Source: Leptospiraceae bacterium
GTDB lineage: Bacteria; Spirochaetota; Leptospiria; Leptospirales; Leptospiraceae
DNA length: 64,000 nt
NCBI GenBank assembly: GCA_022402465.1
Contig: JAKRSH010000014.1
Location: 62,001 to 126,000, forward strand
Direction: 5' to 3'
Part shown: one piece after another, positions 1 through 64,000 of the stretch
Layout: the number at the start of each line of letters is the position of its first letter
Position numbering within the stretch: the first letter of the stretch is position 1
Translations under genes and position numbers: made by a program
The notes under the pieces: generated by a model
Seen by the model: only the letters and a program-made list of their open reading frames with translations
Database searches by the model: none
What the model was told of the DNA's origin: nothing

Positions 1-1101
1 AGGTGCGATATTAACAAACCACTGCGTGGAAAGTAAAGGCTCAATTACAGCACCACCTCTCGTATTGTGTCCAACTGCATGAGTGTGATTTTCAATTTTA
101 TCAATAAGGCCAAGCTTTTCTAAATCTGCGACCACCTTCTTTCTTGCTTCAAAACGATCCAAGCCAGCATACTCACCACATAACTCGTTTAAGCTTCCAT
201 CCAAATTCATAATCAATACTGGCTTTAGACCTAACCTCTGCCCAGCTTCAAAGTCATTTAAATCATGAGCAGGAGTAATCTTCACCAAACCAGATCCGAA
301 CTCTTGTTCTACGAAACTATCCATTAGGAGTGGAATCTGTCGATTGGTCAATGGAAGTTGAATACTTTTGCCTGCGAGCTTAGAATATCGAATATCATTT
401 GGATTCGCACAAACTGCAACATCACCAAACATGGTTTCTGGACGAGTTGTTGCAACAACAGCAAAACCAGATCCATCTACAAATGGGTATTTGATATGAT
501 ACAATTTGCCATGCTTTTCCTTGTATTCTACTTCTATATCAGAAATTGCAGTCTTGGATACAGGGCACCAGTTGATAATTCTTTCCCCTCGATAAATCAA
601 GCCATCATCGTAGAGATTTTTGAAAACTTTGATTACTGCCTTAGACAAGCCTTCATCAAAGGTAAATCTTGCCTTACTCCAATCTACTGATTCACCGAGT
701 AACCTTTGTTGGTTGGTAATTTGTCCGCCAGAATGAGCCTTCCAATCCCAAACCTTTTTTATAAAATCTTCTCTGGTAAAATCTGTACGTTTTGCACCCT
801 CTTTGGCAAGTTCGCGCTCAACAACCATCTGAGTTGCAATTCCTGCATGGTCCATTCCAGGTATCCAAACAGTTGATTTCCCTTTCTTACGTTCCAAGCG
901 AATGATGATATCTTGGATGGTATGATTTAGAGCATGACCTATATGCAGAAATCCCGTGACATTGGGAGGTGGAATCACGACAGAAAAATTTCCGTTCTGG
1001 GAATTTGGACTAGGTGAGAAAGCCTGCTTCTCTTCCCATGTATCTCGCCATTTTTTCTCTACAGATTCGGGTTCATAACGATCGCTGATATTTTTCTTCA
1101 T
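1..1101 (-). CDS. valS: Valine--tRNA ligase, N-terminal part (truncated by window edge)
   Basis: Reverse-strand translation from ATG at 1101: [32 protein letters not shown]...[27 protein letters not shown] (HIGH motif)...[14 protein letters not shown]...[20 protein letters not shown]; runs off the left edge. Confidence 0.95.
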
Positions 1102-1173
1102 AGTTTGTGCTAATTTCTCTTGGAAGTCTCGTTCTACAGTAATTTTGGTCGAGACCTAGGGTCAAGAAGCTAT

Positions 1174-1365
1174 ATGTACCTTGACCTAAAAAAGCATATT
1201 CTGGAACCTGTTCCCATGAACGCAAAAACTGTAAAACTTCTTAAAAAATTCGCGACCCTGAAAGGAATTTCTGATAAACAAATCAAACGTGAATGGCTAG
1301 GTAAATCCCCTGTTGAGAAAGATAAGAAAAAACAAGAAATCCTGAAAGAACTTACTAAGGCTTAA
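1174..1365 (+). CDS. Small hypothetical protein (Lys-rich)
   Basis: ORF track 1120..1365; the internal ATG at 1174 (MYLDLKKHILEPVPMNAKTVKLLKKF...) is a more likely start than the non-ATG start. Confidence 0.55.
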   Translation: MYLDLKKHILEPVPMNAKTVKLLKKFATLKGISDKQIKREWLGKSPVEKDKKKQEILKELTKA

Positions 1366-1392
1366 GACTTTTCCTTCTTCAAATAGGAAACT

Positions 1393-1701
1393 TTGATTTT
1401 GTTACTTGATCCAACTAAAGCATCTACCAAAATTTCCTATACTATTCTACTTTTATTATCTGTATTTTTCTCTCAACAAGCTTGCTCCGATGGGAAGAAA
1501 TCGAAACCCATAGAGAAAGCTGAAATACAAATTGACAAAGAGAGATGTACACTTCGTCCTAATCCTGGTCCTTGCAAGGCTATGTTTACTGGTTATTATT
1601 ACAATCATTCCAAAACGTCTTGCCAAGAATTTGTTTATGGAGGTTGCCAAGGCAGTCTCCCTTTTAAAACTCTAGAAGATTGTGAAAAAAGCTGTCTATG
1701 A
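1393..1701 (+). CDS. Predicted lipoprotein with a Kunitz/BPTI-type protease inhibitor domain
   Basis: Hydrophobic leader then QQAC (lipobox-like); C-terminal CTLRPNPGPCKAMFTGYYYNHSKTSCQEFVYGGCQGSLPFKTLEDCEKSC with cysteine spacing C-x8-C-x15-C-x7-C-x11-C-x3-C. Confidence 0.88.
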   Translation: MILLLDPTKASTKISYTILLLLSVFFSQQACSDGKKSKPIEKAEIQIDKERCTLRPNPGPCKAMFTGYYYNHSKTSCQEFVYGGCQGSLPFKTLEDCEKSCL

Positions 1702-3016
1702 TTTTATCTTCCCTGATCCGCTAGTATTTCGTTTTTTTCATCTAACACTACTTAATCTAATATCAAATCTATCCATTCCCTTAGTTGGAATTGCAGATAC
1801 CATCTTTTTGGGGAGATTTACAAGTTCTGAACATATAGCTGGAGTTGCCCTTGGTATCGTGCTTTTTGAATATCTGTATTGGGGATTATCCTTTCTCAGA
1901 ATGGGAACAACTGGAACTACTGCAATACAAACTGGACTTGGAAATGAACTTGGCGTACAATTAGTACTACTTCGCTCCATAATCATTGCACTTATTTTAG
2001 GAATAACAATTGTAATTCTGTCTCCATGGATAGAACAACTAGGTTTTACACTACAAGTTGGCGATGATCGAATTAAGACGATTGGAATATCTTATTTCCG
2101 TTCGCGTATTTGGGATGCTCCTTTTACCTTGATGAATTTTGTGATAGTTGGTTGGCTTCTTGGAAAAGCAAGAAGCGATCTTGTTCTCATCGCTATGATC
2201 ACAGGAAATCTTGCAAATATTCTTTTAGATTATCTCTTCTTAAAAGAGTTAGGAATGCAAGCTGATGGAGTTGGCCTAGCTTCTGCCTTAGCGCAGGTGA
2301 TTCAATTTCTATTATCTTTGATTCTAGTTCGAAATGTATTTTCCAATCTAGTCGAAGCACTAAGTTTCAAATTAGTCTTAAAAAAAAGAGAATTCCTAAG
2401 TCTACTTTCTTTCAATAAAGATATATTTATACGAACCGCTTTTCTCATTGTAACATTTTCTTTGTTTCGAAATTTTTCATCTTCCATTGGCGTATCTACT
2501 CTTACTGTTAACTCTATTCTTTTTCAATTTATGTTGGTCTATGCTTTTTTCATCGATGGTTCAGGCTATGCTATTGAAACTTTGGCTGGTGATTTATTTG
2601 GAAGAGGAAAGATTGCTGAAGTAAAGAAATTAATTCGAATAGGCTTGAGTTTCTCTTTTTTGGTTGCTGCAAGTTTAGTATTGATATTGTCTATTTTTCC
2701 TGTACAGATTGTAACAATAATATCCAAAGAGGCAAATCTAGTTCATGATTTAATTGATATGCTTCCTTGGGTTTACCCTGTACTTTTTCTAGGTGGCTTT
2801 GCTTTTGTTTATGATGGATTATTTCTTGGACTTGTAAAAGGTAAAATTCTACGCAATTCTATGATTCTAAGTTCTATTCTCTTTTTTCTACCTGTAGCAA
2901 TTCTTGGGTTGTATTGGAAATCCAATCCTATCATATGGATTTCTATGAGTACTTATATGCTAGGAAGAACAATCACACTTGCTTATTCTGCTAGGACAAT
3001 TCTATGCACCACATAG
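1682..3016 (+). CDS. MATE family efflux transporter (DinF-like)
   Basis: 444 aa polytopic membrane protein; N-terminal NLSIPLVGIADTIFLGRF typical of MATE/DinF. Overlaps the Kunitz ORF by 20 nt. Confidence 0.82.
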   Translation: MKKAVYDFIFPDPLVFRFFHLTLLNLISNLSIPLVGIADTIFLGRFTSSEHIAGVALGIVLFEYLYWGLSFLRMGTTGTTAIQTGLGNELGVQLVLLRSIIIALILGITIVILSPWIEQLGFTLQVGDDRIKTIGISYFRSRIWDAPFTLMNFVIVGWLLGKARSDLVLIAMITGNLANILLDYLFLKELGMQADGVGLASALAQVIQFLLSLILVRNVFSNLVEALSFKLVLKKREFLSLLSFNKDIFIRTAFLIVTFSLFRNFSSSIGVSTLTVNSILFQFMLVYAFFIDGSGYAIETLAGDLFGRGKIAEVKKLIRIGLSFSFLVAASLVLILSIFPVQIVTIISKEANLVHDLIDMLPWVYPVLFLGGFAFVYDGLFLGLVKGKILRNSMILSSILFFLPVAILGLYWKSNPIIWISMSTYMLGRTITLAYSARTILCTT

Positions 3017-3360
3017 CAATTACTACATCTAACTTAGAAGAGATGGGAAAATTCTACCAACAACTTCCTGGACTCATTGTCCAACAAGCGAATCTAGATA
3101 TTAGTGGTAGAATGCGATCGCTTTGGTTCCAAGTAGAACATCAGAATTCAACTCTCATGATAGAAAGGGACAGTATTTCTAAGGCTCCCGCTGCATTTGT
3201 ACTTTCTCTGAAAGACTCAGGGAAGACGGAACAAGAAATTGAATCCTTGGATTTGGCTTGGGATGGAAGGACTGATTTTACCCTTTACTTCCGTGATCCA
3301 GATGGCAATAAACTAGGCTATAGCAATTATCCGGATCATTGGAATTCCGATCTAATCTGA
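3004..3360 (+). CDS. VOC/glyoxalase family protein
   Basis: MHHIAITTSNLEEMGKFYQQLPGL...FYFRDPDGNKLGYS-type pattern (LYFRDPDGNKLGYS). Confidence 0.75.
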   Translation: MHHIAITTSNLEEMGKFYQQLPGLIVQQANLDISGRMRSLWFQVEHQNSTLMIERDSISKAPAAFVLSLKDSGKTEQEIESLDLAWDGRTDFTLYFRDPDGNKLGYSNYPDHWNSDLI

Positions 3361-5033
3361 TTCGCTTTAAGGGATATTTGCTGCTTTTTGTCTTTATCAA
3401 ATGAATTCCATCTACTAACTGCAAAATCTACTCTTCCTTGTTTTTTATAAAGTTCAAGATTCCTTCCTATGAAATCCCAATAGAGTGCATTAAAAGGACA
3501 GGCATCTTCTTCTAATAATCCTGTTGCTTTGTATTTACAAGATTTACAGTATTCAGGGCCCATCTTTTTGATATAATTAGCAGACGAAATGTACGGCTTA
3601 GTTGCACAGATTCCTCCATCTGCGTACGTTCCCATACCTACAACATTCGGAGTCACTACCCATTCAAATGCATCTATGTATGCAATCCAGAACCACTCAT
3701 TTAACTCATGTGGATCCACAAGCATAAGATTTGCAAAATTCGAAAGAACCATAAGTCTCGTTATATGATGGCTGTAACCTCTCTTGATCACTAGTTCAAC
3801 AGTTGAATCTAAACACTTTAAACCAGAATTCTTTCCCCAATACAAACCAGGCAAGGGATTCTTATGCTTGAGTGAATTGGCTTTTTTGTAATTCATTTCA
3901 TTTTCCAAGAAGATAAGCCGCATATACTCTCGCCAACCAATGATTTGGCGAATAAATCCTTCTAAGGAAGCAAGAGGAATTTCTTCGGAAGTATTGTATC
4001 TTAATTCATATTCTTTCACACAAAATTGAACAACTTCATAAGGATGCAATAAACCAAGGTGTATGAGTGGACTAAGCAAGGAATGAAAGAGATAAGGCTC
4101 TTCTATGGACATTGCATCTTCATATTTTCCAAAATGAATTAAGAGGTTTCGTGCAAAATGACCAAGCCAATGCAAAGCCTCTTTTCTATCAACCGGCCAC
4201 TGAAAATTTTCTAAGCTACCGAATGATTTTGGGTAGCGCCTAGAAATGAGCTCTGCTACCTCTTGGCTGATTTCATCAAGCTTCACCCATGCTTGCGCCA
4301 ATGGGATAGGATCTGTTTTCTTCCAATTAGATCGATTCTCATGATCTAAATTCCATTTTCCACCTAATGGTTTATAGCTGATATTTTTATTACTTTTAGT
4401 TTGTTTGGAATCTTCCAATAGTAATTGAAATTTAATTCGCATCTTACGATAGAAGGTTTCATGAAGATATTTCGAACCTTGGGGAAAAATTTCTCGAAAC
4501 TCATCTCGATTACAAAGATACAAATTATTTGTATGAAATTTCATCCATTTGCAATCGGAAAATGGATGCGCGACCTCAGGCTCTTGTATATCTAAGCAGT
4601 GAATTTCATTTATAGCAAATTCTTTTTTTATTTCAAGAAGACTAGCTGCATAATCAAGTTCAGAATATTTATAGAGAATCTGAAATCCCATCTCTCCTAA
4701 TTGCTTTGCAAAATGTCTCATCGCACTCAGAAGAAGTACGAGCTTTTGTTTATGGTAAGGTCTTCGATTTGGCTTAGCGGAAGTCTCGACAAAGAGGAAG
4801 CAGATTGATTCTCTTTCCTTTGCTCTTGAATTAGAATCTTGTTGCTGAGTAAATAAGGTGGAAACCTTATCATCTAAGTCCAAATTCGATTTTTCAGATT
4901 TCGATAAATAAGGGAATATCAATTGATTGTAAAATGAAATTTGATCAAAGGGTATAAAAATCCATCTGTCTATAGGAGCTGCTTTCTTCGATTTACTTGG
5001 ATGGAAGTTTTGGATTAATGAATAGAACGACAT
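3336..5033 (-). CDS. Cryptochrome/photolyase, bacterial FeS-type (PhrB/CryB-like)
   Basis: HHITRLMVLSNFANLMLVDPHELNEWFWIAYIDAFEWVVTPNVVGMGTYADGGICATKPYISSANYIKKMGPEYCKSCKYKATGLLEEDACPFNALYWDF; four Cys in the FeS-BCP pattern. Internal ATG at 5033 (MSFYSLIQNF) preferred over 5069. Confidence 0.88.
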   Translation of the reverse strand: MSFYSLIQNFHPSKSKKAAPIDRWIFIPFDQISFYNQLIFPYLSKSEKSNLDLDDKVSTLFTQQQDSNSRAKERESICFLFVETSAKPNRRPYHKQKLVLLLSAMRHFAKQLGEMGFQILYKYSELDYAASLLEIKKEFAINEIHCLDIQEPEVAHPFSDCKWMKFHTNNLYLCNRDEFREIFPQGSKYLHETFYRKMRIKFQLLLEDSKQTKSNKNISYKPLGGKWNLDHENRSNWKKTDPIPLAQAWVKLDEISQEVAELISRRYPKSFGSLENFQWPVDRKEALHWLGHFARNLLIHFGKYEDAMSIEEPYLFHSLLSPLIHLGLLHPYEVVQFCVKEYELRYNTSEEIPLASLEGFIRQIIGWREYMRLIFLENEMNYKKANSLKHKNPLPGLYWGKNSGLKCLDSTVELVIKRGYSHHITRLMVLSNFANLMLVDPHELNEWFWIAYIDAFEWVVTPNVVGMGTYADGGICATKPYISSANYIKKMGPEYCKSCKYKATGLLEEDACPFNALYWDFIGRNLELYKKQGRVDFAVSRWNSFDKDKKQQISLKANQIRSEFQ

Positions 5034-6130
5034 ACCTGATCCATATATTCTATATAGACGATTTTCCAAGGATCATTTTCATTAAAGGAAAGAATTAATT
5101 CATAGTCAGGATGAGGATCAATCTTTTGGTTTGAATGGAGAAGTACAATTCCAGTTTGTTTCGGTAAATTTTGCAACCAATGTTTGGATAATTTTCGCTT
5201 CTGCATGATTTCATATCCAATGCGACCCATCGTATAGCGAAAATTAATTTCTGATCTTAATCTTTGAATTCCATCATCACATATAAAACCGTCTATTGAT
5301 ATCGGACCTTCATAATTTTCTGAATCAATAAATTTTTGCCAAGAATCAACAAAAGGGTAAATTTCATTATAAAGTCGTTTTACTTTATTGTACCATTCTG
5401 GCTTTTCTCTCGGATAATAGAAACTTCCTTTGTAATTGAAGTCTTTTCCTATCAGCATCTCAGCAATATCCAATAGTTCAATTTTTTCTCGGCTAACATG
5501 AATAAGAATTCCAAAATCCAAAATCCTATTGGCTTGATAAACTTCCATCACGGCTGGATAAGGAATGCGGTTCAATTTAAAATTTTCTTTGGCTGACTGC
5601 CACACAACATGTCCATTTCCTGAATTACTTAAGGCTTCTTTAATAATTATTGGACATTTTGTATTTTCTGCGAATTCTATGATATCTTCTGGAGAATATG
5701 CTATTTTAATACTTTCATCACCGTAGCTTATTTGTTTAGAAAATTTAGCCTGTTCAACTTTGGAATTGAGAAATGCAGATGATCTCCAAATATTTTCATC
5801 CAAATTAATTTCATTGGCTATAAGCGAGTGAACTTTACCGAATTCGATTAGTTCAGCATCCGAATCTATAAATGGTAGATTCTTATTGACTAAGGAAATT
5901 GGCTGACCGAATTCCCATTTACGTTCCAGCCAATGGTCTTGCAACTCTTGGGGAATTCTTCCATTCATTACAACAAAATCCTTGGAATTTGCTAGCGGAA
6001 GAAAAACCTTTTGATAGAAGTATATACGAGAAAGCTTAGATTTATTCCAATCAGGTAACCTTCCTATGGTAAGAAGAGAACTTAATTCTTTCTCAAACCA
6101 AGGATTGAAAGAATAAACTTTTTGTTTCAG
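5015..6130 (-). CDS. ATP-grasp domain protein (start extended to a probable CTG at 6130)
   Basis: ATP-grasp signatures PIIIKEALSNSGNGHVVWQ and GPISIDGFICDDGIQRLRSEINFRYTMGRI. The frame stays open and protein-like upstream of the ATG at 5968 (LKQKVYSFNPWFEKELSSLLTIGRLPDWNKSKLSRIYFYQKVFLPLANSKDFVV) back to a CTG overlapping the upstream gene's stop codon. Confidence 0.72.
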   Translation of the reverse strand: MKQKVYSFNPWFEKELSSLLTIGRLPDWNKSKLSRIYFYQKVFLPLANSKDFVVMNGRIPQELQDHWLERKWEFGQPISLVNKNLPFIDSDAELIEFGKVHSLIANEINLDENIWRSSAFLNSKVEQAKFSKQISYGDESIKIAYSPEDIIEFAENTKCPIIIKEALSNSGNGHVVWQSAKENFKLNRIPYPAVMEVYQANRILDFGILIHVSREKIELLDIAEMLIGKDFNYKGSFYYPREKPEWYNKVKRLYNEIYPFVDSWQKFIDSENYEGPISIDGFICDDGIQRLRSEINFRYTMGRIGYEIMQKRKLSKHWLQNLPKQTGIVLLHSNQKIDPHPDYELILSFNENDPWKIVYIEYMDQVCRSIH

Positions 6131-7224
6131 TAAATTCTTCGAATAGCTGTTGCAATCCTTTGTACATTATCCTTTGTTAGATTAGGATAAACAGGAATAC
6201 AATGTGCTTTTTGGTACAATCTTTCTGCATTTGGAAAATCAGATCGATTCAACTCAAGTATAGAATGTAAGGGCTCTTCAATGATACGACTTGTACCAAT
6301 GTGAATTGATTCAAAATAACGTTTTGTTTCATCATAACTTCCAGAAGATACAACAATTGGAAATCGATTGAAGGTATCTTCTATAGGATGGGAGAAATAG
6401 GTTTCAATTCGAGATGAGCTCACCGCTTGAAGATAGGATTGAGCAATTTTTTTCTTACGATCTAATAATACTCCTATCTTTGATAGCTGTTCAATACCCA
6501 AGGCAGCTTGGTAATCAATGAGATTGTAATCGTATTTAGCTTGTTCTACTACACTCACTTTGGAACGCCCAGAAACCATAGAACGCAAGCTTTGGTTTAA
6601 AGCAGAATCATTTGTTACAACCATAGCACCATTTCCAGTAGTAATGATGCTCTCCACTTGAAGTGAACATATTGAAATTGTTCCTTGTTTACCAACTGTG
6701 ACTCGTTCGCTGGTGGCTCCAATTACCTCAGAGAAATCTTCAATACAAGTAATACCTTCAGGTATAGAATACTCACTAGCATCAAGAATACAACCAAAGG
6801 TGTGATCTAAGATAATAAGTTTGGGATTGAAATCTTGAATTGCTGATTGGAATTTTTCCTTGTCCATATGAAAGGAATTTTTTGCAACATCTACAATAAT
6901 GGGAGTAGCTTTCAGTAAGAAGATTGCATCTAAAGCCTGAATAGGAGCCAAAGAAGATAAGAGAACCTTATCTCCAGCACCAATCTGTAATGTTTGTAAT
7001 GCGATGTGATAAGCAGAAGTAAGACTGTTCATGCTTAGCGTGTGTTTGAATCGGAATGTTGTTGAAAATAATTTTTCGAATTTTTCCACCATAAGTCCTG
7101 TCGAAAGATTATCATCAACAAGGCATTCAAGAACTCCTTTGATGTCTTCTTTCGAGAGTGTGGGTTTCAAATATTCAATTGCGATATTTTTTTTCTGAGT
7201 TCTCTCTAGTAAATCCGCAGCCAT
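6127..7224 (-). CDS. DegT/DnrJ/EryC1/StrS aminotransferase-fold protein, apparently lacking the PLP-binding lysine
   Basis: Fold type I pattern: CIEDFSEVIGATS...GTISICSLQVESIITTGNGAMVVTND...YDYNLIDYQAALGIEQL; no Lys where family members have K-x-[ILM]-T-T-G. Confidence 0.8.
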   Translation of the reverse strand: MAADLLERTQKKNIAIEYLKPTLSKEDIKGVLECLVDDNLSTGLMVEKFEKLFSTTFRFKHTLSMNSLTSAYHIALQTLQIGAGDKVLLSSLAPIQALDAIFLLKATPIIVDVAKNSFHMDKEKFQSAIQDFNPKLIILDHTFGCILDASEYSIPEGITCIEDFSEVIGATSERVTVGKQGTISICSLQVESIITTGNGAMVVTNDSALNQSLRSMVSGRSKVSVVEQAKYDYNLIDYQAALGIEQLSKIGVLLDRKKKIAQSYLQAVSSSRIETYFSHPIEDTFNRFPIVVSSGSYDETKRYFESIHIGTSRIIEEPLHSILELNRSDFPNAERLYQKAHCIPVYPNLTKDNVQRIATAIRRIY

Positions 7225-7497
7225 TCCAACATCCTTCTTCCCTATTCAATGAGACATAATCTCTTAGGGATTTTTTATTTCAACCCTAATTCTAGCCCTT
7301 AAAAGTACAAGGTTTTTCTTATCCAAACTAGAAAAAACTTAGCATTTTCGATCCAAAAGCATGTTTTCCCTCCAAATAGGTGGAAAATACAGAATTGAAT
7401 GAGCGAATTTTTCATTTCGCGAAAGACTGTGAATGAAAATCTTAGTTCAAATCCAAGCCACCTCCTTAAGGGGGTGGCTAAGTTTATATCAATCTCC

Positions 7498-8769
7498 ATG
7501 TACACATATTCCGACTTCAATATCAAGCTCAGCCAAGGTTCAGGAATAGGGGAGTTAATGCAGGACCTAGGATCTGGGCTTGAACATGCTCGTAGAATGA
7601 ATCTCGAAATATCTATGCTAGGTGGAGGCAATCCAGCTCATATTGAAGACATGGAAAAAATTTTTCGTGACCGATGGAGATTTCTTTCTGGGAATGAAGC
7701 CCTCATCAATCGAACCTTGGGGGATTATTCTTCCCCTCAAGGATTTTTAGAGTTTAGAGAAAAACTTGCCCACTATCTCTCTAGACATCTATCCTATCCT
7801 CTAAAGGCATCTAATATAGCAATCACGCAAGGTTCTCAGTCAGCATTTTTTATGCTTTTAAATTCTTTTTCGGGAGTTTTTCGTAAGGAAAATAAATTTA
7901 AGAAAATTCTTTTACCAGTTGTACCTGAATATATTGGCTATGCTGACCAAGGTATCCAAGATGGAATCTTTACATCTCTTGCTCCAATTGTAAGATCCAC
8001 AGCTAAGAACAGATTTGTTTACGAAATAGATTTTCCAAGTTTAGAACATTGCTTAGAAAATAATTCTATAGGTGCAATCTGTCTCTCGAGACCTACCAAT
8101 CCCAGTGGCAACTTAGTTCCTAAGGACGATATGAATCGACTCTTAAGCATTGCTACCAAATACAAAATTCCCTTAATTGTGGACAATGCTTACGGTTATC
8201 CCTTCCCGAATATAACCTTTCTTGAATCCAATTTGGATTGGAAACCTGGAATGATTCAAGTACTGAGTCTTTCTAAATTAGGTTTACCAGGATTAAGAAC
8301 AGGGATAGTTGTCGCTGAAGAGGAAATTACTTCCCGCATTGCGGAGATGTCTTCCATTTTGAACCTTGCTCCTGGGAATGTAGGTTGTCTTTTCGTAGAA
8401 GATTGGTTGGAAAAAGATCAAATTTCAGAATACAGCAATAATATAATTAAACCATATTACCTTACAAAATCTCAATTCGCCTTAGAATTTTTGGATCATA
8501 ACTTACAATCTAATATCGAATATAGTATTCATGAAAGTCATGGAGCCTTGTTTCTTTGGCTTTTCTTCCCAAATCATCGTTATACTTCAAGACAGTTGTA
8601 CGAAAAGTTAAAAGCTCGAGGTGTATTTGTTATTTCAGGAGAAAATTTTTTCCCAGGTCTTGGGACTGATTTTTCGCATAGGAAACAGTGCATTCGATTG
8701 ACATATTCGAGGAATACTGAAGAAGTTATCAGAGGAATCAAAATTTTAGCTGAAGAGCTTTCTCTTTAA
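7498..8769 (+). CDS. avtA: Valine--pyruvate transaminase-like class I aminotransferase
   Basis: MYTYSDFNIKLSQGSGIGELMQDLGSGL...MLGGGNPAHI...LGDYSSPQGFLEFREKLAHYL...LSRPTNPSGN...VLSLSKLGLPGLRTG (PLP Lys). Start moved from 7399 to the ATG at 7498. Confidence 0.85.
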   Translation: MYTYSDFNIKLSQGSGIGELMQDLGSGLEHARRMNLEISMLGGGNPAHIEDMEKIFRDRWRFLSGNEALINRTLGDYSSPQGFLEFREKLAHYLSRHLSYPLKASNIAITQGSQSAFFMLLNSFSGVFRKENKFKKILLPVVPEYIGYADQGIQDGIFTSLAPIVRSTAKNRFVYEIDFPSLEHCLENNSIGAICLSRPTNPSGNLVPKDDMNRLLSIATKYKIPLIVDNAYGYPFPNITFLESNLDWKPGMIQVLSLSKLGLPGLRTGIVVAEEEITSRIAEMSSILNLAPGNVGCLFVEDWLEKDQISEYSNNIIKPYYLTKSQFALEFLDHNLQSNIEYSIHESHGALFLWLFFPNHRYTSRQLYEKLKARGVFVISGENFFPGLGTDFSHRKQCIRLTYSRNTEEVIRGIKILAEELSL

Positions 8770-8773
8770 GACA

Positions 8774-11173
8774 ATGGCAAACCCTACAGAACTCAACGAA
8801 GAAGATTTTTTGAAAGAAACATTTGAAGGAAGTTCAAATGGAATTTCGCAGGGTTCTGTTTATATTTTTTCACCTGATAGTCTTGGCTCCTTGAATCCTA
8901 CCGCAAGAGCCATCATGGATGAATTGAAAGATTGGCACAAAAGAGTCAAAGCACATGGTTCTAAAGAAATCCATCCATCTTATTTACTCACTCTAGATAA
9001 AGTTCCCGAAGCTCTCAACAAATTCAATAATCTTTCTGTTCAGAATAAGACGGAAGCGGCGATACACCTAGCTTTGAAACAAATTATTGACTTTGATAAA
9101 CGAGGTCAAAATCGGGTTGCATATATTTACCCATTTCTTGTACGAAATGGAAATAAAATTACTTCCAAAATCTCAATTATCTCTCCTCAAATTGAATCCA
9201 AAACAGATGTTATACCCTACAGGCAAGCTTGCCTAAGAGCATCCCAGGAATTAATTGACATGATTCTTTCCCATCGTGCCAAGAAGATACGAATTGTAGA
9301 TGAAGACACACCTGGTGCTTATTTATTCGCGAAAACAAAAAATGAAGAGTCATGGCTCTTTCCTAAACTAGCCTCCTTAGATTCTGAAATATCGAATTTA
9401 GTTAGAAAAGGTTTTGCACCTGTTCCACCTATTCCAATTCCTGAATTTACTGAAGATGTAATTCATTATGCGAAGGAACAGAAGTCTGTAGTTCAAATCC
9501 TACCCGATTACCACATTATTGTCGATGAACTAGAATTAAATGAAGATGGTTCTTTCAAGAGACAACCAGAAATAATCAATCAATATAGATCTCAAGTTGA
9601 TGGTTTAGAAAAGTTTATCGAAACCCATTTAAGAAAACTTGCAACAGAAATAAAATACGATTCGTACATCGAGAGAATGAATGAATTTCATGCTCAACAT
9701 GTTGTGGCAGTCGCTCATGGTAGAAGGCAGAATTCAGATAAAGCAAAAGCAATGATTGAATTGGTTGAATCTTTTCCATTTGAGAAAGCAACTTCCAATT
9801 ACGGTAAAAGAATCAAAGAAACTACCGACCTATCTATCAAAATTCTTAAAAAACTTTTAGTAGAAAAGGATCAAATCTTTGATCGCAAAGATGAATCTGT
9901 TTATGTAAAAATCCGTAAGCAAGTCATGGATAGAATTCCTGAATATACTAAGAATAATAATGTCCTTATGAAAATTGATTTCCCAGAAGAAATTGTTAAG
10001 ATGGGAATCAAAGAAGAAAAGCGTATCGAAGATCTTTCAAATCGTTTAAAGAATGATGTTACGGAAAAATTTTCATACCACGAATTCAAAAAAGAGAATG
10101 GGGATTCTATTTTTTATGTTGTCGACCATGGCTATATGTCTGCCGTATTGCATAAGTTAACTGCACATGCGAATGATAGCCCTGAATACAAAAGACAGCT
10201 TGATATTGCCAAAATCATCAATGATAAGCTATCCAATCCCAAGCATCCAGAACTAAATAGTAAACTCAGGCCTGAAATAATTGTTAAACTAAGTTCTGAT
10301 ATGCGTGAAATGGACAGAACGCACCAAGAAAAAATTCGAAACCAAGAGTTTCAAAAGAAAATAAATATACCAGCAGGTTTATTGAGTTTTACAGCTTCTA
10401 TATTAATTTTTGTAACCGCTTCTTACTACTTAAGGAGTCTAGTTCCAGTTGTCTTTGGTGTTCCCTTTTCTACTATAATAGGTGTTATGGCAGCCTACTT
10501 CTTCCGAGAAAAAAGCAATGATGAATTAAGAGCAGAAGTTTTGGCTTCAGGTAAATTTGGAACATTGGGCATAGATCATCATTCTTCTGGAACGGGAAAT
10601 TTTGGAATGATAGATATGCCAGGTGACAAAGCTGGTAGCGGAGGATTCTTTGGAACCTCTTCTTCTAAAACTGGGTCAACTTCTTCCTCAAAGGGCGATA
10701 CCATGGTATCGGAATCCAATGAAAAGAAAGAAGCTAAAATCTTGGATATTCTTCGTGCTGCGGATGGATTGGTTTTTCCTAAAAAATTTAATAAGATCAC
10801 TGAAAAAGTCATGGATCTCAAAACAATGAGAAAGAAAATATATGGTTCTCTAAAGGATATTCGTCGAAGAAACTTAACTATGAGTAAAGAAAGAGACGAT
10901 AATAAAGTAGCATCTACTGTAGAATTTGCCTTGGTTCAATCCAGTGCTATTATAAATTTTCCTGATGAAATCGCGATTAAAACTATGCCTAACACATTAT
11001 ATGTACTAAAGCATGATTTAAAGTCACCTTTATTTCGTGAACAGTTAGCTGATTCATATAGAGAAGAAATGAATAAGAAGAAGTTTGACAAAAAATTGGT
11101 AAAATACTATACTTTCTTAATTAATACGATTGAAATGGAATATTTCAAATATCTACCCAAGAAAAAGCTTTGA
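8774..11173 (+). CDS. Hypothetical 799-aa protein with a central hydrophobic membrane segment
   Basis: Long ORF 4 nt after avtA; hydrophobic segment IPAGLLSFTASILIFVTASYYLRSLVPVVFGVPFSTIIGVMAAYFF; no family recognised. Confidence 0.85.
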   Translation: MANPTELNEEDFLKETFEGSSNGISQGSVYIFSPDSLGSLNPTARAIMDELKDWHKRVKAHGSKEIHPSYLLTLDKVPEALNKFNNLSVQNKTEAAIHLALKQIIDFDKRGQNRVAYIYPFLVRNGNKITSKISIISPQIESKTDVIPYRQACLRASQELIDMILSHRAKKIRIVDEDTPGAYLFAKTKNEESWLFPKLASLDSEISNLVRKGFAPVPPIPIPEFTEDVIHYAKEQKSVVQILPDYHIIVDELELNEDGSFKRQPEIINQYRSQVDGLEKFIETHLRKLATEIKYDSYIERMNEFHAQHVVAVAHGRRQNSDKAKAMIELVESFPFEKATSNYGKRIKETTDLSIKILKKLLVEKDQIFDRKDESVYVKIRKQVMDRIPEYTKNNNVLMKIDFPEEIVKMGIKEEKRIEDLSNRLKNDVTEKFSYHEFKKENGDSIFYVVDHGYMSAVLHKLTAHANDSPEYKRQLDIAKIINDKLSNPKHPELNSKLRPEIIVKLSSDMREMDRTHQEKIRNQEFQKKINIPAGLLSFTASILIFVTASYYLRSLVPVVFGVPFSTIIGVMAAYFFREKSNDELRAEVLASGKFGTLGIDHHSSGTGNFGMIDMPGDKAGSGGFFGTSSSKTGSTSSSKGDTMVSESNEKKEAKILDILRAADGLVFPKKFNKITEKVMDLKTMRKKIYGSLKDIRRRNLTMSKERDDNKVASTVEFALVQSSAIINFPDEIAIKTMPNTLYVLKHDLKSPLFREQLADSYREEMNKKKFDKKLVKYYTFLINTIEMEYFKYLPKKKL

Positions 11174-14100
11174 ATTTTACAATCCTCTCATTTTTTACTA
11201 AAATCTTAATATTCATTATTTTCATTTCAAATTATAATTTGTTAGCTGAGGACTTCAGCGACCTAGAGGAAACCAGAGTTAAAGTTTATGGATCAGAAAA
11301 AGATAAAAAATATCGTTTAGATGGCTTTTTTATAGAGTGGGAGAATTGGCCCAGAGAAAATCCAAGCCACAATCATTTTCATTTTTTTTGGTTTGCAAAC
11401 ACTACCAATTATCCTAAATTCAAAAAGAATCAAGTATTTCCTTTTTTTTCAAATATAGAAAGCAAGATAGATCCAAGAAAATCAACGAATTATCTACTCT
11501 TATATAACTCTAGTGTTGATCGTGACAAAAATGAAACTACTATCTTATTTCCTTTTTATTTTGCTGGAAATAGCTCAATCAATAATTCAAATTATCTGGG
11601 AATTTTTCCTTTCTTTTACAAGAGTAATAAGAATTTAAATTCTTATAATGAAAGTAAATTACTTCTACCTGGATTTTATAAAACTGCAGAGAATGATTTT
11701 AAAAATAAAGAATCCTCTAAATTTATAATTTCCCCTTTCTATGTTTCTAATTCATCCAAGTCCCAAGATATAGAATATTCAAAATCCTGGTTCCCAATTA
11801 TTCCATTCTATTATACAGCAGAAGATAATAAGAATAAGCATAATAATATTATCTGGCTATTAGATACGAATCACAATAAATTGACTGAAAAAATTGATAG
11901 ATTTTGGTTCTTACCAATCTTTTATTGGAAAAAAGAGGAATACTTAAATATATTTCCTCTTTATTTCAATAAACTATCTAAGACTGAAGATTCTAATGTT
12001 TGGTTCGGAATTATTCCTCCGATTTACAGAAGTTATTCGCCCAATCATTCGACTTTTTACTTTTTAAATTTCTACAAATCTACCCAAAAGATATCCACTA
12101 CGAAAGATTCTTTTACAACATTCTTTCCATTCTATTTTCACTCTAATAATAATCAAAATGAATCTTTCACTCTATTCCCGATTTTATATCTAAATCAAAA
12201 AGATAAGGATTCTTCTTCTCACACCAATCTTTTGCTTTTATATGATCATGGCTTAGATAAAGATAGCAATCTCAATAGATTGTGGTTGATGCCGTTTTAT
12301 TTTTATAAAAAAGATATTTACAATTATATTGTTCCTTTCTTTTTTCAAAATTCTAATAAGAACAAGCAACAAAATGAGATTTCTTCTAATTCATGGTTTG
12401 GAGTTCTTCCACCTATTTATAGAAGCTATTCTCAAAACCATTCTACATTCTATTTAATAAATTTTTTTACATCAAACAAGAAAGATAAATCTAAAGAAGA
12501 GAATGTTACAATTTTCTTTCCATTTTATTTTGATTCAAATAATTCATTGAATGAATCAATGACTTTTATTCCTCTTCTTTATTTCAACAATCGTGAGACA
12601 AATTTAAAATCTCATACTAATGTTTTGCTAGCATATGACCATTCCCTAGACCAAGAAGGAAATTTAAATCGCTTATGGATAATGCCTTTTTATTTTTACA
12701 AAAAAAACTCCTATCAATATATTGTTCCTTTCTACTTCGGAAATGATGAGTCGACACAATTTCAAGATAGTACAACATGGGGACCATTTTATTACATAAG
12801 GAAGACTGAGTCAGTTCATGAGAAATATTTTCTATTGTACTACGAAAGCCAAGAGAAGGGAAAATTTATTGACTCTCATCTAACAAATATTTTCCCATTT
12901 TTCTATTCATGGGATACTAAAACTAGCAAAGTAATACAAGCAAGGACTGAATTCAATAAAGGATTCTATCTTTTTCCAATTTTTTATAGAAATGAAAACA
13001 CGAACAGGGAAACCTATTCTAACTTAGTCGGACTAGTAAGTTGGACCAAGGATAATAAAGACGAACTGATTCAGAATACTATCTTTCCTGTTAGGTTTTA
13101 TAAAAAAGATTCATATTCAATATGGTTTCCTTTTAGTTTTCAATTTTGTAAAACTGAAACATCTTCAGAGACTGGAAAAAGATGGGGAGCTTTCTTTTAC
13201 TCAAGTTGGTCACCCGAAGAAGAAAAATTTTGGATATTCAACTATTACTCCTACCAAGATAAGAAGAAAGATTTGCATTCTAAAACTTTTTTCCCGATCT
13301 ATCATTCGTGGAAAAAAGAAAATTCTAATGGCACTTTAGTTTTTCCATTTTATATAGATGCAGATTTTCGTGATGAGAAGGATAAAGATAAATTTAATAA
13401 TTTTAATTTAAACATCTTAGGCATAGCATCCCAAACATCCAAGGGAATTTTTCAACCTAGCTTTTCATTTGATGGAGGAAAAAAATCCAAATACTACTAT
13501 TTAGATACAGATATATCATGGTTGTATTATGCATTTCGTATCTCCAATCGAACTAGCAATAAGTTTATTAAAGATTTATTGCCTGGAGAAAAGCCAGATC
13601 CTTCGAGTTTAGGATTAATAACAAGCTCAGAAGATTCAAAGTCACCGCGAGTCAATTCAAAGAAATCTTTTACTCGAGAAGATTCATTTAATTTCATTGG
13701 TGTGAATGTACTTTTTGGAGTATTTGGTTATGAGGCAGCCGATACACAACGTCACATTCGATTGCTCCCACTTGCTTGGTTTACATACGATACAGAAGTA
13801 GATGAGAATATTTATGCAGGTCCTTTACCCTTACCCTTTGTTTGGTATTCATCGGCTAACCTTAAGTATAGAGTAATTTTTCCTATCTATGGATACCAAA
13901 ATTCCGAGGACGCAGAAAGACATTCCTATGGATTATTTATTTTCTTAAAGGAAGCATTGGTTGAGAATAACACACAGGAAACTTCTGTGGTCTGGCCATT
14001 TATCAATTGGCATGAATCTGACATTAAGTCAGGTTCAAGAGTCTTGCCTTTTTATTGGCAGAGAACCTCGAAAGAAGAGAAAGAAATATCTGATTCCTTA

Positions 14101-17100
14101 ATTATTCCTCTTGGTTTGACCTACTTAAATAAAACAACTAACAATCAAAATATTTCTACTAAAACATGGATTTCACCATTTTTGTTTAGGAATGACAGTC
14201 CCTACGAAGATGGAAAGATCGAGAGAATTTATTCGCCTTTTGCCTTGTTTTATTGGAGTAGCACTCTCACATCCAAAATAGAAGATAAAGTTTTTCTTTC
14301 ACCGATTTTTTTCAATTTTGCAACAAAACAAAAGGATAACAAGCAGACTCAATTTTCAAATTTTTGGTTGGTACCTATTATAGGATTCGAATCTGAATCG
14401 AATGATGATTATTGGTTGAACTATTTTATTTTTTACAATAAATCAAAATCTGCTAAGGAAGACAGCATAACAATATTTCCTTTATATAGTGAAACGAATC
14501 AATACAATAAAAGTGAATTAGTAAATCAGTCTAACTTTTACTTCCCATTATTTCCTATACTAACTAGTTATAAGCCGATCCATTCTGAGAATACTAAAGA
14601 GCAATTCAGAATAATTTCTCCTTTCTTGTTTTCTACTTCAATCAAAACCAAAGAAGAATCATTATACCGAGAACAACTCTATCCTATTCCTTTATTTTAT
14701 TCTGAATTTGATAAATCAAGCGATACAAATTTTTATAGTTTATTATTGCTATTCCAGTTTGAATCAAAGCCTACAGAAGAAGTATATAGAATATTTCCAA
14801 TTCTACAGCTATCGAATCATACAGTTCAAACAAATTCAACAAGACAATCGAGGAATTGGATCCTGCCTTTGTATTGGAAATCAAATTATGAATACCTCGA
14901 TAAGAACCTAAAGCAAATTGAAGAAAAGAAATTCATATCGCTTCCCTATGCATCCTTTTCTTCCAAAGAAAGCAAAACAATAGTAGTTCCACCGCTTCTT
15001 TATTATTCAAGATCCAATAATAAAGAAAATTTCCAAAGTATATTTTTCTTAGCAAATCACACAGAGAATGAAGAATTTGAAAGTTATAATTTCTTTCCTT
15101 TTTATCATTACTTTTCTACAAAACCAAGCTTGGGTAAGTCTTCAGAAATTGATGAGAAGATAAATACAAATGATAAACTATCTTTAAATCAAAAGTCCAA
15201 CAAGAATCCAAGGAAAGACGATTCAATTCTTGCACCAAATATACATTATGTGAATCGACTCTTTCCTTTTTACTCATACAAAACGAAAGATACAAATTCT
15301 GGCACACCTGTAAGTAAAGAATTCTTAAGTATCTTTTATACCTTAAGTTCAGAATATAATAAAAGTGGTGAATTAGATAATTCCATATACTGGATACCTC
15401 CTCTATTGTACTCAAATGAAAGAAATCAAATTGGTTCAGAATGGACTTGGCTATTTTTCATTCGATCAAATTCCAGTGCAAATTCTAACTCGATGCAAAT
15501 TTTTCCAATATTTCATACTTCAACTTCTACAGAAAAAAATATCATTCAAAATAAAAATTGGTTATTTCCTATTTACTATTTTAATACAGAAGTATCAACT
15601 AAGAATGATAATATCGAAAGCTTAACAATTTTACCATTTTTGTTGTACTATTCAAGCTCAGATAAAGATGAAGAATACTACAATTGGATGTTTATCGCCA
15701 ATTATAAAAATTCGAACAAATCTAATTCAGTCAATTTCTTTCCTCTCTATCATTATTATTCAACGAATCCAAGTTATAAAGGAGAACAAGAATACAACAA
15801 TAGATTTATTCCTTTTTATTCTTATTCATCTAAGACAAGTGCAGATGGCAAACCAATCGAGACTAATTTCCTAAGCTTATTCTATGCGAGTGCATCAAGC
15901 TATAATGAGAAGGCTGAATTAAACTTATCAAAATTCTGGATTCCATTTGCTCTCTACTCTCAGCAGCATACTCCCGGTTCATCGGAATGGACTTGGCTAT
16001 TTTTCATAAAATCAGAATCATCAGCAAGTAAAGATTCATTTAATATTTATCCTATCTATCATTCTTCTTCAAGTAAAGAAATTGAAGCTAATAAATCAAA
16101 AAACTGGTTCTTTCCTCTTTATTTTTATACTTCAGAACAATCGAAGGATCTTACAAACAAATCTAAGCAACAATCAATAAATACAAAGTTAAAATCTAAT
16201 GAAAATAAATTATTGAATAATGAAATCGATTCAAAACTATTTGTTTCATTATTTTTTAGATACTCATCCTATTTAAAGTCAAAACAAAAGGATGATTACT
16301 ATACATCTCTTTCCTTTCCTATTATACCCCTCATATACAGTGAATCTAGTTTAGATTCTTCTCATCTAAATTTATTCTACCTCTTCGATCGCAAAGTAGA
16401 AGAAGACCAATTGACTCGTTTCTTTCTTTTTCCATATTACTATGAAAATGATGATCCTAAAAATACTAAATCTACATCCTACCATCATTTGATTCCATTT
16501 TATTTTTCAGGAATTGATGATGAGGAATATTCAGCATTTATCACTGGTTTGTATATTAATTCTACCAAAAGAAGTACTTATAAAAATTTCTTATTCCTTC
16601 TTGAGCAAGAAAGCTATAAAGATATATCCGCTTTTGAATTCAATTTATTATTTAGAGCTTTACATTATGAAACAACAGATTCAACATCCAATTTTAAATT
16701 CATCTATGGTCTAGGGGAAGTCGATTTAAAAGAAAATCAAACGCAAATGAATTTAGCTTGGCTAGGCTATGAGAATACTTCAGAATCGAATTATTTAAAT
16801 CTTTTACCTTTGTATTATAAAGATGTTACAAAATCAAAAGATTTTGAATGGATTACTCCTTTACTGTACTTTTCAAAGATCAATCCAAAAGAAAAATTGG
16901 AACATTCTACTTTAGGACTTGTATATTATAATTCTGAAAATTTGGAAACTAAAGAGTCTTTACAAAGTGTTCTATTGGGAATACTTTATTACAAGACAGT
17001 GAAGCCTAAAGAAAGAGGTTACACAGGTAGAGGAAGTTTATGGGGAGCACTCTGGGAATACAATACAGAAGATGAAACGAATTATTCCAAATTTTCTATT

Positions 17101-17172
17101 CTTAAAATTCTCTATTCCCGAAGAGAAGATGACCAAGGCGTTCGACATAGAATTTTATTTTTAGAATTTTGA
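11170..17172 (+). CDS. Giant (2000 aa) secreted/outer-membrane-like repeat protein rich in FPFYY-type aromatic motifs
   Basis: TTG start overlapping the upstream TGA (TTGA); N-terminal signal-peptide-like FFTKILIFIIFISNYNLLAED; repeats such as WFGIIPPIYRSYS, FFPFYF, LNRLWLMPFYFYKKD, EWTWLFFI; C-terminus ...RHRILFLEF ending in Phe. Confidence 0.9.
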   Translation: MNFTILSFFTKILIFIIFISNYNLLAEDFSDLEETRVKVYGSEKDKKYRLDGFFIEWENWPRENPSHNHFHFFWFANTTNYPKFKKNQVFPFFSNIESKIDPRKSTNYLLLYNSSVDRDKNETTILFPFYFAGNSSINNSNYLGIFPFFYKSNKNLNSYNESKLLLPGFYKTAENDFKNKESSKFIISPFYVSNSSKSQDIEYSKSWFPIIPFYYTAEDNKNKHNNIIWLLDTNHNKLTEKIDRFWFLPIFYWKKEEYLNIFPLYFNKLSKTEDSNVWFGIIPPIYRSYSPNHSTFYFLNFYKSTQKISTTKDSFTTFFPFYFHSNNNQNESFTLFPILYLNQKDKDSSSHTNLLLLYDHGLDKDSNLNRLWLMPFYFYKKDIYNYIVPFFFQNSNKNKQQNEISSNSWFGVLPPIYRSYSQNHSTFYLINFFTSNKKDKSKEENVTIFFPFYFDSNNSLNESMTFIPLLYFNNRETNLKSHTNVLLAYDHSLDQEGNLNRLWIMPFYFYKKNSYQYIVPFYFGNDESTQFQDSTTWGPFYYIRKTESVHEKYFLLYYESQEKGKFIDSHLTNIFPFFYSWDTKTSKVIQARTEFNKGFYLFPIFYRNENTNRETYSNLVGLVSWTKDNKDELIQNTIFPVRFYKKDSYSIWFPFSFQFCKTETSSETGKRWGAFFYSSWSPEEEKFWIFNYYSYQDKKKDLHSKTFFPIYHSWKKENSNGTLVFPFYIDADFRDEKDKDKFNNFNLNILGIASQTSKGIFQPSFSFDGGKKSKYYYLDTDISWLYYAFRISNRTSNKFIKDLLPGEKPDPSSLGLITSSEDSKSPRVNSKKSFTREDSFNFIGVNVLFGVFGYEAADTQRHIRLLPLAWFTYDTEVDENIYAGPLPLPFVWYSSANLKYRVIFPIYGYQNSEDAERHSYGLFIFLKEALVENNTQETSVVWPFINWHESDIKSGSRVLPFYWQRTSKEEKEISDSLIIPLGLTYLNKTTNNQNISTKTWISPFLFRNDSPYEDGKIERIYSPFALFYWSSTLTSKIEDKVFLSPIFFNFATKQKDNKQTQFSNFWLVPIIGFESESNDDYWLNYFIFYNKSKSAKEDSITIFPLYSETNQYNKSELVNQSNFYFPLFPILTSYKPIHSENTKEQFRIISPFLFSTSIKTKEESLYREQLYPIPLFYSEFDKSSDTNFYSLLLLFQFESKPTEEVYRIFPILQLSNHTVQTNSTRQSRNWILPLYWKSNYEYLDKNLKQIEEKKFISLPYASFSSKESKTIVVPPLLYYSRSNNKENFQSIFFLANHTENEEFESYNFFPFYHYFSTKPSLGKSSEIDEKINTNDKLSLNQKSNKNPRKDDSILAPNIHYVNRLFPFYSYKTKDTNSGTPVSKEFLSIFYTLSSEYNKSGELDNSIYWIPPLLYSNERNQIGSEWTWLFFIRSNSSANSNSMQIFPIFHTSTSTEKNIIQNKNWLFPIYYFNTEVSTKNDNIESLTILPFLLYYSSSDKDEEYYNWMFIANYKNSNKSNSVNFFPLYHYYSTNPSYKGEQEYNNRFIPFYSYSSKTSADGKPIETNFLSLFYASASSYNEKAELNLSKFWIPFALYSQQHTPGSSEWTWLFFIKSESSASKDSFNIYPIYHSSSSKEIEANKSKNWFFPLYFYTSEQSKDLTNKSKQQSINTKLKSNENKLLNNEIDSKLFVSLFFRYSSYLKSKQKDDYYTSLSFPIIPLIYSESSLDSSHLNLFYLFDRKVEEDQLTRFFLFPYYYENDDPKNTKSTSYHHLIPFYFSGIDDEEYSAFITGLYINSTKRSTYKNFLFLLEQESYKDISAFEFNLLFRALHYETTDSTSNFKFIYGLGEVDLKENQTQMNLAWLGYENTSESNYLNLLPLYYKDVTKSKDFEWITPLLYFSKINPKEKLEHSTLGLVYYNSENLETKESLQSVLLGILYYKTVKPKERGYTGRGSLWGALWEYNTEDETNYSKFSILKILYSRREDDQGVRHRILFLEF
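11995..12780 (+). repeat. Two tandem copies of a 393-bp (131-aa) unit inside the giant ORF
   Basis: NVWFGIIPPIYRSYSPNHSTFYFLNFYKS... from 11995 and NSWFGVLPPIYRSYSQNHSTFYLINFFTS... from 12388; NLNRLW[LI]MPFYFYKK recurs at the same 393-nt offset (12268 and 12661). Confidence 0.9.
15244..16140 (+). repeat. Degenerate duplication with 546-bp period inside the giant ORF
   Basis: The 23-nt string gaatggacttggctatttttcat occurs at 15439 and 15985 (546 nt = 182 codons); flanking protein similarity RLFPFYSYKTK...FLSIFYTLSSEYNKSGELDNSIYWIPPLLYS versus RFIPFYSYSSK...FLSLFYASASSYNEKAELNLSKFWIPFALYS. Confidence 0.88.
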
Positions 17173-17208
17173 ATGTTTATATTAGATCAGAGATATTTTC
17201 ATAATTAT

Positions 17209-17424
17209 TTATTCGGAAGCTTTAAGGATTTCCATAGCATCTTCAAAATCATTTTCGCTTACAAAGATACGAATCAAAGCATCTGAATGGGGAAGGACTC
17301 CTTTAATAGAATCAAAATCATTTCCCATAGCAAAAGTCTCTATCCCATAACTTTTCAATAAACCTTTTAGCATTTCTGCTTCAATAGCATCCATTGTTTC
17401 GTACAATAATTTCATATGAATCAA
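17209..17424 (-). CDS. Small DUF2007-like (putative signal transducing) protein
   Basis: MKLLYETMDAIEAEMLKGLLKSYGIETFAMGND...DALIRIFVSENDFEDAMEILKA resembles DUF2007. Confidence 0.65.
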   Translation of the reverse strand: MIHMKLLYETMDAIEAEMLKGLLKSYGIETFAMGNDFDSIKGVLPHSDALIRIFVSENDFEDAMEILKASE

Positions 17425-18074
17425 TTTAAAAATTTAACTTCTACCATTACATCTTTGAAGCAATCTTTTCGTTCTTTGTCGGGCGAAATTTTCTCAAGTT
17501 TAGTATACCAAGTGCCATCTTTGGATAAGAAATCCATCCAAAGAGAATAAATGGTCGCATAACCATTTTCATTTTCTAACTTTAAGATAGAATATTCGGT
17601 ACCTTCTAGTCCCATGTCCTTATCAAATATTTCCCCTGTTCGAGTTTCAATTCTTACTTGAGATGGAACCATCTTATAAGAAGTCCCTTCTTTCTCTTCT
17701 TTAAACAAATTAGCTTTCCAAGTTAAAATTTTAATTGAAAGCATATTAGAAGCTTGGATTTTTTTTTGGTATTTAATTCCTTCTTTAATGTGCGTTAAAT
17801 TAATTTCATTTTCCTTTTGCTCCCACTTACCTTTGACCTTCCTTCCATCACAGAGAATCACTAAAAGTTCCCGGTTCTTGCCCTTGGATTCAGTTGATTC
17901 TTTCTCTAAATTATTTTCCTTATCTGAGGAAGATTTCTTATCTCCACGGCTATCTCTTTCTTCTTTTGGAATCTCAGGCATTTTGGGATCAGTAGGTAGT
18001 TTAGGAGACTTTTGAGAGTAAATATTTGCATGAAAAAATAAGGCTAAGATCAAAAGATAACTATTTCGGTTCAT
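17421..18074 (-). CDS. Hypothetical exported protein
   Basis: Signal-peptide-like N-terminus MNRNSYLLILALFFHANIYSQ followed by a charged linker; overlaps the downstream ORF by 4 nt. Confidence 0.7.
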   Translation of the reverse strand: MNRNSYLLILALFFHANIYSQKSPKLPTDPKMPEIPKEERDSRGDKKSSSDKENNLEKESTESKGKNRELLVILCDGRKVKGKWEQKENEINLTHIKEGIKYQKKIQASNMLSIKILTWKANLFKEEKEGTSYKMVPSQVRIETRTGEIFDKDMGLEGTEYSILKLENENGYATIYSLWMDFLSKDGTWYTKLEKISPDKERKDCFKDVMVEVKFLN

Positions 18075-18141
18075 TATTTAATTCGTTTCGAATGAATTTA
18101 CTTGTCAACAGATTCCCTATATCTTTAGTATAGTTTCCAAT

Positions 18142-19179
18142 ATGGAAGAATTGATAGTAAGTTTAATCCACCCTTTACCGACTCTAGGACTTTTAGGAAT
18201 TATATTAGGAAGTATTCTTATCCTTGGCAAAGGAGCTGATATGCTTGTAGAAGAAGCAGTGGTACTTTCGATTCATTGGGGAATTCCTAAAATGATTATC
18301 GGTGCTACCATTATTAGTTTAGGAACGACTTTACCTGAAGTGACTGTTTCCGTTTTTGCAGCAATCTCAGGCAATCCAGAAATCGCACTTGGGAATGCAG
18401 TAGGCTCTATCATTTGTGATACAGGACTTATCTTAGGAATTGCAATTTTGATTTCACCACCAGACATCGATAGAAATTTAGTAAACCGACAAGGGTTAAT
18501 TCAATTTGCGGCAGGAATTTTATTAGTTTTAGCCTGCATTCCTTATAACAACATTACCAGCTTATTTACGACTGGTGGAAATCTCTCTCAGTTTACTGGT
18601 TATATCTTTTTGATTTTACTGGGAGTTTATTTATTTTTCTCGGTAAAGCTTTCAAGAGCTCCTGGCAATAAATCTCAGTTAGATGATGAGATAGAAGAAG
18701 TACTGGAAGAAGAAAAAGGAAGTTCTTTGGTTTGGGTCTTTTTGAAATTAATTCTTGGAGTTTTTCTTGTAATCGCTTCTTCCAAAATTTTGATACCTGC
18801 TGTCCAAGAAACCGCTCTTCGTATGGACATTCCAGAATCCATTATAGGAGCAACTCTAGTTGCATTTGGAACTTCCCTTCCAGAGCTTGTTACCTCTGTT
18901 ACTGCAGCAAGGAAAGGGCATTCTGAATTAGCTCTAGGAAATATAATTGGTGCTGATATCTTAAACGTACTTTTTGTATCAGGCGCAGCAGCAGCAGTTA
19001 CTCCTGCAGGACTCAGCGCTCCCGGTAGCTTCTTTCTTTTCTTCTTCCCTGCTATGATATTTGTACTTTTTGTATTTAGAATCGCAGTGATGTTTTCTGA
19101 TAAACAAATTGGAAGGCCATATGGTGTTGTTTTACTTCTTGCTTATCTTCTAGTAACTGTTCTTAGTTACTTTCAATAA
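18142..19179 (+). CDS. Calcium/sodium antiporter (CaCA family, YrbG-like)
   Basis: Two inverted alpha repeats: GATIISLGTTLPEVTVSVFAAISGNPEIALGNAVGS and GATLVAFGTSLPELVTSVTAARKGHSELALGNIIGADILN. Confidence 0.92.
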   Translation: MEELIVSLIHPLPTLGLLGIILGSILILGKGADMLVEEAVVLSIHWGIPKMIIGATIISLGTTLPEVTVSVFAAISGNPEIALGNAVGSIICDTGLILGIAILISPPDIDRNLVNRQGLIQFAAGILLVLACIPYNNITSLFTTGGNLSQFTGYIFLILLGVYLFFSVKLSRAPGNKSQLDDEIEEVLEEEKGSSLVWVFLKLILGVFLVIASSKILIPAVQETALRMDIPESIIGATLVAFGTSLPELVTSVTAARKGHSELALGNIIGADILNVLFVSGAAAAVTPAGLSAPGSFFLFFFPAMIFVLFVFRIAVMFSDKQIGRPYGVVLLLAYLLVTVLSYFQ

Positions 19180-20149
19180 AATAAAAACCACTTCCTAGAT
19201 TTTCTATCTGGGAAGTACTCGAACTTTTTTTAAAACTTGAATAAGATTCCCAGGCTGAGCCTGTTTCATTTGGAGAAGACCTACAACCTAGAGATTCAAT
19301 TTCTGTAATATGTTTGATTTCACCCTTTATCCCTAACTCTTCCCAACCAAAACGTGTTGCCCCATCATTTATCAATTGCTCTCCGCCTATATTGTTCTCT
19401 TGGCGCCTATCTGAGAAAATAAAAATTTCCTTATTTTGATCCAATGCATTGTTAGCTGAGGACATAGCCCCACTCTTAGAAGGTGTCTCCATCAGATAAA
19501 CCTTATTTGAAATGCCTGTGATGATACGATTTCTCCTTGGAAAAGTCCATTTCGCATAGCGATCCAAGGGTAGAAGCTCAGAGACAAGGCAGGCTTGGTC
19601 GTAAGATTTCATATTTGCATAGAGAACAGAATTACCAAAGGGATATTCCATATAGGCAGGAGTTCCTAAGACTCCGAGAGTTGGTAGATTTAAGTTTATA
19701 GCGGTCTGCATGGCTTCCTTGTCAATGCCAAGTGCCATGCCTGACACAATTCCAAATGGACCTGGGGATTCTTGAGCAATTCTTTCAACCAACTTTCTTG
19801 TAGCAAATAAAGAAACGATAGAAGCTTTTCGTGTTCCAACAATAGCTGAGTATTCCAATCTTAAAATTTCAGGATTGCCCAAATAGTACAAGACCAAAGG
19901 AGGATCATAAATTTCTCTAAGTTGAGATGGATAGTATTCATGGTAATAGTCTATGAAGCCACAGGACTTCTCAAGATACACTTTGTCCATTTTCCTAGAT
20001 TGCTCTATTTGTTCATGAACCCAATGGCTATCCATGAAGGAGATGATTTTATCACCTAAGTCTTCTAGACTGTGAAATTCTTTCTGCAAATTATTCTTAA
20101 ACACAAATGTTCTTAACTTAGTATCTGCGAAAAAAGAATAAGGGATCAT
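19163..20149 (-). CDS. dprA: DNA processing protein DprA
   Basis: SAIVGTRKAS...GIVSGMALGIDKEAMQTAI...LLPLDRYAKWTFPRRNRIITGISNKVYLMETPSKSGAMSSANNALDQNKEIF. Confidence 0.9.
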   Translation of the reverse strand: MIPYSFFADTKLRTFVFKNNLQKEFHSLEDLGDKIISFMDSHWVHEQIEQSRKMDKVYLEKSCGFIDYYHEYYPSQLREIYDPPLVLYYLGNPEILRLEYSAIVGTRKASIVSLFATRKLVERIAQESPGPFGIVSGMALGIDKEAMQTAINLNLPTLGVLGTPAYMEYPFGNSVLYANMKSYDQACLVSELLPLDRYAKWTFPRRNRIITGISNKVYLMETPSKSGAMSSANNALDQNKEIFIFSDRRQENNIGGEQLINDGATRFGWEELGIKGEIKHITEIESLGCRSSPNETGSAWESYSSFKKSSSTSQIENLGSGFYFIESN

Positions 20150-20152
20150 TCT

Positions 20153-21043
20153 CTATTTCAATAAATTAGAGGATTGAATCTTCTCAATATTTCGAATTGC
20201 ATTTTGGTAAGATGAATTATTATTCAATCCACCTCGAATCTCGCCTCTCTTATCAAAATCCTCAATTATAGATTTTATAGATTGGTATTCGGAATAAGAT
20301 TGATTAGTCTTTCCTAGTTGGTACAAAAAGTTCGCTTTCGCAAATCGAGTTGCAACATTTTCAGGCTCTGCTAAGAGAATAGCATCAATTAAATTCATTG
20401 CTTTCTCAACATCACGGTAGCCTTCTTGGATTGCCCAAGTTCCTGTTGAGACAGAAGAGTCAAAGTAGATCAATGCAAGTTGATAGGGAAATCTAGAATC
20501 TTTGGGATCAAATCGGGTCAGTGCTTGAAAAATATCCACAGCTCTAGACCTTCGTTCAGGCTCCCAGCCCATATCTTTGGAAGCATTCGCATAGGCAAGA
20601 CCCATTTCAAATAACAACTGCTTATCGACATCTCGGTAGATCAATGCTCTATCAAAATAAGGCAAGGCAGACTCCCAGTATGCCACTCTTCCTTGGTTCT
20701 TCGCTTCCTTAGATAAACCATTCGTATCTGCGCTAGATTCATCCAAGGATCTTTGGTAGAATCTTAGACCCATTTCATAATTACTAGCCTTCATATAAGC
20801 CTGAGCTATCTTCCAAGAAAGAGCTCCAGCCTTAGCAGTCTGTCCAACCATATCATGTATGGCCTTATCTAAGTTACGAAGTTCTGATTCATTGATCGCT
20901 AAGTTTTGTTTCCATTTCTCAAGGTCTTCAAAATTCACTTGGTTCTTGGCTTGCTTCTTCTCCCAATTCTCTCTTGCCAGATCTTCCAAGGAATCGCAGG
21001 ATGTTAAGAGTAGAATAAGAGAGAGAGTTATTTGGGTTTTCAT
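20153..21043 (-). CDS. TPR-like lipoprotein
   Basis: Lipobox-like LLTSC; helical repeats typical of TPR proteins (ALSWKIAQAYMKASNYEMGLRFYQRSL). Confidence 0.7.
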   Translation of the reverse strand: MKTQITLSLILLLTSCDSLEDLARENWEKKQAKNQVNFEDLEKWKQNLAINESELRNLDKAIHDMVGQTAKAGALSWKIAQAYMKASNYEMGLRFYQRSLDESSADTNGLSKEAKNQGRVAYWESALPYFDRALIYRDVDKQLLFEMGLAYANASKDMGWEPERRSRAVDIFQALTRFDPKDSRFPYQLALIYFDSSVSTGTWAIQEGYRDVEKAMNLIDAILLAEPENVATRFAKANFLYQLGKTNQSYSEYQSIKSIIEDFDKRGEIRGGLNNNSSYQNAIRNIEKIQSSNLLK

Positions 21044-21115
21044 AATCTAGAACATCGTAGGTTATCTACGAAAATCAAATTCTTTTTTTATTTAGTTACG
21101 CTTATCTAGTAAACC

Positions 21116-21577
21116 ATGGAAGCAAAGACAGAAATTTTGGTGCAAAAATTAGAAGCCGACCACCTCCCTTCGATCGCTACTTTAGAAAGAAATTGTTTTC
21201 CAGAATCTTATTGGTCTGAGGATCAAATTCTTTCTCATTTTAGCTCTCAGCATGGAATAGGTATCTTCTATAAATCAGAGAATTTTGCAGACAAAATTCT
21301 TTGTTACATACTCTATCTAGAGAATGCTTGGGAAATTGAAATCCTCCGTATTGGTACAGATACCAATTTTCGTCGCAAGAATTATGCCAGTCTTTGCATA
21401 AGGAATCTCATCCAAGAAAATTCTAGTAAGACAATACTGCTTGAGGTTGATGCAAATAACAGCAAGGCAATTCAGCTTTATAGAAAACATGGTTTCCAGT
21501 TTGTAGACAAGCGAAAGGCTTATTACGAGAATGGTAATGACGCACATCTGTTCATGAGACAAGGATTATTACAATGA
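21116..21577 (+). CDS. rimI: GNAT family N-acetyltransferase (RimI-like)
   Basis: LRIGTDTNFRRKNYASLCIRNLIQENSSKTILLEVDANNSKAIQLYRKHGFQFVDKRKAYYENGNDAHLFMR. Confidence 0.75.
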   Translation: MEAKTEILVQKLEADHLPSIATLERNCFPESYWSEDQILSHFSSQHGIGIFYKSENFADKILCYILYLENAWEIEILRIGTDTNFRRKNYASLCIRNLIQENSSKTILLEVDANNSKAIQLYRKHGFQFVDKRKAYYENGNDAHLFMRQGLLQ

Positions 21578-22344
21578 AAAAAAACGCATACATCACAGGA
21601 GCATCATCCGGAATAGGAGAAGAATTTGCGAATCAACTTGCTGCTTCTTATAATCTTATATTGGTTGCAAGAAACAAATCGAAATTAGAATCTTTGGTTA
21701 AGGAACTCAATCTGAAACACTCTGAATCTAAGGCTAGCTTTCTGCCTCTTGATCTAACAGAAAGTAAAGATATTATTAGTTTCTGCAAAACAATAGAAAA
21801 TGATTCCAACCTTGGAATGCTTGTGAATAACGCTGGCTATGGGACAGTGGGAGAATTTGCGGAGCTTGACATCCAAGAAGAACTCAGAGAAATCCAGTTG
21901 AATGTTACAACTTTGGTTTCTGCAACTCATTCAGCCTTAAAGAATTTCAAAAAGCAAAATACTGGAATCATCATCAATGTAGCCTCCATTGCTTCTTATT
22001 TGGCAGCACCTTATAGTGCGACCTATGCAGCGACTAAAGCTTATGTTCGTAGCTTCACAGAATCCATCCACGAAGAAGCAAAGGTTCATGGAATTTTAGT
22101 CCAAGCTCTTTGTCCAGGGCTCACTCATTCTGATTTCCACCAAAGAGCTGGAATAGAGAAGAAAGATTTTCCTAATTTTATGTGGATGAATTCAAAAGAG
22201 GTAGTCTCAACTTCAATCAAAAGTTTGAAAAGCAAACAAGCAATTTGTATACCTGGTGGAGTGAACCAATCTGCAGTTGGTCTCACAAATTTTATTCCAT
22301 CTAGTCTAACTAGAAAATTTGCTGGGATGTTAATGAAAAAATGA
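21574..22344 (+). CDS. Short-chain dehydrogenase/reductase
   Basis: ITGASSGIGEEFA, NNAGYG, SATYAATKAYV (YxxxK). Confidence 0.93.
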   Translation: MKKNAYITGASSGIGEEFANQLAASYNLILVARNKSKLESLVKELNLKHSESKASFLPLDLTESKDIISFCKTIENDSNLGMLVNNAGYGTVGEFAELDIQEELREIQLNVTTLVSATHSALKNFKKQNTGIIINVASIASYLAAPYSATYAATKAYVRSFTESIHEEAKVHGILVQALCPGLTHSDFHQRAGIEKKDFPNFMWMNSKEVVSTSIKSLKSKQAICIPGGVNQSAVGLTNFIPSSLTRKFAGMLMKK

Positions 22345-23678
22345 AGTTTGATGTAAATAGTATCGATACCTGGTATAGACGCCTTTTGGTTGTTACCTCT
22401 TTTAGTCTAGGGGTTGTCGATTATATGATAGTGATTCCTCATCCTATCGTACATGCTTTCTTCGTTGTTACTATGGCAGGAGTTGTTGGTTATTATACTA
22501 ATTTTCTTGCTATCAAAATGCTTTTTCAACCTAAGCAAGGGAAAGTCTTAGGTTGGGAGGGTTTGGTTCCCAAAAACAAACAAAAAATAGCTGTTAGCTT
22601 AGGCAACTCCATTCAGAATAGATTGCTTCATCCTGAGATTCTCATGGTATATATTTATGAAAAAAATCTTGTGGAAGTTGGTCTCCAGAAACTAGCAAAA
22701 CAAGTTGATGAAGCCATTCGCAATGAAGAGATTCGTGCTAAAATCACTAGTAAAATTGTAAGTATACTTAAAGAGAAAGGCCCAGAGATCATCAACCAGC
22801 TCTTCGATCTTTCGGAGGATGCAATTAAAAATTTTGCCCAGTCTCCCGAAGAAGTGAAGAAAATCTGGAACATGGCAAGGACTCGTATTTTTGATTATAT
22901 CAAAACCCAAGAGAACAGACAAAATATAGCTGAAAAAGTAAGAGTAGTTATACTGCAAGAGATTCCCAGACTTTCGACAGCCTTAAATGATGGACTTGAG
23001 GATTATCTCTCTGCCAAGAAAGCATTAGGAACAATTGGCATTGGTGTCAAAAAGCTAGTATCCTTCAATGACGAAGCCATAGCCGGACTGCTTGAAGCCT
23101 TTATCCAAGATCCTGAAACCTCCGATCAATTTATGAATATGATGGACCAAATCATGGATGGCTTCCAAGAGAAACTAAATTCTCCTGAGACCCAAGAGCT
23201 TATCATGAGTAAATTAGATGAATGGCTCAACCAATTAGCGGATTATGCGAGACAGAATATTCTTCCCAAAGGAATAGAACGCTTGCAAGGCTATCTTGAT
23301 GATGAGAATAATTGGAAAGAAATAGACAATTACTTCTTTCGCATGATAGATTGGATCAAGACTCGACTTATGGACTTTATGAAATCTGAGGAAGGTAAGG
23401 AATACCTTAAAGTGAATATTGGGAAAATTGTTCACCAAATCAATGTAACAAAACTTGTTGAGAACCAAGTTATGAAACTTGACACAGATGATCTTGAGAA
23501 AATGATCCTTGATAACACAGGAGGCAATCTTGTCGTCATACAAGTACTAGGTGGTGTTCTTGGTATGATAGCTGGACTTATCCAGGTCAATGTGCTGTTT
23601 GCAGCACCTGTTGGTATTCTTACATTAATTGTATACCTCGCACATCGACAAAATGCTAAGAAATACGGTGATTTGTAG
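22341..23678 (+). CDS. DUF445 family membrane protein
   Basis: GVVGYYTNFLAIKMLFQPK...GLVPKNKQKIAVSLGNSI...VLGGVLGMIAGLIQV. Confidence 0.85.
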   Translation: MKFDVNSIDTWYRRLLVVTSFSLGVVDYMIVIPHPIVHAFFVVTMAGVVGYYTNFLAIKMLFQPKQGKVLGWEGLVPKNKQKIAVSLGNSIQNRLLHPEILMVYIYEKNLVEVGLQKLAKQVDEAIRNEEIRAKITSKIVSILKEKGPEIINQLFDLSEDAIKNFAQSPEEVKKIWNMARTRIFDYIKTQENRQNIAEKVRVVILQEIPRLSTALNDGLEDYLSAKKALGTIGIGVKKLVSFNDEAIAGLLEAFIQDPETSDQFMNMMDQIMDGFQEKLNSPETQELIMSKLDEWLNQLADYARQNILPKGIERLQGYLDDENNWKEIDNYFFRMIDWIKTRLMDFMKSEEGKEYLKVNIGKIVHQINVTKLVENQVMKLDTDDLEKMILDNTGGNLVVIQVLGGVLGMIAGLIQVNVLFAAPVGILTLIVYLAHRQNAKKYGDL

Positions 23679-23848
23679 AATATTGAACAACTTCTTGGTA
23701 TTTATAATTGTATAGCGACTTTTAAAGATGAAAGCCTAAAGGTATTTCTAAGAGCTTTAGACCCAAGTCGGTATTTCTAATCCTATCTAAAATAAGTTAA
23801 TAATAAAAATATTTACAATGAAAAGGTTTATCCTTTATATCATCTTAA

Positions 23849-24961
23849 ATGAAAAAAATTCTTAACTTATTATTTTTTGGTATCCTAATGAATATAGCTT
23901 TCTTATCAAATTGCTCTGCCTTTGGAAAAGATCCTTTCGGCGCTCACCAAGATAAAATTAAACAATCACCTAATTTTGATCTTACAAAAGAACAATTCGT
24001 CAATCGTAGACCAGGCATCTTAGATGAAATGCGAGAGAAACAAAACATGTTTACACTATCGATCAAATTTTTCTTTGGGGGAGATGATCATAAATCTCCA
24101 TCAGAAAAATTACCAGAGATTAAACCAGATATGACAGAATTTTTAAAATCCTCCGAAGGAATAAAATTCATTTGGTTTGGGCATTCCACTTTCCTAGTTA
24201 ACATCGATGGAAAAATTTTGTTATTCGATCCAGTCTTTTCAGAGTCAGCTGCTCCTTTTAGTTTTATAGTTAAACGCTTCCAAGACTCAGTGATCCAATT
24301 AGATGAATTACCTAAGATTGATTATATTCTTATTTCTCACGATCATTATGATCATCTTGATATGCAGACCATTCAATTCTTTAAAGATAAGCAAACTAAA
24401 TTCATAACTCCCTTAGGTGTTACCTCGCATATGAAAGAATGGGGTATAGAAGAAGATCGACTAACGGAAATGGATTGGTGGGAATCTAAAAATGTTGAAG
24501 GACTTCAAATTGTGAGCACACCTGCTCAACATTTTTCAGGTCGCAGGGGCTCCAACGGAAATAAAACTCTATGGGGATCCTGGGTAATTATTGGAAAATC
24601 AGAAAGATTTTACTTCAGTGGTGACTCAGGTTACGATGTTCACTTCAAAAACATAGGTGATAAATACGGTCCTTTTGATATTGCCTTTATTGAAAACGGT
24701 CAATACAACGAAAATTGGCGAGAAGTGCATGTCCTGCCTGAAGAATCTAGCCAAGCCTTTTTGGACTTAAAGGGAAAACGCATGGTTCCTGTTCACTGGG
24801 GCATGTTTGATTTATCACTTCATAGCTGGTATGAACCTATTGAAAAATTAGAAGCACAAGCTAAACTTAAGAATATAAACCTTTTAACACCAAAATTCGG
24901 ACAGATCGTATATACAAAACAAGAAACTATTTTTGAAAAATGGTGGAAGATTTTTATTTAA
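23849..24961 (+). CDS. MBL-fold metallo-hydrolase lipoprotein (NAPE-PLD/UlaG-like)
   Basis: Lipobox-like FLSNC; FIWFGHSTFLVNIDGKILLFDPVF...ISHDHYDHLD...FYFSGDSGY...VPVHWGMF. Confidence 0.88.
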   Translation: MKKILNLLFFGILMNIAFLSNCSAFGKDPFGAHQDKIKQSPNFDLTKEQFVNRRPGILDEMREKQNMFTLSIKFFFGGDDHKSPSEKLPEIKPDMTEFLKSSEGIKFIWFGHSTFLVNIDGKILLFDPVFSESAAPFSFIVKRFQDSVIQLDELPKIDYILISHDHYDHLDMQTIQFFKDKQTKFITPLGVTSHMKEWGIEEDRLTEMDWWESKNVEGLQIVSTPAQHFSGRRGSNGNKTLWGSWVIIGKSERFYFSGDSGYDVHFKNIGDKYGPFDIAFIENGQYNENWREVHVLPEESSQAFLDLKGKRMVPVHWGMFDLSLHSWYEPIEKLEAQAKLKNINLLTPKFGQIVYTKQETIFEKWWKIFI

Positions 24962-25021
24962 AGATAAATTATTGTTTTATTCCCCAAATTTTTATTTGGT
25001 GAAACAATTATAAGGAAACGG

Positions 25022-25594
25022 TTGAATCTAAAAATGAATAAAAAATCCTTCTCTGAATTAAAAGTCACTATACTTTTTTTGATGATCTCATTATTTTTTT
25101 CTACAGGATGCGTTACATCTATTGAAAAAGATAAAAAAGAAATCTTCAATAATGAAATAATTACAGTTAAAGTAATTGAAATCGAAAGAAAAAATGCTTA
25201 TGACTATGCAAAAAGAAGATACACTCCAAAAAATTCCGATGAAGATTTTTATGTTATGGAATTGGTAATAAAAAACAATAGAAATGTTCCAATAAAATAT
25301 GTACCAGCCTTGACGACTGCTATTTTTCCAGATAAATCAAAATCAAATGCACTTTTTAGTGGAAGATGCTGTGCTTTTTATCCCTATTTCTTTACGGGTA
25401 TGTGGACTTCTATCAAAGAAGCATTCTTTCGTTACGAGCCTGAAATTGAATTTTCAATAGAACCTGGTGATGTTGAATTGAGAAGATTTGTATTTACATC
25501 AAAGAGATCAATTTCACCAAGTAGACTTGCCATCCTTGGATATTTTGAAGGGGATAAGCCTAATGCTATTGAATTTGATTTGAAAGATTTATAG
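25022..25594 (+). CDS. Hypothetical lipoprotein
   Basis: Leader with lipobox-like FSTGC; no recognisable family. Confidence 0.7.
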   Translation: MNLKMNKKSFSELKVTILFLMISLFFSTGCVTSIEKDKKEIFNNEIITVKVIEIERKNAYDYAKRRYTPKNSDEDFYVMELVIKNNRNVPIKYVPALTTAIFPDKSKSNALFSGRCCAFYPYFFTGMWTSIKEAFFRYEPEIEFSIEPGDVELRRFVFTSKRSISPSRLAILGYFEGDKPNAIEFDLKDL

Positions 25595-25624
25595 ACATAC
25601 CAAGACCAATGTGAGTTTACCTAG

Positions 25625-25670
25625 CAAATACGATGCAAGTTAGAGCATCGTGTTTGTTAACTTTTTTTTT
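25625..25670 (+). terminator. Intrinsic terminator after the 25022..25594 lipoprotein
   Basis: Stem caaatacgatgc / gcatcgtgtttg (12 positions, one G-U), loop aagttaga, followed by a T-tract. Confidence 0.75.
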
Positions 25671-25693
25671 CCGTAGTTCTAGTCTAATCTTCG

Positions 25694-27196
25694 ATGGCTC
25701 GTCCAAAGCTTGTATTGATTTGGTTAAAGAGAGATCTTCGTATCTCTGACCACCCAGCTTTTACAGCAGCCATTCAAACAAAGCTTCCTATCTATGCATT
25801 TTATTTATTTGAACCTGATCTTTTGATCCAACCTGATGTAGACCTACGTCACGTAAGATTTATAAAAGAATCATTAATGTCTATCAACCAATACTTGCTA
25901 TCCTTCCGAGCAATTGTTCACACACATACTTGCAATGCTATTGATTTCTTCCATCAAATCAATGAGCGATACGAGATACAGAATCTTTTTTCTCACCAAG
26001 AAACAGGAAATTCAGAAAGTTATAAAAGAGATAGAAAAGTTTCTGCGTTTTGCAAAGACAATGGAATCATTTGGAAAGAATTTAAACCAAGTTATATTAT
26101 GCGAGGTTTAAAATCAGGAAGAATGGGATGGAAAGATAAATGGAAATCCTGGATGCAAGAAGCTACAAGTGAACCTGAATGGAATCTTGCTAAAGAAAGA
26201 AATCTTTTTCTAAGGAGTGCAATTCCATTAAATTTGAACCCTGAAGTTAAACTTGTGTTAAACAATAAATTTCCATTCAAAAAGAATCAACTTCATAATT
26301 TTCAAATTGGGGGTCTAGAAGAATCTGAAAATACTGTCGCAAGCTTCCTTGGTTCTAGATACAAAAAGTATTCAGGATGTATTTCGAAACCTGAAGAGAG
26401 TCGAACACATTGTTCGCGACTCAGTCCGTATTTAGCCTTTGGTGCAATCAGTGCCAAACAAGTTTACCAGAGAACCTATTCGACTAGAACAAATTTGAGC
26501 TATTCTGGCAAGAAGCAACTTGATCGATTCTTAAGTCGATTGGCCTGGCGAGATCATATGATCCAAAAATTCGAAAGTGAATGCAGAATTGAATTTGAAA
26601 ATTTCAATTTGGCATATGATACTGTGCATCACCTACGCAAAGAGAATTTTATACAAGCTTGGCAAGAAGGAAGAACAGGGTATCCATTGATTGATGCTTC
26701 TATGCGTTGTTTGCTTAGTACTGGATATCTAAATTTTAGAATGAGAGCTATGCTTGTAAGTTTTCTAACAATGATTTTGTGGCAAGATTGGCGCTGGGGT
26801 GTTCATTTTCTTGCAAGACAATTCTTAGATTATGAACCTGGGATTCATTATTTCCAATTTCAAATGCAAGCAAGTACTGTCGGCAACCACCAAATCAGAA
26901 TCTATAATCCATACAAACAGATCATGGATAATGATCCAAATTGCTATTTTATTAAACAATGGATTCCGGAATTACGAAAAACAAGTATTCCAGATATTCA
27001 CACTTGGGGCATAGAATCACCAGGACTTTTTTCAACAAAAATAGATTATCCACAACCAATAGTTGATTTTAAGACTTCTTACAATCATGCGAGAGACATT
27101 ATGTTTACTTATCAAAGTAGCCCCGAAGTCCAAAAGAATTTAAATAAAATTCGAAAAATGCATATCGTAGACCGAAGGAAACAATCTTTTCGATAG
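25694..27196 (+). CDS. Cryptochrome/deoxyribodipyrimidine photolyase family protein
   Basis: LVLIWLKRDLRISDHPAFTAA (N-terminal Rossmann) and FLSRLAWRDHMIQKFE...GRTGYPLIDASMRCLLSTGYLNFRMRAMLVSFLTMILWQDWRWG (FAD-binding domain). Confidence 0.9.
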   Translation: MARPKLVLIWLKRDLRISDHPAFTAAIQTKLPIYAFYLFEPDLLIQPDVDLRHVRFIKESLMSINQYLLSFRAIVHTHTCNAIDFFHQINERYEIQNLFSHQETGNSESYKRDRKVSAFCKDNGIIWKEFKPSYIMRGLKSGRMGWKDKWKSWMQEATSEPEWNLAKERNLFLRSAIPLNLNPEVKLVLNNKFPFKKNQLHNFQIGGLEESENTVASFLGSRYKKYSGCISKPEESRTHCSRLSPYLAFGAISAKQVYQRTYSTRTNLSYSGKKQLDRFLSRLAWRDHMIQKFESECRIEFENFNLAYDTVHHLRKENFIQAWQEGRTGYPLIDASMRCLLSTGYLNFRMRAMLVSFLTMILWQDWRWGVHFLARQFLDYEPGIHYFQFQMQASTVGNHQIRIYNPYKQIMDNDPNCYFIKQWIPELRKTSIPDIHTWGIESPGLFSTKIDYPQPIVDFKTSYNHARDIMFTYQSSPEVQKNLNKIRKMHIVDRRKQSFR

Positions 27197-27241
27197 AGAA
27201 ATAGAAAATGTAATTGTAATTTTTTTTGATTTGATATATTT

Positions 27242-27280
27242 TTACTATTTAATATATAGTTACTATTATTTTCATAGTAA
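27242..27280. promoter_or_regulatory. Tandem palindromic operator candidate TTACTAT-N7-ATAGTTA / TTACTAT-N7-ATAGTAA
   Basis: Palindromes at 27242-27262 and 27260-27280, repeated at 18 bp, ending 17 bp before the ATG at 27298. Confidence 0.55.
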
Positions 27281-27297
27281 TATAAAAGCTTGTATCC

Positions 27298-28362
27298 ATG
27301 AAAATCTTACCATTACCGAATTCCTCAAAATATTCAATTATGTTTACTCTATTCTTATGTTTGTTCTCATCTTTTTGTCAGACACAAGAGTATAAACTCT
27401 CTGATCATTATGATGGAACAAAATTTCACAACCCCAAGCCAGTAGAACCGCCTAGCTTTTTTTTCGTTGCAAATCATATTCTTTTTGGAAGGAGCAAGGA
27501 ATGGGTGTATGAGAAGAAAGAAACTCAAGTATCAAGTTCTAGTTTACCCAATCTTAGGAAAGAAGATGTATCCATAACCTGGGTTGGTCATGCTACAACT
27601 TTAATACAAATAGGAGGATATAATTTTGTTACAGATCCAGTTTGGTCTAATACAGTTGGACTGTTCTCATTTTTTGGTCCAAACCGTGCAATTCGTCCTG
27701 GTATTCCTTTTCTGTCTCTACCGAAAATTGATTTTGTATTGATCAGCCATGATCATTACGATCACACAGATATTCCTACACTCAAGAAGTTAAGAGATGA
27801 ATTTGATCCAGTATTTATTGTACCGCTTGGAATGCTGGAGCTTCTGGCGGAGCATGGAATTACAAGAACTTTAGAACTGGATTGGTGGAATACTCATCAA
27901 GTTGATAAAGATGTAAAAGTCCATTTAACGCCCGCTCAACACAATTCAGGTAGAGGACTTTTTGATAGAAATAAGAGACTATGGGGAAGTTATGTGATCC
28001 AATTCCAAAAGTTTAAGATATTTTTTGCAGGAGATACAGCCTATGAAGACCACTTTAAACAAATCAATTCTAGAATGGGAAAGATTGATCTTTCGATTTT
28101 ACCTATTGGAGCTTATGAGCCTGAACAGGAGATGAGAAAATTTCACACATCTCCCCAAGACTCAGTGCAAGCATTTATGGATTTAGAATCAAAATTTATG
28201 ATTCCTATGCACTATGCAACCTTCAATCTAACAGGAGAGAATCAAACCAAACCAATAGATGACTTGAAGAAGGAGATAAATAGGCTCAAACTTTCAGAGA
28301 ATAAATTTGTAATCTTAAAGACTGGAGAACTTTGGCAAAAATCACTCAAAGATCTCCGTTAA
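27298..28362 (+). CDS. MBL-fold metallo-hydrolase lipoprotein, paralog of 23849..24961
   Basis: Lipobox-like SSFC; ITWVGHATTLIQIGGYNFVTDPVW...ISHDHYDHTD...IFFAGDTAYEDHF...MIPMHYATF. Confidence 0.88.
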   Translation: MKILPLPNSSKYSIMFTLFLCLFSSFCQTQEYKLSDHYDGTKFHNPKPVEPPSFFFVANHILFGRSKEWVYEKKETQVSSSSLPNLRKEDVSITWVGHATTLIQIGGYNFVTDPVWSNTVGLFSFFGPNRAIRPGIPFLSLPKIDFVLISHDHYDHTDIPTLKKLRDEFDPVFIVPLGMLELLAEHGITRTLELDWWNTHQVDKDVKVHLTPAQHNSGRGLFDRNKRLWGSYVIQFQKFKIFFAGDTAYEDHFKQINSRMGKIDLSILPIGAYEPEQEMRKFHTSPQDSVQAFMDLESKFMIPMHYATFNLTGENQTKPIDDLKKEINRLKLSENKFVILKTGELWQKSLKDLR

Positions 28363-28375
28363 TCTTTTTTAAATT

Positions 28376-30517
28376 CTAGTCTTCAATCACACTCATGGAA
28401 TATTCAGAGATAGCTTCTCTTCTTTTGTCAGCTAGATCTTTATGAAACCAAAGATCTTGGATATGCTTAGCGGATTTCTTTGACGAGACAGTCACTTTCG
28501 TCATACACTCGTTAACTGCGAATTTCATAGCAGCAAGTCCTGTCTCACCTAATCCCTTGTTACGCTTCTTTCTTGTGATTTCGCCGCCCTCTTTCTTGAG
28601 TCTGGCAATTAGTGCATCATAGTCACCATCATCAATACAGAAGATAGTTTCCTTCTTGCCATCCTTACCTTTGACATCAACCTCAAATAAGGGAGCACTA
28701 GAAATATGAATCAATCCAAGATCATAGAGCTCAGGCCAGTATTCATAGAAGAAAGATAGCATGAGAGAACGAATGGCATATCCATCAAAATCAGCATCTG
28801 TAATAATACTGATTTTTTCATAATTGAGTTGCTCTATGGATTTAACTTTTTCATCTAAGGGCAAGCCAAGGATAGCAACGATATTCTTCAATTCCTCATT
28901 CGCCATGGCCTTAGCTAGGGAAAGTCCCTTACAATTCATTGGCTTGCCTCTCAGAGGGAATAAACCATGTAATTTAGGGTCCCGAGCAGGTCTCAATCCC
29001 GCAATCGCTGAGTCTCCCTCTGCAACAAAGAGAACTCTTCCTCCATCGGATGGTTTTCCAGTGGGTTGAATGAGCTTAGGAATGTTATTTTTAGATGCCT
29101 TGCGAAGTCCTTTTTGTGCGTCTTCAAGCGCCTTCATTTGCGTTCGCTTTTCCATCTGCATCTTGATCTCATCGATAAGACCCGTTTTCTTTAGCATTTT
29201 ATCTAAATGTTTATCTACTGCATTTCTCATGTCTTCATTTAGATCATTAATTAGATACGATTTGTCCTGAGACTTAAATCTTGGGTTCAGGATTCTCAGA
29301 TTCACATACATATGAAAGCAATTTCTTACATCATTTCGAGTACATTGTGTCTTCAACTTTTTCTCAAGGGAAAGTATGGTAGCCTTCTTACGAACTTCAT
29401 CACAAATTCTATTCTCAAGATATTCAATAGCCGATCCACCTAGCGGTGCATAGATCGAGTTAACCCAGGTTAAAGTTTTATTTTGGCCAACAACGACAAA
29501 ATTCTCTAAATTAATTTGGGAAGCTGCAGCTTTGTCAGTATAATCCATCTTATAATAGATTTGATCCGATTGGGTGAAAATTTCATCCAAGCCTTTCTTG
29601 AATTTGAATTTTTCTTTAGCTTGTTTGGTATGGAATTGCACTTCTAGACCTGGATTGGTCATAGCTATATCTTGCAAATACTGTCTAAGTAGATCTGTAT
29701 TAAAGCTACTGTCCAAATTATTGAAATATTGTGGATCTAACTCGAATTCAACAGTTGTTCCGTGCTCTTCAGGTTTAGTCTTTTGAACCGTCTCAACTAA
29801 ATTCGACTTCTGCATTAAGGGTGTTAGTTTAGAAAGATGATCTGCTTTCAATAAATCACAGCCTTCCAATTTGCCATGCTCATCAAAGTATAGATAGATT
29901 TTTTCTATTTCTTCTTTAGAAAATTTAAAGGATCTGATTGTTTTCTTAATCTCTTCGGTCAGGGTGAACTGCTTCTTATACATCACACCTTTATTGATAG
30001 TCTTCACTCGGAAAAAATTAGAAACCATACGAACAAGAGAGATACCCACACCATTCTGCCCAGCTACATGGTCTTCTTTGACTTTATCATCAAAGTTCTC
30101 CCCATACATCAAATGAAGATAAACACCTTCTGCGTTAGCCGCTGGAATTCCTCTTCCATTATCCGTAATTGTAACCCTCTTACGATCTCCAGAAAGTGCT
30201 ACTATGAGTTTATTCATTCTGTCCTTTTCAGGCACACTTTTATCATTTTGATTTTTTCTATACTCATCCACCGCATTCATGCAAGCTTCATCTAGACATT
30301 TGATTTTAGCTGGGATATCTTCAATTTCTTCATGAAATATTTCGTAAATCCCTTCTTTGTTCTTTCGAAAAAAATGCTGTTGGAAGTTCGAAAGGGAATT
30401 CTGCCCCAACCACATTCCCGTTCTCATACGAACGTGTTCTACATTGGATAATTTCTTAAAATTTCTTTCGCTGCTATTGCCGGCGCTACCGCCAGGCTTC
30501 TTTACTTGGGATCCCAT
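28376..30517 (-). CDS. Type IIA DNA topoisomerase, B (ATPase/TOPRIM) subunit, T4 gp39-like
   Basis: GHKL ATPase ([29 protein letters not shown]) and TOPRIM ([32 protein letters not shown]...[22 protein letters not shown]). Confidence 0.88.
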
Positions 30518-31893
30518 TTGGTCTTAAGCTCCTCGAGTTCAACACTCATAAACTCGGTCAATTTTTTATCATCTTTGGTAAGAGTTATATATTCTGTATA
30601 TTTTGTCTTAGCTTCCACTATTGCTTCTTCGCATTTACGGACTTCATCTAGTGTCATTCTATAGACTGGAATTGTGCTCAGCCATTCGAAGTAGACAAAT
30701 TTTGCCTTCTGTAATTTCTCTTCAAACTCTTTCTTGGACTTGATTTCCGTTACTTTCTCATTCCACCTTTCTTTGATGAATCGAATGAGTTCTGAGTTGC
30801 GTTCAATTTTTTCTCTCTCTAGTTCAGCAAGACGTTTGAATCTTCGAATCAAATGTGTCTTACGGAAATCACAGAAACGTTTGATGATTTCTTCTGGTTG
30901 GTAGTTGCGAAGCTTACCTTCGTGTGTGATCACATTGTAGGCGAGAGTTTCATTATTTTCTTTAGAGAAAAGTTCTTTAATATCTTTTTCGGAAGGTTCT
31001 TCACCTTTCTTATAGATGAGTTCAATCTTGAAAGTTTGGCTGGAGTAATCGACATAATCCTTCAACCAATTGTCCTTTCGTTCAATGATATCATCAAGGT
31101 GAGTAACTACTTTTTCACGATTCCAATTCATAGGGGCATCGGTGAGATATAAGGTATCGCCTTCCCATGTGAAGGCAAACCCTGTTGTCATAATTTGGGA
31201 ACCGTTGTCGTTTACATAAAGACGAATTTCACCTTTGTAATCCTTGTACCAAGGTGTAATCTTTTTGGCTTTGCCAGTCTTCAAATAAGCAAGCTGAGAA
31301 TTTACAATATCAGAAAGTTTATGTCCAGGAATAAAGCATCGAAAGCCTGTTGCGATTCCTTGGATATTATTGAGAAGTACAACTGGAACCTTTCCCACGA
31401 AATGGATGGGCTCATCTTCGGTTTCATCGTAATTTTTCACATAATCAATATCTGGAAGAGATTCAAAGAAGCCTAAATCTTTTACGAAGTCAGATAGTTT
31501 AACCTCTGTATAACGAGGACTTGCAATCGCACTTGGGTCAAGCACATCCCCAAAAGTTCCCTCACCAGATACTAAAGGAATATTATTGGCAAAAGTAAAA
31601 TTCTGAGCCATTTGCGATAGCGCACCTTGTATGGATGCATCACCATGAGGGTGGTAACCCATTGCTAAACCAGCAACTTTTACAGTCTTGGTATAACGAT
31701 TTCTTGCATCGGAGTTCCACATCGCCCAGAGAATTCTTCTCTGAACTGGCTTCAATCCATCAATTTCGTGAGGAATTGCGCGTGAATCGCACACATAACG
31801 AGAGTATTTTCTCTGGTCGTCGTTGACTTGGTCTTCAAATGGGATGCTTGGAAAATTTTGCTTAGCTGTTGTGCTAGAATTTTTGTTCTTCAT
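30502..31893 (-). CDS. Type IIA DNA topoisomerase, A (cleavage) subunit, short T4 gp52-like form
   Basis: [67 protein letters not shown] (active-site Tyr). Only 463 aa, so no room for a GyrA/ParC C-terminal pinwheel. Confidence 0.88.
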
Positions 31894-31987
31894 GACCTTG
31901 GGGTCAGAAAAGAACAGCGAAATTGCTTGTCAATGATTTTTCGCTAGCAAGATTGGAATGCCCTTGTAGACTACACCCAAGAAAGCA

Positions 31988-32758
31988 ATGAAAACCTCAA
32001 TTAAAACGCTGTTTCTAGCGATTTTCACTTTTTTTATAAACTGTGCCACAAGCCATGTGAATCTACCTAGTTATTGGGTAGATCCCGAAGCAATGACAGG
32101 AATCTATGCAAGCATTCCTGTTGATGAATTCAACACTCAACTCTTCGATTCATCGTCTAAGTTTCGTTTGTTTTTGAATGTTAGAATACTGCCAAATGAC
32201 TCCAAAATTGAGAGAACGGAAGTCTGGATTAGCAGTCAAAATGATGAATTTCTACAAAACCAAAAGCGACTATTCCCCAAAGCGGATGCCCTTAAATATA
32301 AAATTGAGACTAGAACCTTTGCAGGTCAACTTGTAGATACACCAGGACCAACTGGATTTGTTGTAAATTACACTCACTTGAAATTCAAATCAGGTTTTGG
32401 AGATACCTTATCATCTGCCTATGCAAATTATTCTGCAACAAACTTTGAGAAGAATGATATTTCCCGATTTGAGAAATGGGAAACTATAACAGATGGAATT
32501 TGGCTTGCGGAAGAAAAGGAAGAATCTGGGGACAAATCTTATTTCTGGAATCATAAACCAGGGAGTTTTGATTTTTTGTATCGTTATACAAATTTTAAAT
32601 CAGGAACAAGCTCAACAGCTTCTATCAATTATGATTACGATCTGAATAGACTTGAGAAACTAAAGATTGATAAAAATCCCGATCCTAGCAATCTAGTCTT
32701 TGAAGAGAAAGATAAGAAAATTTATTTCAATTCAGGAAAGATAACTCTTCAACCTTAA
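31988..32758 (+). CDS. Hypothetical lipoprotein
   Basis: Leader with lipobox-like FINC; no recognised domain. Confidence 0.7.
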   Translation: MKTSIKTLFLAIFTFFINCATSHVNLPSYWVDPEAMTGIYASIPVDEFNTQLFDSSSKFRLFLNVRILPNDSKIERTEVWISSQNDEFLQNQKRLFPKADALKYKIETRTFAGQLVDTPGPTGFVVNYTHLKFKSGFGDTLSSAYANYSATNFEKNDISRFEKWETITDGIWLAEEKEESGDKSYFWNHKPGSFDFLYRYTNFKSGTSSTASINYDYDLNRLEKLKIDKNPDPSNLVFEEKDKKIYFNSGKITLQP

Positions 32759-32764
32759 AATAAC

Positions 32765-34297
32765 ATGCAAGTAAGAACAAGATTCGCCCCATCTCCTACC
32801 GGTTTCCTCCACGTTGGTGGAGCAAGAACAGCACTATTTAACTACCTTTATGCGAAAGCTAAAGGTGGAGAATTTATTCTTCGTGTAGAAGATACAGATA
32901 GAGAAAGATCCACAGAAGATTCTTTCAAGATTATTCTAGAATCCATGAAATGGTTGGGTATGAATTGGGATGAAGGTCCAGGTGTGGGAGGATCTTATGG
33001 CCCCTACATTCAGTCGGAACGTTTAGACATTTATAAAAAATTCACTGACCAACTTCTTGCTGAGAACAAAGCCTATCGATGTTTTTGTACTCCCGAAGAA
33101 TTGGAAGCTAAGAAGAAGCAATCGGAGGCTATGGGCATTGCTTATATCTACGATGGACTTCATTCTAACTTAACAGAATCTGAGATCCAAGAGAAGCTAG
33201 ATGCAAAAGTTCCCTATACAATTCGATTTCGTACTCCTCACAAAGAACTCATAGTAGAAGATGAAATCCAAGGCAAGGTGAAATTCGACACCAAGCTAAT
33301 GGGCGATTTCATTATCGTAAAATCTGATGGTTATCCTTCTTACAATTATGCTGTTGTAATTGATGACTTCCTCATGAAGATCACTCATGTCATTCGAGGA
33401 GTGGGGCATTTATCCAATACACCTCGTCAGGTTGTAATTGGAGAGGCATTTGGTTTTCCCATTCCTGTCTGGGCTCATGTATCCGAGATTGTTGGTTCCG
33501 ATGGAAAAAAATTATCCAAACGAGCAGGAGCAACCTCTATTCTTGCCTTCAAAGATCTTGGATACCAATCCGAGACTATGGTGAACTATATGGCTCTTCT
33601 TGGCTGGACCCCCGCAGATGGAAAGGAGTACGCCCCAGGTGAATTGGATAAAATTTTTGATATAGCCAGATGTTCTAAGTCCCCTGCCATGTTCGACGTA
33701 TTCAAAAAGTTAAAACCAGAAGAAAAGGAATCCGTTGATTTCGTGAAATTATCAACCAATGAACTTGCAGAATACTTAAATCCTAAATCCAAATTGAATT
33801 GGCTCTCTAATAAATACATTCGGGACGCGGACATAGGTACCTTAGTGCAAGAGTTGATGCCCTTCGTGCAAGACAATCCCAAGATTCCAAGTGCAGTCAA
33901 AGATCCAAATAATGAAACCCTAAGATCTATTTTAGATTCAGTTCGAGTGTATTTGGATCGTTTGTCACAGGCACCAGCTTATATTGAAGAATTTTTCCAA
34001 GAGAAACTAGAATTTGAGAACGAAGAAGCAAGACTTATGGTAAAAGATGGCAACGCAGCTAAGGTAATAGAGACTTTCAAAGCTGTGTTAAGGGAAACAA
34101 AGGCAAAATCTTCCGATGAATTCAAAGATGCTATGACCAAGACAGGTGAGTTGACAGGGGAAAAAGGGAAAAATCTCTTTATGCCTATTCGTTCTGCCAC
34201 AACAGGAAAGTTACATGGTCTTGAATTGCCAATACTCTTTGAACTGCTAGGGCAAGACAAGATTTTGAAACGAATTGATACTTTAGTTCAGAATTGA
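32765..34297 (+). CDS. gltX: Glutamate--tRNA ligase
   Basis: [58 protein letters not shown]. Confidence 0.97.
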
Positions 34298-34314
34298 AAA
34301 ATTCTGAACTTTTT
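34285..34314 (+). terminator. Intrinsic terminator overlapping the gltX stop codon
   Basis: Perfect 11-bp stem AGTTCAGAATT / AATTCTGAACT with GAAA tetraloop, followed by TTTT; the TGA stop spans the stem-loop junction. Confidence 0.75.
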
Positions 34315-34442
34315 ACAAAGGTTAAATTGATTTGTTGATTGCCTTATTTGATCATTAAAATTTTTATAAACTAGCAGAATAAATATTTACCAAGAAGTCT
34401 TTTTATCAAATTTGTTATAAAATATTTTAATGAGAACAAATC

Positions 34443-35600
34443 ATGAGCTCCATTCATTTTCAAGAAAGAAATAAAAGAGAAGTTGATCTTATTAAGAATA
34501 AACAACAAATCTTTCATATTATCAATAAGTATCTACTGAGGAAGACTCTCACTTTAAAGCAGTCTCCATTCTCTTCTAAATTTTTAATTGAAAATGCAAC
34601 AGAATCAGACGGAACCATACTTTTAAAATCATCAGATCCCAATGAATACTTTGTAGACCAAGAATTGAGTTTTTTTATCATACTCACTAAATTGATCCAC
34701 ATTGAATGTTCCATAGTCGAAGTGATCAATAGTTTTGAGATTCGATTAAAAATTCTATGGATTTCGATAGCAAAGGCAAATCGAGTTGATGATAGGATAC
34801 CATGTAAGCCAGATATTGCAATAGTATCCAAGGTTATAGCATCCAAGACCTTTCTCGATTCCAATCTCTTCCAAATTCCAACTTTAGTAAAAGTAGCATT
34901 TGATGATATAGGATCCAAATTATCTAAAGAAAATTTTGACCATGTTAAGATAAATATTTTCGATCCAAAATTGGATCGCAAGTTCTCAATCGTAAAGAAA
35001 ACAAGAAAGTTCCTTTTTATTGAAGACACCAATCTCGAATCCAGCTATTCATCGACAATTGATGATAGTTTAAATTACATAGAAGACATAGATGATGAAA
35101 CTAAGACTGTGATATTGGAATATCAAAAATTCAAAATACTTTCTGAACTCATAGTTCCTATTTTGTATGAAGATGTTTTTCAAGAATCCTTCCCAATTGG
35201 ATTTATACATATTCAAAGTAAAACCAGAAAATTAACTCAAGAAGATATCACAAGAGTTAAAGAAGCCGCCAAACAATGTGTTGCTCGAATCAAGGAATCA
35301 AATATTCTTGAAACTAAAGAAAAATTTCCTATTGTGAATTTGAGTAAGAACGGAGCTTGTATTTTAATCCATGACGAAATTCTAGCTAAATCTATTCCTA
35401 GATTAAAGAATTTTATATTTGATATTTATTTTAAATCCCAAGCACCTTTTACAGTAAATGGCAAGATAACTTGGATAGGAAGTATCTCGGACTCATCTAT
35501 CCAAGTTGGCGTTAGTTTAGATGCTCAATCAGATAATTCTGGTGAAAGAAGTCGCTTTCAGAAAAATATTGACTTACTTTCCCAGAATAAGCTTGTCTAA
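34443..35600 (+). CDS. DUF1577-like protein with split YcgR/PilZ-like motifs
   Basis: Paralog of 37059..38222 (shared [IV]PTLVKVAFD and KKTRKF/KRTRKIFFI); ANRVDDR (RxxxR) and NLSKNG (NxSxxG) are far apart. Confidence 0.65.
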   Translation: MSSIHFQERNKREVDLIKNKQQIFHIINKYLLRKTLTLKQSPFSSKFLIENATESDGTILLKSSDPNEYFVDQELSFFIILTKLIHIECSIVEVINSFEIRLKILWISIAKANRVDDRIPCKPDIAIVSKVIASKTFLDSNLFQIPTLVKVAFDDIGSKLSKENFDHVKINIFDPKLDRKFSIVKKTRKFLFIEDTNLESSYSSTIDDSLNYIEDIDDETKTVILEYQKFKILSELIVPILYEDVFQESFPIGFIHIQSKTRKLTQEDITRVKEAAKQCVARIKESNILETKEKFPIVNLSKNGACILIHDEILAKSIPRLKNFIFDIYFKSQAPFTVNGKITWIGSISDSSIQVGVSLDAQSDNSGERSRFQKNIDLLSQNKLV

Positions 35601-35613
35601 TTAAGTATAAGCT

Positions 35614-36486
35614 ATGAAAATAATTCATTCCCACCTAAAAGACTTAGGTGATAATTTTCACGTAAGAAGAGCCTTACCATCTTTAGAAGCTCGTCATGCG
35701 GGACCCTTTGTTTTTTTGGATCATTTTGGCCCAGTGGAAATGAAAACTGGCGAAGAACTTACTGTACGCCCACATCCTCATATTGGTCTTGCTACACTAA
35801 CCTATCTCTATGAAGGGGCTATCTTACACAGAGATAGTTTAGGAACAGAACAAATGATTCTTCCTGAAGAAACCAATTGGATGACTTCTGGAAATGGTAT
35901 AGTACACAGTGAACGTTCTAGAAAGGATTATGGACAAGTTCGTATTGAAGGTATCCAAGCTTGGGTTGCCTTACCACGAGAATTTGAGGATTGTGAGCCT
36001 GAATTTTTTCATTATGAAAAGAGCCAAATTCCTGAATTGATAACCGATACTTTTGAGATTCGATTGATCGCAGGTGAATTCTTAGGTTTAAAATCACCAG
36101 TAAAGATTTATTCCTCTCTATTTTATGCTGACTTTAAAGCAACTAAGGCATCATCGATAGCTTGGGATAGTTTGCAAAGCTCCGAATTGGGCTTGTATAT
36201 ATCCAAGGGAAGTATAGAGCTTAAAGACCAAGAATCAAATGAATCCACTGTCCTTAAGATGGGGGATCTAGCATTTTTTCCACCAGGAGAGAAAATAGAA
36301 TTCCAGCACTCACCTTATGCCAGGTTAGTTGTGCTTGGAGGTATGGCACACCCGGAGAAACGAATTCTCTATTGGAATTTTGTTTCATCTAGCCAAGAAA
36401 AGATTGATGAAGCGAAAATTCGTTGGAATGAAGACAGATTTCCCAAAGTACCAAATGAAACAGATAGAATTCCTTTACCAAAATAG
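35614..36486 (+). CDS. Pirin family protein
   Basis: HVRRALPSLEARHAGPFVFLDHFGPVEM...VRPHPHIGLATLTYLYEGAILHRDSLGTEQMILPEETNWMTSGNGIVHSER. Confidence 0.93.
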   Translation: MKIIHSHLKDLGDNFHVRRALPSLEARHAGPFVFLDHFGPVEMKTGEELTVRPHPHIGLATLTYLYEGAILHRDSLGTEQMILPEETNWMTSGNGIVHSERSRKDYGQVRIEGIQAWVALPREFEDCEPEFFHYEKSQIPELITDTFEIRLIAGEFLGLKSPVKIYSSLFYADFKATKASSIAWDSLQSSELGLYISKGSIELKDQESNESTVLKMGDLAFFPPGEKIEFQHSPYARLVVLGGMAHPEKRILYWNFVSSSQEKIDEAKIRWNEDRFPKVPNETDRIPLPK

Positions 36487-36509
36487 AATAGTAGCACAAG
36501 GAGCTTGCG

Positions 36510-36965
36510 ATGTCAGAACATAAGATTCAATTAAATTGGAATAAAAATAATTCAATATTTGAATATGATAAATATGATAGAACTCATAATATTCAATTTA
36601 ACGGTGGGCAAGCTATCACAAGCTCCGCAACTAAGGAATTTTTAGGGAATGATAGCCATGCAAATCCAGAAGAATTAATGGCAGCCTCGCTTGCTTCATG
36701 CCATATGCTGACTTTTTTAGCCATAGCAGCCAAAAAGAAGCTTCAAGTTGAGAATTATGAGGACAATCCGACCGCAGTTCTAGACAAGGGTGCATCCGGT
36801 AGACTAGAAATAACTAAAATTATCCTAAGACCCAAAGTACAATTTGAAACAGGCACAAGTATGGATATTGAGACTCTAAACAAACTTCATGAATCTGCTC
36901 ATAGAAATTGTTTCATTGGCAACTCAATCTCATCTGACGTAACAATTGAACCGATCTTAGCATAA
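36510..36965 (+). CDS. OsmC family protein
   Basis: NPEELMAASLASCHMLTFLAIAAKKKLQVENYED...HESAHRNCFIGNSISSDVTI, with the two conserved Cys. Confidence 0.92.
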   Translation: MSEHKIQLNWNKNNSIFEYDKYDRTHNIQFNGGQAITSSATKEFLGNDSHANPEELMAASLASCHMLTFLAIAAKKKLQVENYEDNPTAVLDKGASGRLEITKIILRPKVQFETGTSMDIETLNKLHESAHRNCFIGNSISSDVTIEPILA

Positions 36966-37058
36966 AATTAAATTTCATAAGACATAACACTTTGAACTTA
37001 AATCAATAATTTATTTCAATAAGAAATTTTTTCTTTACTTTGAATTATTGAATTTATA

Positions 37059-38222
37059 ATGATCTTCGTGGTAATGGAATTTAAACCTCACGAAGACAGA
37101 ATCCTTGACACTGTCAAAGAATCGGCACAGAAATATCATGTACTTTCTAAGTATCTTTTACAAAAGGAATTAACTCTCCGAGTCTTTCCTTTCAATCAGA
37201 AATTTACGATTCTCAAAATCAAAGAAGATGGAACTCAAATTGCCGTACGAAATGATTCAGGGATAATACTTGAGCAAGGAGCGAAAATAACACTTTTTTC
37301 TATCCTTGCAAAATACATCGAATTAGACTGTACAGTTCTTAAAGTTCAAGATGAGAATAAACTCATCCTAAATGTAGAAAAACTAGGAATCTCTAAAAAA
37401 AACAGAGAAAGTGACAGAGTTTCTTGTAAAGGGAATGTTTATATTAATAATATCGTGACTGTCAAGACTGTTATTGATGCCAACATGTTTCAAGTTCCAA
37501 CTTTAGTAAAAGTTGCCTTCGATGAGTTCAGATCCAAACTAGATCCGAAAAGATTCGAATATTCCAAAATAGATATTTTTAAATCTGACCTTCTTAGAAA
37601 GTTTATGCTTGTTAAACGAACAAGAAAAATTTTCTTTATTTCCGAAACACAAAATAATGAATCATATACACCTGGAAGTCCTGAATATTTGAAATTCGGA
37701 CAAGAAATTGATGATGATATTGAAATCGAGAAGAAGCGATATAGAGATGACAGAATAGTGTCGGAATGTATACTTCCAGTCTTATATGGAAGCAAGGAAG
37801 ATGACCTTCTTCCAATTGGTTATATCCACATCCAGAATAGGGAAAGTCATTTAAACGAAGATGATATTGAATATCTCAAGAAGTTAAGCAAGGAAATGGT
37901 ATTAAGAATTTTAGAATCGAATTCTATGCAAGTTGCCGGCAAATTTCCAGTAATTGATATTTCAGCAACAGGGCTTCAAGTAAAAATTGATGAGCCAAAT
38001 TTAATACAAATTTTGCCTAAACAGAAATTCTTTATCTTTGATATCGTATTTAAACTACAAACTCCATTCACAGTGATTGGTAAAATACGGTGGGTAGCCC
38101 ATAAAAAAGACGAAGATAGCATACTTTTAGGTTTAGAGTTGGAAGGAAAATCGGATCTACCTGGTGAAAGAGCCAATTTCTTGAAAAACATTGAAAATTT
38201 AAGAATGAATCTAGAAGTTTAA
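37059..38222 (+). CDS. DUF1577-like protein with split YcgR/PilZ-like motifs (paralog of 34443..35600)
   Basis: KNRESDRVSC (RxxxR) and DISATG (DxSxxG); C-terminal FDIVFKLQTPFTVIGKIRWVAHKKDEDSILLGLELEG is PilZ-like. Confidence 0.65.
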   Translation: MIFVVMEFKPHEDRILDTVKESAQKYHVLSKYLLQKELTLRVFPFNQKFTILKIKEDGTQIAVRNDSGIILEQGAKITLFSILAKYIELDCTVLKVQDENKLILNVEKLGISKKNRESDRVSCKGNVYINNIVTVKTVIDANMFQVPTLVKVAFDEFRSKLDPKRFEYSKIDIFKSDLLRKFMLVKRTRKIFFISETQNNESYTPGSPEYLKFGQEIDDDIEIEKKRYRDDRIVSECILPVLYGSKEDDLLPIGYIHIQNRESHLNEDDIEYLKKLSKEMVLRILESNSMQVAGKFPVIDISATGLQVKIDEPNLIQILPKQKFFIFDIVFKLQTPFTVIGKIRWVAHKKDEDSILLGLELEGKSDLPGERANFLKNIENLRMNLEV

Positions 38223-38353
38223 ATCTATTTTTCCATAGAGACATAATCATGTTTTTTTAAGTGAAAACTACTTTTAGATAAAAAAAAATAAAATAGTAAA
38301 AACCAGCTTGATAATCTTGAAAATATCCATCACATAAGTAATATACAGGCCTA

Positions 38354-38944
38354 TTGAATACTATGGACGGTACTACTCCTACTCCCTTGCTTCTGGAACC
38401 TACTCCTGGTTCTTATGCTATGTTTATTCCTCCGGACATGTCCTGTATAAAAGTCTTTCGAAAGGCCTTGAAAGAATCTTTAAAAAAAAATCTTTTCTCA
38501 GATGATGATATCCTTCAAATTGAATTAGCTTCAGACGAAGCTCTAACAAATTCTATTTCTGCGAATGTTGTAAACCATTCAGAAGAAACAATAATTTGTC
38601 GATGGATGATCAGCGATTTAAAAATTACCTTGTACATTTTGGACTATGGCTCTGGATTCAGATCAAATCCCAAGCTTGAATCTCATGAACCGAGTAGCAT
38701 GGAAGGTTATTTGGAAAATATTAAAAGATACCAATCTGACAAACCAGGTTTTCTTCCATTCAAAGGAGTACGAGTAGGCCATAAGAATGTTGGAAAGGGT
38801 TTAAAAATTATCCATTCATTTATGGACTCTGTTAAAATCATGTTCCATGTTGACGGAGAAGTATTTGAAGAAGTAGATGAGTCACGTATAACAGGATCTA
38901 TAATGGAGCTTGAATACGATGGCAAGAAAAGATCTTCTATCTGA
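38354..38944 (+). CDS. ATP-binding protein, RsbW/anti-sigma-like HATPase
   Basis: LFSDDDILQIELASDEALTNSISANVVNHSEETI (N-box-like), LDYGSGF, GKGLKIIHSFMDSV. Confidence 0.75.
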   Translation: MNTMDGTTPTPLLLEPTPGSYAMFIPPDMSCIKVFRKALKESLKKNLFSDDDILQIELASDEALTNSISANVVNHSEETIICRWMISDLKITLYILDYGSGFRSNPKLESHEPSSMEGYLENIKRYQSDKPGFLPFKGVRVGHKNVGKGLKIIHSFMDSVKIMFHVDGEVFEEVDESRITGSIMELEYDGKKRSSI

Positions 38945-38988
38945 GCTTTTTTTCTTTCTCAATAATTGAATGCTTTAAGAATGTAACT

Positions 38989-40086
38989 GTGATACTTCAT
39001 TTAAATACTTCTAGAGAATGGAGAGGCGGTGAGAACCAAGTTCTAAACCTTGCCTTAGGACTAAAGTCCAGAAAAATTCCTCAAATCATTATTGCTCAAC
39101 CAAAATCTCCTCTTTCTGAAAAAGCACAACAAGCTGGTATTGAAGTGATTGAACTTCCGATGAAAGGTGAATTTGATTTTAAAGCCATCCATCAACTAAG
39201 AGATATTATACGAGAAAGAAAAATAGGAATTGTTCATACTCATACTGCACATGCTCATTCAATTGCATTGTTTGCTAAGAAGAAAAAGGATAGATGGAAA
39301 TTAATTGTTTCGCGAAGAGTTGATTTTCGCATAAAGAAAAATCTCTTTTCTAAATGGAAATATAAATCACCTAAGGTAGATTTGTTTATTGGAGTTTCTA
39401 GACAAATTCAGAAGTATCTTCTTGAAGATGGAATAGAACCAGCAAGAGTCATCGCTATCCATAGTGGCATAGATATACAAAAATTTAAACGACTTCCTAG
39501 TGCAGATGGAATAAGAAAAGAATTGGAAATCAATAAGAAGACTCTAGTTATAGGAATTATTGCTGCCTTAGTTGACCACAAAGATCATACGACCTTTCTT
39601 CATGCAATTTCTAAAATCGAAACAGAAGTTCCCTATATAGCAATTATTCTGGGTGAAGGTAAACTTGACTCTAAGCTAAAAGAACTTGCAAGTAAATTGA
39701 ATTTAAATGATAAAGTTTACTTTCTGGGATTTAAACAAAATATTCCAGAATATCTCAATCTTATAGATATCTTTACTTTAACCTCTAAAGAAGAAGGACT
39801 AGGGACGGCTATCTTAGATGCTATGGCAGCAGGTAAACCTATTGTTGCAACAAGAGGGGGAGGAATTCCCGAAATGGTAGTACCCAATCAAGGTGGTCTT
39901 CTTTGTGATGTTGGGGATTCATCGGAATTGGCTCTTGCATATAAGACTCTTATTGAAAACTATTCGCTTCGAAAAGAGTTTTCGGAATTCAATAAATCTT
40001 ATGTTGATAGATTCTCTTTTGAAACTATGGTAAGTAAAACTGTTCAAGTGTATCATTCCTATCTAGGGAAAGAACTTTTTGACTGA
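38989..40086 (+). CDS. Glycosyltransferase family 4 protein
   Basis: REWRGGENQVLNLA; IFTLTSKEEGLGTAILDAMAAGKPIVATRGGGIPEMV. Confidence 0.93.
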   Translation: MILHLNTSREWRGGENQVLNLALGLKSRKIPQIIIAQPKSPLSEKAQQAGIEVIELPMKGEFDFKAIHQLRDIIRERKIGIVHTHTAHAHSIALFAKKKKDRWKLIVSRRVDFRIKKNLFSKWKYKSPKVDLFIGVSRQIQKYLLEDGIEPARVIAIHSGIDIQKFKRLPSADGIRKELEINKKTLVIGIIAALVDHKDHTTFLHAISKIETEVPYIAIILGEGKLDSKLKELASKLNLNDKVYFLGFKQNIPEYLNLIDIFTLTSKEEGLGTAILDAMAAGKPIVATRGGGIPEMVVPNQGGLLCDVGDSSELALAYKTLIENYSLRKEFSEFNKSYVDRFSFETMVSKTVQVYHSYLGKELFD

Positions 40087-40092
40087 GGAATC

Positions 40093-42927
40093 ATGAAAAA
40101 GAAAATTAAGAAATTGATGATCATAGATGGGCATGCTTTTGCCTTTCGCTCGTATTTTGCATTTTCAGCATCTAACTTAACTAATTCGAAAACTGGATTG
40201 CCATCTGGTGCTTTTTTCGGATTCTTTCGTATGCTATTTAAACTATTACAAGATTTCGAAGTTTCTCATATTGCAGTGACATTTGACCCTGGTACTAGAT
40301 TAGATCGACATGATATTTTTGATTCTTACAAGGCAACTCGCAAACCCATGCCAGATGACCTTCGTCCTCAAATTACAGAAATTATTGAAATGCTTAATTT
40401 TTTAGAATTTCCAGTACTTAAAATTGATCACAAAGAAGCTGATGACATAATTGGTACACTGTGTACTGTTTTTAAAAAGGAATCAGAAGAAATTCTAATT
40501 TTATCTGGAGATAAAGATCTTTACCAAGTTCTTTCATCTAATGTGCATATGCTCCGAGGTAAAAAGGGAGTTTCTGAGTTCCAGAAGATTGATCCAGAAT
40601 GGGTCGAGCAAGAAATTGGAATCACAACAGCTCAAGTTACTGATTATATGGCATTACTCGGCGATTCTTCTGACAATATCCCTGGTGTTAAAGGTATAGG
40701 AGAAAAAGGTGCTGCAAAACTTATTCAAGAATATTCTTCATTAGATAATATTTATAAAAAGATTGATACCATTGAAAATGCATCATTAAAAAGTAAATTA
40801 ATTGCGAATAAAGAGAACGCATTCTTATCCAAAAAACTTGCAACCATTGAATGCAATTTAGAATTAAAGGTCCAAGCAGATGATTTACTTTTACCTAATT
40901 ACTTAGAGGAGAAGAAAGTCTTTCACTTCAAGCACCAAGGATATAATGTCCTCTTTAGAGATCTTGCAAAGCAGGCAGGTATCAAAGATTTAAGTTCTAA
41001 AGAGGAAGAAGATAAATCTTCGGACTCAAGCAAATCACCAAAGACTAAAAAATCTTCCAAAGCTCAATCAAAGAAAACCTCAAGTAGCAATGATGGCAAT
41101 CTAGAAATCAATAATGAACCAGGTAAATACACTCGTATCAATAATGCAGATGACTTGAAGAAAATTCTTTCTGGTCTAAAAGATAATACCGTTCTTTGTA
41201 TTGATACAGAAACAACCTCAATCAATCCAAACAATGCAGATCTATTAGGAATTTCTTTTTCTTGGAAAGAAAAAACTGGATATTATATTCCACTCTCTTA
41301 TTCAGAGTCCTTGTATTCTTTAGCACTTCCTAAAGTAGATGATATCTTAAAAGTACTAAAACCAATTCTTGAGAATAATAAAATTCTTAAAGTTGGTCAA
41401 AATATAAAGTATGATTGGATAGTTCTTCAGAGATATGGAATAGACTTAAAAGGTGTAAGTTTTGATACCATGATTGGTTCTTACCTCTTGAATTCAGGAG
41501 TACGTCGTCACAATATGGATGACATGGCTATGGATTACTTAGGATACAAAACAATCACCTACGATGATTTAGTTGGAACAGGACGTAAGAAACAAAATCT
41601 CTTCGATGTAGATCCAGATAGAGTAACAGAATATGCAGCAGAAGATGCTGATATCACCTTAAGACTTTATAATTTATTGCATAAGAAAGTAGAACAAGAC
41701 AATTTAAAACTCATCTATGATGAATTAGAACATCCACTTATTTCAGTTTTAAAAGATATTGAAATGGCAGGGGTTACAATTGATGTTGATTATTTTGCAA
41801 AGCTTTCTAAGCAATTTGAGAAAAAGCTAGCAAATCTTGAAAAGAAAATTCATACACATGCAGGTAAAGAATTCAATATTGCTTCTACTAAAGAATTGCA
41901 GGTTGTACTTTTCGAGGAATTGCGCCTTCCCGCTGAGAAAAAAACTCAAACTGGTTACTCAACCGATCACTCTGTATTAGAATCTTTATATGGGATGCAC
42001 CCTATCATAGAAGATTTATTGGAGCATAGAAAATTTGCGAAACTAAAATCTACTTATGTTGATACTTTACCATCTCTGGTTAATCCAAAAACAAATAGAA
42101 TTCATACTAGCTACAATCAAACAATAGCTGCAACAGGTAGATTATCTTCTCAAGATCCTAATCTTCAGAATATCCCAATCAAAGATGAAGAAGGTAGATT
42201 GCTGAGACAAGGCTTTGTACCTTTTGATAGCAATTTTGAAATACTTAGTCTTGACTATTCTCAAATTGAACTTCGCATCATGGCTCACTTTTCACAAGAT
42301 CCAAAAATGATGGAAGCATACAAAGAGGGACTTGATATTCATAGGCGAACAGCTAGTGGATTGTTCCAAGTAGAAGAATCCAATGTAACATCAGAAATGC
42401 GAAATAAAGCGAAGATAGTTAACTTTTCTATTATTTATGGAGCAACAAGTTTTGGTTTATCCCAAAATATGAAAATATCCAGATCTGAGGCGAAAGAATT
42501 TATTAACTTATATTTCAACCAATACAGTGGGGTTAAAAAGTATATGGATGATACCATAGACTTTTGCTTAGAAAATGGATTTGTTGAGACTTTGAAAGGT
42601 CGAAAAAGATATATCCCAGATATTCATTCTTCGAATCGCCAAGTTGTAGAAGGAGCTAAGAGAGTTGCAATCAATACTCCCATCCAAGGAACTTCTGCCG
42701 ATATGATAAAGATAGCAATGATTCGAATACATGAGAGAATCTTAAAAGATAAATTTAAATCTCGAATAATAATGCAAGTTCATGATGAACTTGTCTTTGA
42801 AGTTGAAAAATCCGAAAAACAAAAATTCTACGATATGGCAAAGAAAGAAATGGAAACAGCACTACCATTAACTGTTCCTATTCTAGTTGAAGGTAAATTT
42901 GGTAAAAATTGGGATGAGGCACACTAA
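40093..42927 (+). CDS. polA: DNA polymerase I
   Basis: 5' nuclease (DSSDNIPGVKGIGEKGAAKLI), 3'-5' exonuclease (LCIDTETTSINPNNADLLGIS) and polymerase motifs (LSLDYSQIELRIMAHFS, RNKAKIVNFSIIYGATSFGLS, IMQVHDELVFEV). Confidence 0.97.
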   Translation: MKKKIKKLMIIDGHAFAFRSYFAFSASNLTNSKTGLPSGAFFGFFRMLFKLLQDFEVSHIAVTFDPGTRLDRHDIFDSYKATRKPMPDDLRPQITEIIEMLNFLEFPVLKIDHKEADDIIGTLCTVFKKESEEILILSGDKDLYQVLSSNVHMLRGKKGVSEFQKIDPEWVEQEIGITTAQVTDYMALLGDSSDNIPGVKGIGEKGAAKLIQEYSSLDNIYKKIDTIENASLKSKLIANKENAFLSKKLATIECNLELKVQADDLLLPNYLEEKKVFHFKHQGYNVLFRDLAKQAGIKDLSSKEEEDKSSDSSKSPKTKKSSKAQSKKTSSSNDGNLEINNEPGKYTRINNADDLKKILSGLKDNTVLCIDTETTSINPNNADLLGISFSWKEKTGYYIPLSYSESLYSLALPKVDDILKVLKPILENNKILKVGQNIKYDWIVLQRYGIDLKGVSFDTMIGSYLLNSGVRRHNMDDMAMDYLGYKTITYDDLVGTGRKKQNLFDVDPDRVTEYAAEDADITLRLYNLLHKKVEQDNLKLIYDELEHPLISVLKDIEMAGVTIDVDYFAKLSKQFEKKLANLEKKIHTHAGKEFNIASTKELQVVLFEELRLPAEKKTQTGYSTDHSVLESLYGMHPIIEDLLEHRKFAKLKSTYVDTLPSLVNPKTNRIHTSYNQTIAATGRLSSQDPNLQNIPIKDEEGRLLRQGFVPFDSNFEILSLDYSQIELRIMAHFSQDPKMMEAYKEGLDIHRRTASGLFQVEESNVTSEMRNKAKIVNFSIIYGATSFGLSQNMKISRSEAKEFINLYFNQYSGVKKYMDDTIDFCLENGFVETLKGRKRYIPDIHSSNRQVVEGAKRVAINTPIQGTSADMIKIAMIRIHERILKDKFKSRIIMQVHDELVFEVEKSEKQKFYDMAKKEMETALPLTVPILVEGKFGKNWDEAH

Positions 42928-43008
42928 TTTTTACATTCTTGTAATATACTTGTAACAAACCTATCTTATCTTTCTAATATAAGTGTAGATAAACACAAGA
43001 GGTTATTC

Positions 43009-43788
43009 ATGAGCGTAGAAACTATTAAATCAACCATGAAAGCGAATAGAAAGCTAACTGTTCGAATTGCTGAAAATCAGTTAGAGATTGAAAGAGCATT
43101 GGCTTTGCGGTATGATGTTTTCAATCTAGAACTCGGTGAAGGTTTGCCACAATCTTCTTCAACTAGAAAAGACCGTGATGAGTACGATTTATACTGCAAT
43201 CATTTGATCGTTGTGGATGAATCAAATAACAATCAAATTGTAGGTACTTACAGAATTCTTAAAAGATCTGTAGCTAAAGAGAATATAGGTTTTTATTCTG
43301 AAAATGAATTTGATATAACAAATATTTACAATCTAGAAGAAGAAGTTGCAGAAATTGGTAGATCTTGTGTTCACCCGCAATATCGTGATGGTTCCGTAAT
43401 TACTATGCTTTGGTCTGGTCTTGCAGATTATATGATCAAAGAAAATGTAAGATATCTAATGGGCTGTGGATCCATTCATTCAACTGATTCAGTAATGGCA
43501 TCAGAAGTATATGCATTCTTAAAAGAAAAAGATGCACTTTCTGATGAAAAATTTAGAGTGTATCCTAATCCTGATTATTTGATTCCTGGATTTAATGATA
43601 ATCTAGAAGTCACAGATTTAAAAGCTTTAACCAAAAGCATTCCTCCACTCATCAAAGGATATATTAGAATCGGTTCTAAAATTTGTGGTGCTCCTGCTTT
43701 GGACAAAGTGTTCGGTACTGTAGATGTTTTTATTCTTTTTGATAGAAGCCTCATCACTGAGAAATATGGAAAGCATTACGATCTTTAA
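43009..43788 (+). CDS. GNAT-fold N-acyltransferase, OlsB/hemolysin-like
   Basis: [29 protein letters not shown]...[10 protein letters not shown]...[28 protein letters not shown] matches the Acetyltransf_5/OlsB pattern. Confidence 0.75.
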
Positions 43789-43798
43789 TTTCTAATCT

Positions 43799-44935
43799 AT
43801 GAAGAACATTGAAGAGATAGACTACCAAAATCCTACTTCCAAGGACCAGATTCGATTTTATCTGGTCACTGGTTTTGCAGCCTTACTAATTACGGGCGGC
43901 TATTTTTTGGGTTTGCCAGCATACTATTTAGGTTGGATGGCTTTTGCGGTAGCTACTTTCTCTGTGGCTGGAAATGATGCAGTTCAGACTGTAGGTACTT
44001 TTATTGAAAGCAAAAAATCAATACACTGGTTACCTAAATTTGCAGTATTAGGTGGATTGCTTATTGTTGTTCATGTGATTGGTTGGCTTAGAGATTCAGG
44101 GGAAATTCATTTTCAAAGATTGGACAAGTTCCAGCCAGTTGAAAATTTCAATCTCTTTCAATTACTTGCGCCAATACTACTTGTAGTTATTACAAGAATG
44201 AAGGCTCCTGTTTCCACTACCTTCTTAGTTTTGGGCTTGTTTGGTGGACATAATATTGATAAAATGCTTACTAAGTCCTTCTTGGGTTATGGAATAGCTT
44301 TTGTATTGTCCATAGTGATTTGGGCAATTCTCGCCAAATTAGATCCGCATGAATATGAAGAAGATCATATGCCTAATCCTGTTGAGGAACGTCGTTGGTC
44401 CAACCTTCAATGGATCTCAACAATTTATTTATGGGTTGCTTGGCTACTGCAAGACACTGCGAATATAGCTGTATATTTACCAAGACAACTCAACTGGATG
44501 GAACTAGGAATTGCTTTAGGTATTCTTTTATTTGCCTTAGCGATTATTATTCGAACGAATGGCGGAACTATTCAAGAAGTTGTTTCTGAAAAATCTGACA
44601 TCAAATGGGCTAAGGCTGCTACAATTGTGGATTTAGTGTATGGCACCATTTTACTCATTTTTCAACAAGTAAGCAACCTTCCTATGTCTACAACTTGGGT
44701 ATTTCTTGGTCTTCTTGCTGGTAGAGAAATAATACTAAATGTTCTCACTTTTAGGGATGTACCTTACCTGGATACATTTAGGAAGGTAGGCAAGGATGTT
44801 ATTCTCGCATCTCTAGGAATAGCATTTAGTATTGGTTTTTATGCAATCTCAACTATAGTCTATCCAAATTCCAATTCCTTTAAATTCGAATTTTTCAAAA
44901 AGAATCCTAGCCCAGTAACAATCATAGAAAAATAA
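43799..44935 (+). CDS. PiT-like inorganic phosphate transporter family protein (divergent)
   Basis: Polytopic; two repeat halves with SVAGNDAVQTVGTF / MKAPVSTTFLVLG and QDTANIAVYLPR / NLPMSTTWVFLGLLAG. Confidence 0.65.
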   Translation: MKNIEEIDYQNPTSKDQIRFYLVTGFAALLITGGYFLGLPAYYLGWMAFAVATFSVAGNDAVQTVGTFIESKKSIHWLPKFAVLGGLLIVVHVIGWLRDSGEIHFQRLDKFQPVENFNLFQLLAPILLVVITRMKAPVSTTFLVLGLFGGHNIDKMLTKSFLGYGIAFVLSIVIWAILAKLDPHEYEEDHMPNPVEERRWSNLQWISTIYLWVAWLLQDTANIAVYLPRQLNWMELGIALGILLFALAIIIRTNGGTIQEVVSEKSDIKWAKAATIVDLVYGTILLIFQQVSNLPMSTTWVFLGLLAGREIILNVLTFRDVPYLDTFRKVGKDVILASLGIAFSIGFYAISTIVYPNSNSFKFEFFKKNPSPVTIIEK

Positions 44936-44939
44936 ACAC

Positions 44940-44962
44940 ATCTGGCATGTTCCAGATTTTTC
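44940..44962 (+). terminator. Intrinsic terminator after the PiT-like gene
   Basis: ATCTGG catgtt CCAGAT followed by a T-run. Confidence 0.6.
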
Positions 44963-44996
44963 TTGAATGCTATAGCGAATTTAGTAATATAGATTC

Positions 44997-46082
44997 ATGC
45001 CCCAGAAATCACCGTCCAAATTTTTCAAATACCAAACCTATTCTTTTATTTTAGTTTTTCTTGGTATTTGTGCACTTTTAGTTTATATGTTCTTTGATTT
45101 CTTGAATTCAATGCTGTTTGCAGCTATCATTGCAGGATCTTTTTATCCCTTACAGATTTACATAGAAAGAAAATATTCATACAAACGATCCATTTCTGCC
45201 TCTATCGTATGTATTATTATTCTTCTTGTATTAATCATTCCTTCTATTTATATTATTGTCCGACTATCTCAAGAAATTTTAGTTTTTTACCAAAATACTA
45301 AAATGATTTTTACAGAAGATAACATTAACAAATTCTTTTTTGAAGACCATAGTTATACTCTTGTGTTAAAGAAAATTTTCGAATTTTTAAATTTAGAATA
45401 CAATAGAACGACCATAGAAGAAATGATAGTAAACTCATTAAAATCTGTTAGTTTATTTCTGTTCAATCAGATCAATTCAATGGTTGGAAATGTTTTTTCC
45501 TTTTTATTTCAATTTTTTATTATGCTAATCGGAATATTTGTCTTTCTTGTTGAAGGTGAGAATCTCAAGAAATTTTTCTTCGCACTTCTACCTATTCGAG
45601 ATGAGGATGAAGAGCTTATACTAATCCAATTTAACAAAATGAATTATATCACTTTGGTCTTCAACGGAATTGGAGGAATGATCCAAGGATTTCTTGCAGC
45701 ATTTGGATTTTGGATTGTTGGCATTCAATCCTTAATTCTCTGGACTGTGATCATGGTACTATTAGCATTTATACCCTTGCTTGGTATTTCTTTAATCTAT
45801 GTTCCTGCTTGTATTTATTTATTGATAGTGGGCAATTACATTTCAGCAGGCTTTCTTTTCGTCTACTGTACCTTAGTTGCACTCATCACTGAAAATTGGT
45901 TCAAACCTGCCTTCATGGGAAAGCATGTAGAGATGAACTCACTTCTAGTATTCTTCAGCATTATAGGAGGAATGAGTGTATTTGGAATGGCAGGAATCTT
46001 TTATGGTCCATTGATCATTTCTCTATTCTTAACTATGTCTAAACTGTATAAGAAGAAATACAAACCTCTCTTGGAACGTTGA
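44997..46082 (+). CDS. AI-2E family transporter
   Basis: Polytopic; FVFLVEGENLKKFFFALLPI, VWTVIMVLLAFIPLLG-like segment, and FKPAFMGKHVEMNSLLVFFSIIGGMSVFGMAGIFYGPLI. Confidence 0.88.
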   Translation: MPQKSPSKFFKYQTYSFILVFLGICALLVYMFFDFLNSMLFAAIIAGSFYPLQIYIERKYSYKRSISASIVCIIILLVLIIPSIYIIVRLSQEILVFYQNTKMIFTEDNINKFFFEDHSYTLVLKKIFEFLNLEYNRTTIEEMIVNSLKSVSLFLFNQINSMVGNVFSFLFQFFIMLIGIFVFLVEGENLKKFFFALLPIRDEDEELILIQFNKMNYITLVFNGIGGMIQGFLAAFGFWIVGIQSLILWTVIMVLLAFIPLLGISLIYVPACIYLLIVGNYISAGFLFVYCTLVALITENWFKPAFMGKHVEMNSLLVFFSIIGGMSVFGMAGIFYGPLIISLFLTMSKLYKKKYKPLLER

Positions 46083-46212
46083 TCCTATTTGAGAAAATTG
46101 GCAATCTATTAGAAAGTCCTTAATCTTGGAATCTTACCATGGGATAGGAAGAACAAAGCTTGAGTTCTTGGAATTTGGAGCAAAAAGCGAATTGTCAGGA
46201 ATTTGTCAGTAT

Positions 46213-46227
46213 TGTGATTGATTCTCA
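46213..46227. promoter_or_regulatory. Fur-box-like 7-1-7 element upstream of heme oxygenase
   Basis: TGTGATT-g-ATTCTCA against TGAGAAT-N-ATTCTCA: right half 7/7, left half 5/7; 39 nt upstream of the hemO ATG. Confidence 0.35.
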
Positions 46228-46266
46228 ATATCTATTTAAAATCATGGACAGCATAGGAGAAAGGCA

Positions 46267-46944
46267 ATGAGTTTAGCTTTAAAATTAAGAGAAGGAACCA
46301 GTCAAAACCATGACCAAGCTGAGGCAGCTGGATTTATTCGGTGTTTTATGAAAGGAGTCGTAGAGAAAGAAAGCTACGCCAAGCATCTTGAATCCTTCTA
46401 TTTCGTATATTCAGCTATGGAAGAAGAATTAGAGAAACACAAATCAGATCCTATTTTATCAAAAATTTATTTCCCAGAATTGTATCGTAAAGAATCCATA
46501 GAAAAAGATTTAGCCTTCTTTTATGGTAATTCTTGGATGGATAAGATTCATTCTTCAAAAGCTACCCAAGAATACGTAAATCATATCCATGCCAGTGCTC
46601 TTAAAAATGCTTATCTTTTGGTAGCACATTCCTACGTTCGTTATTTGGGTGATTTAAGTGGTGGTCAGATTCTTAAAAAAATCGCAGGTAGAGCCATGAA
46701 CTTAGCAGATACTGGTGGCTTAGATTTTTATGAATTTCCAAAATTAACGAGCCCCAATGATTTCAAGAAAGCTTACCGAGAAGCCTTGGATAATCTTCCT
46801 ATTTCAGAGACTGAGGCAGATGAAATCTTACAAGAATCCAGAATCGTATTCGACTTGAACCAAAAGATCTTTCATGAATTGGAAGGAGACTTGATTCGAA
46901 ATATTGGAACTGAAAAATACAATTCCATTCTTCAAGCTTCATAA
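46267..46944 (+). CDS. hemO: Biliverdin-producing heme oxygenase
   Basis: MSLALKLREGTSQNHDQAEAAGFI (proximal His), YVRYLGDLSGGQILKKIAGRAM (distal helix GDLSGGQ). Confidence 0.93.
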   Translation: MSLALKLREGTSQNHDQAEAAGFIRCFMKGVVEKESYAKHLESFYFVYSAMEEELEKHKSDPILSKIYFPELYRKESIEKDLAFFYGNSWMDKIHSSKATQEYVNHIHASALKNAYLLVAHSYVRYLGDLSGGQILKKIAGRAMNLADTGGLDFYEFPKLTSPNDFKKAYREALDNLPISETEADEILQESRIVFDLNQKIFHELEGDLIRNIGTEKYNSILQAS

Positions 46945-46983
46945 ATTTAAGTTTTTGAATTTTTCGATAAGGAGATCTAAGCC

Positions 46984-48195
46984 ATGAATGCAAATCAATT
47001 TCCATCCCTCATTATGGCTTTGATCTTCTTTGCTATGTTGCCCGTTACGATGATAGTCCCAGTTCTTAAGGAAGTGATTAAGGACATTCATCTTTCGGGT
47101 AATTTTTCTGTTGCACTTTTTACCAGCATATCAATGTTAGGCTCTTTTTTATTTTCTCCTATAGCTGGAATGATCTCCGATAGATTAGGGAATAGATATA
47201 AAATTATAGGCATTGCTGCTTTAATCGATGGGGGCTTATTCTTTTCGCTGACTCTTATCACCGATTTAAATCTTCTAATGTTTGTACGATTTATTGAAGG
47301 AGCAACACATATCTTTGTGATTGGATTGTTGCTTGCCTCAATTTCTGATAGAGAGAATAATCCAGAATCAAGTTTTTATCAAAAAGGAAGACTCATGGGT
47401 ATTGCAGGAATGTTCCTTTCTTTGGGAGCGGCTGTTGGAATGCCCTTGGGTATCTTGGGAAAATCCAATCCTCTGCTCCCTTTCTATGTTGGTTCAGGAA
47501 TCTTAATACTTGTAGGAATTTCTAGTCTTGTTTATGTTAGAGATTCTAAACATAGCAGTTCTAAGGTAGTTTCTTTTTCGCAATTGATTGAATCAATTCG
47601 TAGCTATCCAGTGCTCTTGATTCCTTTTTCCTTCCATTTTATAGATCGATTTACGGTAGGATTTTTAGTTAGCTCATTTAACATACACATGCGAGAGGTT
47701 TTACTTTTTAATCCTGGTAAAGCAGGTGCCTTCTTAGGTTTAGTTCTTTTTCCTATGAGTGTTTTATCTTACCCATCTGCTATACTATCCAAAAAGTATG
47801 GAATCCTTCCTTTGGTTCTTATAGGATCTTTGGTCTATGGTTTGTTCTTAAGTTTACTTGGTTACACCAATGACAGTACAAGCATCTTTATCTTTTTAGT
47901 TTGTGCAGGTTTAGGAGCAGGAATCATGTATGTTCCTTCCATGATCCTTGCCTCCCGATTGTCGCCCCCTGGACTTGATGCAACTGTAATGAGTGGCTTT
48001 ACCGGGCTAGGCTCACTCGGCTTTCTCTTGGGCCCCCTGGCATCGGTTGGATTGGAAAATTTCTGGAACCAGTCAGATGTAGCCCAACCCTTTGCTGCCC
48101 TTTCCACTAGCTTTGGCATTTTAGAAATCTTCATGGTAGCTTTAACCCTTCCCTTCTTATTTCAACTCCAGAAACTTCTGAGAAAATCATCTTAA
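46984..48195 (+). CDS. MFS transporter
   Basis: 12-TM-like; GMISDRLGNRYKIIGIAALIDGG typical MFS loop. Confidence 0.88.
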   Translation: MNANQFPSLIMALIFFAMLPVTMIVPVLKEVIKDIHLSGNFSVALFTSISMLGSFLFSPIAGMISDRLGNRYKIIGIAALIDGGLFFSLTLITDLNLLMFVRFIEGATHIFVIGLLLASISDRENNPESSFYQKGRLMGIAGMFLSLGAAVGMPLGILGKSNPLLPFYVGSGILILVGISSLVYVRDSKHSSSKVVSFSQLIESIRSYPVLLIPFSFHFIDRFTVGFLVSSFNIHMREVLLFNPGKAGAFLGLVLFPMSVLSYPSAILSKKYGILPLVLIGSLVYGLFLSLLGYTNDSTSIFIFLVCAGLGAGIMYVPSMILASRLSPPGLDATVMSGFTGLGSLGFLLGPLASVGLENFWNQSDVAQPFAALSTSFGILEIFMVALTLPFLFQLQKLLRKSS

Positions 48196-48209
48196 AATCA
48201 GAAATTTTC

Positions 48210-48239
48210 TTGACAATCAAGAGTGCCTCTCCATATTTT
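48210..48239 (+). promoter_or_regulatory. Possible sigma70 promoter for the sulfate transport operon
   Basis: TTGACA-N18-TATTTT about 57 nt upstream of the ATG at 48296. Confidence 0.4.
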
Positions 48240-48295
48240 ACTGAGTTTATCCAATAAAACAGATATTTTATTTAATTTATAGGAGATTTGGGAGT

Positions 48296-49348
48296 ATGCA
48301 AAAATATTTATTCCATCCATTCAAGAAGAACTCAAAAGCATTATCCTGCATATTCATCTTTGCCTTCCTTACTTTTTCCTGGGCATGTAAGGATAAATCA
48401 GATTCTGTTGCCGAAATCAACTTCCTCAATGTCTCCTTTGATCCGACAAGAGAATTGTATACTGAGATCAATAGAGAATTTGGAAAACTATGGTCTTTAA
48501 ACCATAAGTCAACAATTTCTTTCCAACAGTCACATGGAGGCTCTGGCAAACAGGCGCGCTCTGTGATCGATGGCTTACAAGCAGATGTCGTTACCTTAGC
48601 ACTATCCTATGATATAGACTCTATTGTTGAAAAGTCAGGGCTCATTTCTAAAGATTGGGAAAGTAAATTTCCAAATAATTCATCACCTTACTTTTCTACT
48701 GTGGTCTTACTTGTAAGAAAGGGAAATCCAAAAAATATTCAAGACTGGGATGATATAATCAAAGAATCGGTTAGTATTATTACTCCCAATCCCAAAACTT
48801 CCGGTGGTGCTAGGTGGAATTATTTGGCTGCCTATGCCTATGCCAAGGAAAAAACCAAATCCGAAGATAAGGCTAAAGAATTTATCGGTCAATTATTTAA
48901 AAATACTTCGGTCCTAGACACGGGAGCAAGAGCATCAACAACCACATTTATCCAAAGATCAATAGGAGATGTACTTATTACTTGGGAAAATGAAGCCTTA
49001 CTTGCTCTTAAGGAATCTAATACAAAAGAAAAGAATTTTGAAATCATTTATCCAAGTGTTAGTATCTTAGCAGAAACTCCAGTTGCTATAGTTGAAGGCA
49101 ATGCGAAAAAGAAACAAACTTTAGAAATAGCAACTTCTTATATTGAATTTTTGTATTCTGAACAAGGGCAAGAAATTATTGCTAAAAATTTCCTTAGACC
49201 ACAAAGTGAAGTCATCTTGCAAAAGTATAAAAATCAATTCCCTAAAATTAAAATGGTTTCTATTCGTGAATTAGAAGGTTCTTGGAAAGAAGCTCAGTTG
49301 AAACATTTTGCTGATAAAGGGATCTTTGATCAAATTTATAAAAAATAA
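48296..49348 (+). CDS. sbp: Sulfate ABC transporter substrate-binding lipoprotein
   Basis: LNVSFDPTRELYTEINREFGKLW...QSHGGSGKQARSVIDGLQADVVTLALSYDID...NPKTSGGARWNYLAAYAYA. Confidence 0.95.
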   Translation: MQKYLFHPFKKNSKALSCIFIFAFLTFSWACKDKSDSVAEINFLNVSFDPTRELYTEINREFGKLWSLNHKSTISFQQSHGGSGKQARSVIDGLQADVVTLALSYDIDSIVEKSGLISKDWESKFPNNSSPYFSTVVLLVRKGNPKNIQDWDDIIKESVSIITPNPKTSGGARWNYLAAYAYAKEKTKSEDKAKEFIGQLFKNTSVLDTGARASTTTFIQRSIGDVLITWENEALLALKESNTKEKNFEIIYPSVSILAETPVAIVEGNAKKKQTLEIATSYIEFLYSEQGQEIIAKNFLRPQSEVILQKYKNQFPKIKMVSIRELEGSWKEAQLKHFADKGIFDQIYKK

Positions 49349-49354
49349 GATTCC

Positions 49355-50182
49355 ATGAACTTTCAATTTAGACCTTATTCGAAAATGACATTTAGCTTAG
49401 TGATGGGTCTTGTATTTTTTTATACAAGCATAATCATAATCATTCCCATAATAGGATTGTTTGTGAAAACTTTTGAATTTGGAATTTCAGATTTAGTCAA
49501 TGTTTTCTATGAGAAGAGAATCCAAGATGCACTCATTCTAAGTTTCGGAACGAGTTTAGTTGCTGCTTTGATTAATATGGTTTTGGGATTTTTATTTGCA
49601 TGGACGATTGTAAGATATGAATTCCCTGGTAAACAAATTATTAACTCTTTGATCGATCTGCCATTTATGCTACCAACAGCTGTTGCTGGAATTTCGCTAA
49701 CTTCTATCTATTCCAATAATGGCTGGATAGGATCTTTCTTCCATAGCCTTGGAATTCAAATTGCCTACACTCCTATCGGGATAATCATAGCCTTAGTTTT
49801 TGTTGGCTTTCCATTTGTTGTAAGATCCGTACAACCTGTCCTTGAAGAGTTACCAAAGGAACTAGAAGAGAGTGCATATTGTTTGGGAGCAACTCGCTTC
49901 CAAACCTTTTATAAAATCATTCTACCTTATTTGATTCCATCATGTCTAAGTGGAGCAAGTATGGCATTTGCAAGAGGAGTTGGTGAATATGGTTCTGTTG
50001 TATTCATCTCTGGAAATATTCCTAATAAAACGGAAATACTGCCTCTATTAATCATAACAAAATTAGAACAATATGAATATGCTCAAGCAACTTCTATTGC
50101 ATTATTGATGCTAAGCCTTTCATTTTCGATTATGCTACTTTTGAATTTCTGGCAAGCTCGTAGGAGTAGATATCTATTATGA
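49355..50182 (+). CDS. cysT: Sulfate ABC transporter permease CysT/CysU
   Basis: [72 protein letters not shown]. Confidence 0.93.
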
Positions 50183-51030
50183 AACCCAGACAGTCCTTAT
50201 TGATTAAATGGAGCTTTGTTATCTCTGTTTATTTACTCTGTATTCTATTACTCATTCTTCCTTTAGTAAATGTGTTTATGGAAGCATTCGCAAAAGGTAT
50301 TTTAGAATATTGGAAGGCAATTAGCCAAGATCACACGCTTTCTGCTTTTCTTTTAACAATCAAGGTTGCTCTTATCGCTGTTCCATTAAATACAATCATT
50401 GGAATTTTAGCAGCTTTCTTACTTTCAAGATTTATTTTCCCTGGTAAAAATATACTTTTGACATTGATTGAATCACCGTTTGCAGTTTCTCCTGTGATTG
50501 CTGGTTTGATTTTTGTGTTAATTTTTGGGAGAGAAGGCTGGATGCGTCCACTTTTACAATTTTTGGATTGGGAAATTATTTTTAATACGCCTGGACTTGT
50601 TATAGCAACAATCTTCATTACTTTTCCATTTGTAACCAAAGAACTTTTACCATTGATGCAATCACAAGGTAATGAGGAAGAAGAGGCAGCCATACTCCTG
50701 AACGCATCCTTCTTTAAAGTGTTTACTAAAGTGATTATCCCAAATATCAAATGGGGATTGCTTTACGGTGTTGTGCTTTGCAATGCTCGTGCTATGGGAG
50801 AGTTCGGTGCAGTCTCAGTTATCTCGGGACACATTCGCGGCAAGACGAATACACTTCCCTTGGAAGTAGAAATTCTGTACAATGAGTACAATTCTGTTGG
50901 TGCCTTTGCAACAGCATCCCTACTTGTACTACTATCTATTTTAACTTTAATTATTAAAAATATCTTAGAAAGAAAAATCCAACTCACTGGCCTTGAATCA
51001 AATCCAAGTCCAGAAGATACAGGTAAGTAA
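50179..51030 (+). CDS. cysW: Sulfate ABC transporter permease CysW
   Basis: [88 protein letters not shown]. Confidence 0.94.
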
Positions 51031-51031
51031 T

Positions 51032-52096
51032 ATGTCAATTATCATTAAACATCTAAACAAATCATTTCAAAACTACAAAGCATTGGATGATATTAACCTA
51101 ACAATACCAGAAGGCAATCTGTTTGCTCTCCTTGGTCCCTCAGGATCTGGAAAGACAACTCTACTTAGAATCATAGCTGGTTTAGAAACTCCTGATTCTG
51201 GTGAAATTCAAATCAATCAAAATGATTCAGACCTTAAGAAATCTCAAGCTACTCAGGTTGGCTTCGTCTTTCAACACTATGCATTATTTCGGCATATGAA
51301 TATATTCGAAAATATAGCTTTTGGCTTACGCGTTCGACCGAAAGTATCAAGACCTTCCAACCAAGCTATAAGCGATAAGGTCTTTGAACTACTAAAGCTC
51401 GTTCAACTTGAACAATTGCACAATCGTTATCCACATGAATTATCTGGAGGGCAAAGACAAAGAGTAGCACTGGCAAGAGCACTAGCCATAGAACCAAAAT
51501 TTCTGCTGCTTGATGAACCTTTCGGAGCCTTGGATGCTAAGGTTCGTAAAGAACTTCGCCAATGGCTTAGAAAATTACACGATGATATCAATATAACATC
51601 TGTTTTTGTAACTCATGACCAAGAAGAAGCACTTGAAGTCAGTGACCAAGTTGCAATTCTTAAATCTGGACGTATTGAACAGGTTGGAACTCCTGATGAA
51701 GTCTACAACCAACCCAAGAGCTCATTCGTATTTCATTTTCTAGGTGATGTGAATCTTTTTCATGGAAGAATCCAAGATGGCGATGCAGTTGTTGGTAATT
51801 TGAATTTAGGCAAGGCTGAAGATTTAAATTCCAATGACAAAGATGCAGTTGCTTATGTGCGTCCCTATGATATTGAAATAATAAGAGACCAACAATCAGG
51901 AATTCCTGCCGAAATCAAACATATCCATTCTACCGGAAGAAATGTTCGCGTTGAACTGTATCGTCCAGATACGGGAACCTTTATAGATTCTGTTTTAGAT
52001 ACATCAACTTACAAAGAGTTGAACCTTCTTCCAGGGGAAACGGTTTATCTTAGAATAAAAAAAGCCAAGGTTTACACTGAAGATTTTTCCATTTAG
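51032..52096 (+). CDS. cysA: Sulfate ABC transporter ATP-binding protein CysA
   Basis: [50 protein letters not shown]. Start at the ATG at 51032 rather than 50993. Confidence 0.95.
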
Positions 52097-52141
52097 GAAA
52101 TGCTAGCTTTTGCCACTTGGTATTTTCTTAGGTTTAAAAAC

Positions 52142-52633
52142 TTACTTAGCCTTTTCTATAAAGCCTATTAAATCACTGCCTGCAACCCGACAGACTCGCC
52201 AGTCTGGATAAATTTTCGCTCCTAGCGATTTGTAGAATTGGATAGCAGGTTCATTCCAATCTAATACAGACCAATCAATTCGTCCTGCACCTATCTCTTG
52301 GGCTACTTGACCTAATTGAAGCAAAAGTGACTTACCGAGTCCTCTTTTCCTAAAGTTGGGCATCACATATAAATCTTCTAAATAAATTCCTGGTTTTGTG
52401 AGGAATGTTGAATAATTATAAAAATACAAGGCATAGCCAACAACTTGATTGCCTTGCTCAGCAACCAATGCATACAGATAGGGTTTCTCTCCAAAAATAT
52501 GCTTTTCTAGATCTTCGAGTTTTCCTTCAAATTCATGACTCAACTTTTCAAAATCTGCTAATTCTTGGATAAGTGCAAAAATTCTTGGTAGGTCCTCTTT
52601 TCTCGCATTGCGAATCATAATTTCTCCGTTCAC
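52142..52633 (-). CDS. GNAT family N-acetyltransferase
   Basis: IRNARKEDLPRIFALIQELADFE; YLEDLYVMPNFRKRGLGKSLL; LDWNEPAIQFYKSLGA. Confidence 0.93.
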   Translation of the reverse strand: MNGEIMIRNARKEDLPRIFALIQELADFEKLSHEFEGKLEDLEKHIFGEKPYLYALVAEQGNQVVGYALYFYNYSTFLTKPGIYLEDLYVMPNFRKRGLGKSLLLQLGQVAQEIGAGRIDWSVLDWNEPAIQFYKSLGAKIYPDWRVCRVAGSDLIGFIEKAK

Positions 52634-52710
52634 TGATTGATTCTTTCTTTAATTTCAAGAACTCCTACCAATAGGGTCAATCTAAATTCTCTGTAGGGTA
52701 AATTCCCCTA

Positions 52711-52739
52711 TTGCTTAAGTGATTCAGTTCTGTTATAAT
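52711..52739 (+). promoter_or_regulatory. Near-consensus sigma70 promoter with no downstream ORF
   Basis: TTGCTT (52711-52716), 17-nt spacer, TATAAT (52734-52739). Confidence 0.6.
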
Positions 52740-52745
52740 AAATTT

Positions 52746-52828
52746 TACTTTAACGGTATCTTATAAGTTATTAACCCTAAGATACGGACGACCAAATACC
52801 TATTCCCCCAGTTTGGGGGATTTTTTTT
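52746..52828 (+). ncRNA. Candidate small RNA (about 83 nt)
   Basis: Follows the 52711-52739 promoter; perfect 8-bp hairpin GTATCTTA/TAAGATAC (52756-52763 and 52778-52785), ending in an intrinsic terminator. Confidence 0.45.
52804..52828 (+). terminator. Intrinsic terminator of the sRNA candidate
   Basis: TCCCCC-agttt-GGGGGA-type hairpin followed by eight T. Confidence 0.7.
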
Positions 52829-52884
52829 CTCGTAACCTTTTCTAGCTTGCATTATTCCTAAGTATTCCATTTGAATAATTTCAT

Positions 52885-53212
52885 ATATGGAAGTCGATGA
52901 AAGTTCTTTTTTTTACATTTGGAAAGAGATCATATTATAGGACAATACCATCCTATCTCACATTCATCTATTCATTTTAAAATGTTAGTTTTTGGTATCT
53001 TGCAAAGAGATAAAGAAGAAATAATTGGTCAGATACCTAGATTTCTCTTTGGTTGGCTTGGAAGCTTATTCAATAAAATACCTGTGGGAAATATTGGAAC
53101 GGCAAAAGTTCCTATTTTTGTTCCCATGAGGATTCCAGAAGATCTTCAACTGCTACTTTCAAATGCAGATACAAGCAGCAAAGGTCTTTCAGGATTAAAA
53201 AGAAAAAACTAA
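52885..53212 (+). pseudogene. Degenerate/frameshifted DUF3703-like gene
   Basis: FYLERDHIIGQYHPISHSSIHFKMLVFGILQRDKEEIIGQIPRFLFGWLGSLFNKIPVGNIGTAKVPIFVPMRIPEDL resembles DUF3703 (LERAHVLGQ...VPxGNTGxANVxxFxPMPIPxDL). The 5' part is in another frame around the T-run at 52907-52914 and no in-frame ATG is present. Confidence 0.5.
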
Positions 53213-53216
53213 AATA

Positions 53217-53615
53217 ATGATTAGAAAATCAGTATTTAGAATTCAAAAAAAATTAAAAAGATTCGGATCCTATTTGCCAGGAATTGCAATAGCAAGTGCT
53301 ATTGCTTTCTGCTCTAAAGGTTTAGTTTTTTGTTGAATTGGAATTTTCCAGAAATGACTATTTCTATAATCCTTGGAATGTTAATTGGAAATATATTTCC
53401 TATATCTTCCAAATTTTCCAATTGTTACAAGGCAAATTCTTTCCAATACTAGTATCAATCTAATGTTAGTATCAATGGCTGCGTTAGGAATTGAAACAAA
53501 TTGGAAAATTGTTAAAAATGTTGGAATAAAACCATTTTATCTCGGGGCGATTGTATTTATTTTTCTTTTTTTGACAACTTGGCTTTTGACATATTTGTTT
53601 TATTCTACAAATTGA
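53217..53615 (+). pseudogene. YeiH/UPF0324-like putative sulfate exporter, internally deleted and frameshifted
   Basis: N-terminal YLPGIAIASAIAFCSKGL then stop; second-frame MTISIILGMLIGNIFPISSKF; third-frame NLMLVSMAALGIETNWKIVKNVGIKPFYLGAIVFIFLFLTTWLLTYLF. The large middle part of the family is missing. Confidence 0.65.
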
Positions 53616-53646
53616 TAAATCCTCAACTCTTCAAGCATCCTAAGGA

Positions 53647-54048
53647 CTACTTCAAGATGCTTCCTAGTAACTCACCTATAAATGGCCGCGATTCTATAGA
53701 ATGATGCGGTAAAGTCAAGCTTTCACTTTTAAATTCCGTTATACTTTCATATATCAGAATATCAATGTCGATTTCTCTTGGCCCCTTATCAAAACGTCTG
53801 AGCCTTCCTATCTTGCTTTCTATAGACTGAGTGAAATTCAGAAGTTCCAGCGGTTGCAAAATTGTTTCAATCTGAATGACTTGGTTTAGAAAATCTGGTT
53901 GGTCCGCAAAATCCATAGCCTTAGTATTCAAAATTTCAGAAGCTTGGATAATTCTACATATGGGTGGATTATGAAGCAAATCTCTTGCCTGCTTTAAATA
54001 AAGCTCTCTATCTCCTAAATTTGTTCCTAAAGAAAGATAGGACTTCAT
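53647..54048 (-). CDS. folK: 2-amino-4-hydroxy-6-hydroxymethyldihydropteridine diphosphokinase
   Basis: YLSLGTNLGDRELYLKQARDLL; GRLRRFDKGPREIDIDILIY; LPHHSIESRPF. Confidence 0.94.
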   Translation of the reverse strand: MKSYLSLGTNLGDRELYLKQARDLLHNPPICRIIQASEILNTKAMDFADQPDFLNQVIQIETILQPLELLNFTQSIESKIGRLRRFDKGPREIDIDILIYESITEFKSESLTLPHHSIESRPFIGELLGSILK

Positions 54049-54090
54049 AGCTAATGAAGTTTCATCCTTTGAGTATAGTATAAATCTTTT

Positions 54091-54954
54091 TTAATTCTGT
54101 ATACCTTTCAATCTGTAATCTGGGCATTTAAGTTGGATCTCTTTGGTCATTTCCATTAACCTGCTATAGATGCGTCCCTCGCCTTTGATCTTCCAATCTT
54201 CTAAGGCTTGGTTAGAAGTTAGCAGTGTGAGTTTTTCATTTTCATAACGAGTATCAATGAGATCATATAACTTTCGATTATTAAACTCAGAATCTTTCTG
54301 AATTCCAAAATCATCAATTACAAGAACATCCACATTCGCAAATTCCTTTTCTATATTACTTTCTTGTCCAGAAGTCTCGCTGTCTTTTTGGTAAGAATTT
54401 AAAATCGCACTCAGAAAATCTTTATTGACTTTGGCATACTTGCAATTTACGCCATAGCGAAAAATCAATTCATTTAAGATAACACAAGCTAGTAAAGTTT
54501 TGCCAGAGCCTGTTCCGCCCCAAAGATAAAATCCTTTTGCAATAAAATTTGGATCCTTCCACTTGTGAACCAACTCAGAAGCCCAGTCATGTGCTATAAG
54601 AAATGATAATTCAGGATCATTGCTTTTGTCTCCTATGTCTATGCTTTGGAGAAATTGAAATCTATATCGAGGTGGAATTCCTGCCTTGGCAACTAACTTT
54701 TCTAATTTAATTAGTTCTAATCTAGCTCCATGACACATACATGGAATCTGCATATCTGAATCTATATCATACACTAAAAATGGTGCTTGTCCTTTTGAAG
54801 GACAGAGGTTACAATCTGAACCAACACAATGACAAACACTCAATGCACCGGATCTTAGACCGCGCACATTTATATCTAAAATAATACCTGCCCCACCACA
54901 GTAAGGACAATCTACAACACCATGACGAAATGGAAAAACATCTGCAAGATTCAT
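54091..54954 (-). CDS. DnaC/DnaI-like ATPase (helicase loader type) with Cys-rich N-terminus
   Basis: Walker A FYLWGGTGSGKTLLACVILNEL, Walker B VDVLVIDDFGIQK, sensor LLTSNQALEDW; eight N-terminal Cys in four pairs. Confidence 0.8.
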   Translation of the reverse strand: MNLADVFPFRHGVVDCPYCGGAGIILDINVRGLRSGALSVCHCVGSDCNLCPSKGQAPFLVYDIDSDMQIPCMCHGARLELIKLEKLVAKAGIPPRYRFQFLQSIDIGDKSNDPELSFLIAHDWASELVHKWKDPNFIAKGFYLWGGTGSGKTLLACVILNELIFRYGVNCKYAKVNKDFLSAILNSYQKDSETSGQESNIEKEFANVDVLVIDDFGIQKDSEFNNRKLYDLIDTRYENEKLTLLTSNQALEDWKIKGEGRIYSRLMEMTKEIQLKCPDYRLKGIQN

Positions 54955-55195
54955 GTATAAGGAAATACTTATTGATTCACACTCTGTGTCAAGTTTATGC
55001 GATGATCTCTAACCTTTTTCAAAGATTATGTCCCTTCATTATGGAAAAATCTTCCAAGAAATGAGTAGATTCCTAAAAAAATCAGTCTGATTTGTTATTA
55101 TTGACTTTAATAAATCCGATACTTAACTTGAAGAACTGGGAAAGGATTCCCATTCTTTAAAGACTATCATTAGAGAAAGAAAAAGGTCAAAGGAT

Positions 55196-56110
55196 ATGAA
55201 GATCATGAAACAACTCCTCATCATCATGCTGGCACTGTCTATGAGTGTAGGAATCTACGCTCAAGCACAGCCTCAAGGTCAACCAGGTCAAGCTCAAGGC
55301 CAGGACGTTAAAGATACCGACGAACTTCTAAAAGGTGAACTCGTTCCCGAAGAAGAAGATGCGGATCTTACGGAAGACCAGAAAGAAAGAAGAAAAGTGG
55401 TTCAAGAGCAGGAAGCTCTTTGGAAGAACCCAGACTTCAAGGCATACAACAAAAATTTTCAAGAGCTACACCAATTATCTAAAGCTTTCGCAAATAACAA
55501 ATTTCGTTTAGCTTTATCTAACTACCAATCAGGTGTTAACGTTCTTTTTAAGAACAGAGACTGGGTTGAGCAGTATAGAAAAGAAGAAGCTGAGAAAAAG
55601 CGTCTAGATGAAAAATGGTACTGGCAAAAAGTAGATCGTAAAGCAAGAGAAGAAAGAGTAGTTTCTCGTGAGAAAAACACTTCTAAACAATCTGCACTCA
55701 ACTACTTTACCAGATCTATCAATCACTTAGATGAAATCAAAAATCCAGATCTTCGTGAAAGACCTGAATTCAAAAGATTACTATCAGATGTTTATAGAAA
55801 TTGGGTAATGGTTGAATATGATTTACAAAATCTTCCTCAAACTATCCCTATTCTTGAACTTTACATAGAGATAGATGACAATGAGAAGGAATACCCTGCT
55901 CACAAATATCTAGCTAGTGCATATGCATTTGAAGAGAACATGATAAAGAAATACGGTGGCGGATCGGAAGATCAAATGCTAAAATACCGTTACAAGAAGA
56001 ACGTTCACCTTCTTAGAGCAACTGAACTAAAATACGGAAAAGACTCACCTGAATACAAACACATTGTGAACATTGTAAACAGGGATGAAGTTATTTCGGT
56101 AACTCCTTAA
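55196..56110 (+). CDS. fcpA: FcpA-like flagellar coiling protein (periplasmic flagellar sheath)
   Basis: Signal peptide plus helical protein [58 protein letters not shown]...[58 protein letters not shown]; identified from recall of Leptospira FcpA. Confidence 0.75.
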
Positions 56111-56148
56111 TTACCAAATACTTCTCTTTGTTAGTCTAAAGAAACAGA

Positions 56149-56175
56149 AGCCTGGCTTAAACACCAGGCTTTTTC
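56149..56175 (+). terminator. Intrinsic terminator after fcpA
   Basis: AGCCTGG...CCAGGCT stem followed by a T-run. Confidence 0.8.
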
Positions 56176-56200
56176 TTCAAGTAGCTATTCTAACAAAGTC

Positions 56201-58756
56201 CTAATTCTCCATCTTCATTAATGTCTTAACTGGTAGGCTAAATAACTTTCTGGAAGTTAGAATATAAGCAAATAGTATCCCAAAAAAAACTAGAATTGCA
56301 ACCATGATCATATTAAAAACAGGATAAATGGATTCTAAGTTCAAAACATATTGATTCAATATCTTATCAGCAATCATGGCTAGGATAAAGCTGCAAAAAA
56401 AAGAAAAGAAAGAAAGCAAAATGGATTCATAAAGAACTATTCCTCTTACAAAATTTTGTTTGGCGCCTACAACTCTAAACAGAACCATCTCCCGAAATCT
56501 TTCCCTAGAAGAACTATAAAGCACAGCTACTAAGAGCATTATAGAAGCTATTACAAGTAAGCCTGACATGATATTAATAATGGCTGATACTTTTTCCACT
56601 ATACCTTCGAAACTCTTAACAGCTTTTTCTGTATCAATGAAAGTTATATTTGGATAAGCTTTCACAATCTGCTTTTGCATTTGGAACCTTTGGGCTGAAT
56701 CTTCTATATAAAAAGAAGAGATATAATACCTTGGTGCCGATTCCAAATCTCCTTTGGAAAATAGTACAACAAAGTTTGGTTTCATATCTGCCCAATTAAC
56801 AGATCTTAAATTTGTTATTCTACCTTTGATGGGAAATCCTTGGATAGAAAATTCTAATTCATCACCAATTCCAGCTCCCAAACTTTTAGAGAAATCTTTT
56901 TCTACAGATATTTCATTTACAGAAGATTCTTTCCACCACTTTCCAGAATCCACCGACTCGGTTTCGAATAGCTCATCTCTATAGGACAACATGTATTCTC
57001 TTGTTCTAGCAGTAGATTTCCAATCTCGCTTAGATGCATCTTGCTCCAATTGAGAAGTGTCGATTTTTTCTCCATTGATCTTTGAAAGTCTAGCTCCTAT
57101 AATAGGTGCTAAGTAGTATTCTGTAGGTGAATATTTGGACACCATAGATTCAAATCCAGCCTTTTGGTCTGGCTTGATATCAATGATAAATACATTGGGT
57201 CTTTTGGTTAATTGCCTAGACCCTCCCAAATTCAATAAACTTTCTCGTAGGATTAATGAAAGAAGGAGAACGAAAATAGCTGATCCAAGTCCTATGATAG
57301 AAAGAGATACTAATCCATATTGTCTTACAAACTTCTTAAGGACTAAGGAAAAGCGCTTTGATACAACTCTACTCTTGGAATAACTTAGCAATAACCATCT
57401 TAGCAATTGGTAGGTTAACCAAATCAAAAGTGGAATCAAAAAAAACATAGAACACAACACTAAGCCCTTGATTATATTTCCAGTATCAAGCCAAGATACA
57501 AAGAAGAATAAAAGATAAACTGCTGCAAGTAAGATATATTCCATCTTACTCCATCGATTCGATAAGGAACCTGTACTGTCACTTACACCATCCGGTGATT
57601 TCAAGGCATTCATGGGACTTACCATTCCAGCCTTGATTAAAGAATGTAAGGAAACTAAAAGTGGAATAAAAATTCCAAGACCCAATCCTTCTAGAAAAGC
57701 AATGCCCGTAATCCCATGGCTTAGATCAGGAAAGCCATCTCCGCCTAATAAATTGGGAAGACTGGATTGAATCCAATATCCTAAACCTAAACCAAAGACA
57801 ACCCCAATCAAAGATAAACTTAGTGTTTCAGAGAGAACCATCAGACGTATATATTTTGATTCAAGTCCTAAGCATTTTAAAATAGAGATCTGTTTCTGGG
57901 AATCTAAGACTCTAGTCCTTGCTGAAATAAAAATTGCAACAGCACCTAAAAAGAAAGAAGAAAGGCCAAGTAAGCTCAAGAAATCTAAAGTATTCGTAAT
58001 AAACTTTTGAGAACCTGAGTTAACTTCTGTATTGTGGAAGATAGTTAAGTCATTCTTGATGTATTCTTCAAAATAAGTTTTCTTAAATTGGTTTGGATCA
58101 ACATTGTTTGGAAGTTTAGCAAAAATAGTATAGCGAATTCGGCTTCCCTTTTCTATCAATCCTGTTGAATCAACAGAAGACTTGGAAATAATAGAAGTTG
58201 GAGCCATTCCTGTAAATCCACCGACTGAACCTGGCTCTTTTTTAATAAGCCCTGCAAAAAAATAATCTCTTTCACCAACTTGGATTCTATCACCTATTTT
58301 CACTGCTAGATTTTTAGAGAGATTCTCTTCGAGAAGGATATCCGAGTCCTTTAATTTTGCATAGGCATCCTTGGGATCAGTCTCTATTTTTCCATAAAAA
58401 GGGTATTGATTTTCAATACCGCGCAACATAGATAAGGCAACTTCTTCGTTTTTAGGATTTTGCAACATGGAAAGAAATTGAACAACCTCAGCTCTCTGGG
58501 AACCTTGGGGAAGGGTTTTTTGTAAGAGTGAATTTTGGAGATCACGAGGTTTTTCGGGAGTTTGGAAGGCTAAATCGGCTCCCATCATATTTCTTGCTTC
58601 TGTTCGAATCAAATCAGCCAAAGAAGATTTATAGGATTGGATTCCAGATACGGCACCCACTCCGATGGCAACTGAAAGTATAACCTGTAAAGAAAAGGTT
58701 TTGCGGCTAAATAGCTGTCTTTTGAAAAATGTTTTAAAAAATGCTTTCTGGTTCAT
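56201..58756 (-). CDS. ABC transporter permease (FtsX/YbbP-like)
   Basis: 851 aa with FtsX-like segments: ILSVAIGVGAVSGIQSYKSSL; SSFFLGAVAIFISARTRVLDSQKQISILKCLGLESKYI; SSSRERFREMVLFRVVGAKQNFV. Confidence 0.9.
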   Translation of the reverse strand: MNQKAFFKTFFKRQLFSRKTFSLQVILSVAIGVGAVSGIQSYKSSLADLIRTEARNMMGADLAFQTPEKPRDLQNSLLQKTLPQGSQRAEVVQFLSMLQNPKNEEVALSMLRGIENQYPFYGKIETDPKDAYAKLKDSDILLEENLSKNLAVKIGDRIQVGERDYFFAGLIKKEPGSVGGFTGMAPTSIISKSSVDSTGLIEKGSRIRYTIFAKLPNNVDPNQFKKTYFEEYIKNDLTIFHNTEVNSGSQKFITNTLDFLSLLGLSSFFLGAVAIFISARTRVLDSQKQISILKCLGLESKYIRLMVLSETLSLSLIGVVFGLGLGYWIQSSLPNLLGGDGFPDLSHGITGIAFLEGLGLGIFIPLLVSLHSLIKAGMVSPMNALKSPDGVSDSTGSLSNRWSKMEYILLAAVYLLFFFVSWLDTGNIIKGLVLCSMFFLIPLLIWLTYQLLRWLLLSYSKSRVVSKRFSLVLKKFVRQYGLVSLSIIGLGSAIFVLLLSLILRESLLNLGGSRQLTKRPNVFIIDIKPDQKAGFESMVSKYSPTEYYLAPIIGARLSKINGEKIDTSQLEQDASKRDWKSTARTREYMLSYRDELFETESVDSGKWWKESSVNEISVEKDFSKSLGAGIGDELEFSIQGFPIKGRITNLRSVNWADMKPNFVVLFSKGDLESAPRYYISSFYIEDSAQRFQMQKQIVKAYPNITFIDTEKAVKSFEGIVEKVSAIINIMSGLLVIASIMLLVAVLYSSSRERFREMVLFRVVGAKQNFVRGIVLYESILLSFFSFFCSFILAMIADKILNQYVLNLESIYPVFNMIMVAILVFFGILFAYILTSRKLFSLPVKTLMKMEN

Positions 58757-59499
58757 CGTTTCTTTTTCTTAGCAGGCTTGGTCTTAGATGCTTGTATCTT
58801 TTTCTTTGGAGATTTTAAGTTGGATTTAAACTTTTCCTTGAGTTCTCCATCTTTCATTTCTAGAATTCTATCTGCAAGATTTGCCACAGAATGATCGTGT
58901 GTAACAACGATTAATGTTGATCCCTTATCTCGGTTTAATTTCTGTAGAAGTTCCATGACAATATTGCCATTTTTCGTATCAAGATTTGCCGTAGGTTCAT
59001 CTGCAAATAAAATCTTGGGATCATTGATAAAGGATCTTGCGATTGCAATACGCTGTTCTTCTCCACCTGACAATTGTAAGGGAAAATGGTTTTCTCTATG
59101 TTCCATATGAACAGAAACAAGAAGATCTCTAGATTTTGTAAGAATTTCTTTCTCCGATAGATTGGATGAAACCATCAAAGGAATGGCAACATTTTCTATT
59201 GCAGTTAAATTAGGTAAGAGTTGAAAATTTTGAAAAATGAAACCTACCTTTGTTGAACGTAGATTGGCAAGCTCATCTTCTGATAAATCTCCGAGAGAAA
59301 CTCCATCTAAATGAATCTTTCCCTTGTCCGGTTTATCCAAACCTGCAGCAAGTCCAAGAAGTGTAGATTTTCCTGAGCCAGATGGACCAACAATCGCAAC
59401 AAATTCGCCTTCTTTTACAAGGAATTCCACGTTTTTAACAACATCAATGGATTCATTGCTGCCTTTAAATGATTTAGATACAGATTGAAACTTCAGCAT
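58753..59499 (-). CDS. ABC transporter ATP-binding protein (LolD/YbbA-like)
   Basis: AIVGPSGSGKSTLLGLAAGLD; LSGGEEQRIAIARSFINDPKILFADEPTANLD. Confidence 0.95.
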   Translation of the reverse strand: MLKFQSVSKSFKGSNESIDVVKNVEFLVKEGEFVAIVGPSGSGKSTLLGLAAGLDKPDKGKIHLDGVSLGDLSEDELANLRSTKVGFIFQNFQLLPNLTAIENVAIPLMVSSNLSEKEILTKSRDLLVSVHMEHRENHFPLQLSGGEEQRIAIARSFINDPKILFADEPTANLDTKNGNIVMELLQKLNRDKGSTLIVVTHDHSVANLADRILEMKDGELKEKFKSNLKSPKKKIQASKTKPAKKKKR

Positions 59500-59840
59500 A
59501 CTAGATTTTAGACATAAGTTCCTTATAAATAAAAAAAATAAATCAAAATTATTCCAATAACTTCCGTTAAACTGTTCTATTTTGGGCGAATTTATCTTGT
59601 AAGCATTTAGAATGATTCATACAATGTTGGCACAGTGATTTTTCATTCTTTGAATTTTTTTAAAATTTTTTTTTGCAAAAATTTTGAAACCCATATTACT
59701 TTTTTTTTGACCCTAAACGATAGGAAAATTATACAGTATACTTCATCCTAAGAAAAAACAAAACTGATGATTTCTAAATTTTCAGGTTACGAACATAGGA
59801 TGTCAATAAAGTATAGATAAAACGTAAGGGTGTATTTTCA

Positions 59841-60005
59841 ATGGTGGAAAGCGACTCAGAAGTCGAAATAGAATCCGACAAGACATATAAAATATGCGCT
59901 TGTGGCAAGAAAGTAAAGGCAATCTACCAGAATGATTTGTGTAGAGAATGCTTAACGGATCGATTCAAAATGTTAACTAAGGTAATCGATTCCGTTAGGA
60001 AATAA
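59841..60005 (+). CDS. 54-aa small protein with Cys motifs (putative zinc ribbon), absent from the ORF track
   Basis: MVESDSEVEIESDKTYKICACGKKVKAIYQNDLCRECLTDRFKMLTKVIDSVRK*; CxC...CxxC; lies between the ABC operon and leuS. Confidence 0.6.
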   Translation: MVESDSEVEIESDKTYKICACGKKVKAIYQNDLCRECLTDRFKMLTKVIDSVRK

Positions 60006-60087
60006 ATTAGAAAAGAGATTAAGCGGAAATTTAAGAATTTTTTGGCAAAATGCCTAAAATCTACAACATACAACTAACTAATGTTAA

Positions 60088-62712
60088 ATGGCTGAATACC
60101 GATTTCGAGACATAGAAAAGAAATGGCAATCCTATTGGAGCAAGAATTCTAGCTTCAAGACGGATGTACATTCAGCTAAGCCTAAATTTTATTGCTTAGA
60201 TATGTTTCCCTACCCTAGTGGTGCAGGACTTCATGTTGGCCATCCAGAGGGTTATACCGCAACTGACTTGATCAGCCGTTATAAGCGTATGAAGGGCTTC
60301 GAAGTACTTCACCCTATGGGCTGGGATGCTTTTGGTTTACCAGCAGAAAGATATGCCATGCAGACTGGCATACATCCTAGAGAAACAACAGAAGCAAATA
60401 CCAACAACTTTCGTAGACAAATCAAAGAACTTGGATTGAGCTATGATTGGGATAGAGAAATTTCCACTACAGATCCTGAATATTTTAAGTTCACGCAATG
60501 GATATTCATTCAAATTTACAATTCGTACTTTGATAGAAGCTCTAAGAAAGCACAATCTATAGAAAAGCTAATCCTTGAATTAGAAAAGTCAGGCTCTAAG
60601 CCTTTTGAAGGCGAAGAAATTCCCGAATCGGAACATTTTTCATCAGGAGAATGGAAGAATTTTACCCCAGCTCGAAAAGATGAGATACTGAGTTACTTTC
60701 GCCTAGTTTACCTTGCCTACATTCCTGTGAACTGGTGTGAGGCATTGGGAACTGTTCTAGCCAATGAGGAAGTGGACGAATGGGTTGGAAAAGGCTACAC
60801 CGTTGAGCGTAGACCTATGAAGCAATACATGATGCGGATTACCGCCTATGCTGAGCGATTGCTGGAGGATTTAAATCTTTGTGAGTGGCCTGTATCCACT
60901 TTGGAAATGCAGAAGAATTGGATTGGCAAAAGTCGTGGATTAGAATTGGATTTTCCTTTAGAGAAGCCTGTTTCTGGTTCTGAATATTCCGAACAAAAGG
61001 TTCGCGTCTTTACCACTCGTCCCGATACAATTTTTGGCGTAAGTTACATGGTTCTTGCTCCAGAACACAAATTAGTTGAATATATTACTACAAATGAACA
61101 CAAAGCGAATGTAGAAAAATACCAAAAAGATACTTCATTAAAGAGTGATTTAGATAGAACTTCATTGAATAAAGATAAATCCGGTGTATTTACTGGATCT
61201 TACTGTTTGAATCCAGCAAACCCCAGCCAGAAGATTCCCATTTATATCTCTGATTATGTTTTAGCTACCTATGGAACAGGTGCTATCATGGCAGTTCCTG
61301 CTCATGACCAAAGAGATTATGAATTTGCTATCAAATACAATCTTCCAATAATTCCTGTTATACTAGGAAATACTGACCAAGAAAGTGCATTTGATTCTAA
61401 AGATTCTGTCTGCATTAACTCTAATTCAGACGAACTAAGATTAAATGATCTAAAATACGAGGAAGCTTTCAAGAAAACTAGCGAGTGGGCTGAATCCAAA
61501 AAAATTGGTAAAACTAAGATTCAATTTAAGCTAAGAGATTGGTTGTTTGCAAGACAAAGGTATTGGGGTGAACCTATCCCCTTAGTTCATTACCCAGATG
61601 GTACAACTCGTCCAATAGCTGAAAGCGAATTACCTTTAACTCTTCCAGACTTAGAAGAGTTCAAGCCTTCTGGAACGGGTGAATCTCCACTTGCTCTCGC
61701 AAAAGACTGGTTAACTTACAAAGATCCTCTAACAGGAATGATTGGTAATCGAGAAACCAATACAATGCCGCAATGGGCTGGTTCTTGTTGGTATTATTTA
61801 CGTTACATAGATCCAAAGAATCCAAATCAAATCTGCGATCCAAAATTAGAAAAAGAGTGGATGCCTGTTGGCTTGTACGTTGGTGGAGCAGAACATGCCG
61901 TATTGCATTTGTTATATTCAAGATTCTGGCATAAGATTCTTCATGACCTAGGACATGTGTCAACAGCAGAACCTTTCCAAAAATTAGTCCACCAAGGATT
62001 AATTCTAGGTGAAGATAAACGGAAAATGTCCAAATCCTTAGGAAATGTAGTAAATCCTGACCAGGTCGTAGAAGAATTTGGCGCTGATTCTTTGCGATTA
62101 TTTGAAATGTTTATGGGGCCCTTTGAGATGGTGAAGCCTTGGTCAACCAAAGGTGTAGAAGGTGTGCATAGATTTCTAGCAAGAGTTTGGCGACTCTTCC
62201 ATCAGGGCAAGGAAGAATCTTTCCGTTTGGATGAGATAGAACCAACTGAGAGTGAACTAAAAGTTCTTAATAAGACAATTCATAAAGTTCAAGAAGATAT
62301 TGAAGGATTTTCCTTTAATACCGCCATCTCGCAGATGATGATACTTGTGAATGAAATTACTCCCTCAGAGAGAAGACCACGTAAAGTACTAGAAACTCTT
62401 TTAATTCTTTTAAATCCTTTTGCGCCTCATATAACTGAAGAATTATGGTCTCTCTGTGGCAAGAAGACAGATCTTGTATTAGAAAAATTTCCTATTGCAG
62501 ATAGTAAATACTTAGTGGATGATGAAATCACTCTTCCCATCCAAGTAAATGGTAAATTACGTGGTGAGGCTCTAGTCCCAAAAGATATTAGCCAAGACGC
62601 CGCAGAAAAAATCGCTCGCGAGCATGATAAAGTGATGCCATTTCTAGAAGGAAAGACAATCCGAAAGATTGTATTTGTTCCGGGTAAAATTCTTAATTTT
62701 GTTGTAAGTTAA
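60088..62712 (+). CDS. leuS: Leucine--tRNA ligase
   Basis: MFPYPSGAGLHVGHPEGYTATDLISRYKRMKGFEVLHPMGWDAFGLPAE; DKRKMSKSLGNVVNPD. Confidence 0.97.
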   Translation: MAEYRFRDIEKKWQSYWSKNSSFKTDVHSAKPKFYCLDMFPYPSGAGLHVGHPEGYTATDLISRYKRMKGFEVLHPMGWDAFGLPAERYAMQTGIHPRETTEANTNNFRRQIKELGLSYDWDREISTTDPEYFKFTQWIFIQIYNSYFDRSSKKAQSIEKLILELEKSGSKPFEGEEIPESEHFSSGEWKNFTPARKDEILSYFRLVYLAYIPVNWCEALGTVLANEEVDEWVGKGYTVERRPMKQYMMRITAYAERLLEDLNLCEWPVSTLEMQKNWIGKSRGLELDFPLEKPVSGSEYSEQKVRVFTTRPDTIFGVSYMVLAPEHKLVEYITTNEHKANVEKYQKDTSLKSDLDRTSLNKDKSGVFTGSYCLNPANPSQKIPIYISDYVLATYGTGAIMAVPAHDQRDYEFAIKYNLPIIPVILGNTDQESAFDSKDSVCINSNSDELRLNDLKYEEAFKKTSEWAESKKIGKTKIQFKLRDWLFARQRYWGEPIPLVHYPDGTTRPIAESELPLTLPDLEEFKPSGTGESPLALAKDWLTYKDPLTGMIGNRETNTMPQWAGSCWYYLRYIDPKNPNQICDPKLEKEWMPVGLYVGGAEHAVLHLLYSRFWHKILHDLGHVSTAEPFQKLVHQGLILGEDKRKMSKSLGNVVNPDQVVEEFGADSLRLFEMFMGPFEMVKPWSTKGVEGVHRFLARVWRLFHQGKEESFRLDEIEPTESELKVLNKTIHKVQEDIEGFSFNTAISQMMILVNEITPSERRPRKVLETLLILLNPFAPHITEELWSLCGKKTDLVLEKFPIADSKYLVDDEITLPIQVNGKLRGEALVPKDISQDAAEKIAREHDKVMPFLEGKTIRKIVFVPGKILNFVVS

Positions 62713-62850
62713 CATCACAGTTTCTTCATTTTGTAATAAGAATAGCCCAGATTAATATATTCTTTGTTTGATTGAAATCTCTTCATCTTTTAAGGTATAA
62801 TTTATTGACAAATACTCAACTAAATTGTTACCATCATATACATATTTAAC

Positions 62851-64000
62851 ATGGTAAATCCTTTGAAAAATTCCTTATTCTTTAAGAAAAGTATTCTAAG
62901 AACTTATCTTTTATATAGTCTTCTGTTTGGTATAGGAATGGGTGTCGCATTCAGACTAATTACACCTTACTTTGTAGACTTCAAATCTGATTTATTGATG
63001 AATCTTTTTACAATTCTTTGTATATCTGCCGGAATTATGGTGGGATATTTTTCATTTTGGATAGGTAAAAATTCATTATTAAAAACCATTTTAAATATAG
63101 GAGATTTTTCTCTTAAATTGGCGCATGGTGATTTCACATCTAAACTAAATATTCCTTCCCAAGACGAAATAGGTGAATTCGTAAACAATTATAATGATTT
63201 AATTGATATTCTAAAAAAATCCATTTTGAATATTCAACAACTATCTATAGAATCTAACTCGTCTATGCAGGAACAAAAAATTGCTACAAATCAACTAACG
63301 GAAAATACACAAAAACTTTCTGAAAGGTATGAAATCATCCAATCTGAAACTGAATCGAATGAAAGTAAACTAAATTATGTAGTTTCTCATTTCAATATAT
63401 TAAGATTTTCAATGGATACACTAACTACTCAAATAGAAAATCTTGCTAGAGTAATTCAGGGAATTAAAGAATCTTCAGATCTGTCAATTCAGAAATCTTT
63501 AATTATTGAGCAAAGAATCCAATCTATTGAAAATAATTTAAATGATGCCAACATTTCTATGGAAAAGATATCTTCTAGTTCTAAAGAAATTTCGAAAATC
63601 ATATCAATCATTCAATCTTTTTCTGATAAAATCAACTTATTAGCGTTAAATGCAGCAATTGAATCAGCTAGAGCTGGGGAAGAAGGTAAAGGATTTGCTG
63701 TTGTTTCAGAAGAGATATCTAAATTAGCAAATCAAACTAGGAATAATATAAAAAATATTAATTCCTTGGTTCTTCTTAATTCACAAGAAGTAAACAACGG
63801 AACTTTAGCCTTTCAAAATTCTGTCGATTCAAGTAAACTACTTATCCTAGAAACTAAATCACTGATTGAATTTTTCGAAAATATGCGTGATAGCATGAGT
63901 ACACAAATAAACAACCACCATTTTGTAGCAAGTGAAGCCAATTCAGGTAAAGAAATATCAATGATAATTCAAAATCATTTAAATGAATACTATGAATCTT
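62851..64000 (+). CDS. Methyl-accepting chemotaxis protein (truncated by window edge)
   Basis: N-terminal TM segments, HAMP-like region, then signalling hairpin [47 protein letters not shown]; runs off the right edge. Confidence 0.92.

Follow-up and report, generated by a model that had tools for sequence, protein, structure and literature searches.

A probable Kunitz lipoprotein of a Leptospiraceae bacterium and the sparse prokaryotic branch of the Kunitz/BPTI family around it

The 64,000-nt stretch of Leptospiraceae DNA analysed here (the window) encodes a protein that, judged by its profile match, cysteines, predicted fold and reactive loop, is a true member of the Kunitz/BPTI family, and a variant of it through a shortened loop and its anchoring. 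Kunitz domains are usually treated as animal proteins; what is new is the prokaryotic branch around this gene, which is scattered, recognisable and almost undescribed. The window protein itself is read, with a probability of about 0.6, as a Sec-exported, lipid-anchored, single-domain Kunitz inhibitor that would protect the cell envelope from the trypsin-like proteases of others, a reading drawn from the sequence, a structural model and analogy with known inhibitors.

The gene and its neighborhood

The open reading frame at 1393-1701 of the forward strand runs uninterrupted to a TGA at 1699-1701 and specifies 102 aa when read from the TTG at 1393, the start given in the first-pass annotation. 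The frame stands; however, a start at TTG 1399, which would yield a precursor of 100 residues, appears more likely because the putative ribosome-binding site AGGAAA lies ~10 nt upstream of 1399 and only ~4 nt upstream of 1393. From its N-terminus, which contains Lys, the product runs through a hydrophobic stretch (ISYTILLLLSVFFSQQA) to Cys31, and from there through a charged linker to the Kunitz domain (Table 1).

Table 1. Features of the Kunitz gene, its product and the downstream gene (positions in the window)
Feature	Position	Strand	Basis and remarks
Probable ribosome-binding site, AGGAAA	1385..1390	+	Read in the sequence; putative
Kunitz lipoprotein gene	1399..1701	+	ORF reading, from the more likely TTG start; PF00014, 54.1 bits, E=1.7e-14
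Signal sequence, KISYTILLLLSVFFSQQA	1399..1482	+	Hydrophobic segment between the Lys residues and Cys31
Cys31, probable lipidated mature N-terminus	1483..1485	+	Invariant alignment column; -1 Ala acceptable
Charged linker, ~20 aa	1486..1545	+	Low model confidence: first two blocks at pLDDT 64-66
Kunitz domain, Cys52-Cys101	1546..1695	+	Pfam residues 51-101; AlphaFold2; Foldseek
Canonical reactive loop, G59-P60-C61-K62-A63 (P4-P1')	1567..1581	+	Alignment; P1 Lys62 codon at 1576-1578
Shortened C4-C5 loop, QGSLPF	1648..1665	+	Lacks one residue relative to animal Kunitz domains; x11 in 75/77 prokaryotic domains
MATE-family exporter, GTG start	1682..3016	+	PF01554, 90 bits; overlaps the Kunitz gene by 20 nt

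The Kunitz gene and the overlapping MATE gene are probably co-transcribed. The MATE neighbor provides no synteny in other genomes of the order, where its matches are distant. An Rfam search of positions 1000-2000 returned no match, and promoter and terminator signals in that interval did not rise above chance. The contig that holds the Kunitz gene is 236,928 bp long; valS lies to one side of the gene, and polA and leuS lie further along. The GC3 of the Kunitz gene, 0.238, differs little from the 0.227 of the MATE gene, so its composition fits the host genome. Contamination by animal DNA was considered and is ruled out by the length of this contig and the presence on it of valS and leuS, by the host-like GC3, by a second Kunitz copy elsewhere in the genome, and by the uninterrupted frame. 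Further along the window (8774-17172, forward strand) are two adjoining, overlapping long ORFs of 799 and 2000 aa, both without a Pfam match.

The Kunitz domain

With the Pfam Kunitz_BPTI profile (PF00014), whose cut-off is 21 bits, the C-terminal 50 residues of the protein score 54.1 bits (E=1.7e-14), well beyond what chance would give; the same profile gave zero matches in 14 control genomes. The six cysteines are spaced exactly x8, x15, x7, x11, x3, as described in the first-pass annotation, whose Kunitz assignment the profile search bears out. Sequence matches in the PDB were TFPI, SmCI, boophilin, bikunin, and BPTI. An AlphaFold2 model, built from 56 aligned prokaryotic domains, predicts the Kunitz fold: the domain has a pLDDT of ~92, with strands at E35-41 and E46-52 and a C-terminal helix, and these elements occur in the Kunitz order. 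When the model was compared with known structures by Foldseek, TFPI, textilinin, APPI, and BPTI were retrieved (E ~3e-5 to 5e-4), with a target TM mostly of 0.7-0.86 and an rmsd mostly of 1.3-1.6 Å. In such a fold, the three Kunitz disulfides would be expected to form.

Signal sequence and probable lipidation

A seventh cysteine, residue 31, ends the hydrophobic signal and is conserved in all four of the Leptospirales-type copies. In the window lipobox (FSQQA, then Cys) the Ala at -1 is acceptable, being one of the four residues common at this position in leptospiral lipoproteins (PMC2063517), and the Gln residues at -2 and -3 are unusual. As a group, the lipoboxes of the Leptospirales-type copies are weak: at -1 the window copy has Ala, the second copy of this genome Phe, L004 Thr, and L003 Gln or Cys. 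Clear lipoboxes, such as LLAGCQ and LISCSDDD, occur in many Bacteroidota and Alcanivorax relatives. A loose test found a Cys after or near the N-terminal hydrophobic stretch in 48/48 single-domain ORFs examined, the Cys picked for L004 and L067 not being the lipobox one. Because many of the Bacteroidota and Alcanivorax lipoboxes are plain, lipidation appears likely for the family and probable for the window protein, and the earlier description as a lipoprotein is kept at that strength. The mature protein may be exposed at the surface.

A shortened C4-C5 loop

The first five cysteines are spaced 8, 15, 7, 11 in 75 of the 77 prokaryotic domains, and the animal-like x12 is present in the other two, both from a single Chitinophagales MAG. 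All 58 non-redundant x11 representatives carry Pro at the C4-C5 gap, followed by Phe (Tyr once), where animal domains have Asn-x-Phe or similar. The x11 subfamily is defined in the present analysis by an 11-residue C4-C5 loop with the invariant Pro and then Phe or Tyr, and the window copy fits this definition. It lacks the animal-type spacing of 12 with Asn43, which is a family trait rather than a strict Kunitz criterion, and a one-residue gap stands in it opposite all animal domains aligned. Asn43 is a conserved core residue of BPTI, and in the window copy it has been lost together with the loop deletion.

The scan patterns did not include the C4-C5 loop, and the tblastn confirmation, which was queried with P0001, could favor x11. 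Searching with nothing but the Pfam model gave further matches in the Alcanivorax order, where each of the five intact domains read was x11; among the Bacteroidota, one of four new matches (L090) was x11, and L093 was a weak partial match. The remaining two, L091 and L092, represent a third, more divergent kind: lipoproteins with a C-loop YSGCSQ(R/K)GFAT and a C4-C5 stretch that is even shorter. The Chitinophagales MAG (L071, L072) has three large proteins, with open frames of 706-2037 aa, that together contain six Kunitz domains of the animal type; these domains score up to 79.9 bits and have x12 spacing in the four read. The proteins of this MAG make up a second kind of Kunitz protein in bacteria, different from the x11 type.

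Distribution among prokaryotes

A PF00014 match is present in 3/30 genomes of the order; thus, the gene is not generally needed. In the phylum sample a match is present in 4/296 genomes, one of them weak and with a stop. A locus of another spirochaete (L005, G057:C98:2856-2975), at 22.3 bits and with an in-frame TGA, was set aside as either a decayed copy or a chance match. Scanning the collection with the single sequence P0001 yielded no confirmed relative; a four-sequence alignment was required, and with it 66 loci were found across 84,980 species. The bacterial loci belong to Bacteroidota, Fidelibacterota (Marinimicrobia), Campylobacterota, Alcanivoracaceae, spirochaetes, Roizmanbacteria, and Syntrophales-type and other delta-proteobacterial MAGs, and the archaeal loci to Methanophagales, Nitrosopumilus, and Woesearchaeota. 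Since isolates are among the carriers (Fibrisoma limi, Larkinella humicola, Hymenobacter busanensis, Maribacter arenosus, Croceitalea dokdonensis, Flagellimonas species, Alcanivorax hongdengensis, and Poseidonibacter lekithochrous), contamination cannot account for the whole set. Samples searched with the HMM alone gave matches in 6/396 genomes of Bacteroidota, 7/195 of the Alcanivorax order (one weak, with stops), and 1/150 of Campylobacterota, solely the genome on which that sample was centered. Kunitz genes in prokaryotes are widespread but sparse. Counting bacteria and archaea together, eight phyla or more hold relatives with the shortened loop.

A scan of plasmids, phages, and viral contigs found no Kunitz relative, and hence no mobile carrier was identified. 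A search for a neighbor common to several phyla found none; only within Flavobacteriaceae were neighbors conserved. In nine members of that family (L036, L037, L047, L051, L055, L056, L059, L063, L068), the Kunitz lipoprotein gene lies closely 3' of a lipoprotein gene of one family, in a conserved neighborhood; the L036 copy of the upstream protein matches the LVIVD repeat (PF08309), and this lipoprotein is a possible partner of the Kunitz protein. A single protein of the Saprospiraceae MAG-131 (L007:4395-5525) contains six x11 Kunitz domains, with K/E/K/E/K/R at P1, and resembles the multi-headed inhibitors of animals. Kunitz domains are also fused to DUF6438/DUF4377 in Nitrosopumilus (L024:4044-5168), to a kelch propeller and dockerin (L010), and to ankyrin repeats (L014).

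The Leptospiraceae genome itself carries a second, divergent Kunitz copy with its own signal sequence on another contig (G000:C42:103071-103223). The Kunitz domains of the two copies are identical at 24/50 residues, which indicates that they do not stem from a recent duplication.

The reactive loop

An inhibitory Kunitz loop requires Gly12, Cys14, and a small residue at position 16, and residue 15 selects the protease. The window copy carries Gly12, Cys14, and Ala16 as G59, C61, and A63. The GPCKA motif that the first-pass annotation compared to BPTI is present, but it spans P4-P1' (Gly12-Pro13-Cys14-Lys15-Ala16 in BPTI numbers) rather than P3-P1'. Gly12, Cys14, Gly36, Gly37, and Cys38 are invariant in 58/58 family representatives, and P1' is Ala in 55/58. 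P1, however, varies over the 58 (K22 R11 E9 D4 L3 F3 N3 Q2 M1), with Lys or Arg in 33 and an acidic residue in 13. A fixed loop with a varying P1 is what inhibitors adapted to different proteases would show, and it favors inhibition over a general binding role; the acidic P1 of roughly one member in five means that trypsin-like targets do not suit all of them. On this alignment the identity of GPCKA with the BPTI loop reads as one of several states at a site that varies and does not point to recent descent from BPTI, and a loop whose P1 can be K, R, E, D, L, F, N, Q, or M over the family is not "BPTI's own".

Proposed role and its alternatives

For the window protein to act as proposed, the precursor would be exported by Sec, cleaved before Cys31, and lipidated, leaving the ~20-residue linker to keep the Kunitz domain, with its disulfide bonds, clear of the membrane. 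The rigid G-P-C-K-A loop would enter the active site of a trypsin-like serine protease in the manner of a substrate, with Lys62 in the S1 pocket, and the job of the protein would be to shield the cell envelope from the proteases of protists, animals, or other bacteria. The presence of Lys (window copy) or Arg (second copy) at P1 makes trypsin-like proteases the likely targets, and the window protein is a probable inhibitor of trypsin- or plasmin-like enzymes. These proteases more likely come from outside the cell. A photolyase-related gene within the window (PF04244) hints weakly at a light-exposed, free-living life, which would make protists or other bacteria as plausible a source of the proteases as an animal host.

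The inhibitor might instead act on an envelope protease of the same cell, as one half of an inhibitor-protease pair. A periplasmic inhibitor would meet the cell's own HtrA proteases, and the genome encodes four S1-type proteins; the survey of own proteases covered PF00089 matches, and all four are of the HtrA/DegP type, with a PDZ-like tail and a GNSGG-like catalytic motif (GSSGG in one). However, HtrA/DegP proteases cleave after small hydrophobic residues, a preference unsuited to a P1 Lys; these proteases are found universally but the Kunitz gene only rarely, and no protease gene was seen adjoining either Kunitz copy. The self-protease that the first-pass annotation had listed among the possible targets is thus disfavored, and such a pair is quite improbable. 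A use of the Kunitz scaffold for binding, as a surface adhesion or assembly module without protease inhibition, is somewhat easier to entertain, though still unlikely. Some animal Kunitz domains have lost inhibition, prokaryotic relatives are fused to the kelch, dockerin, ankyrin, and DUF6438/DUF4377 domains described above, the acidic P1 of 13 representatives is compatible with such a use, and the LVIVD-repeat lipoprotein encoded upstream in the nine Flavobacteriaceae could be a binding partner. Yet a binding module would not need the inhibitor-specific Gly12, Cys14, and Ala16, which are invariant or nearly so, and the window copy has the BPTI state, Lys at P1 and Ala at P1'.

Phylogeny and origin

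It could also be argued that the gene was acquired directly and recently from an animal host and is aimed at host trypsin or plasmin. Kunitz domains are abundant in animals, and the window domain is identical to BPTI at 24/51 positions. For another bacterial Kunitz protein, host-to-bacterium transfer has been proposed by its authors (PMC11511053). Against this, the x11 loop with its invariant Pro also occurs in free-living prokaryotes of marine and soil habitats, both bacteria and archaea, and in none of the aligned animal domains, the nearest tree rows to the window copy are Bacteroidota and Fidelibacterota, and the frame is uninterrupted with a host-like codon bias; a recent animal source is therefore highly improbable. 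Nor does a reading of the acquisition proposed in the first-pass annotation as an isolated event agree with same-loop relatives in at least eight phyla, a second copy in the genome, and nearest relatives that are, for both copies, bacterial domains rather than animal ones.

The tree is based on 47 columns, and most of its forks are open; a single clade of x11 domains is not rejected (p-AU 0.41). The tree groups the window copy and a Flavobacteriales domain (93/86), and likewise the second copy and Sulfuricurvum (98/80). The different partners suggest, with the caution that so few columns demand, that the two copies arrived separately by transfer between bacteria. The common shortening of the loop is a better sign of common descent than this tree. 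The x11 subfamily is patchily distributed over bacteria and some archaea, probably as a result of horizontal transfer, and its origin lies either in an animal-to-bacteria transfer or further back. A more far-reaching proposal, which we put forward only tentatively and consider possible rather than likely, is that prokaryotes have a Kunitz lineage of their own, marked by the one-residue loop deletion, maintained in both bacteria and archaea, and displaying inhibitors with interchangeable P1 residues against the proteases of predators or competitors; such a lineage would have a long independent history and might predate the animal domains or be their sister. If so, Kunitz inhibitors would not be essentially an animal invention with stray bacterial copies.

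Comparison with known inhibitors

The window protein is like BPTI, TFPI, SmCI, and bikunin (PF00014; MEROPS I2) in its six cysteines, predicted fold, G-x-C-P1-A loop, and Pfam score. Unlike these animal proteins, it is probably a bacterial lipoprotein, its C4-C5 loop is one residue shorter, and a Pro-Phe motif replaces Asn43; many Bacteroidota domains differ further in having x2, not x3, between C5 and C6. Ecotin is a dimer of unrelated fold and offers a functional analogy only. In Salmonella it is an exported, periplasmic inhibitor that protects against external serine proteases (PMC11977995). Omp19 of Brucella, an outer-membrane lipoprotein with protease-inhibitor activity that guards the envelope (PMC6607954), is an analog in role; it has no reported Kunitz domain and is taken to be unrelated in sequence. 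Borrelia is also a spirochaete, and its ElpB and ElpQ are lipoproteins of the cell surface that block a host serine protease; however, they act as exosite inhibitors of C1s (PMC9637899) and differ in fold and mechanism. F6W77_19310 of Acinetobacter baumannii is likewise a Kunitz protein of a bacterial genome, but it has five domains (KABP1-5) and is described as secreted, not lipidated. Its domains inhibit human serine proteases with a specificity that depends on P1, P1 Arg being directed at factors Xa/XIa and P1 Leu at elastase (PMC11511053). In the literature consulted, which left most subscription journals outside its scope, this was the only published bacterial Kunitz case found.

Implications

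The shortened loop provides a natural variant, without the conserved Asn43, of a fold that is among the best studied in proteins. A prokaryotic branch with a fixed structural difference, a lipoprotein anchor, and a variable P1 makes the direction in which Kunitz domains have moved between animals and microbes testable. It also opens the testable question of which external proteases shape free-living bacteria.

Follow-up and report, generated by a model that had tools for sequence, protein, structure and literature searches.

The open reading frame at positions 11170..17172 (+ strand) of the window, the whole 64,000-nucleotide stretch of DNA analysed here, starts with TTG and encodes a giant repeat protein of 2000 aa that belongs to the LA_1737 family and is present as one copy in its own genome. 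Our preferred but tentative reading, to which we assign a probability of roughly 0.4, is that of an elongated beta-repeat protein that is exported and takes part in handling envelope lipids. According to this model, the giant would be an exported, elongated all-beta repeat laid out between conserved N- and C-terminal caps around a central block, and would represent the expanded relative of a compact protein whose gene comes first in a spirochaete operon for MlaE/MlaF/MCE lipid transport. As the giant has a 19-residue repeat in common with this compact protein, whose gene lies beside those of a lipid-transport pump, it probably aids lipid handling between the two membranes. Neither MlaE nor MCE ORFs were encountered at any of the 22 giant loci examined, so that the connection of the giant to lipid transport is one of homology alone; export, membrane location, lipid binding, bridging and giant-MCE contact are all features that we infer.

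Residues 1-26 of the giant (11170..11247, +) resemble, when read by eye, a Sec signal peptide that lacks a lipobox, in agreement with the signal-like N-terminus of the original prediction, and its relatives show a similar hydrophobic start ahead of a common [WF]xDL...YGSEK motif. This segment is followed by an N-terminal cap (residues 27-105; 11248..11484, +; DFSDL...YGSEK...SKIDPR) that is conserved in relatives phylum-wide, with the YGSEK motif found in most complete ones. The body of the giant is an expandable array of about 100 beta units of 19 residues around the conserved block at residues 838-973. In the smoothed hydrophobicity, maxima recur at lags near 19, 38 and 57 residues, aromatic residues account for 19.6% of the chain, and the dozens of short aromatic strands noticed at the outset stood up to counting: the motif [FLI][FLI]P[FLI][YF][YF] occurs 13 times versus 0.05 expected from shuffles, and a broader hydrophobic-Pro-hydrophobic core 41 times versus 1.9. 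Pairwise alignment uncovered two tandem duplications, one of about 126 residues (229-354 / 355-490; 11854..12639, +; 56/118 identical, score 326 versus at most 75 in shuffles), the other of about 182 residues (1292-1475 / 1507-1657; 15043..16140, +; 72/182 aligned columns identical, score 373 versus at most 88). A low-complexity linker at about residues 797-834 (13558..13671, +) is variable among relatives and of low model confidence. The earlier notion of an exported beta-repeat protein of very large size is supported.

The central block (residues 838-973; 13681..14088, +) is covered by no Pfam or NCBIfam model. It was present in 30 of 32 proteins examined, the remaining two being partial ORFs, and among 27 non-redundant relatives (alignment A6) the residues D858, H862, R864, P867, W870, W942, G955, R957 and P960 are near-invariant. 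Weaker copies of the block were also detected by its profile along the same giant proteins, so that the entire chain appears to consist of a single repeat that has diverged. Over the phylum, the block profile matched 75 of 395 genomes, partly via the genes of the compact family, most of which encode 480-640 aa.

At its C-terminal end (residues 1854-1992; 16729..17145, +), the giant matches NF047486 (LA_1737_Cterm) with an E-value of 9e-31 and 106.9 bits (cut-off 60), as did 10/10 relatives scanned ("LA_1737 family protein"). The original description as an unrecognised family therefore needs qualification with respect to the C-terminus and holds otherwise, as this entry is a family name without a function, covers the C-terminal 158 positions only and includes neither the N-terminal cap nor the repeats nor the central block, with no model extending over the rest. 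Complete LA_1737 proteins range from about 940 to 2330 aa. NF047486 is spread patchily over the phylum, with matches in 51 of the 395 genomes sampled, and the named matches all derive from spirochaete genomes assembled from metagenomes. For the giant, no Pfam family exceeded the cut-off, no PDB chain matched its sequence, and a PHROGs search returned nothing usable; a viral-contig scan and a plasmid scan with the C-terminal domain gave no match. No paper on LA_1737 was found among open-licence papers, and LIC12048, considered as a gene of the family, was discarded since the LIC12048 papers treat a different gene, LA1762/LA1764.

Perhaps more important than the giant itself is the compact relative of 497 aa encoded on another contig of the same genome (L098:6095-7588; G000:C20), for which searches in Pfam, NCBIfam, PHROGs and PDB gave no match. 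By sequence comparison, it is a homologue of the giant: profile comparison yielded a probability of 97.8% (E 1.3e-12) for the central block and of 98.1% (E 1.1e-13) for whole relatives. The compact HMM found the giant with an E-value of 7.2e-25 (best single stretch 6.7e-14) and covered most of it in 12 stretches, versus 0.18 or worse for reversed and shuffled controls. The compact protein of this genome likewise has a hydrophobic N-terminal stretch. Its family has a median aromatic content of 21.8%, and the 19-residue period is barely weaker over 190 residues, with evenly spaced units instead of an alternation between short and long loops. LA_1737 giants are therefore no longer isolated hypothetical proteins but testable relatives of the compact protein.

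In the own genome, genes for MlaE, an MlaF-like ATPase, an MCE protein and LpxC come after the compact gene, and a D-Ala-D-Ala ligase is encoded on its other flank. Among 53 compact loci, the gene lies directly upstream of MlaE in 43, usually together with MlaF and MCE genes; in 41 of these, MlaE was the next same-strand downstream ORF in an ORF scan, and two were assigned by coordinates (L128, L150). Three further loci run off the end of a contig (L100, L110, L120) and one (L144) is without assignment, while six loci with enough flanking sequence have no MlaE link (L103, L105, L109, L119, L124, L127). The latter speak against the lipid-handling reading, as does the possibility that proteins with a repeat in common have put it to different uses. 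A compact gene was found at none of 40 other MlaE loci. As these were drawn mainly from genomes without a compact match or represent second MlaE copies, with MlaE not re-detected in two, the comparison ties the compact gene to one kind of MlaE locus and is no unbiased census. Side by side with this, the own genome has a second MCE-type system devoid of a compact gene (L151:836-4408; G000:C2), whose MlaE-containing protein (378 aa) carries an additional N-terminal part and which further comprises an ATPase, an MCE protein of 317 aa and a protein of 210 aa that starts like a lipoprotein. At four MlaE loci lacking the compact gene (L153, L155, L156, L158), a gene of 435-484 aa comes after MCE instead, possibly encoding a different partner.

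Lipid traffic to and from the outer membrane of spirochaetes is little understood. MlaA and MlaC profiles found no match in the own genome under conditions where the E. coli control was positive, and the TamB profile of Pfam had no match there either. Located before MlaE at most loci examined and free of Pfam and NCBIfam matches, the compact gene is a concrete candidate for a missing partner. Some bacteria without MlaA/MlaC, such as Veillonella, are thought to bridge the envelope by a long MlaD (PMC10665443). The genome studied here resembles Veillonella in its lack of MlaA and MlaC matches, and the compact relative is part of an MlaE/MlaF/MCE operon as in Mla/MCE systems; however, unlike the long MlaD, the MCE proteins encoded beside compact genes have a length of just 187-322 aa, which makes a separate partner plausible. 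In contrast to components of Mla/MCE systems, the giant itself is encoded outside such an operon and has no MCE domain. A more far-reaching version would see proteins built of the 19-residue beta-repeat as lipid conduits of a new, trans-envelope class, which take the place of MlaA/MlaC or of the long MlaD and form the periplasmic or outer-membrane half of a spirochaete MCE system, with the giant as the version long enough to cross the periplasm; we regard this as unlikely. A trans-envelope bridge as such, already envisaged in the original prediction, is a live option for the giant. Like the TamB/AsmA bridges, the giant is long, repetitive, beta-rich and possibly periplasm-spanning, but a kinship with these proteins was not borne out, considering the Pfam results for the giant and the genome as well as a two-residue hydrophobicity alternation of 0.97 versus 1.59 for E. 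coli TamB, the latter also having an aromatic content of only 5.4%.

Its exported appearance, large size, repetitiveness, recent internal duplications and patchy occurrence would also suit a surface adhesin or matrix binder, the aromatic patches of which bind glycans or host/environmental polymers and the length of which varies by tandem duplication. A freely varying adhesin would, however, need neither fixed N- and C-terminal caps nor a near-invariant polar central block, and the position of the compact relative beside an inner-membrane lipid pump and LpxC is at odds with such a role as well, making the adhesin a doubtful proposition. Fixed ends and an expandable middle within a long regular array are what one would expect of a periplasmic structural spacer or scaffold, which would define or span the gap between membranes or cell wall but transport no lipid. 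Here, the near-invariant polar residues D858, R861, H862, R864, N946 and R957, which look like a putative binding site, and the fact that the compact relative travels with lipid-transport genes argue in the other direction, so that we consider a mere spacer improbable.

As to the fold of the giant, AlphaFold2 models are too weak to settle the matter. A 1093-aa relative modelled at full length gave a poor model (mean pLDDT 38.7), and giant residues 590-1010 reached a pLDDT of 60.9 overall and of 73-85 per ten-residue block at 890-1010. This partial model of residues 590-1010 is predicted to consist of short strands of 5-8 residues with tight turns between them. Foldseek returned no convincing match; the better ones for the central model were open or stacked beta-meanders (MORN, OspA, propellers), with probabilities of 0.94-0.99 for two MORN proteins and of 0.96 for an OspA mutant at TM-scores of only 0.15-0.29. 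The series of short hairpins in the central model is reminiscent of MORN proteins and of the single-layer sheet of OspA, but neither matches the giant in sequence, and the likeness should be taken as a hint at the kind of fold rather than as a family assignment. Matches of the 1093-aa relative model to teneurin, Rhs and DDB1 had TM-scores of at most 0.1 and were read as no more than many short strands in succession.

An outer-membrane beta-barrel or channel, giant or segmented, such as the giant barrel suggested in the original prediction, would be in line with the all-beta prediction with short strands, the very high aromatic content and the hydrophobic C-terminal strand seen in many relatives. 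We calibrated the alternation test with six E. coli barrels (1.25-1.46), TamB, BamB (1.05) and two cytoplasmic controls (about 1.0); against this scale, the giant and the family set of 23 sequences (0.75-1.07) fall below the barrels, and the compact family lacks two-residue alternation as well (median 0.98). The C-terminal Phe is present in the giant, as claimed, but is no family trait, as it terminates 4 of the 23 printed LA_1737 relatives with the giant counted among them. A possible exception is the region of residues 590-840, where the family-averaged profile does show two-residue alternation (ratio 1.5-2.1, z 2.2-3.7) and part of the chain may be membrane-inserted; several thresholds and region boundaries, among them this region, the 9-residue window and the first-two-ORF rule, were chosen during the analysis and not beforehand. 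A SlipAM search of the own genome gave no match, the controls likewise being without a match. Given the low alternation, Pro in the strand centres, the lack of a conserved terminal Phe, the even 19-residue spacing in the compact family and the absence of outer-membrane barrels from the top 50 PDB Foldseek matches (for query models of low confidence), a giant barrel is not supported and seems unlikely.

The stop codon of the preceding 799-aa gene (8774..11173, +) overlaps the giant's TTG start. This gene is without a Pfam match over the cut-off and is kept in 8/8 genomes of the bacterial family, but in the relatives it lies elsewhere than beside the giant, and we therefore dismissed it as a conserved partner. 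Sensor-kinase-like ORFs near giant genes at 11 of 23 loci were not counted as evidence, since their grouping reflects common signalling domains and a lineage that the loci share. Two giant LA_1737 genes can also stand in tandem, as observed in one relative (L043:4206-14800; 2026 and 1462 aa) and, as a further pair, in a more distant one (L059:3182-13903; 2266 and 1284 aa).
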